This document shows, one piece after another, positions 1 to 38,633 of a stretch of DNA of 38,633 nt (its first letter is position 1; each line of letters opens with the position of its first letter). Under the pieces are notes generated by a model, which did no database searches, was not told where the DNA came from, and worked only from the letters and a program-made list of their open reading frames with translations. A program made the position numbers and the translations under genes. Location: the NCBI GenBank assembly GCA_027067775.1, contig JAMOVK010000077.1, forward strand, positions 1-38,633, read 5' to 3'. Source of the stretch: Deltaproteobacteria bacterium. GTDB lineage: Bacteria; Desulfobacterota; Dissulfuribacteria; Dissulfuribacterales; QOAL01.

Positions 1-13
1 ACCTTAAGATGCG

Positions 14-2347
14 TTGAAGCGTCAGGGCATCACCATTGTAAGGAGGAAGAGTCAAAATCCTGATGAGATCCTTATTGCAGTTCCCAACAAGAGCTCCCTG
101 CAAAAGATAAAAGAGGTCATCGAAAAGGATTTTCCAAATCTGGTTATAAAAAGCATTGATGATAAGTCCAGATTCCCAACCATTGCCCTTGCCCTGTCTC
201 CCAAGGAAGAACAGTTTATCAGGGAACATGCGGTGGAACAGTCTCTTGAAATCATCAGGAACAGAATAGACCAGTTCGGGGTTACCGAACCGGTGATTGT
301 CCGTCAGGGAGAAGACGAGATTGTAGTCCAGCTTCCTGGCATAAAAGACCCGAAAAGGGCAATAAAGCTGATTGGCCAGACTGCTCAGTTGGAATTCAAG
401 CTGGTTGATGACGATGCCAATGTGGATCTGGGCAGCCTTATTGAAAAGGCCATAAGGGATGGCAGGCTGCCCCGCAATTACAATGTAAAACAGCTAAACG
501 CTGTTCTAAAAGGTCAGATTCCCAGGGGGGACAAGATCTACATCATGAAACAGGTGGATCCCCGTACCGGTAAGGTAAGAAATGTCCCCATCTTGTTGAA
601 AGACAAAACGCTGATGACGGGAGATGCGGTAAAAACGGCCCATGTGAGAATCGGCGGGACCTATAACGAACCATATGTTGCCCTTGAACTGACAGACAGG
701 GGAGCACGAATCTTTGAAAAAATAACAGGTGAGAACGTGGGAAAGCGTCTGGCCATAGTGCTAGATGGTGTGGTGCGTTCAGCCCCTGTTATTCGTGAAA
801 AGATAGGTGGGGGGCATGCCCAGATTTCTGGTTCTTTTACCCATGAAGAGGCAGCCGATCTTGCCATAGTGCTCAGGGCTGGTGCGCTTCCGGCTCCAGT
901 GAAAATAATACAAAATGTCACGGTCGGACCTTCTTTGGGGCGTGATTCCATTCAAAAGGGTCTGGTATCGGGTGTGGCCGGTGCCATATTCGTCATGATT
1001 TTCATGGTAATATATTACCGGCTGTCAGGCTTTATCGCAGATGTGGCCATGCTTTTGAACCTGGTATTTCTAATGGCCGTTTTGGCCCTTTTTCAGGCCA
1101 CCCTGACGCTTCCTGGTATAGCTGGTATCATTTTGACCATAGGAATGGGCGTGGACTCCAATGTTTTGATATTTGAACGAATGCGGGAGGAAAAGGCCCT
1201 TGGCAAGCCTTTGAAGGCCTTTATTGACGGAGGCTATGATAAGGCCTTCTGGACCATTGTTGATGCGCATGTAACCACTCTTATAACAGCCCTTGCCCTT
1301 TTCTTGTTTGGGACAGGGCCGATCAAGGGTTTTGCAGTAACGCTTTCGGCAGGTATCATAATCAACCTTTTTACGGCAATCTACGCCACCAGATGGGTCT
1401 ATCAGTGGCTTCTTTACAAAAATGCCATCAAGGACCTGTCTTTTATGCAGATTATTGGCAAGACCAATATAGACTTTATTGGCAAAAGGAACATTTCTCT
1501 TGCCATCTCCGCAGTTCTGGTACTTACTGGCCTTGTGGCCTTTATCCAGATAAACAGGGGAGCCGCCAACCTTGGTGTTGATTTTGCCGGCGGAACCATG
1601 GTCCAGTACAAGGTAGACAAGCCCTTTAAGCTGGAAGATGTGAGAAAGGCCCTGGCAGCAGCTGGCATAAAAGGCTATGCCCTTCAGGAAGTTCCAAAGG
1701 AGCATATCCTCATTGTTAGGGTCAAGAAGTCCGTGGCAACGGTGGGGGACATTGAAGAGAAGATTACCTCCGCCCTGAAGCAGGGCCTTCCTGGTTACAA
1801 GTTCATTATAGAAAGCAAAACCGAGATAGGCTCTACAGTGAGCAAGGAGCTCAGAAGAAAGGCAATAATCGCCATTCTTATTTCTCTGGCAGGCATTATC
1901 GGATATCTGGCCTTCAGGTTCAATATCAGCTTCGGTGTTGCAGCTGCCATTGCCACATTTCACGATGTGCTGGCGGTTCTTGGCATTTTCTATATTCTTA
2001 ACAAAGAGATAAATCTTTTGATCGTTACAGCCCTTCTTACCCTGGCTGGTTATTCCCTTACGGATACGGTGGTGGTTTTTGATAGGATAAGGGAAAACAT
2101 GAAAAGATACCGCAAGTTGTCCTTTGCAGAGATAATAAACAAAAGTGTCAACGAGATGCTTAGCCGGACTATAATCACCTCGCTTACTACGTTGATAGTG
2201 GTCTTATCCCTTTACTTTTTTGGTGGTGTAGTTATTCATGATTTTGCCTTTGCCCTGGTTCTTGGAATAATCGTTGGAACATATTCTTCAGTGTTTGTGG
2301 CAAGTCCCATTGTCTATATGTGGCACAAGGGAAAGGCACCTAGATAG
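14..2347 (+). CDS. secDF: Protein translocase SecD/SecF fusion, N-terminus missing
   Basis: SecD motifs ([30 protein letters not shown]) followed by SecF motifs ([33 protein letters not shown]) in one 777 aa frame. The SecD N-terminal TM segment is absent and an in-frame TAA lies at 5-7. Confidence 0.9.
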
Positions 2348-2387
2348 AGATATGGTCCTTTATCAGCGGCCTGGATTTTAGGATGAA

Positions 2388-3665
2388 ATGGATTGTTTAG
2401 AGATAAAAGGGGGCCGCACCCTATCTGGAACCATTAGAATCAGCGGGGCCAAGAACGCTGCCCTGCCCATCCTGTCTGCCACACTCCTTGCAGAAGGTGC
2501 TTTCCGGCTTAGTGAAGTCCCAAGTCTGGAAGACGTGAGGATTTTTGCAGAGCTGTTGCGAGAACTGGGAGTAGAGATAAAGAGTCTTGAAGACAGTACC
2601 TTCTTGATAGACTCGTCAAAGTTGAACAGCCATGAGGCTCCTTATGAACTGGTAAGACGCATGAGGGCGTCCGTGTTGGTTCTGGGCCCTCTGGTTGCCA
2701 GACTTGGCAGGGCAAGGGTGTCCCTGCCAGGAGGCTGTGCTATCGGAGCAAGGCCCATTGATTTCCATCTCAAAGGATTGGAGCTCATGGGAGCCAAGCT
2801 TGAAATACGACAGGGTTTTGTTGAGGCCAGGGCGAGACGTCTCAGGGGAGCCCAGATCTATTTTGATATCCCTTCTGTGACCGGTACAGAAAATCTCATG
2901 ATGGCCGCCTGTCTTGCAAAGGGGAAAACAGTTCTGGAAAACGCCGCGAGAGAGCCAGAGGTGGTTGCACTTGGCAACATGCTGAAGGAGATGGGCGCAG
3001 ACATTCATGGTCTTGGTACAGATACTATAATTATCCATGGAAGTCGTCATTTGAGGCCCGTTACCTGCACAATAATTCCAGACCGGATAGAGGCTGGTAC
3101 ATATCTGATGGCAGCTGGCGCTGCGGGTGGAGAGCTTACCATAGAGAACTGCGTGCCCGAGCATCTTGATACGGTAATGCTGAAACTCAAGGCAGCGGGG
3201 CTCAAGCTCAAGATTATTGATAGCGACAAGATAAGGGTCAGAAGAAGGGGCAGACTGAACAGTGTTGACGTAAAGACCCAGCCCTATCCAGGTTTTCCTA
3301 CGGATCTCCAGGCCCAGATAATGGTTTTGATGGCTGTTGCAGGAAAACTTAGCGTTATTACCGAAACCATCTTTGAAAACAGATTCATGCATGTGGCAGA
3401 GCTGAAAAGACTTGGGGCAGACATAAGGGTCGAAGGAAGAAGCGCAATAGTAAGGGGTGTTAAGCATTTAAACGGAGCACCAGTAATGGCTACTGATCTG
3501 AGAGCCAGCGCCTGTCTCGTTTTGGCAGGTCTTGCTGCAAAGGGAACCACCTTGGTGCAAGGAGTTCATCACTTAGACAGAGGCTATGAGAGGATGGATG
3601 AAAAGCTTGCCCAGGTTGGGGCCCGAATAAGACGTGTAAAAATGCAAGATAGTGATCCAGGATAG
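2388..3665 (+). CDS. murA: UDP-N-acetylglucosamine 1-carboxyvinyltransferase
   Basis: Full-length 425 aa Mur[52 protein letters not shown]. Confidence 0.95.
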
Positions 3666-3667
3666 TC

Positions 3668-4675
3668 ATGGAATACAATCAAGATACACTTAGGGATTCT
3701 TTTGGCCGACTCATCACTTACTTGCGTCTGTCTATTACAGACAGGTGCAATCTTAGGTGTTTTTACTGCATGCCACAGGCCGATTTTAACTGGATGCCAC
3801 CAAGAAAGATCCTGCGTTTTGAGGAAATAGTTCAGCTTACCAGGGTGCTTGCCAAGCTTGGTGTGAAAAAGGTACGCTTTACTGGCGGTGAACCTCTTGT
3901 TAGAAAAGATGTGGTCAAACTGGTCGCAGATGTAAACGGTCTTGATGGGATCAAAGAGACCTGTCTCACCACCAATGGGGTCTTGTTAAGGTCTTTGGCC
4001 TCTGAGCTTTTTAATGCCGGTCTGCGTCATCTTAACATCAGCCTTGATACCCTAAGAGCCAAACGGTTTGAGCAGATAACAGGCAGGGATTTTTTTCATC
4101 AGGTATGGGAGGGCATAGAAAAGAGCCTTGAGCTAGGATTTTCTCCTGTAAAAATAAACTTTGTAATGATGCGGGGCAAAAATGACGATGAAGTAGTTGA
4201 CTTTGCCAGGCTTGCCCAGCGGTTCGATCTCGAGGTAAGGTTTATAGAGTTCATGCCTATAGGAAAGCATTCTAAGTGGGGAAAACAACATTTTCTTTCT
4301 TCTGACGAGGCAAAGTCCTTGATTGAGCAAGAACTTGGCAGACTTGTCCCTGTTAGGCGCGAAGACGATGCTGGCCCGGCAGATATGTATTCATTGCACG
4401 GTTCAGCAGGCAAGGTTGGCTTTATAAGTCCCTTAAGCCACCGTTTCTGTTCAAGCTGCAACAGGTTAAGGGTGACGGCAGATGGTAGGGTGCGTTTGTG
4501 TCTTTTTTCCGATCTTGAATTCGAACTGAGGGACCTGCTGCGAAAAGGGATTTCGGATAGCCACCTGTCGCATTTTTTTTCTGAGATTATATTAAGAAAA
4601 CCGGCAAGGTATCTAACAGCAAAGAAAAAGGACGTTCCATCTTGTGACAGACAGATGTCTTCCATTGGAGGATAG
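3668..4675 (+). CDS. moaA: GTP 3',8-cyclase (molybdenum cofactor biosynthesis)
   Basis: Radical SAM motif CNLRCFYCMP, RFTGGEPL, C-terminal cluster CSSCNRLRVTADGRVRLCLF, terminal GG. Confidence 0.95.
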   Translation: MEYNQDTLRDSFGRLITYLRLSITDRCNLRCFYCMPQADFNWMPPRKILRFEEIVQLTRVLAKLGVKKVRFTGGEPLVRKDVVKLVADVNGLDGIKETCLTTNGVLLRSLASELFNAGLRHLNISLDTLRAKRFEQITGRDFFHQVWEGIEKSLELGFSPVKINFVMMRGKNDDEVVDFARLAQRFDLEVRFIEFMPIGKHSKWGKQHFLSSDEAKSLIEQELGRLVPVRREDDAGPADMYSLHGSAGKVGFISPLSHRFCSSCNRLRVTADGRVRLCLFSDLEFELRDLLRKGISDSHLSHFFSEIILRKPARYLTAKKKDVPSCDRQMSSIGG

Positions 4676-4698
4676 TCCATCATAACTAGGAGGAAACA

Positions 4699-5151
4699 AT
4701 GATCATCCTTGAGGATCTCCTCTATACAGAGGAACACATGTGGGTTAAACCCGACGAAAACAGTGAAAAGGCTGTAATAGGAGTGACAGACTACGGGCAG
4801 GAGCGTATTGGCATGGTTAGCTCTGTTGATTTGCCAAGCCCTGGGGATGAATTTGTAGAGACCGACGTGTTTGCAACTGTAGAAAATTCTATGGGCGAGG
4901 TAACGGAACTCCTGTGTCCGATTTCTGGCCGGGTTCTTACGGTAAATGAAATGTTGCTGGACGCTCCAGAGGCCATAAACGAAGATCCTTATGATGACGG
5001 ATGGATGATGGTGATGGAAGTGGTTCAGCCAGAAGAGCTGGATGATCTTATGAGTCCAGAAGATTACGAGCGTTATGTGGAAGAGCTAAAGATCAAAGAC
5101 GAAGAGATCCTGGAAGAGGAGGACGAGGATGTACTGGAGGTAGAGGAATAA
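4699..5151 (+). CDS. GcvH-like lipoyl-domain protein lacking the lipoyl-acceptor Lys
   Basis: GcvH-like pattern EEHMWVKP...VGITDYxQ-like, ENSMGEVTELLCPISGRVLTVNE, NEDPYDDGW. Met replaces the Lys of the usual ESVKA motif; acidic C-terminal tail. Confidence 0.85.
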   Translation: MIILEDLLYTEEHMWVKPDENSEKAVIGVTDYGQERIGMVSSVDLPSPGDEFVETDVFATVENSMGEVTELLCPISGRVLTVNEMLLDAPEAINEDPYDDGWMMVMEVVQPEELDDLMSPEDYERYVEELKIKDEEILEEEDEDVLEVEE

Positions 5152-6095
5152 TGTCCAAAGTGGCCTTTCTGTTTCCTGGACAGGGCTCCCAATATGTGGG
5201 TATGGGGGCTGATATACGAAAGTCGTACAAGTTCGCCATCCCCATGTTTAAGGAGGCAGAGGATGTCTGTAATATCAATGTAGAGAAACTATGCATGGAT
5301 GGTCCCCTGGAAGATCTGACCAAGACGGTAAATCTTCAGCCTTGCTTGACTACTGTTGATATTATATGCGCCAAGGCCTTGATGGAAGAGGGAATACATC
5401 CCGATGCTGTGGCCGGACACAGTCTTGGAGAGTATCCAGCGCTTTGGGCATGCGGAGCTTTGGGGTTTGCAGATTGCGTCAGGCTTGTCCGAGAAAGAGG
5501 CAGGGTAATGGAAGAGGCTGCCCAGAAAAAGCCAGGTGCTATGGCAGCTATTATTGGCCTTGAATCGCAGCAGTTGCAAAGACTCATTGATGATGTGCTT
5601 TTGCACCTTAAAGGTGTGCTGGCAATGGCAAATCATAACTCCAGGGAACAGATAGTTGTGACTGGGGAAAAGGCGTTGGTCCAACAACTTTGTGGAAGGG
5701 TCAAAGAGTTGGGCAAAAGGGCGGTAATGCTCAAGGTCTCTGGTGCATATCACAGCCCTTTGATGAAGGAGGCGGCAGACAAATTTGCAAAAGCACTTTC
5801 TTCTCTAAAGCTCAAAAGGCCGTCCATCCCCATATACAGTAATGTAAGTGCAGAACCTGAAAAAGAGCCTGACACAATATCCCGCCTGCTTTTCCAGCAG
5901 ATGTGTATGCCTGTAAGGTGGTATGAGATCGCAAACAATATGTACCGGGACGGAGTCAGAATTTTTATTGAGACAGGACCTAAAAAGGTACTTTCCAATC
6001 TGATTAAAAAATCTGTTGATGCCGATGATTACCAAGTCCTAAATGTTGAAACCACCTCTGATATAGACAATGTAAAACATGCGCTTTCAATTTGA
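5151..6095 (+). CDS. fabD: Malonyl CoA-acyl carrier protein transacylase
   Basis: FPGQGSQYVGMG, AGHSLGEYPAL, YHSPLM, ETGPKKVLSNLI. Confidence 0.95.
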   Translation: MSKVAFLFPGQGSQYVGMGADIRKSYKFAIPMFKEAEDVCNINVEKLCMDGPLEDLTKTVNLQPCLTTVDIICAKALMEEGIHPDAVAGHSLGEYPALWACGALGFADCVRLVRERGRVMEEAAQKKPGAMAAIIGLESQQLQRLIDDVLLHLKGVLAMANHNSREQIVVTGEKALVQQLCGRVKELGKRAVMLKVSGAYHSPLMKEAADKFAKALSSLKLKRPSIPIYSNVSAEPEKEPDTISRLLFQQMCMPVRWYEIANNMYRDGVRIFIETGPKKVLSNLIKKSVDADDYQVLNVETTSDIDNVKHALSI

Positions 6096-6112
6096 GAAAA
6101 GGAGGCCTGCAG

Positions 6113-6319
6113 GTGTTTTATTTTCAAAGAAAAAATAACAAGCCGGTTGATTTAGAGTGTAGACTGTGCGGTTGCCAACTTGAGATATGCAGAAGATGAA
6201 GATCAGTGGCCTTGAGGTGTCAAGGCTGTGGCAAGCTTTTTTCTATTGGCGAGTATGCAAATGAGATGAGCGATGAATTGGCCAACATGTTGGCCTATAC
6301 CAGGGTTGACAGACTCTAA
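6113..6319 (+). CDS. Candidate small selenoprotein 1 (68 aa, Sec at TGA 6197-6199)
   Basis: GTG start 7 nt after AGGAGG (6100-6105). Read-through gives VFYFQRKNNKPVDLECRLCGCQLEICRRURSVALRCQGCGKLFSIGEYANEMSDELANMLAYTRVDRL*. SECIS-like hairpin follows the TGA. Ungapped core match to the paralog at 34745-34945. Confidence 0.85.
6209..6226 (+). promoter_or_regulatory. Candidate bacterial SECIS hairpin of selenoprotein 1
   Basis: GCCTTG-AGGTGT-CAAGGC: perfect 6-bp stem with a 6-nt loop, 15 nt from the TGA to the loop. The loop resembles AGGUCU of E. coli fdhF. Confidence 0.75.
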
Positions 6320-6325
6320 ACCAAA

Positions 6326-6348
6326 AAGGGCTCCATACAGGAGCCCTT
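6326..6348 (-). terminator. Rho-independent terminator for the small secreted protein gene (possibly bidirectional)
   Basis: AAGGGCTCC-ATACA-GGAGCCCTT; read on the minus strand it is followed by a T run (AAAAA at 6323-6327 on plus). Confidence 0.8.
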
Positions 6349-6381
6349 AAGTCTCAAATCCCTTATAGGCCTTGGTCTCAA

Positions 6382-6588
6382 TTAGCAGCCTTCAACCTTG
6401 GCAGCACTCTTGACCTTGATCTTAACGGAATCCCCTGCCTTTGCCTTGCATTCGTCCTTAAGCTTGATTACAAGTTCACCACCTTCATTCTTCACCACTT
6501 CGCCTTTGCATTTGGCGGCAAGACTTACACCAGAAAGACCTACTGTGAAGAAGAGTGCCAGAACCAGGGATGTAATTTTTTTACGCAT
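6382..6588 (-). CDS. Small secreted/periplasmic protein (68 aa), unknown function
   Basis: Clear signal peptide MRKKITSLVLALFFTVGLSGVSLAA; AGGAGG-type RBS upstream on the minus strand; own terminator. Confidence 0.75.
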   Translation of the reverse strand: MRKKITSLVLALFFTVGLSGVSLAAKCKGEVVKNEGGELVIKLKDECKAKAGDSVKIKVKSAAKVEGC

Positions 6589-6703
6589 GACTTCCTCCTT
6601 TTCCTTTTGTTGAAATGTTCTAATGACAGAACTACAGTACTGTTTTAGTATACGAACCTTTAAGGCGTGTCAAGTGGTTAAGTGAAATAGCACTCAAAAT
6701 ATT

Positions 6704-8122
6704 ATGAAGAACTTAAACCTATCATCAGGACCCATAAAAAACGATCCGGCCGAACCAGGGGGGAAGCATCCCCTGAAGCTTTTACTTGATTTTGTGATCA
6801 AGCTTAATTCCGCCTTTGTTACCGCACAGGAACTGGAAGAGATATTTTGTGCGATTCTTGTTGGAGCTACCGCAGGCGAGGGGCTTGGCTTCAACAGGGC
6901 CTTTCTTTTCTTGATAGATGAGACTGGTAACAGGCTGTGTGGGCGCTTTGGTCTTGGCCCTCAGGACCTGGAAGAGGCAGGAAGGATTTGGAATAGCATC
7001 TCTGCAGAAAGACTCAACCTTTTTCAAATCCTTGAAAAAGTGCGCGATCAACTCTCGGATGACAATCAGCCCCTTAACCGGTTTGTGCGGTCTATCCAGA
7101 TACCTTTATCTCAATCGGAAAACTGTTTTATAAAGGCGTTAAAAGAGAACCAGGCCTATTTGATAACAGATTCTCCGCGAGTGGGGGCCATCCATTCCCA
7201 AGAGTTGTGTCGACTTTTTGGCACCGGAGAGTTGGTGGTGGCTCCATTAAACACGCATGGTAAAGAGTATGGGGTTGTGGTGGCGGATAATATCTTTACC
7301 AAGGCGCCTGTGGCTGAAGAAACTCTTTACTGTCTTCATTTGTTTACTGGCCTTGGATCTCTTGCCATATGTCAAAAAAATATGTGCCAGAGCCTCGAAG
7401 ACAAGGTGCTACAGTTAAAAGAGGCTAACAGGGCGGTAGAGGCCCAAAAGGATCTTTTAATAGAGATAGAAAAGCATTCTGCTATTGGACGGATGCTGGA
7501 TCATCTGCTTCATGAACTGAGAAATCCTCTTGCAGCCATTGGCGGTATAGCACGACTACTGGAAAGAAGAGAAGGCGATGAGGTCATGAAACGTTATCTT
7601 GCCACTGTCATAAAAGAGGTCGAAAGGATTGAGAAGACCTTGGCAGCAGTGGCGGAACTTCATGAGATTAAGACCATAGAGTGTTCTGAGTTGGAGCTGA
7701 TATCACTGGTTGAAACTGTAGCCATGATTGTTCGAAGCGATATGGAAGAGGCTGGCATTGTACTCCACAAGAACTATCCCAAAAAACCTGTGGTCATTGT
7801 TGGGGACAGGGAGAAGCTGCAGGAGGCCATTTTATGCGTGTTGAAAAATTCTATTGAGGCAATGCCTGATGGCGGAATAATAGTTCTGGCTCTTTCCCAA
7901 AGGGGTTCGGATATTGAGATTCGCATTTCAGACAGCGGCCTTGGTATAGCCCGTGGCCATTTCAAAAAGGCGGATAATCCATTTTTCACAACCAAGTTCA
8001 ATGCCATGGGGCTTGGATTATCAAAGGCCAAAAAGATAGTAGAGCTACATGGTGGTTCCTTGTTTCTGACCTCTAACAGAATAGGTGGAACCACCTGCGT
8101 TATAACCTTGCCCAAATCGTGA
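6704..8122 (+). CDS. Sensor histidine kinase (GAF-like sensor, HisKA, HATPase_c)
   Basis: H-box HELRNPLAAIGGIARLL, N-box LKNSIEAMPDGG, DSGLGI, GLGLSKAKKIVELHGG. Confidence 0.85.
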   Translation: MKNLNLSSGPIKNDPAEPGGKHPLKLLLDFVIKLNSAFVTAQELEEIFCAILVGATAGEGLGFNRAFLFLIDETGNRLCGRFGLGPQDLEEAGRIWNSISAERLNLFQILEKVRDQLSDDNQPLNRFVRSIQIPLSQSENCFIKALKENQAYLITDSPRVGAIHSQELCRLFGTGELVVAPLNTHGKEYGVVVADNIFTKAPVAEETLYCLHLFTGLGSLAICQKNMCQSLEDKVLQLKEANRAVEAQKDLLIEIEKHSAIGRMLDHLLHELRNPLAAIGGIARLLERREGDEVMKRYLATVIKEVERIEKTLAAVAELHEIKTIECSELELISLVETVAMIVRSDMEEAGIVLHKNYPKKPVVIVGDREKLQEAILCVLKNSIEAMPDGGIIVLALSQRGSDIEIRISDSGLGIARGHFKKADNPFFTTKFNAMGLGLSKAKKIVELHGGSLFLTSNRIGGTTCVITLPKS

Positions 8123-8150
8123 TGTTTAACAAGTTCTTCAAGGGTGTAAA

Positions 8151-8939
8151 ATGACAGATCTGTTGGTGGACAGCCATGCACATCTTGACATGATCAGTCA
8201 AGATATAGAGGCTGTATGTGCGGTAATGAAAAGGGCTAGGAACGAGGGTGTTGGAGCTGTTCTGTCAGTTGGTATAGATATGGCAAGTTCTAAAAGCGCA
8301 GTCCGCTTTGCACAGCGGATTGACGATGTCTTTGCTTCGGTTGGCATTCATCCAAACGATGCTGATCAATTTTCTCAAGATGCTTTGATGGTGTTGAAAA
8401 GACTCAGCCAGAACGACAATGTGAAGGCCTGGGGCGAGATAGGCCTTGACTATTACAGAAATCGTACTCCAAAAAAGGTGCAGCAAAAGGCATTTGAGGC
8501 CCAGTTGCAGGCGGCTTCTGACATGTCTTTGCCAGTCATAATTCACGCCCGTGATGCCCTTGAAGACTGCATCCATGTAATAAGAAACTTTTTGACAAAA
8601 GGGCCGCTAGGTGGGGTGTTTCATTGCTTTTCAGGTACGGAAGCAGATGCAAGAAAAGTACTAGATCTTGGTTTTTATATCTCTTTTACAGGAGTGATCA
8701 CTTTTCCAAAGGCCGAGATTGCTAGAGAAGTGGTCCGTTTTGTCCCAATGGATCGTATATTGATAGAAACGGACAGTCCTTTTCTTAGTCCAGTTCCGTT
8801 TCGTGGTAAGCCCAACGAGCCTGCAAGGGTACGCTATGTTGCTGAAATGGTAGCCCGTGTAAAAGGTGTGGATTATGCAGAGGTAGCCTCATGTACTACA
8901 AAAAATGCCAAGGACCTTTTCGTTCTTCCTGTTCCATAG
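8151..8939 (+). CDS. tatD: TatD family metal-dependent hydrolase
   Basis: DSHAHLDM, GIHPNDA, WGEIGLDYYRN, IHARDA, HCFSGT, ETDSPFLSP. Confidence 0.93.
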   Translation: MTDLLVDSHAHLDMISQDIEAVCAVMKRARNEGVGAVLSVGIDMASSKSAVRFAQRIDDVFASVGIHPNDADQFSQDALMVLKRLSQNDNVKAWGEIGLDYYRNRTPKKVQQKAFEAQLQAASDMSLPVIIHARDALEDCIHVIRNFLTKGPLGGVFHCFSGTEADARKVLDLGFYISFTGVITFPKAEIAREVVRFVPMDRILIETDSPFLSPVPFRGKPNEPARVRYVAEMVARVKGVDYAEVASCTTKNAKDLFVLPVP

Positions 8940-9517
8940 TCTTGGCCTCGGGTTCTCCAAGGCGCCGGGTATTATTAAGACAGCTGGGTTTGAGCTTTTC
9001 TGTCTGTACTGGTAAGGTACACGAACTTGATGATGCTTCAGGGTTTCAGCCTGATCAACTGACAATGGAAAATGCCATGATGAAGCTTGAAGCTGCAAAG
9101 GGCCCGTGCAGTGCAGATGTGATAATATGTGCTGATACCTGTGTCTATTGTAATGGTAGAGTTTTTGGAAAGCCCGTTGATTTCCAGCAGGCAGTAGAAA
9201 TGCTTAGCCAGTTGAGTGGTAGATGGCATGAGGTCTACACCAGTTTTGTTCTTTTCAGAAAAAAAGAAGATAAACTGAAACAGAAAACGGTAATTTCTAG
9301 GGTGTATCTGGACATCATTAATAGCGAGGTCTTGCATGCCTACTGCAGTTCAGAAGAGCCATATGATAAGGCAGGTGGGTATGCTGTTCAGGGCAGTGGT
9401 GCATTTTTGGTTCGTGAGATTGAAGGATCGTATACAAACGTGGTAGGACTTCCTATAACCGAGTTAGTAAGGGATCTTCTGGCGCTTGGGGCAATAGAGC
9501 CATGTGTGAACGCCTAG
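8891..9517 (+). CDS. maf: Maf family nucleotide pyrophosphatase
   Basis: VLASGSPRRRVLLRQLG, ICADTCVYCNGRVFGKP, YDKAGGYAVQGSGAFLV. The true start may lie a little downstream of 8891 because of the overlap with tatD. Confidence 0.9.
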   Translation: MYYKKCQGPFRSSCSIVLASGSPRRRVLLRQLGLSFSVCTGKVHELDDASGFQPDQLTMENAMMKLEAAKGPCSADVIICADTCVYCNGRVFGKPVDFQQAVEMLSQLSGRWHEVYTSFVLFRKKEDKLKQKTVISRVYLDIINSEVLHAYCSSEEPYDKAGGYAVQGSGAFLVREIEGSYTNVVGLPITELVRDLLALGAIEPCVNA

Positions 9518-10182
9518 ATGACATTAGGCATAGGGTTGAGATGGCTGCAGAGCGGTCTGGTCGAAAGTCGTCCGATATAACTATAGTGGCAGTAAGCAAA
9601 AAAAAGCCCTCCTCCATGATCCATTCATTATATGATTGTGGTCAGCGAGTATTTGGCGAGAACTACATGCAAGAGGCCGTCAATAAGATAAAGGAACTTT
9701 CCGATCTTGCAGATGTTAAATGGCACTTTATTGGGCACCTGCAGCGTAACAAGGCCAAACATGCAGCCAAATGGTTTGACTGGGTAGAAACTGTTGATTC
9801 GTTAAAACTCGCCAAGGCCTTGAATAAAAGGGCCGGGGAGCTAGGCAGGCGGCTCAAGGTACTCGTGCAGATTAATATAGCAGGCGAGCAGACAAAGCAT
9901 GGGGTGGCTCCGGAGGATGCACAGGCCTTGTTGGAAGAGATAGGTACTTTGTCTAGGCTGGAATTTAAGGGACTGATGACCATTCATCCCTTCTCCGCAG
10001 ACCCGGAAGATGCCAGACAGTGGTTTAAGAAGATGGCGCAGCTCAGAGACGATTTTTCTGCTCTTTATCCTGCGCTTGATTTTTCTGAACTCTCTATGGG
10101 CATGTCAAACGATTTTGAAGTGGCTATAGAAGAGGGGGCCACTATTGTCAGGATAGGGACAGCCCTTTTTGGGCCAAGGTAA
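9502..10182 (+). CDS. yggS: YggS family PLP-dependent protein (PLPBP)
   Basis: AVSKKKP, FGENYMQEA, WHFIGHLQRNKAK, LSMGMSNDFEVAIEEGATIVRIGTALFG. Confidence 0.95.
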   Translation: MCERLDDIRHRVEMAAERSGRKSSDITIVAVSKKKPSSMIHSLYDCGQRVFGENYMQEAVNKIKELSDLADVKWHFIGHLQRNKAKHAAKWFDWVETVDSLKLAKALNKRAGELGRRLKVLVQINIAGEQTKHGVAPEDAQALLEEIGTLSRLEFKGLMTIHPFSADPEDARQWFKKMAQLRDDFSALYPALDFSELSMGMSNDFEVAIEEGATIVRIGTALFGPR

Positions 10183-10200
10183 ACAACAAGGAATTTCATC

Positions 10201-10575
10201 ATGTACAGGGTATTCATAAAAACACATTTTTCATCTGCCCACTATCTGCGAAACTACCCTGGAAATTGCGAACATCTCCATGGTCATAATTGGGACGTGA
10301 CGGTTTTTGTTAAGACCGAGACTCTGAATGAAATTGATGTTGCCATAGACTTTCGCGATCTGAAGAGAATCGTGGCAGAGATAATGTCTGAGCTTGATCA
10401 CAAAAATCTGAATGACCTCCCACAGTTCAGTAAAAGAAATCCATCTTCTGAAAGACTTGCAAAGTATATTTATGAAAGACTTGAAGGCAAGTTACAGGCC
10501 TTTGCCGGAGTTTGTCCGGACAGCGTCGAGGTGAGAGAGACACCAAGTTCTGGTGTAATATATTCTAAAGAATAA
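10201..10575 (+). CDS. queD: 6-carboxytetrahydropterin synthase
   Basis: FSSAHYLRNYPGNCEHLHGHNWDV, AIDFRDLK, LDHKNLND, VEVRETPSSGVIY. Confidence 0.93.
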   Translation: MYRVFIKTHFSSAHYLRNYPGNCEHLHGHNWDVTVFVKTETLNEIDVAIDFRDLKRIVAEIMSELDHKNLNDLPQFSKRNPSSERLAKYIYERLEGKLQAFAGVCPDSVEVRETPSSGVIYSKE

Positions 10576-10577
10576 GA

Positions 10578-11231
10578 ATGGGGTCAGGGAAATCGGTTCT
10601 CCAGGTCTGTGAAACGTTCACCAGTATCCAAGGAGAGGGTTTGCACGCTGGACTGCCTTGTTTTTTCATTCGTCTGACCGGTTGTAATCTGCGCTGCTCT
10701 TACTGTGACACCACCTTTGCCCATGAAGGAGGATTCAGAATATCAGTAGAGGAGCTTGTTTGTAAATGGCAGGACAGTAAGGTTTCACATGTTCTCATCA
10801 CAGGGGGCGAACCTCTTCTGCAGACACCTGTTTACGAGCTTATGGAACTGCTGCTGACAAAAGGGGCCAGGTGTCTGCTGGAGACCAATGGATCCATTTC
10901 CCTTTCATCCGTGCCTAAAAAGGTGGTAAAAGTGGTAGACTGGAAAACTCCGGGAAGTGGCCATTCCGATAGCTTTTTGGAAGAAAATCTCCGTTTTATT
11001 GGTGCAAATGATGAAATAAAATTTGTCATAACTTCCCATGCAGACTATATATGGAGTGCAGAAATTGTCCGTAGCCGTGCCCTATGGCTTTTTACATCAG
11101 TGATTTTTTCTCCTTGTTACGGACTGGTTAAAGCATCAAGACTGGCTCAATGGTTGCTTAGGGACAATTTGGAGGTCAGACTGCAAATCCAGCTTCACAA
11201 GGTGATTTGGGGGGAGAAAAGAGGCGTTTAG
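10578..11231 (+). CDS. queE: 7-carboxy-7-deazaguanine synthase
   Basis: TSIQGEGLHAGLPCFFIRLTGCNLRCSYCDT, ITGGEPLLQ, LETNGS, DWKTPGSG; adjacent to queD. Confidence 0.93.
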   Translation: MGSGKSVLQVCETFTSIQGEGLHAGLPCFFIRLTGCNLRCSYCDTTFAHEGGFRISVEELVCKWQDSKVSHVLITGGEPLLQTPVYELMELLLTKGARCLLETNGSISLSSVPKKVVKVVDWKTPGSGHSDSFLEENLRFIGANDEIKFVITSHADYIWSAEIVRSRALWLFTSVIFSPCYGLVKASRLAQWLLRDNLEVRLQIQLHKVIWGEKRGV

Positions 11232-11257
11232 TTTACGGAAAAATAATTTAAAAGGCG

Positions 11258-11286
11258 TTGACAGGACGTTACAAATAATGTAAAAG
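11258..11286 (+). promoter_or_regulatory. Putative sigma70 promoter of the atp operon
   Basis: TTGACA (11258-11263), 17-nt spacer, TAAAAG (11281-11286). Confidence 0.5.
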
Positions 11287-11368
11287 CTACTTCTAAAATT
11301 TAATGAATGAAGCTTCATTTTTAATTCATTAAAATTTCGGCTAGTTAGCCTTCGGGGTAGGAGACCTT

Positions 11369-11794
11369 ATGATAACTATAGACCTTTCTATTGTGGCAGA
11401 AATTATTGGCGTGCTCATCATGATTGTGGTCCTCAACTCAATGCTTTACAAGCCTATCAGGCGCATGCTTAGGGAGAGACAGGAAAAGATGGATGCGATA
11501 GAGGCTGAGGCAGTGAAGTTTGAGGACAGGATTAAAAGTCTCATTGAAGATTACGAGAGAAAACTTCGGGAGGCAAGGCAAGCTGGCAAAGCAGAGTTTG
11601 AGAAGTTGCGGGAGGAGGCCAAGCAGCTTGAACAGAAGCTCCTGGAAGAGAGTATGAAAGAGGCGGAGGCCAAAAGGCAGGAGTTGATGAGCCAGCTTAC
11701 CAGTCAGATCGAGGCTGCTAAAAAGGAACTGCAGGCCAAGGCCGAATTGTTTGCGGTAGAAATAGCTCAAAAGTTGCTTGGGAGGGCCATTTAA
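11369..11794 (+). CDS. ATP synthase F0 subunit b'
   Basis: Single N-terminal TM, long charged helix, NSMLYKPIRRMLRERQEK; first gene of the atp operon. Confidence 0.88.
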   Translation: MITIDLSIVAEIIGVLIMIVVLNSMLYKPIRRMLRERQEKMDAIEAEAVKFEDRIKSLIEDYERKLREARQAGKAEFEKLREEAKQLEQKLLEESMKEAEAKRQELMSQLTSQIEAAKKELQAKAELFAVEIAQKLLGRAI

Positions 11795-12489
11795 TGTCTA
11801 GAAGATTTATTATAGTGTTGCTCTTTAGCCTGGGTATGCTTTTTTACATAGCTGGCCCAGTATGCTCAGAAGAGGCAGGGTCGATGCACAAGGCCGCATC
11901 TGCTGCAGTGGAGACGGCACATGAAGCGGCTTCGGCTGTCCATGGTGAAGTGGCTCACGAGGGTGCCCACGAGGCTGGTGGTCATGGTGAGCATCATGGC
12001 CTGACCCGTGTGCAGGTTATGAATTTTGTATGGCACTGTCTCAACTTTACCTTGCTCATGATCATCTTGGTTAAGTACCTGAAAAAGCCTATAGCCGACA
12101 GCTTAAAAGGCCGTCAGGAATCCATTGCCAAGGCCTTTGAGGAGCTTGAGTCCAAGAAGGAAGAGGCTGCTGCTCGTTTTAAGGAGTATGAGCAGAAGCT
12201 GTCTGGTATGGATGAGGAGGCCAAGAAAATCCTTGAGAACTTCGTAGCTCAGGGCAAAAAGGAAAGGGATACCATTATTGAGCAGGCCAAAGCTGCGGCA
12301 GAACGCATAAAGGCTCAGGCAGAATTTTATGTCCAGCAGGAGCTTGCTAAGGCCAAGGTGGAGCTGCAGAAGGAAGTGGCTGACATGGCCGTAAAGATGG
12401 CGGAAGAAATAATAAGGAAGAATCTGACTGAGCAAGATCAAACGAGGCTCATCAGTGAATACCTTGAAAGGGTGGTGCATAAAAATTGA
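11794..12489 (+). CDS. atpF: ATP synthase F0 subunit b, with N-terminal signal-like and His-rich extension
   Basis: NFVWHCLNFTLLMIILVKYLKKPIADSLKGRQESI plus long helical stalk. Confidence 0.9.
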   Translation: MSRRFIIVLLFSLGMLFYIAGPVCSEEAGSMHKAASAAVETAHEAASAVHGEVAHEGAHEAGGHGEHHGLTRVQVMNFVWHCLNFTLLMIILVKYLKKPIADSLKGRQESIAKAFEELESKKEEAAARFKEYEQKLSGMDEEAKKILENFVAQGKKERDTIIEQAKAAAERIKAQAEFYVQQELAKAKVELQKEVADMAVKMAEEIIRKNLTEQDQTRLISEYLERVVHKN

Positions 12490-13037
12490 TTAGCACAGTA
12501 TTAGCAAGAAGGTATGCAAAGGCGCTCTTTGCTGCAGGCAAAGAGGAGGACAAGCTGCAGGCCTTTAATGAGACCCTTCAGGCTCTCAATGAGTTTCTCA
12601 AAGCAAATCCTGATATAGAGGCCGCCCTGGAAAGCCCGGTAATAGGGTTGGACGTTAAGCAGGAGGTTGTAGAGGAGCTTATCAAGGCCGCAGGTGTTGA
12701 AAAGACCATGGCCAACTTTTTGAGAATCCTGGTTCAGAACAACAGGATTCACTATTTAGGCCTTATAGCTGAAGCGTATCAGGAGCTCATGGATGAACAA
12801 ATGGGTGTTGTGCGGGCCAAGGTGATTACGGCCGTGCCTATCAAGAAGGATCTGCAAAAGAAGATGCAAAAGACCTTCTCTGAGCTTACTGGTAAGCAGG
12901 TGGTGTTAGAGGCTGTGGAAGACCCCGAAATTATAGGTGGGGTTATTGCAAAGGTTGGCGACAGGGTCTGGGACGGTAGTATAAAAAGCCAGCTTGAAGG
13001 CTTTAAAGAATCTATAGGGAGGGGTGAAATAGGATAA
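12486..13037 (+). CDS. atpH: ATP synthase F1 subunit delta
   Basis: RRYAKALF N-terminus, [32 protein letters not shown]. Confidence 0.95.
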
Positions 13038-14560
13038 TGGCACAGATAAACGCATCCGAAATTAGCGATATTATAAAAAAGAAGATTGAGGAGTTTGAAA
13101 AGAGTGTAGATTTGGCGGAAACCGGTACGGTTCTGTCAGTCGGTGACAACGTTGCCCGTGTCTATGGCGTGCGCAATTGCATGACCATGGAGCTTTTGGA
13201 GTTTCCGGGAGGCGTTATGGGCATAGCCCTGAACCTGGAGCAGGACAACGTCGGTGTCGCCGTTATGGGTGACTGTTCACTTATCAAGGAAGGTGATCAG
13301 GTAAAACGTACTGGCAGAATTGCTCAGGTGCCTGTAGGTGAGTGTATGCTAGGCAGGGTTGTGGATGCTCTGGGAAATCCGATTGACGGCAAAGGGCCCA
13401 TCAACGCTTCAGAATTTCGCAGGATCGAGATGAAGGCTCCCGGTGTTATTGATAGAAAGCCTGTTCATGAGCCCTGTTATACGGGTCTCAAGGCTATTGA
13501 TGCCATGACGCCAGTTGGAAGGGGTCAGAGGGAGCTCATTATTGGTGACCGTCAGATTGGTAAGACTGCCATAGGTGTGGATGCCATAATCGCTCAGAGA
13601 GAAACCGACGTCTACTGTATATACAATGCAGTGGGTCAGAAACAGGCTACCGTGGCCCTTGTTGTTGAGGCTCTCAGAAAGGCTGGGGCTATGGAGTATA
13701 CAACTGTTGTTGCCAGTAGTGCCAGTGAGCCTGCATCACTTCAGTATCTGTCCTCTTTTTCCGCTACAGCTATGGGCGAGTATTTTAGGGACAATGCGAA
13801 GCATGCTCTTATAATATATGACGATTTGTCAAAGCAGGCTGTGGCATATCGCGAGCTTTCACTTCTTCTCAGGCGTCCTCCAGGACGTGAGGCCTATCCA
13901 GGAGATATTTTTTACAATCACTCGCGTCTGCTCGAGCGTTCTGCAAAGCTTAATGACGATCTGGGGGCTGGAAGCCTTACTGCCCTTCCCATAATTGAGA
14001 CCCAGCAGGGCGACGTTTCAGCATATATTCCAACAAACGTTATCTCTATTACAGATGGTCAGGTGTACCTTGAACCGTCTTTGTTCTTTGCCGGTATTCG
14101 TCCAGCGGTTAACGTTGGTCTGTCAGTGTCCAGGGTTGGTGGTGCTGCCCAGGTTAAGGCAATGAAACAGGTTGCAGGTACCTTGAGGCTGGACCTGGCC
14201 CAGTACAGGGAGCTGGCTGCGTTTGCACAGTTCGGTAGTGATCTTGATGAGGCTACCCAGAAACAGCTGCGCAGAGGTGAGCGACTTGTGGAGCTGTTGA
14301 AGCAGCCACAGTACAATCCTCTGCCAATGGAGAAGCAGGTTCTTGTTCTTTTTGCAGGTACCCAGGGCCTGTTGGATGAACTTCCTGTATCGGCTATCCA
14401 AGAATTTGAAAAGGAACTGTATGATTTTGTAGAACAGAAATATCCCCAAATATATCAAGAACTGCGCGAAAAGCAGGAAATATCCGATACGCTTGAGAAG
14501 ACCATGAGGGACGCAATAGCAGAGTGCATTTCACAGTTCAAAACCGCACACAATCTATAA
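13037..14560 (+). CDS. atpA: ATP synthase F1 subunit alpha
   Basis: [40 protein letters not shown]. Confidence 0.98.
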
Positions 14561-14573
14561 GAGGACGGGATAA

Positions 14574-15467
14574 ATGGCGTCTTTAAAGGACATCAAACTA
14601 AAAATAACGGGTATCAAAAAGACCGAGCAGATCACGAAGGCCATGAATATGGTCGCTGCGGCCAAGTTCCGTGGCGCTCAGGAGCGGATGGAAGAGTTTC
14701 GGCCCTATGCAGGAAAGTTTTCGGGAGTGATGGGTCAGCTGGCCACCAGAGTGGATCCAAATGCGTTTCCGCTCATGGAAGAACGAGATGTGAAAAAGTC
14801 CATGGTCTTAGTGGTTACCTCTGATAGAGGTCTTTGTGGTGCTTTTAATGCAAACATCATTTCTGCAGCTGAGAACTTCATCGATGAGAAAAAGGGTGAA
14901 GGCAAAGAGGTGGCTGTAGGGTGTATAGGCAGGAAAGGGTATCAGTATTTTTCTAAAACCGACGTAGAGGTGCCCATAGAGATCACGGACTGCATGGCCA
15001 GGATCGAGATGGTGGATGCCAAGAAGGCAGGACAAGAGTGTATCAGGCTATTTCTTGACGGTCAGTTGGATGAGATCTACCTGCTTTACGGTCGTTTTGT
15101 TAATGTGGTTACTCAGAAACCAACTTTAAAAAAATTAATTCCTATTAGCGCCACTGAACTGTCAGAGGTGGGGGAAGAAACGGAAGAAGAGAAAAGCGGC
15201 CCTAAGGCAGCCTATATATACGAACCAGATCCTGAAGAGATCCTGAATATCTTGTTGCCCATGTTTGTCAATGTGCAGATTATGGCTGCAATGCTTGAGA
15301 CTGCTTGCAGTGAGCAGGCAGCGCGCATGACGGCAATGGATAATGCAACTAGGGCTTGTTCAGACATGATTCATGAATTGACCCTTGCCTACAACAAGGC
15401 ACGTCAGGCCGCCATTACGGCAGAATTGATGGACATTGTTGGTGGTGCCGAGGCACTCAAGGGTTAG
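14574..15467 (+). CDS. atpG: ATP synthase F1 subunit gamma
   Basis: KITGIKKTEQITKAMNMVAAAKFRGAQ, TSDRGLCGAFN, C-terminal ARQAAITAELMDIVGGAEAL. Confidence 0.97.
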   Translation: MASLKDIKLKITGIKKTEQITKAMNMVAAAKFRGAQERMEEFRPYAGKFSGVMGQLATRVDPNAFPLMEERDVKKSMVLVVTSDRGLCGAFNANIISAAENFIDEKKGEGKEVAVGCIGRKGYQYFSKTDVEVPIEITDCMARIEMVDAKKAGQECIRLFLDGQLDEIYLLYGRFVNVVTQKPTLKKLIPISATELSEVGEETEEEKSGPKAAYIYEPDPEEILNILLPMFVNVQIMAAMLETACSEQAARMTAMDNATRACSDMIHELTLAYNKARQAAITAELMDIVGGAEALKG

Positions 15468-15512
15468 GCAGTTTATATAAAAAGTTTGGGTTTATTACCC
15501 TGTGGGAGGTAG

Positions 15513-16922
<1,410 letters not shown>

Positions 16923-16936
16923 ATAATAAATAAGGT

Positions 16937-17359
16937 GTGAAAATGGCGAATAAACTTAATTTAGAAGTGGTCACGCCTACAAAGCTGGTGGTCAGTGATG
17001 AGGTAGATCTTTGTACCGTACCGGGTACTGAAGGTGTCTTTGGCGTAATGGCTAATCATGCCCCAATACTGTCGACGCTGAAAATCGGCGAGATGCATTA
17101 TGATAAAGATGGCAATATTGTCCGGTTGGCAGTGAGCGGCGGTTTTGTTGAAGTCTCGGCAAACCGTATGACAGTGTTGGCTGAAGCAGCAGAAATATCT
17201 GAGGATATAGATGTGGAAAGGGCGCTTCGTGCCAAAGAAAGAGCTGAAAAACGTCTACAGGAAGCTGAAAGCGGGCGTGAGGATATAGATATAGCTAGGG
17301 CCAAGGCAGCCATGGCAAGGGCACTGACCCGGCTAAAGGTAGCAGGAAAACCCAGTTAA
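16937..17359 (+). CDS. atpC: ATP synthase F1 subunit epsilon
   Basis: LEVVTPTKLVVSDEVD, VPGTEGVFGVMANHAPILSTLKIG; ATG at 16943 is an alternative start. Confidence 0.93.
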   Translation: MKMANKLNLEVVTPTKLVVSDEVDLCTVPGTEGVFGVMANHAPILSTLKIGEMHYDKDGNIVRLAVSGGFVEVSANRMTVLAEAAEISEDIDVERALRAKERAEKRLQEAESGREDIDIARAKAAMARALTRLKVAGKPS

Positions 17360-17387
17360 AAATATATATTTTCCAAGGGGAGGGGAG

Positions 17388-17420
17388 AAAAGGCAAGCCA
17401 TAGGCTTGCCTTTTCTTTTT
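17388..17420 (+). terminator. Rho-independent terminator of the atp operon
   Basis: AAAAGGCAAGCC-ATA-GGCTTGCCTTTT followed by CTTTTTT. Confidence 0.92.
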
Positions 17421-17441
17421 TATATAGCAATATATTAAATC

Positions 17442-18434
17442 ATGAAAAATCGTCAAATGATAGGTCTTGTTCTAGCGGCAGGAAAAGGCACCAGGATGAA
17501 ATCGGCGCTGCCGAAAGTTTTGCATCCCCTTCTGGGCAAGCCCATTTTGGCCTATGTAATCGATCTTCTTCATGAGATTCATGTCGATGGGACCGTTGTC
17601 GTGATTGGACACGGCGGTGATCTTGTGAAAAAGAGGTTCAAGTCCCGGGGTCTGGACTTTGTTGTCCAGCAAGAGCAAAGAGGTACTGGTGATGCCGTCA
17701 GGTGTGCAGAAAAGTGTATAGAAAATAGACACTGTGATGTGTTGATCATCTGTGGGGATACCCCACTGTTTACAAAGGAAACTATCAGGTCATTTATAAA
17801 GGCCCACAGAGAAGCCGAACATAAGGTGTCAATTTTATCCACTAAACTGTCCGACCCGACTGGTTATGGTCGCATTATCAGAGACGAGCATGGGGGGTTT
17901 TCCAAGATAGTGGAAGAGAAGGATGCTTCTGTTGAGGAGCGCAAGGTTACAGAGGTCAATACCGGGACCTATCTGGCAGATGGGAAGGTGCTTTTTGAGC
18001 TGGTTAAAGGAGTGGGATGCGACAATGCCCAGGGCGAGTTTTATCTTACCGATATCGTAGCCCTTGCCAAAGAAAAGGGTTATCCGGTAGGTGCTTTTAC
18101 CCTGGCTGCAGAAGAAGAGGCTATGGGCGTTAATTCCCGGATGCAACTGGCAATGGCTGAAAAAGTGTTATTAAATAGAGTGCGTGAAGGCCATATGGTC
18201 AATGGTGTAACCTTTTCAATGCCTCATACCACGTATATTGAACAAGAAGTAATCGTCGGGCAAGATGTGATCATTGGGCCGTACTGTGTCTTGAAAGGCC
18301 AGACCCTGATAGAAGACGGTGCGACAATCGGTTCGTTTTCTTATATTGAAAACGGTTATGTCCCAGCTGGCAGTGTCATAGAACCTTATACTAAGATAAT
18401 AAAAGCGGGACATGAAAAAGACTCGAAAGACTAA
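17442..18434 (+). CDS. Short GlmU-type NTP transferase (UDP-GlcNAc pyrophosphorylase domain plus a few LbH repeats)
   Basis: LVLAAGKGTRMKSALPKVLHPLLGKP, QQEQRGTGDAV, CGDTPL, NTGTY, QGEFYLTDIV. Only 330 aa with a very short left-handed beta-helix. Confidence 0.85.
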   Translation: MKNRQMIGLVLAAGKGTRMKSALPKVLHPLLGKPILAYVIDLLHEIHVDGTVVVIGHGGDLVKKRFKSRGLDFVVQQEQRGTGDAVRCAEKCIENRHCDVLIICGDTPLFTKETIRSFIKAHREAEHKVSILSTKLSDPTGYGRIIRDEHGGFSKIVEEKDASVEERKVTEVNTGTYLADGKVLFELVKGVGCDNAQGEFYLTDIVALAKEKGYPVGAFTLAAEEEAMGVNSRMQLAMAEKVLLNRVREGHMVNGVTFSMPHTTYIEQEVIVGQDVIIGPYCVLKGQTLIEDGATIGSFSYIENGYVPAGSVIEPYTKIIKAGHEKDSKD

Positions 18435-18455
18435 AAGGAAAGGAGCTGCTTATTT

Positions 18456-18770
18456 ATGAGCGATGTAGCTATCATAGCTGTTTTAGAGGAAAAAATAGAC
18501 GGACTTATATCCTATATTGAACGTTTAGAAGAAGAAAAACAGGATCTTTTTAATCAGATCCGTGAAAAGGATACCCAAATTAGTGATCTGGAAGGCAAGA
18601 TTGAGGCCTTTGAAAACGAGAGGGCAGAAGTAGGGAAAAGGGTGGAACACATTCTTGAAAAGCTTGGCCGGATTTCTGATGGTCAACGGAGTGGGGAACA
18701 GGTAAATGATCTTCACAATGAGGAAGTAGATTCATCAAAAGATGGCTTTCAGTTTACGGATTCTGATTAG
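18456..18770 (+). CDS. ZapB-like coiled-coil cell division protein
   Basis: 104 aa heptad-rich coiled coil (EEKIDGLISYIERLEEEKQDLFNQIREKD) directly upstream of zapA. Confidence 0.65.
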   Translation: MSDVAIIAVLEEKIDGLISYIERLEEEKQDLFNQIREKDTQISDLEGKIEAFENERAEVGKRVEHILEKLGRISDGQRSGEQVNDLHNEEVDSSKDGFQFTDSD

Positions 18771-18785
18771 TTTACTCAAAGAATA

Positions 18786-19079
18786 GTGGGGCAAAAGTTT
18801 AAATTAAAGTTTCTTGGGCATGTCTATGAATTAATGGGAGAGGATCCTGATATTGATTTACAGGAAGTGGCTACATACGTAGAGAAAAAGGCAGCTGACA
18901 TTGAAAACAGGTATCCAGGACTGTCCCCCTCAAGACAGATGATCCTTATCGCCATGAGCCTTGGAAAGGAATATTTTTATCTGAAAAAGAATCTTGACAG
19001 GCTCGAAGCCAATCTTGATTCAAAGCTTAAAATGCTTAATGAAAAATTAGACACTCAATTGATGAAAAAAAAAGATTGA
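18786..19079 (+). CDS. zapA: Cell division protein ZapA
   Basis: KFKLKFLGHVYELMGEDPDIDLQEVATYVEKKAADI, small coiled coil; located before 6S RNA. GTG start. Confidence 0.85.
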   Translation: MGQKFKLKFLGHVYELMGEDPDIDLQEVATYVEKKAADIENRYPGLSPSRQMILIAMSLGKEYFYLKKNLDRLEANLDSKLKMLNEKLDTQLMKKKD

Positions 19080-19102
19080 TATGTTATAATTTTTATTAAA
19101 GC

Positions 19103-19280
19103 ATTCCCTGCTGTGTACGTGGCAAGCTGAAAGTTTGTTGAGCCAACACCCCGTACAAGGGAGTCGTTTCTCCGTGGAAGAGTGGAAAAGGAGAACAGCC
19201 TTTTCCGTTGGAAGCGGATATGACACCCACCTGAGTTCGCTCAGGTTCAATAGACTCAGCTTCACGGCACGGCGGGGTTT
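19103..19280 (+). ncRNA. ssrS: 6S RNA
   Basis: Closing stem CCCTGCTGTG (19106-19115) pairs with CACGGCGGGG (19268-19277); characteristic 3' segment GACACCCACCTGAGTTCGCTCAGGTTCAA; downstream of zapA; TATAAT at 19085-19090. Confidence 0.85.
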
Positions 19281-19312
19281 TTGAGTTGCTATAACCCCGT
19301 CCGGGTTTTTTA
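19269..19312 (+). terminator. Terminator at the 3' end of 6S RNA
   Basis: CGGCGGGGTT...AACCCCGTCCGGGTTTTTT. Confidence 0.65.
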
Positions 19313-19318
19313 TATAAA

Positions 19319-19507
19319 CGGATAACGGTGAGAATACAAAGAGATAAAATCTGCAAACAGCGGATTCATGATATACGGGAACATCTACCAAACAGGTGTC
19401 TGATAGAGAATTTGGTTATGACTTGCCATAAAACATGACTTTGTGTTTTGGGTGACAGGCAAGTAGACAATGTCCAGCCGGTAATTTCCACCAGTTATCC
19501 GTTTTTT
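19319..19507 (+). ncRNA. Candidate structured RNA or rny leader element, unassigned
   Basis: CGGATAACGGTG (19319-19330) pairs with CACC-A-GTTATCCG (19489-19501), 12 bp with one bulge, followed by TTTTTT. Internal hairpins: ACATCT/AGGTGT (19381-19399) and nested ACTTGCC-AT-AAAACA...TGTTTT...GGCAAGT (19421-19464). No plausible ORF. Confidence 0.55.
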
Positions 19508-19558
19508 CATAAAGTAGTGAGATGGGGTGTGGCACTATAACCTATATGGAGGCCACAC

Positions 19559-21121
19559 ATGATAGACATTACAACCATTTTTCTTCTTATCCTATTCGCT
19601 GCAATTGGAGGCGCTGTAGGCTTTGGAGTGGCTAAGGTCCTATTTTCCAAGAGGCATAGCGAAGAACGGGATGAGGCTATCAGGCTCAAGAAAGATGCTG
19701 AGGCAGAGGCCAAACGACTGCTTAAAGAGGCTAGGGTTCAGGCAAAGGAAGAGGCCTTGCAACTCAAAAAGGAGGCAGAGCGCGAGGTTGAAGAACGTCA
19801 AGGTGAACTCAGAAGTCGCGAAAAGAGGCTGCTTCAGCGTGAGCAACAAATTGAGAAGAAAAAGGAACTGGTAGATAACAAAGAGATAGAGCTTCTTGAA
19901 AAGGAAAAGAGTATTCAGGCAACACAGAGCAGACTCAAAGAAAGGGAGAGGGAAATAGACAGTCTGGTCAATGCTCAAAGGGAGAGGCTTGAGCAAATAT
20001 CTGGGATGTCAAAAGAAGAGGCCAAGGAACAGCTTCTTAAAAGCTTTGAAGCCGAGGTCAGGCAGGAAGCAGGTAAACTTCTCAGAAAAGTGGAGCAGGA
20101 AGCGAAAGACGTGGCAGATAAGAGGGCCCGGGAGATTATCGCCCTTGCCATTGCGCGATATGCAGGTGAATATGTTGCTGAACGGACTGTTTCTGTAGTG
20201 GCTTTACCTAATGAGGAGATGAAAGGGCGTATCATAGGTAGAGAGGGTCGGAATATAAAGGCTATAGAGGCTGCAACGGGTATTGATATTATAATTGACG
20301 ATACTCCCGAGGCGGTCTTGTTATCTGGTTTTAATCCGGTTCGCAGGGAAGTGGCCCGAGTGGCACTTGAAAGGCTTGTGCTTGATGGAAGGATTCATCC
20401 CGCCAGGATTGAAGAGGTGGTCCGCAAGGTAGAAAAAGAAATAGATGCAGCCATCAGGGAGGCAGGGGAACAGGCCACTTTCGATGTAGGGGTTTACGGT
20501 ATTCATCCAGAACTGGTCAAGCTTCTAGGAAAACTCAAGTTCCGTACCAGCTATGCCCAGAATGTCTTGCAACATTCTGTAGAGGTGGCCTTTCTCTGTG
20601 GTATTATGGCTGCAGAACTGGGCATAGACGTGAAAAAGGCAAAACGAGCCGGACTCCTTCACGACATAGGAAAGGCGGTTGACCACGAGGTGGAAGGTTC
20701 CCATGCCATTATCGGTGCTGATCTGGCAAAGAAATATGGTGAACCAAGGGACGTTGTTCATGCCATAGCAGCTCATCATGAAGACGTTAAACCAGAATCC
20801 GTCCTTGCGGTTTTGGTACAGGCGGCAGACGCCCTTTCTGGTGCAAGGCCTGGAGCCCGTCGAGAGATGCTTGAGAGCTATGTCAAGCGTCTAGAGGATC
20901 TGGAACGTATTGCAACGTCGTTTACCGGTGTTGAAAAGTCCTTTGCGATCCAGGCAGGGCGCGAGATAAGGATAGTTGTTAACAGCGAATCCATATCTGA
21001 TTCCGAGGCAGCCATGTTATGCAGGGATATTACCAAGAAGATAGAGAGCGAACTTACGTATCCTGGCCAGATCAAGGTTACTGTAATAAGGGAGACTAGG
21101 GCTGTTGACTACGCCAAGTAG
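19559..21121 (+). CDS. rny: Ribonuclease Y
   Basis: N-terminal TM plus coiled coil, KH motif [35 protein letters not shown] domain [18 protein letters not shown]. Confidence 0.97.
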
Positions 21122-21139
21122 AAGGACTGGGATTAAAAG

Positions 21140-22351
21140 ATGGAAAGGGACATCGAAAAATCATTAGAATTGATAAACCGTGGTGCTGTTGAGGTGATTT
21201 CTCCAGATGAGCTTAAAAAGAAGTTAGAAAAGGCTGTTTCGGACAATCGCCCCTTGAGGGTTAAGGCAGGCTTTGATCCAACTGCTCCGGATCTTCACCT
21301 GGGTCATACTGTATTGATCCAGAAAATGCGTCACTTTCAGGAATTGGGACATCAAGTGATCTTTCTGATAGGCGATTTTACCGGCCTGATCGGTGATCCT
21401 ACAGGCAAGTCTGAGACTCGCCCCCCTTTAACCCCTGAACAGGTCCAGGAAAATGCTGCTACTTACAAAGAACAGATATTCAAGATTCTTGATCCGGAAA
21501 AGACAGAAATAGCATTTAACAGCAAATGGATGCAGAAGATGGCCTCTATAGACATGATACGTCTATGTGCAAAATATACAGTGGCAAGGATGCTCGAACG
21601 AGAGGATTTCAAACAGAGGTTCCAGCAACAGAGGCCCATTGCTATTCATGAGTTTATTTATCCTCTTATACAAGGTTATGATTCTGTGGCATTAAAGGCC
21701 GATGTGGAGCTGGGCGGGACAGATCAAAAATTCAATCTGTTGGTAGGCCGTCATATACAGAAGGAATATGGTCAAGAACCTCAAGTTGTGCTAACCATGC
21801 CTCTTTTAGAAGGCCTCGATGGCGTCAACAAGATGAGCAAATCCCTTGGCAACTACGTAGGTATTACAGAAGAACCCGCATCCATGTTTGGCAAGTTGAT
21901 GTCCATATCAGATGAACTCATGTTTCGTTATTACGAACTTTTGAGCACAAGGTCTTTGGACGAGATCAGTCAGCTTAAGCAGGGAATCGAACAGGGCAAA
22001 TTGCATCCAAAAGATGTAAAGATTCAGCTGGCCTTTGAATTGGTGGCACGTTACCATGGCGAAGATGCAGCTCAAAAGGCTAAAAGCCAGTTTGTAGCCC
22101 AGTTTTCAAGGGGTGAAGTTCCTGAGGACATCCCAGAGTATAGACTGCCAAGCGACTCAGGCGATAAAATCTATTTGCCAAAAGTACTCAAGGAAGCTGG
22201 TTTGGTCCATAGCACATCCGAGGCGAGAAGGCTGATAAAGCAAGGAGCTGTCAGCCTCCAGGGGGAGAAGGTTCGCCAAGAAGAGGTTGACAGGCCTTCT
22301 CATGGAACGGTTTTAAAGGTTGGTAAAAGGCGTTTTTTAAAACTGCTCTAG
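21140..22351 (+). CDS. tyrS: Tyrosyl-tRNA synthetase
   Basis: [36 protein letters not shown] motif, C-terminal S4 domain. Confidence 0.96.
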
Positions 22352-22395
22352 GTCTTCATTCAAGGCCTATGGATCTTGCAAAATCGTGACGTAAT

Positions 22396-22812
22396 ATGAA
22401 TACTTGGTTAGGCAACGCTTTGGCAGCCCTGTTGTGTTGGGGTCTGTGGGCATTTTTCCCTAAGCTTTCTCTTGCAAGAATATCCCCGGCCAGTTCGGTT
22501 TTTTTTGAGGCATGCGGTGTCATGGCTACCAGTATAGTTGTGGTAATGCTTCTTGGCCCTGGTATTGACAGGGATTTTGAAGGTGCGTTATTTGCAATCC
22601 TGACCGGTATATTTGGTACGGTTGGTCTTTACTTTTTCTTTTGCGCCGTTAAGACCGGTCCCATTTCCGTTATATCTTCTCTTACCGCCCTTTATCCAGT
22701 GGTAACAGTAGTGTTGGCAATGATAGTGCTTCATGAAAGACTTGCCTTGAGGCAGATTTTTGGAGTGCTGCTGGCCCTGGTTGCAGCTGCCCTCCTGTCT
22801 TCCAAGGCTTAA
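22396..22812 (+). CDS. EamA/DMT family single-domain transporter
   Basis: 138 aa, about four TM segments; CWGLWAFFPKLSL, PISVISSLTALYPVVTVVLAMIVLHERL. Confidence 0.8.
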   Translation: MNTWLGNALAALLCWGLWAFFPKLSLARISPASSVFFEACGVMATSIVVVMLLGPGIDRDFEGALFAILTGIFGTVGLYFFFCAVKTGPISVISSLTALYPVVTVVLAMIVLHERLALRQIFGVLLALVAAALLSSKA

Positions 22813-22923
22813 AAGATTTCCTTGGTCAGGTGTTGGAAAACAATGTCATTTAAACCGTTTTATATTATGGGCCTACTTGAAAAGCGTTTCGATAGTTCAA
22901 AAGATAAAGACCGTCTTGCATAT

Positions 22924-23012
22924 ATGGTGCCGAAGGGGAGATTCGAACTCCCACGGGGATAACCCCCACTAGATCCTGAATCTAGCGCGTCTACCAATTC
23001 CGCCACTTCGGC
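22924..23012 (-). tRNA. tRNA-Leu (anticodon CAG), CCA encoded
   Basis: Minus strand GCCGAAGTGGCGGAATTGGTAGACGCGCTAGATTCAGGATCTAG...GGTTCGAATCTC-type T arm...CTTCGGCACCA; 7-bp acceptor stem, long variable arm, anticodon loop TTCAGGA. Confidence 0.96.
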
Positions 23013-23026
23013 AACTGCAACCGTTT

Positions 23027-23055
23027 ATTAAATAAAGAGGAGTTGCGATTGTCAA
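23027..23055 (-). promoter_or_regulatory. Putative sigma70 promoter of tRNA-Leu
   Basis: Minus strand TTGACA - 17 nt - TTTAAT upstream of the tRNA. Confidence 0.6.
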
Positions 23056-23101
23056 GTGCTCATATTACTGTTTCCAAGACAATTTAACAGGTGATTTTGT
23101 A

Positions 23102-24046
23102 ATGAAAGTATATTCTTCTTTAGAGGAGATCAAGAAACCATTCTATCTGCCAGCCCTTACCATTGGTAACTTTGACGGTGTTCACCTTGGCCATCAGGCA
23201 CTTTTTCGAAAGGTGGTGGAGTTGGCAGATGCCAGAAAAGGAGACAAGGTCGCCTTGACCTTTCATCCTCATCCCATGAAGGTATTGCGGCCTGATAATC
23301 CTCCAAAACTCATATGTACTCTTGAACAAAAAATAGAGCTGATAATGGCATCAGGTATCGAGCACTTAGTCTGCCTGCCTTTTACTCGTCAGTTTGCCAG
23401 TACTCCGGCCAGTCAATTTGTGGAAAAGATCTTGTTCAATACCATAGGTGTTGAAGATCTGGTGGTAGGTTATGATTATGCCTGCGGCAAGGGACGAGAG
23501 GGCGATATTAACTTTTTGAAGAAGATGGGCCAAACGCTGGGTTTTAAAGTTCATGTCATCCCTCCTGTAAAGATTAACGGCATTATTGTAAGTAGCACTG
23601 CCATAAGGGAATTTGTAAAAAAGGGTGACATGAAAATGGTCCGAAAAATGCTGGGGCGGTTTTATCAGATTAGAGGAGTGGTACAAAAAGGTAAAAGGCG
23701 TGGTGGGCCGGTAGTGGGTTTTCCCACTGCTAATCTTGCAATTAATCCAGAGGATCTTTGTCCAAAGCCAGGTGTTTATGCTGTACAGGTGATACATGCT
23801 GACAAGTTGTACAATGGAGTGGTGAATATTGGTTTCAATCCAACCTTTGGGGATGGCCAGCTTGGTGCCGAGGTACACATATTCGATTTTAATAAAGAGA
23901 TTTATGGTCATGAGATAAAAGTGAATATTGTGGAAAGGATAAGGGATGAAAAGAGATTTTCAGGTCCTGCCGAGCTTGCCGCACAGATAAAAAAAGACAT
24001 ACAAAAGGCCAAGGAAATTTTGGATTCTGTGAAAAATGGCAATTAA
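23102..24046 (+). CDS. ribF: Bifunctional riboflavin kinase/FAD synthetase
   Basis: LTIGNFDGVHLGHQALF, TFHPHPMKVL, STAIREFVKKGD, GFPTANL, KPGVYAV, YNGVVNIGFNPTF. Confidence 0.95.
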   Translation: MKVYSSLEEIKKPFYLPALTIGNFDGVHLGHQALFRKVVELADARKGDKVALTFHPHPMKVLRPDNPPKLICTLEQKIELIMASGIEHLVCLPFTRQFASTPASQFVEKILFNTIGVEDLVVGYDYACGKGREGDINFLKKMGQTLGFKVHVIPPVKINGIIVSSTAIREFVKKGDMKMVRKMLGRFYQIRGVVQKGKRRGGPVVGFPTANLAINPEDLCPKPGVYAVQVIHADKLYNGVVNIGFNPTFGDGQLGAEVHIFDFNKEIYGHEIKVNIVERIRDEKRFSGPAELAAQIKKDIQKAKEILDSVKNGN

Positions 24047-24080
24047 AGTCAAAAAAGGGGCTGAATTTTGATTTCAGCTG

Positions 24081-24626
24081 ATGAAGCGTGAGATACGCAA
24101 ATCAATGAAGAACACTCCTGAGAAAAAGAAAACAAAAAATTTTTCGGGAATGCGGTTTTTAATCACTTATTTGCTTCTAATGGGCGGCCTTGCCCTTGCC
24201 CTGAGTCTTGAGGCAGTCAAAAAGATTATAGATATAAACGGGCTTTATACCCGTTTTATAGTAAAGGCTACAGCGTTGGTACTTGAACCACTTGGGCTTG
24301 TAAAAGGGATACAGGGCTCTGTTATTCATCTCAGAGGAATATCTTTGGATGTCAAATTCGGATGTAACGGGCTTGAAGCTTTCCTTATTTATATGGTGGC
24401 AATTCTTGCCTTCCCTGCCCCATGGAAGACCAGAGTGATGGGAATTGCATGGGGGTTTGTTATCATCCAACTTTTCAACATATTAAGGATAGCAGCGCTT
24501 GGTTATTGCGGGGTACATTTTGCCCATTTTTTTCATGTGTTTCATATTTACATAGCCCAGGGCATCATGATTGCCGTTGCCTTTGTACTTTTCCTTTTTT
24601 GGCTTGACCGTGCAGTTAAAGAATAG
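24081..24626 (+). CDS. Exosortase H-like protein (archaeosortase/exosortase family)
   Basis: FGCNGLEAFLIYMVAILAFPAPWKTRVMGIAWGFVIIQLFNILRIAALG: catalytic Cys, Arg and downstream His arrangement of exosortases; most like XrtH. Confidence 0.85.
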   Translation: MKREIRKSMKNTPEKKKTKNFSGMRFLITYLLLMGGLALALSLEAVKKIIDINGLYTRFIVKATALVLEPLGLVKGIQGSVIHLRGISLDVKFGCNGLEAFLIYMVAILAFPAPWKTRVMGIAWGFVIIQLFNILRIAALGYCGVHFAHFFHVFHIYIAQGIMIAVAFVLFLFWLDRAVKE

Positions 24627-25212
24627 GTTAGTACTGGCAATTTTGGCCTTTTTGGCCACCTATGTTTTGATGGTTTTTTTGTGGCTTTACTTAAAGGCCT
24701 TTTATGGGGCTGTGGTAACAAATGTTGCTGCACACCTGGCTGCCCTCGTTACTGGCAGTCTGGTTGACAGTATCAGCATATATGATGAGAAGGCAGTCTG
24801 TAATTTTTTATACCAGGCACTGACTGTAAGAGGACCGGCCAATCTGCATTTTGATGCCGTCCTGCATGTCTCCCAGTATTCTTACAATGTGCCACTTACT
24901 GTTGCCATCGTAGCAAGCCTTCTGCCGCTTATAAAATGGAGGATACGTTTTGTTGTAGAAGCCCTGTTTTTGGTCTTCTTTATCCATCTTCTGTATGTCT
25001 TTTTTTACTGCGTTCTTCAGATCTACTATGCCTTGGTTAGTGCGGGGATCAAGCGTCCTTGGAAGCCGGAGCAGTTTTTCTGGGAATTTTCCTGGACCTT
25101 TATAAACGCCATGGTGATCAGGTTTGAGCCTTTTCTTATAGGTGTGTTTTTATGGTTTAGAAGTAGTGTAAAAACATGTTCAGGCCTGAAAAAGAAAAAA
25201 CAAGAAGATTAA
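24571..25212 (+). CDS. Exosortase H-associated membrane protein (start may be downstream, near 24616)
   Basis: Polytopic membrane protein immediately following and overlapping the exosortase gene; matches the known partner arrangement of XrtH loci. Confidence 0.65.
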   Translation: MPLPLYFSFFGLTVQLKNRLVLAILAFLATYVLMVFLWLYLKAFYGAVVTNVAAHLAALVTGSLVDSISIYDEKAVCNFLYQALTVRGPANLHFDAVLHVSQYSYNVPLTVAIVASLLPLIKWRIRFVVEALFLVFFIHLLYVFFYCVLQIYYALVSAGIKRPWKPEQFFWEFSWTFINAMVIRFEPFLIGVFLWFRSSVKTCSGLKKKKQED

Positions 25213-25228
25213 AACCAGGTCAGATCAT

Positions 25229-25253
25229 AAAAAAAGGCCCCTGCAGTGGGGCC
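25229..25253 (-). terminator. Rho-independent terminator of the ferredoxin gene
   Basis: GGCCCC-TGCAGT-GGGGCC preceded on plus by a run of A, giving U7 on the minus transcript. Confidence 0.85.
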
Positions 25254-25278
25254 CTGAGCCTTTCGAAATTGCATGGCC

Positions 25279-25464
25279 TTAGACTTCTTCTACAGTAATT
25301 GCACCTACAGGGCAAACCTCAACACAGGTCTCGCAACCAAGACAGTCATCAGGCCTGGCTATAACCGGCTTATCATCCTCGAAATCATAAACTTCTGCAG
25401 GACAGGCGTTTACGCATTCCTCATCGCCCTGGCACTTGTCATAATCGATAGTGATCTGAAACAT
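25279..25464 (-). CDS. 2[4Fe-4S]-type ferredoxin with Asp at the second ligand position of motif I
   Basis: CQGDEECVNACP (CxxDxxCxxxCP) and CLGCETCVEVCP; 61 aa; own terminator and RBS. Confidence 0.93.
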   Translation of the reverse strand: MFQITIDYDKCQGDEECVNACPAEVYDFEDDKPVIARPDDCLGCETCVEVCPVGAITVEEV

Positions 25465-25614
25465 GGCTTCCTCCTTTATTTTTTAATTTACGGGAGCAGG
25501 TCCCTAGTTCTTCACCAATTCAATATTTCGACAGAACTCATATAGACTATAGTCAAAGGCATTGTCAAGCCTATTTTCGCTTTTTGCTCAAAATCTCACA
25601 TGCTATCTTTAGCA

Positions 25615-27042
25615 TTAATTTCCAGCTCTTTTGCCCTCTGCTACTTTATTAAGGAACACTTTTGGCCACTCTTTTTGCCCAAGGGCATGGATATGGGTAT
25701 AGGTTGAAAACGTATTACGATACACAAATCCTTCGCTTTCTCCATCAAATCCAGTACCTCGAAGTACCTTGCAAGAGAACCCGCCTTTTCCTGTCTTCTT
25801 ATTCAAAACAGGTTTTGAATAGTGAAATTCATGGCCTTTTATTACTGCTCCCTTGTCGTAAAAAGGAGAATCTGAGTCGAATTTTAAGACTGTGTATCCA
25901 TGGCCAGCGGGTTTGCGTTTCATTTCAAAACAAAAAGGTGTGGCACCCACCATCTGATACCGTTTTTTTTCCCAGTCAATAGACTGGCCAAGATACATGA
26001 GTCCGCCGCATTCGGCATAGACCGGAAGGCCGTTTTGGATTTGTGTGAGCAGACTTTTTCTAAAGGACTCGTTTGCCATGAGGGCTTCTGCCTGGGTCTC
26101 TGGAAAACCTCCTCCAATATACAGGCCGTCTATTGGGGGAATAGAAGAGTCGGTCAACGCATTTAAAAATATGAGTTGGGCACCAAGAAGCTCGAGTGCT
26201 TCGAGATTTTCCGGATAATAAAATTGAAAGGCGCTATCCTTTATTATGCCAATTTTTAGGCCCTGATAGATACCCGGGTTTATGTTCAAAAGCTTCTCAA
26301 CGCTAGATATGCTTTTTGAGTGGGTTTTGTTTCTTGTCCCGAGACGGACTATGCGTTCAAGATCAACATGTTTTTCCGCAAGCTTGGCAAGTTCGTCAAC
26401 TGCCTCTGAGGGGGCAGAAAATTCGTCTGCAGGTGTTAGCCCCAGATGTCTCATGGGCAAAGGGTCCTTTTTGAGACGAGGGAAAAAACCCAAGACCGGC
26501 AGGTCTGTATAGGCTTCCACAGCTTCTGTAACTATCTTTCTGTGTCTTGGGCCTGAGATCCGGTTAAGTATTACTCCAATAAAATCTAGGCTGGGGTCAA
26601 ACCTCATGCAGCCCAGGACCGTGGCAGCTACTGTCCTGGTGGATTTGGTGCAGTCTACCACTAGAAGCACAGGACTATTTAACATTTTTGAAAGCTTTGC
26701 AGTGCTTGCCGAACCTTTGATATCCATTCCATCAAAAAGTCCCCGGTTACCTTCTACTATGGCGACATCTGCTTTTTTGGCCCTCAAGTTAAAAGACGCC
26801 CGTATGGTGGACTCATTCATTAAAAAAGGGTCAAGATTGTAACATTTGTTTCCAGATGCAGCTGCCAGCCAGGCTGCATCGATATAGTCAGGCCCTTTTT
26901 TAAAGCTGGTAATGTTCAATCCCCTGTTTTTCAGGGCGCGTGTTATGGAAAGACTCGCAATAGTTTTGCCAGAACCACCACTTAAGGCAGCAATAGTGAA
27001 GGTGGCCAATTTTTTATCTTTATTTTCTACGTTTTTCCTCAT
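25615..27042 (-). CDS. Cobyrinate a,c-diamide synthase-like glutamine amidotransferase, probable DsrN (siroheme amidation)
   Basis: FTIAALSGGSGKTIASLSITRALK, FKKGPDYIDAAW, EGNRGLFDG, YAECGGLMYLG, GYTVLK, GHEFHYS; near dsrMKJOP. Confidence 0.85.
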   Translation of the reverse strand: MRKNVENKDKKLATFTIAALSGGSGKTIASLSITRALKNRGLNITSFKKGPDYIDAAWLAAASGNKCYNLDPFLMNESTIRASFNLRAKKADVAIVEGNRGLFDGMDIKGSASTAKLSKMLNSPVLLVVDCTKSTRTVAATVLGCMRFDPSLDFIGVILNRISGPRHRKIVTEAVEAYTDLPVLGFFPRLKKDPLPMRHLGLTPADEFSAPSEAVDELAKLAEKHVDLERIVRLGTRNKTHSKSISSVEKLLNINPGIYQGLKIGIIKDSAFQFYYPENLEALELLGAQLIFLNALTDSSIPPIDGLYIGGGFPETQAEALMANESFRKSLLTQIQNGLPVYAECGGLMYLGQSIDWEKKRYQMVGATPFCFEMKRKPAGHGYTVLKFDSDSPFYDKGAVIKGHEFHYSKPVLNKKTGKGGFSCKVLRGTGFDGESEGFVYRNTFSTYTHIHALGQKEWPKVFLNKVAEGKRAGN

Positions 27043-27064
27043 GCTTGCTCGCTTTTGCCTCAGG

Positions 27065-28801
27065 TCAACAGGCCTGGTTCATTTCTTTTATTTGTTTTTC
27101 AATTTTCAGACATAGCTGTCTGTTTCCAAGGGTTTTTGCACAATTTAGGGCGTACTGGAGATTTTGAAGCGATGGCCTTCCTTTTGTAAAAAAGTGGATG
27201 GCCTCTTTAAGTTTGCCTAGATTCATGTAACTGACACCGATACAGCCGCACAGTTGTTCAGAGTGAGGAAAGTGTCTAAGGCCTTTTTGAATAATCTGGA
27301 TTGCCTCGAGATGCTCTCCCTTTTTTTGATACATTATTGCAAGACCGAGAAAGGCCCTGTGATCTGGAAACATTGTTAATGCCCTTTGAAAGAGTTTGAT
27401 AGCAGTTTCAGACTTGTTGGGAATCTGGCGTATCCTTGAATAGTCGCCAAAAGCAAAGGTCATGCCAAGTCTTGAAAGAAAGGCTGCATGGTACGGGGCT
27501 AGCTCGGGAGTGTTTTTTAGTTCCAAATTCATGGCAAAACTTGGCAGGCTGGAGTAAAAGGCTTTTCTCAGCGTCTTGCCATATTTTAATATCTTTTTTT
27601 GGTCGATTTTCGGGTCGGTTTCAAAGTACATGATGTCTTCTATTTTTTTGAGCCAGATGTCATCATCTTTTCCAAAGCGTTTTTTGAAGTCATCGTAAAG
27701 TCTTGTTCCTGGAAAGATGTCTAAAATATAAAATATGGCCCCTAAGGGACCTATCTTTTTTATCAGTTTTACCGATTCGTTTATGGTTTCCTTGTTTTCT
27801 CCAGGGCTTCCATAAATAAAATAGGCTCTAGGCATTATGCCGTAAGACTTTGTTAGCCTAAAAGCCCTGTGGATCTCCTTGTCTGTTATATTTTTGTTCA
27901 GAATCTTTCTAATCCTGGCTGAACCGCTTTCCACTCCATAACTGATTTGTATGCAGCCTGCCCTTCTCATCCAGTAAAGTATTTCTTCATCCACTATGTT
28001 AACTCTCGAGATGGCAGCCCATTCAATTGACAGATTTGCGTCTATGATCCCTTTGCAGATGGAGATAACCCTGTCTTTTTTTAGGGTAAAGGTGTCATCT
28101 GAAACAAAGAAGAAATTTTGCCCCTGTTTGTTTAGCCTTGCAAGTTGTGTAACAAAGTAGTTGCTGCTGTGAAAACGGACGGTTCTCCGCCAGATTTTTG
28201 GTGAGCCGCAAAAGGCACAGTTCCAGGGGCAGCCTCTTGATGAGATTACGTGCTGGAAGGAAAAATGCAGAGACGGATCAGGTAGGGTGTCAAGGTCCTG
28301 GATAAAGGGTCTTTCGGCCGTTTTTTGAGGCACTCCATGGCGCCTGAATGCAAGTCCGGCAATGGATTCAAGGTCTGAAAATCCTTTTGTTTCAATTGTC
28401 TGAACGAGTTCGGCCATGGTGTTTTCGCCTTCACCCATAACAATGGCGTCTATTTCCTGAAAGTTGGCCAAAAGATGTTGCCAGACAAAGGTGGCACCAG
28501 GTCCTCCAAAGATGACCGGCCTTTCAGGGCATATCTTTTTTGACAACCTGGCTATGTCTATTCCGCCCCATCTGTTTGCATGCAGTATAGAAATAGCCAC
28601 AATGTCTGGAGACAGCCGTCTAAGCTCCTGTTCCATGAGTCCTTGTTGATTTTGCATTGAAGACCAGTTGAGTATGGTACAGTCATGTCCAAGCTGGATA
28701 AGGGTAGAGGCAAGGTAATAAAGACCTATTGGTGGAATGCGGACATCATGATCCTGGATTCGGGGATCCAAACAATAGGGATTTACAAACACTATTTTCA
28801 C
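27065..28801 (-). CDS. B12-binding domain radical SAM protein with C-terminal TPR repeats
   Basis: N-terminal B12-binding-type domain (VRIPPIGLYYLASTLIQLGHD), CPWNCAFC cluster, C-terminal TPR-like repeats. Confidence 0.85.
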   Translation of the reverse strand: MKIVFVNPYCLDPRIQDHDVRIPPIGLYYLASTLIQLGHDCTILNWSSMQNQQGLMEQELRRLSPDIVAISILHANRWGGIDIARLSKKICPERPVIFGGPGATFVWQHLLANFQEIDAIVMGEGENTMAELVQTIETKGFSDLESIAGLAFRRHGVPQKTAERPFIQDLDTLPDPSLHFSFQHVISSRGCPWNCAFCGSPKIWRRTVRFHSSNYFVTQLARLNKQGQNFFFVSDDTFTLKKDRVISICKGIIDANLSIEWAAISRVNIVDEEILYWMRRAGCIQISYGVESGSARIRKILNKNITDKEIHRAFRLTKSYGIMPRAYFIYGSPGENKETINESVKLIKKIGPLGAIFYILDIFPGTRLYDDFKKRFGKDDDIWLKKIEDIMYFETDPKIDQKKILKYGKTLRKAFYSSLPSFAMNLELKNTPELAPYHAAFLSRLGMTFAFGDYSRIRQIPNKSETAIKLFQRALTMFPDHRAFLGLAIMYQKKGEHLEAIQIIQKGLRHFPHSEQLCGCIGVSYMNLGKLKEAIHFFTKGRPSLQNLQYALNCAKTLGNRQLCLKIEKQIKEMNQAC

Positions 28802-28928
28802 GCTTTATCCTCTTCCTTTTGAGACGCAAATGAAAAATTTTTCATGCTAGATCACATTCACAGTACGTCCAACTGCCTGGTTTTTCAAGATGAATTCCAA
28901 GTTGTCACAATGCGTTTGAATTAGTGAC

Positions 28929-28957
28929 TTGACACACAAGCTCTTTTTGTCTATAGA
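28929..28957 (+). promoter_or_regulatory. Putative sigma70 promoter of the dsrMKJOP operon
   Basis: TTGACA (28929-28934), 17-nt spacer, TATAGA (28952-28957). Confidence 0.6.
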
Positions 28958-29062
28958 TAGAAACTGTCGGCTGAATGGCCATTCATTAGATATTTATTGT
29001 CCGCTGGGGAGAAAGGCAAGAGGGTATACTTACCCTAGAATCTCTTTTCAAAGGAGGCATCT

Positions 29063-29638
29063 GTGGGGAGAAATTTGCATAAAGGGCTTAGGGAGATTCT
29101 GGTGCATAAAAAGGGCCCGATAGTTGAAAAGTGGAGGGAGCTGATCCACAAATCCTATCCCCCTGAAACGGCACAGTTCCTGAAAAGAGAAAAAGACAGA
29201 TTCTCAAATCCCATTGGCTCATCTATAGAAGATAGCATCTGGCCTCTTTTTGACCAGCTCATAGGAGAGGCTGATCCATCCACAACCAAAAAGCTCCTGG
29301 ACAACTTGGTAAGGGTAAGGGCAGTGCAGGACTTCACTCCTGCAAGTGCGGTACAGATAATTTTTGCTCTCAAGCAGATTGTCAGGAAAGAGGTACTACC
29401 TGCAGCTCAAAAAAAAGGCCTCTTAAGGGAGTACCTTGAATTTGAGTCGGAGATCGACAGGTTTGGACTCTTGGCTTTTGATGTCTTTATGGAGTGTCGC
29501 GAAAGGGTTTGGGAGATCAAGAGAAACGATCTTTTGAAGAGACCATATCTGCTGGCAGGTGGTATGTGTCCTTCCTATATGATGAAACGTGGCATCAAGC
29601 ACCTTGAAAAATTGAAAAAAGAGATAACCCAACATTAA
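29063..29638 (+). CDS. RsbRD N-terminal domain-like protein upstream of dsrM
   Basis: GTG start 7 nt after AAGGAGG; helical protein (LVHKKGPIVEKWRELIHKSYPPETAQFL) of the type preceding dsrM in sulfate reducers. Confidence 0.7.
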   Translation: MGRNLHKGLREILVHKKGPIVEKWRELIHKSYPPETAQFLKREKDRFSNPIGSSIEDSIWPLFDQLIGEADPSTTKKLLDNLVRVRAVQDFTPASAVQIIFALKQIVRKEVLPAAQKKGLLREYLEFESEIDRFGLLAFDVFMECRERVWEIKRNDLLKRPYLLAGGMCPSYMMKRGIKHLEKLKKEITQH

Positions 29639-29653
29639 TTTAGAGGAGTAGGT

Positions 29654-30649
29654 ATGGCAGCGCGTATATTGTTTCCACTAGCAGTAGTCTTGGCAATTGT
29701 GGCAGTGGCTCTTATAGGAGGGTCCATTCCCTTCTTGCAGCCCTTGTTTAGCGTGGCCCTGCTCTACGTTACCTTTGCCATTTTTATTTTTGGCTTTATG
29801 GCAAAGGTAATCAACTGGGCTAGGTCACCGGTGCCTTTTCGTATTCCTACCACGGCAGGTCAAGAGTACTCATTGCCATGGATCAAGTGGTCTAAGATAG
29901 AAAACCCCAGTACAACCGGTGGCGTCCTTATGAGAATGTTTTTTGAGGTGTTTCTCTTCCGTTCCCTCTTTAGAAACATGAGGACAGATCTACGTTCCGG
30001 TTGGCTTATCCACTCTCCAACCAAGTGGCTATGGTTGCTGGCTTTGGGTTTTCATTATTCATTCCTTATTATTGCTTTGCGGCACTTGCGTCTGTTTGTG
30101 CATCCCATTCCTGGTTTTGTGGAAACTCTGGATGCAGTTGACGGGATGTTCCAAATAGGTATTCCTCCGCTTTATCTTACTGATATAACCATTTTGCTGG
30201 CAGTATCCGGACTGCTTATTAGAAGACTTTTTCTGCCGAAGGTAAGGTTTATATCTCTTGCCGCAGACTATTTTCCACTTTTTCTAATATTGGCAATTGT
30301 GATAAGTGGACTTCTAATGAGGTTTGTCTTTAGGGTGGATATAACCGCAGTAAAGGCATTGGCTACAGGTATAGCAAGTTTCCATCCTGTAGTTCCCGAT
30401 GGAATAGGTGCCATCTTTTTTGTCCATCTAGCATTGGTATGCACTCTTATTGCATATTTCCCCTTTAGTAAGCTCATGCACATGGGTGGTGTTTTTATGA
30501 GTCCTACAAGGAACCTGGCCAATATTAGCAGAATGATTTATCACGAGAATCCTTGGAGACAACCGCCCAAGTTTCATTCTTATGAAGAGTATGAAGACAT
30601 GTACAGAGAGTATATGAAAGAAGCTGGACTACCACTTGAGAGAGAATAA
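29654..30649 (+). CDS. dsrM: Sulfite reduction-associated complex protein DsrM (heme b membrane subunit)
   Basis: NarI-like membrane protein KVINWARSPVPFRIPTTAGQEYSLPWIK, FHYSFLIIALRHLRLF; followed by dsrKJOP. Confidence 0.95.
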   Translation: MAARILFPLAVVLAIVAVALIGGSIPFLQPLFSVALLYVTFAIFIFGFMAKVINWARSPVPFRIPTTAGQEYSLPWIKWSKIENPSTTGGVLMRMFFEVFLFRSLFRNMRTDLRSGWLIHSPTKWLWLLALGFHYSFLIIALRHLRLFVHPIPGFVETLDAVDGMFQIGIPPLYLTDITILLAVSGLLIRRLFLPKVRFISLAADYFPLFLILAIVISGLLMRFVFRVDITAVKALATGIASFHPVVPDGIGAIFFVHLALVCTLIAYFPFSKLMHMGGVFMSPTRNLANISRMIYHENPWRQPPKFHSYEEYEDMYREYMKEAGLPLERE

Positions 30650-30667
30650 GTAAAAGGGAAAGGTATC

Positions 30668-32305
30668 ATGGCTAAAGAACTAACACCCCAAGAAATGTTG
30701 AGAATAGACCTTACTCCCCCGAACAAGGACTGGATGGATATCCCTACTGTTATAAAGCCGGGAATCTATTGTTATCCGGCTAAGCCTGAAAAGGTAGAGA
30801 TAGTTGGGATGCCTAATCCGCATGTTTGGAGTCCGCTGGATGATGACTGGGGTCTGCCAGAAGATTGGAAAGAAACCTTCCTCGAGGGAATGAGGGAGAG
30901 GCTCAATAAACATCGTTCTTTTAAGATTTTTATGGATATCTGTGTAAGATGTGGTGCCTGCGCTGATAAATGTCATTTCTTTTTAGGATCGGGAGATCCC
31001 AAAAACATGCCTGTTGCAAGGGCAGAGCTTATCCGGTCGGTTTACCGTGGTGAGTTTACTAAGGCGGGCAAGATACTTGGAAGGCTTGCAGGTGGCAGGA
31101 AGATCACGGAGGATGTTTTAAAGGAAATTTGGTACTACATGTTTCAGTGTACCGAATGTCGAAGATGTTCTCTTTTCTGTCCATATGGAATTGATACGGC
31201 AGAAGTAACCATTATTGGCCGCGAGCTCATCAATCTATTTGGTCTGAATATCAACTGGATCCAGGAGCCAGTTGCCAACTGTTACGAGACTGGCAATCAT
31301 TTAGGGCTTCTTCCCCATACCTTTAAGCAGAACATCGAGTTCATGTGTATGGATATAGAAGACTTTGTAGGTGTAACCATAGAGCCACCTTTTAACAAAA
31401 AGGGAGCAGAGATCTTGTTTGTTACTCCTTCTGGTGACGTTTTTGCTGATCCTGGAATTTATACCCTTATGGGGTATCTGCTCCTGTTTGAGCATATTGG
31501 GCTGGACTATACCTGGAGTACCTATGCCAGCGAGGGTGGAAACTTCGGTTTTTTTACATCCTTGGATATGGCCCAAAGGCTGAATGCCAAAATATATGCT
31601 GAGGCGAAAAGGCTTGGCGTTAAATGGATTCTGGGCGGTGAATGTGGCCATATGTGGCGTGTGGTGCACCAGTATATGAATACATTCAACGGGCCGCCTG
31701 AGTTTCTTGAGGAGCCTGTAAATCCACTGACCGGTACAAAATTCGAGAATGCAAAGTCTGCCAAGATGATCCACATTTCAGAGTTTACAGCCGACCTCAT
31801 AAAACACGGCAAATTGAAACTCAATCCAAAAAGAAACGACCATCTGAAGGTCACCTATCACGATTCCTGTAATCCATCTCGTGGTATGGGGATGTTTGAA
31901 GAACCTCGTTACATTATAAATAACGTCTGTAACAACTTTTATGAAATGCCGGAAAACACCATACGAGAACAGACATTTTGTTGCGGAAGTGGTGCTGGAC
32001 TGAATGCAGGCGAAAATATGGAGCTCAGGCTCAGGGGAGGTCTTCCCAGGGCAAACGCGGTTAAATACGTGCACGAGCGTTTTGGTGTAAACATGCTTTC
32101 GTGTGTTTGCGCCATTGATAGGGCCGTGCTTCCGGCTTCAATGGAGTACTGGGTGCCAGATGTCAATGTCTGTGGTGTGTCTGAACTGGTAGGAAATGCT
32201 TTAATAATGGAAGGAGAGCATGACCGGCCCACAGACCTGAGGGGTGAGGAAATACCTGGGTTTGCCAAGGCAGAAGGTGAGGAGGAGGTAACAGAAGATG
32301 TATGA
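30668..32305 (+). CDS. dsrK: DsrK (HdrD-like iron-sulfur subunit)
   Basis: CVRCGACADKCHFFLGSGDPKNMPVARAELIR, CTECRRCSLFCPYGID, CCG-type motifs. Confidence 0.96.
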   Translation: MAKELTPQEMLRIDLTPPNKDWMDIPTVIKPGIYCYPAKPEKVEIVGMPNPHVWSPLDDDWGLPEDWKETFLEGMRERLNKHRSFKIFMDICVRCGACADKCHFFLGSGDPKNMPVARAELIRSVYRGEFTKAGKILGRLAGGRKITEDVLKEIWYYMFQCTECRRCSLFCPYGIDTAEVTIIGRELINLFGLNINWIQEPVANCYETGNHLGLLPHTFKQNIEFMCMDIEDFVGVTIEPPFNKKGAEILFVTPSGDVFADPGIYTLMGYLLLFEHIGLDYTWSTYASEGGNFGFFTSLDMAQRLNAKIYAEAKRLGVKWILGGECGHMWRVVHQYMNTFNGPPEFLEEPVNPLTGTKFENAKSAKMIHISEFTADLIKHGKLKLNPKRNDHLKVTYHDSCNPSRGMGMFEEPRYIINNVCNNFYEMPENTIREQTFCCGSGAGLNAGENMELRLRGGLPRANAVKYVHERFGVNMLSCVCAIDRAVLPASMEYWVPDVNVCGVSELVGNALIMEGEHDRPTDLRGEEIPGFAKAEGEEEVTEDV

Positions 32306-32696
32306 TTCAGGGAAGGTCATAATAGGTCTTGCAGTCTTTGCGTGTATCTTTTTGTTTCCCTTCCTGTACAATCGGGGTACTGCTGCGCCACAGCCAAAGC
32401 CAAGTTTAGATACACCAGCCATCAAGGCCCTTTCAGAAAAAAAGTGTGTCGAGAATACCAGGTTTATGATTACCACGCATATGCAGTTTCTGAATGACTG
32501 GCGTGACCAGGCCCTGAGAGAAGGAAACAGATGGTACGTCAACAGCGAAGGTAAAAAGGTCTGGATCAGTCTGCAGAATACATGCATAAAATGTCACTCA
32601 AACAAAAAAGAATTTTGCGACAAGTGTCATAACTATGCAGGTGTAGAACCCTATTGCTGGGATTGTCATTACGATCCAAATGGGAGCAAGCTATGA
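32298..32696 (+). CDS. dsrJ: DsrJ triheme c-type cytochrome
   Basis: Three CxxCH motifs (CIKCH, CDKCH, CWDCH) and an N-terminal TM; overlaps dsrK by 8 nt. Confidence 0.95.
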   Translation: MYDSGKVIIGLAVFACIFLFPFLYNRGTAAPQPKPSLDTPAIKALSEKKCVENTRFMITTHMQFLNDWRDQALREGNRWYVNSEGKKVWISLQNTCIKCHSNKKEFCDKCHNYAGVEPYCWDCHYDPNGSKL

Positions 32697-33511
32697 GCAT
32701 GGATAGAAGAAAATTTTTAAAGGCTGCCGGTCTCACTACTTTGGTGGGGCTTGGAGGAAAGGGTGTTTTTGAGCTGCTAAGGCCTGGAGCCGTAGAGGCT
32801 GAAATGGCCCATGAGTCTCATGGCCACGACAAGCACCATGAGCAAGAGGCGGGGCCAAAGGTTCGCTGGGCGATGCTGATAGATGTGATGGCCCTTAATA
32901 AAGAAAAAATAGAAAAGATTGTCCACACATGCCACTATTTACACAATGTACCTAACTGGGGCGATCCCAAGAATGAAATCAAATGGATCTGGGAGGACGA
33001 ATACGAGCATGTCTTCCCAGACAGTTACAATGAGTACAATCATATATTGGAAGGTCTGCCTTTTCTCCTTTTGTGTAACCACTGTGACAATCCTCCATGT
33101 GTAAGGGTTTGTCCGGTACAGGCCACCTTTAAAAGGCCAGACGGTTTGGTCGCCCAGGATTATCATCGCTGTATTGGGTGCCGTTTTTGCATGGCCGCCT
33201 GTCCTTACGGTTCAAGAAGCTTTAACTGGCTTGATCCAAGGGTTCAGTTGAAAAAGGAGATGGCCCATGGCAGAAAACTGAACAAGCAGTTTCCAACTAG
33301 AATGAGGGGCGTTGTAGAAAAATGCAACTTCTGTGTTGAGCGTCTGGCCGAGGGTAAGCAGCCTGGATGTGTGGAGGCAGTACCTGATGTGATGTTTTTC
33401 GGCAATCTGGCTGATCCAAACTCTAATGTCCGTAAGATTCTCAAGGAAAGAATATCATTACGGCGTAAGCTAGAGCTTGGGACAAAACCATCAGTCTTCT
33501 ATCTGATATAG
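32693..33511 (+). CDS. dsrO: DsrO periplasmic iron-sulfur subunit (Tat substrate)
   Basis: DRRKFLKAAGLTTL Tat signal, CNHCDNPPCVRVCP, CIGCRFCMAACPYGSRSFNW. ATG 32693 overlaps the dsrJ stop (ATGA); the ORF-track start at 32654 is too far upstream. Confidence 0.94.
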   Translation: MSMDRRKFLKAAGLTTLVGLGGKGVFELLRPGAVEAEMAHESHGHDKHHEQEAGPKVRWAMLIDVMALNKEKIEKIVHTCHYLHNVPNWGDPKNEIKWIWEDEYEHVFPDSYNEYNHILEGLPFLLLCNHCDNPPCVRVCPVQATFKRPDGLVAQDYHRCIGCRFCMAACPYGSRSFNWLDPRVQLKKEMAHGRKLNKQFPTRMRGVVEKCNFCVERLAEGKQPGCVEAVPDVMFFGNLADPNSNVRKILKERISLRRKLELGTKPSVFYLI

Positions 33512-33523
33512 TGTGAGGGCATT

Positions 33524-34684
33524 ATGATTGAAAAGGCATTAAAAGGATCATCAGTTTATTGGGGCTGGATTATTTTTCTTCTGTGTCTTATTGGCGCGGG
33601 AATGATGGCCTACCTGTATCAGCTTAAGGTAGGTCTTGGCATAACCGGCATGAGCCGTGATATTTCCTGGGGCGTTTACATTGCACAGTTTACCTACTTT
33701 GTTGGAGTGGCTGCAGGAGGAGTAATGGTGGTTATTCCAAAATATCTTCACCACTATACAAAGTATGGAAAGATCGTGGTGTTTGGGGAATTTCTTGCCA
33801 TTGCAGCCGTTGTAATGTGCTTGCTTTTTATTGTTGTAGATATTGGGCAACCAATGCGAATGCTGAATGTTGTGCTTCATCCAACTCCTCATTCTATGTT
33901 GTTCTATGATATGATAGTGCTAAACGGTTACCTGCTGCTCAATATAATTTGTGGATACAATACTCTCCTGGCAGACAAGAAAGGTGTGCCGTGTCCTGGA
34001 TGGGTAAAGCCTTTCATCTACATATCCATCCCATGGGCCATCAGTATCCACACTGTGACTGCCTTCTTGTACGCCGGTCTGCCTGGCAGGCATTTCTGGC
34101 TGACTGCCATCATGGCACCTCGCTTTCTCGCATCGGCCTTTGCTGCAGGCCCTGCACTGCTTATTATGATACTTCTTTTTGTAAGAAAGGTTACCAAGTT
34201 TGATCCAGGCGATGAGGCCCTTCAGACCATTGCAAAGACTGTTTGCTATGCCATGATTGCCAACCTTTTCTTTATGGGATGCGAATTTTTCACTGCATTC
34301 TATAGCCAGATTCCTGGGCACATGCATACATTGGAGTATCTCTTTGCCGGTCTTGATGGATATGGCAATCTCGTCCCCTTTATGAGGGCTGCAATAGTAA
34401 TCGGACTTTTTGGTGTGTTCCTGCTGCTTGTTCCCAGGATACGCCGCAATCCTAAGGGATTGGCTTTGGCTTGTGCGTCGGTATTCTTGGCAACATGGAT
34501 TGATAAAGGTGTAGGATTGGTTATTGGCGGATTCATTCCCAACCCCTTTGAGACAATAACCGAATATCATCCGACACTTCCTGAAATTACTATAGCAGCT
34601 GCAATTTGGGGTGTGGGAGGCCTGATCGTGACAATCCTTTACAAGGTGGCCATCTCTGTAAGAGAGGAGCAGGCAAGAGTCTAG
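33524..34684 (+). CDS. dsrP: DsrP NrfD-like membrane subunit
   Basis: Ten-TM NrfD/PsrC-like protein, SRDISWGVYIAQFTYFVGVAAGGVMV; last gene of dsrMKJOP. Confidence 0.95.
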   Translation: MIEKALKGSSVYWGWIIFLLCLIGAGMMAYLYQLKVGLGITGMSRDISWGVYIAQFTYFVGVAAGGVMVVIPKYLHHYTKYGKIVVFGEFLAIAAVVMCLLFIVVDIGQPMRMLNVVLHPTPHSMLFYDMIVLNGYLLLNIICGYNTLLADKKGVPCPGWVKPFIYISIPWAISIHTVTAFLYAGLPGRHFWLTAIMAPRFLASAFAAGPALLIMILLFVRKVTKFDPGDEALQTIAKTVCYAMIANLFFMGCEFFTAFYSQIPGHMHTLEYLFAGLDGYGNLVPFMRAAIVIGLFGVFLLLVPRIRRNPKGLALACASVFLATWIDKGVGLVIGGFIPNPFETITEYHPTLPEITIAAAIWGVGGLIVTILYKVAISVREEQARV

Positions 34685-34721
34685 GCGAAAACGATATTAA
34701 TATAAGGTAAGAAAGGTTTAC

Positions 34722-34746
34722 AAGGCGGCCTTGTTAAGGCCGCCTT
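34722..34746. terminator. Bidirectional terminator hairpin between dsrP and selenoprotein 2
   Basis: AAGGCGGCCTT-GTT-AAGGCCGCCTT, perfect 11-bp stem, then ATTGTTTGTT on the plus strand. Confidence 0.8.
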
Positions 34747-34945
34747 ATTGTTTGTTATCTGTAACGAAAGACTTGATAAGGTCTTCTTTCATCGCCTCAA
34801 TCTCTTCTGTATAGTGGCGAGCTGGCAACGTCATCCCGCAATCCTTGCAGGTAACAGTTGCATTTGCTCATCTACCGCAAATAGTGGCAGGACCTCCACA
34901 GAATTTACACTCAAGGGTTGTTTTGTTATCGGGTTTCTTTTGCAT
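34745..34945 (-). CDS. Candidate small selenoprotein 2 (66 aa, Sec at TGA 34870-34868)
   Basis: Minus-strand read-through MQKKPDNKTTLECKFCGGPATICGRUANATVTCKDCGMTLPARHYTEEIEAMKEDLIKSFVTDNKQ*. The TGA aligns exactly with that of selenoprotein 1; SECIS-like hairpin downstream. No strong Shine-Dalgarno seen. Confidence 0.82.
34835..34851 (-). promoter_or_regulatory. Candidate bacterial SECIS hairpin of selenoprotein 2
   Basis: Minus strand CCTGCAA-GGA-TTGCGGG: 7-bp stem with one U-G pair, loop beginning with GG, 23 nt from the TGA to the loop. Confidence 0.65.
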
Positions 34946-35043
34946 GATATATCAATTTATTATGTAAATCCCTGCTGTTTATGTTAGATTATGACACCTC
35001 TTAGTAAGAAAATCCACATATACGCCTTTATTCAGGAGGAAAA

Positions 35044-35679
35044 ATGGCTCAGAATCCAATAAAAAGTGGCGATATAGAACAAGTAGTTAAAGATCTCGAA
35101 AAGGAAACCAGGGAAAATCCAAATTCTGTTGTGGCACATCATCGGTTGGCCCTTGCCTATTGGCGTGCAAATCGCCTGGACGACGCCGTAACGTCTTTTC
35201 AAAAGGCCTTAGAGATAGACCCAACCTCCTACCAGGTCAGGATAAATCTTGGCACCCTCTTTTTTCAGATGGGACGGCTGGAAGATGGAATTAGAGAGAA
35301 TAAGGAAGCCTTGAAGGCCCATCCTGGTTCTGCAGAAGCCATGGCAAATATAGGTTCAGCCTACATGCAGCTTGGCAAATGGGCAGAAGCTGCTGATTAT
35401 TTTGAACAGGCCCTTGATATAAAGCCAGAGATGGTTCCAGCCCTTATTAATCTTTCGTCTATTCTTGTGGAGCTTGATAATCTTGAACGTGCAGTTGCCC
35501 TGGCAGAAAAGGCAGTGAGTCTGTCTCCCCGCTTCGGTCTTGCCAGGAACAATCTTGCAGTAGCCTACTATTTTGGCGGAGACTACAAGCGGGCAAAGGA
35601 AGAGATGGAAAAGGCAAAGGAGTTTGGCTATCCTGTTCATCCTGACTTTGAAAAGCAGGTTAACGAAAAGGCCATATAA
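35044..35679 (+). CDS. TPR repeat protein
   Basis: Consecutive TPR motifs (VVAHHRLALAYWRANRLDDAVTSFQKALEIDPTSYQ...); AGGAGG RBS. Confidence 0.9.
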   Translation: MAQNPIKSGDIEQVVKDLEKETRENPNSVVAHHRLALAYWRANRLDDAVTSFQKALEIDPTSYQVRINLGTLFFQMGRLEDGIRENKEALKAHPGSAEAMANIGSAYMQLGKWAEAADYFEQALDIKPEMVPALINLSSILVELDNLERAVALAEKAVSLSPRFGLARNNLAVAYYFGGDYKRAKEEMEKAKEFGYPVHPDFEKQVNEKAI

Positions 35680-35688
35680 TCAAGATCC

Positions 35689-37428
35689 ATGTCAATTATT
35701 AAGGGAGTAGTTGAACCAGTCTGTCCTTTTTGTTCTCAAAAACTACCAAGGCCCAGACGGGTTGAACCTACAAGATTGGGCGATTTTGATTTTGGTGTAT
35801 GCCAATGTGGTGCTGTTTTTGTCCATGATGTGACTGGTCACAATCTGGGTGCTGCCATGGTGGAGGCCCTTGGCTTTGCATGTGACAACGATTGGGATCT
35901 GGCCTGGAATCTTCTGCCTGGAGAAGATTATAAAGACGCCCTGATAGAAGGATATGATTTTGATAGACATGTGGTTTTCCCCCATGGCCATGACGTAGAG
36001 GGGAAAAAGATACGCGGAGCACTCAGTTTTATCCGTCTCAAGGAAGATTTGCAGGAGTTAAAACACCAAGGTGTTAGGACCAGATTTGAAAAAGGCTCTC
36101 TTGCTACGAGCAAAGTATCCCAGCAGGTTAACAGGCCTGGTTCCCAAAGGGATAAAAGTAAAAGATATTCCAAAAAAGAGGTGGCAAAGGCCGTAAGGGA
36201 TAAGGATGCAAATCTCTTGTCCATGATGGCCCTGGAAGACAGGCTTGTCCTTAGGAAGATCCAGAGACTTCTATATTCAGCAGATTTGGAGGCCCGCTGG
36301 AATGCGGTAATTGTATTGGGCCAAGTAGCAGCGGCAATCAGCAATCAAGATCCCTCTACTGTTGGGGACCTTTTGAGGAGGCTGTTGTATTCAGCCAATG
36401 ACTCTGCTGCAGCAAATTGGGGAGCCATTGAGACAGTTGGCGAAATTATAAGAAATCAGCCCAGTCTGTACGGTTCCTTTGTTCGACATATACTTGGCCT
36501 TGTGGGTGATGTTCCATCAAGGCCAGCCATTTTATGGGCTATTGGCAGGATAGGAGAGCTTCATCCAAAACTGGTGCGGACAAATTCGTTTTTTGTCATG
36601 TTTGACCTGCTGGATTCAGATGACCCTGCCACGCGCGGCCATGCTGCATGGGCCCTGGGTAAGATTCAGGCAAAAGAGGCATTGGGGGCCCTTTCCAAGA
36701 TGGCGAATGATCAGGAGGAGTTCTATATTTTCGATGGTGATCAGTTACAACTGACAACAGTTGGTAATGTTGTAAGAGAGGCAATCAGGAGCATGAATGA
36801 AGAAAAAGTAATCAAGGAAGGACTTGAAAAAGAAAAAATAACTCAACAGACGCAAAAACAAGAGCCCAAAGAAATAGTTGATGCAAGACAGGCTTATCAA
36901 GAGGCAAATATATTAAAAAACCGGGGTCAATCCTTGGACGCCCTTGCTAAGTTTGAGGAAGTGTTGAGTGTCTTTGATGATGCCGGTTACGATGTTGATG
37001 TTGCAAATATCTGTGAAAAGATTGGTGATCTTCATGTAATGCGCGGAAACATGAAGGCTGCCCTTTCCCCCTACCAAAGAACACTGGCTATTTGCGAAAA
37101 GAAAAATGATCCAATCAGTACTGTAATCATGTTAGAAAAGGTTATCGATATATACCGGCATCTAAAAGAATATGACAAGGCCCTTCCATATTATTTTAGG
37201 GCCTTGGAACTTGTAGAACAACTGAGTGATGTCAAGCGTTCTGCCCTCTTTTTGGCAGGCATTGCAGATGTGTATGAACGGCAAGGTAAAATAGAGGAGG
37301 CGCTCGACGCCTACAGGTTGGCCGAGAAGCTTTTTAGGGGAATGGGTGCCAGGGAAAAGGCGGATTTATTAGAAGAGGGGATCAAGATACTTGAAAAGGG
37401 ATTGGAAGAGCAGCCTGATGATCAGTAG
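35689..37428 (+). CDS. HEAT-repeat and TPR protein with N-terminal zinc ribbon-like motif
   Basis: CPFCSQKLPRP...CQCGAVFVHD at the N-terminus, HEAT-like middle (ATRGHAAWALGKIQAKEALGALSKM), TPR C-terminus. Confidence 0.8.
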   Translation: MSIIKGVVEPVCPFCSQKLPRPRRVEPTRLGDFDFGVCQCGAVFVHDVTGHNLGAAMVEALGFACDNDWDLAWNLLPGEDYKDALIEGYDFDRHVVFPHGHDVEGKKIRGALSFIRLKEDLQELKHQGVRTRFEKGSLATSKVSQQVNRPGSQRDKSKRYSKKEVAKAVRDKDANLLSMMALEDRLVLRKIQRLLYSADLEARWNAVIVLGQVAAAISNQDPSTVGDLLRRLLYSANDSAAANWGAIETVGEIIRNQPSLYGSFVRHILGLVGDVPSRPAILWAIGRIGELHPKLVRTNSFFVMFDLLDSDDPATRGHAAWALGKIQAKEALGALSKMANDQEEFYIFDGDQLQLTTVGNVVREAIRSMNEEKVIKEGLEKEKITQQTQKQEPKEIVDARQAYQEANILKNRGQSLDALAKFEEVLSVFDDAGYDVDVANICEKIGDLHVMRGNMKAALSPYQRTLAICEKKNDPISTVIMLEKVIDIYRHLKEYDKALPYYFRALELVEQLSDVKRSALFLAGIADVYERQGKIEEALDAYRLAEKLFRGMGAREKADLLEEGIKILEKGLEEQPDDQ

Positions 37429-37967
37429 ACTTTATCCAGTAATACGGCTGATATGGGCCATCTTTGGTTGGCCTTCTGAGGGTCGACCTGTCCGCTTATT
37501 TTAAGGAGTTCTTCTTGAATGATGTTAAGTCTTATGGTGGGATAGCTTTGCCCAGCCTTGAAACCGGAAAGGGAGCAGACATGTCCATGTCCATTTATTT
37601 CCGTTGGGACTCCATAGGTCCTGCAGTTTACGGGTCGTACTTCGTAAAGAAGGCATTCTTCATCTCTGCTTAAGAGCGGGCAGGGTATGCGCAGTTTGGA
37701 TATGTCATCTATTGTTTTGGCAACAAAGTTTTCATCCCATGTCTTTTGGGCTTCCTTGGCCTTTTTGAGGACTTGCCTCCTGGTCTTTCTTCCAAGCATG
37801 GAGAAATACTTTTTGATTAGCATTGCCTCTGCAAGAGAGATGTCAAAGACAGCATTGCAGCAGTCTGAACAGCCCTTTTTGCATCTGAATTCTCTGGGAT
37901 GTTTTTGGGCAACAGTCGCAACTGCATTGTCAATCTGGTTGAATAGCTGTTTTAATTCCTTTTCCAT
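37422..37967 (-). CDS. YkgJ family cysteine cluster protein (start approximate)
   Basis: FRCKKGCSDCC...CPLLSRDEECLLYEVRPVNCRTYG. The ORF-track start (38309) is too far upstream; probable start MEKELKQLF (37967) or MCIDTT (38012). Confidence 0.85.
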   Translation of the reverse strand: MEKELKQLFNQIDNAVATVAQKHPREFRCKKGCSDCCNAVFDISLAEAMLIKKYFSMLGRKTRRQVLKKAKEAQKTWDENFVAKTIDDISKLRIPCPLLSRDEECLLYEVRPVNCRTYGVPTEINGHGHVCSLSGFKAGQSYPTIRLNIIQEELLKISGQVDPQKANQRWPISAVLLDKVY

Positions 37968-38004
37968 TACCTTGAAGACCTGTTGATTTTGTTTGGTTGT
38001 ATCT

Positions 38005-38625
38005 ATGCACATTAATGTAACCGATGAAGAATGCAAGAGGTGTGGTGAGTGCTGTATCAAGGGAGGGCCGGTATTGCATACACCCGACAGGGTGTTGGTG
38101 GTTAACGGTACCCTGTCTCCAGCTGATCTCCTGACTATCAGAAGAGGGGAGCCAGGTTTAGATCCCCGTACTAATAGGGTAGTGTTGCTTGAGAACGAGT
38201 TGATAAAGATTCGAGGTGTAAACAAAATTGGTGCGTGCAAGTTTTTTGATTCCCAGATGCATGCCTGTTCCATATATGGCACGAGACCTGTTGAGTGCAA
38301 ACTTCTCAAATGTTGGGATACCAGGGAGTTGGAAAGTATTTTTATGAAGGATCTTTTACAAAGAAAGGATCTGATCCCTGCTGGAGCTGCTCTTTTTGAA
38401 CTGATAGAAAATCATGACAAGGTCTTTGATATAAAAAAGATCACCGAAGCCTTATCTGGTTTTCCCGGTCCTGGTTCCTGGAATTTTTCCGTTATTGAGA
38501 AGGTCGTCAGAGAAGAAAGGCGTTTTAGGCAAAAGGTGATGAAGGATCTGTCTTTTAAAGAGGCGGACATGGACTTTTTCTTTGGAAGATCTCTGGAAGA
38601 GGTTTTTGCAGTCTCGGGCCCGTAA
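38005..38625 (+). CDS. YkgJ family cysteine cluster protein
   Basis: MHINVTDEECKRCGECCIKGGPVL...ACKFFDSQMHACSIYGTRPVECKLLKCW; probable start ATG 38005. Confidence 0.85.
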   Translation: MHINVTDEECKRCGECCIKGGPVLHTPDRVLVVNGTLSPADLLTIRRGEPGLDPRTNRVVLLENELIKIRGVNKIGACKFFDSQMHACSIYGTRPVECKLLKCWDTRELESIFMKDLLQRKDLIPAGAALFELIENHDKVFDIKKITEALSGFPGPGSWNFSVIEKVVREERRFRQKVMKDLSFKEADMDFFFGRSLEEVFAVSGP

Positions 38626-38633
38626 AAATATCT

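Follow-up and report, generated by a model that had tools for sequence, protein, structure and literature searches.

A UGA-interrupted gene behind fabD in an uncultured deltaproteobacterium very probably encodes a small selenoprotein of a known family

Does the segment directly behind fabD in an uncultured deltaproteobacterium, blank in a standard ORF call, hold a gene whose in-frame UGA is decoded as selenocysteine (Sec)? The window considered here is the whole stretch of DNA that was analysed, 38,633 nucleotides of contig JAMOVK010000077.1 (GenBank assembly GCA_027067775.1). A preliminary description of this DNA had proposed a missed gene with a GTG start, an AGGAGG ribosome-binding site, an in-frame TGA and 68 codons, and had made its Sec reading depend on Sec-decoding genes in the genome, on homologues with Cys or Sec at residue 29 and on a TGA that is not a sequencing error.

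An interrupted frame and the genome that carries it

The sequence and the ORF list confirm the missed gene, termed P1 here (Table 1). The frame opens with GTG at 6113 and closes with TAA at 6317-6319, and its translation with TGA as U gives 68 residues with Sec as U29; the standard ORF list contains no plus-strand ORF of at least 60 aa at 6113-6319. Relatives share a start of GTG or ATG followed by F-[FY]-F, and the upstream gene, taken for fabD in the preliminary description, does match PF00698. Most of the taxonomic family retains the order gcvH-fabD-P1, and P1 stands behind fabD in this taxonomic order and adjoins other genes in other lineages. Gene neighbourhood was dropped as a clue to function, the neighbours varying by lineage and pointing to no pathway. 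On the 3′ side, the inverted repeat that follows the TAA probably sits between convergent genes, although the number of such repeats in the pattern scan was not above chance. The ORF converging on P1 (6382-6588, minus strand, 68 aa) has a signal-peptide-like start, three cysteines and no Pfam match; it was found at six congeneric loci, with 88-97% identity among them.

Table 1. Coordinates of features in the window (position 1 is the first letter of the 38,633 nucleotides).
Feature	Position	Strand	Remarks and basis
fabD	5151..6095	+	Directly upstream of P1; PF00698; ends 17 bases before GTG
Ribosome-binding site AGGAGG	6100..6105	+	7 nt 5′ of GTG start; read from sequence
Predicted selenoprotein gene P1 (NF041197 / OS_HP3)	6113..6319	+	68 residues, Sec = residue 29
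Predicted Sec UGA codon of P1	6197..6199	+	Opposite TGC/TGT in 25 Cys forms
bSECIS-type hairpin GCCUUG-AGGUGU-CAAGGC	6209..6226	+	Starts 9 nt after UGA; covariation
Inverted repeat 3′ of P1 TAA	6326..6348	.	Terminator-like on minus strand; pattern scan
P2 SECIS-type hairpin CC-(bulged U)-GCAA-GGA-UUGC-GG	34836..34851	-	Folding z and covariation
Predicted Sec UGA of P2	34868..34870	-	Read-through translation
Second family member P2, unannotated	34745..34945	-	66 residues, Sec = residue 26

The genome, nearly complete at 2.4 Mb in 165 contigs, holds the genes for Sec decoding on which the proposal had been made to depend: selA, selB, selD and a tRNA-Sec with anticodon UCA are all present, and selD carries an in-frame TGA of its own (AAGUAAKIGPGDL; contig C88, positions 5666-6592). 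Because selA lies above the cut-off in 360 of the 396 genomes of the phylum sample, its presence here says little by itself, and selA co-occurrence was dropped as a test of Sec use for the same high background. The selA match in all but two of the 112 genomes that bear the family, those two being incomplete MAGs, is at most weakly consistent with the Sec reading.

A known family with interchangeable Sec and Cys

Against the NCBIfam model NF041197, "dual CXXC motif small (seleno)protein", whose curated cut-off is 40 bits, the read-through protein of P1 scores 50.7 bits. The family name offered in the preliminary description thus proved correct, and the family of P1 is therefore one already known. 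It figures as "hypothetical protein OS_HP3" with the motif RxU in a 2026 review (PMC13188914); a 2022 review (PMC9312934) credits OS_HP3, without a domain, to a 2007 study of Olavius algarvensis symbionts, and the deep-Sep paper (PMC12013277) treats it as a known selenoprotein that its own method missed in Desulfosarcina widdelii. The passages of these three papers that deal with OS_HP3 or NF041197 give no function for it. P1 shares with NF041197/OS_HP3 its size, the dual CxxC and a Sec or Cys at the identical place, and so joins a known family without described function as a new member; P1 and P2 extend the known membership to an uncultured deltaproteobacterial lineage. Family matches (E <= 0.001) were found in 112 of the 396 genomes of the phylum sample, and among public species the close relatives are MAGs of uncultured bacteria labelled "Deltaproteobacteria", "Thermodesulfobacteriota" and "Thermodesulfatator sp." (12 MAG loci).

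The matches in the phylum sample yielded 95 TGA forms and 25 Cys forms (18 TGC, 7 TGT), and in their alignment the P1 TGA column coincides exactly with the Cys codon column, which supplies the expected homologues with Cys or TGA precisely at residue 29. The spacing CxxC-x9-[U/C]-x6-CxxC is nearly invariant, with few exceptions among the 120 members, and the second CxxC follows U by 6 residues in 95/95 TGA forms. Across 70 diverse members, invariance is limited to C16, C19, U/C29, C36 and C39. The series CxxC, CxxU, CxxC of the preliminary description accordingly stands for its two CxxC pairs and the Sec, whereas CxxU does not hold as a conserved motif: Cys26 occurs in 26 of the 95 TGA forms and none of the 25 Cys forms, a distribution because of which it is no conserved redox partner and CxxU is ruled out as the redox pair of the family. 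A C-terminal Cys (CDR[IL]) was rejected as a universal resolving residue, being absent in P1 and many others. Most other P1 proteins do end in CDR[IL], unlike the P1 Cys forms of families f22, f68, f80 and f102, whose tail is I-I-Y-D or similar. The RxU motif takes the form RRU in P1, with R at position -2 in 47/64 P1 TGA forms and 24/24 P1 Cys forms; P2 has G at this position.

A tree from 51 usable columns, few enough that its inner order is not dependable, separates two clades, P1 and P2, with support 100/100, and members of both are present together in many genomes. It requires three or more changes of Sec/Cys state within P1, and P2 includes one Cys form. A catalytic chalcogen would be expected to leave repeated Sec/Cys changes such as those in P1.

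The P2 gene of the window, which the preliminary description had missed, is predicted to encode MQKKPDNKTTLECKFCGGPATICGRUANATVTCKDCGMTLPARHYTEEIEAMKEDLIKSFVTDNKQ on read-through. At 39.8 bits this protein falls 0.2 under the NF041197 cut-off of 40, and three of the four other P2-clade proteins scanned pass, with scores of 42-46. P2 lies between dsrP and TPR genes, convergent to the former and preceding two of the latter, in 13/13 loci retrieved from the taxonomic family. In one genome (f45), a P2-type protein has a C-terminal extension of about 100 residues, which may reflect fusion to a larger domain. A search of the window for other genes read through a TGA, judged by eye, gave none convincing beyond P1 and P2.

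Evidence for reading past the UGA

In seven congeneric sequences, the differences 3′ of the P1 TGA are distributed over codon positions 3, 1 and 2 as 361 : 151 : 58, and pairwise dN is mostly 0.05-0.2 against a dS mostly of 0.7-2.4, some of it saturated. Judged by these substitutions, the codons 3′ of the TGA are under purifying selection; dN lies far below dS and third-position changes are in excess, and reading therefore continues past the TGA. Among 20 genomes of the taxonomic family, 17 yielded a P1 orthologue with the same TGA, and since the TGA is common to all 17 orthologues found, the sequencing error considered in the preliminary description is excluded.

The hairpin GCCTTG-AGGTGT-CAAGGC, described earlier as lying 9 nt past the TGA, is present, and it covaries in 26 relatives. 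By itself it is unremarkable: compared with dinucleotide shuffles it reaches z = -1.0, and an equal stem arises in 6% of synonymous recodings. Across the 26 related sequences, 97.4% of the stem cells are paired and 5/6 pairs are compensated on both sides, the covariation score is reached by 0/500 shuffles, and sliding the stem by one column lowers pairing to 67% or less. The P1 hairpin is thus significant because of the comparison across relatives and not because of single-sequence folding. The E. coli fdhF SECIS has the loop AGGUCU, which the P1 loop AGGUGU resembles, with G in the first loop positions; a search of Rfam around the hairpin gave no match. The published bSECIS model has a loop of 3-9 nt with G in the first two positions, a stem of 4-16 bp and a distance from UGA to loop of 16-37 nt, and with an A-U closing pair P1 falls within these ranges, having a 4-nt loop (GGUG) 16 nt past the UGA on a 7-bp stem. 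SelB would bind this hairpin, and ribosomes would then read the P1 UGA as Sec.

Comparable stems recur in the family. Complete 6-pair stems in any of three registers were found in 55/95 TGA forms versus 0/25 Cys forms, the latter scored under the same rule as a control; the 55/95 count is descriptive because the registers were defined after inspection of the data, and the Fisher p of 2e-8 is too favourable, since it treats related sequences as independent. Another 16 of the 95 TGA forms reach no more than 4/6 pairs whichever register is used. For folding energy, the mean z against synonymous shuffles is -1.8 for P1 TGA forms, -1.5 for P2 TGA forms and -0.5 for P1 Cys forms. The use of three pairing registers (A, B, C) inside one protein family differs from the E. 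coli fdhF-type SECIS; the bulged U of the P2 hairpin is a point of resemblance to it. The P2 hairpin folds with z = -2.9 and is paired in 94.7% of cells over 22 relatives; its covariation is matched by 0/500 shuffles, with double changes only at the loop-closing pair. In P2 of families f36 and f69, the register has nearly the same loop position as in P1 of this taxonomic order.

Almost no credence can be given to the TGA as a real stop, leaving a 28-residue peptide or marking a decayed or mis-sequenced copy: the empty ORF call at 6113-6319 would suit it, but the stop-codon, pseudogene and sequencing-error readings are ruled out by conservation (the TGA common to all 17 orthologues), by selection 3′ of it and by covariation of the hairpin that follows, and Cys forms exist in other lineages. 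P1 is almost certainly a selenoprotein. For its identity and the Sec decoding of its UGA taken jointly, as judged from sequence comparison, we put the probability at roughly 0.9, a figure that does not cover any redox role.

Predicted fold and proposed chemistry of Sec29

An AlphaFold2 model of P1 from 70 sequences (mean pLDDT 75.5) has strands at 11-15, 22-27, 32-36 and 42-44 and a helix at 54-60. This is the arrangement to be expected of a zinc ribbon, and Sec29 lies on the turn that connects strands two and three. A Foldseek search with this model gave no match at E <= 0.001, and a PDB sequence search gave no significant match; the sub-threshold Foldseek matches are largely zinc ribbons, among them the aspartate transcarbamoylase regulatory chain, RNA polymerase subunits, ZifS and LysW. 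A zinc-ribbon fold is a likely assignment for P1, and the model probably places Sec at the tip of a β-hairpin. Two families of small ribbons invite comparison. The Lar restriction-alleviation family (PF14354 / TIGR03655), found in a phage or prophage setting, consists of small dual-CxxC zinc ribbons, as P2 probably is too; it is not known to contain Sec. P2 scores 28.1 bits against PF14354 (cut-off 28.6) and 19.9 against TIGR03655 (cut-off 39.6), below both thresholds, and P1 is not listed among the Lar matches of the profile scan. Zn_ribbon_6 (PF07191), the family of E. coli YfgJ, matches weakly over the CxxC region of P1 (15.6 bits, cut-off 25), but YfgJ differs from P1 as a double ribbon without Sec.

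In the arrangement that the model suggests, the two CxxC pairs would bind one structural zinc in the zinc-ribbon fold, and Sec29, on the turn that joins strands 2 and 3, would present one selenolate nucleophile at the surface, at a distance from the zinc. This selenolate might react with an external thiol and be regenerated by an external thiol, a cycle that appears the most likely one because the family has no invariant Cys beyond the four CxxC cysteines. P1 would then be a cytosolic one-Sec thiol or peroxide oxidoreductase, or a redox switch; such a selenol redox or thiol-exchange role is put forward tentatively.

The same lack of an invariant resolving Cys, in a small cysteine-rich protein with two CxxC pairs, would also suit a Sec29 that coordinates a metal, or captures soft metals or electrophiles (mercury, arsenic, a zinc store), instead of catalysing redox reactions. 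Such a role is unlikely, given the fixed spacing, a predicted position of Sec at the hairpin tip away from the zinc site and neighbours among which no metal-resistance genes were noticed. It is similarly improbable that P1 is a zinc ribbon with nucleic acid, RNA polymerase or the ribosome as its binding partner and with the Sec or Cys at the hairpin tip acting at the binding site. TFIIS-type ribbons have an acidic tip at a position comparable with that of the Sec/Cys hairpin tip, the weak fold matches include RNA polymerase and TFS zinc ribbons, basic residues surround Sec, and P2 comes close to Lar-type ribbons in its PF14354 score; none of these fold matches is significant, however, and Sec normally serves redox chemistry. 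A wider proposal is that P1 and P2 are two ancient paralogous selenoenzymes of a new architecture, each carrying a lone selenolate on the tip of its zinc-ribbon hairpin, and that P2 acts with the adjacent DsrMKJOP sulfate-respiration complex; taken as a whole, it is a long shot.

Two genes of this family were missing from the standard ORF call of one single window. The family is common in the phylum sample (112/396 genomes) and yet functionally undescribed. With the sequences aligned, the exchanges between Sec and Cys mapped and two paralogues distinguished, a functional test becomes straightforward.
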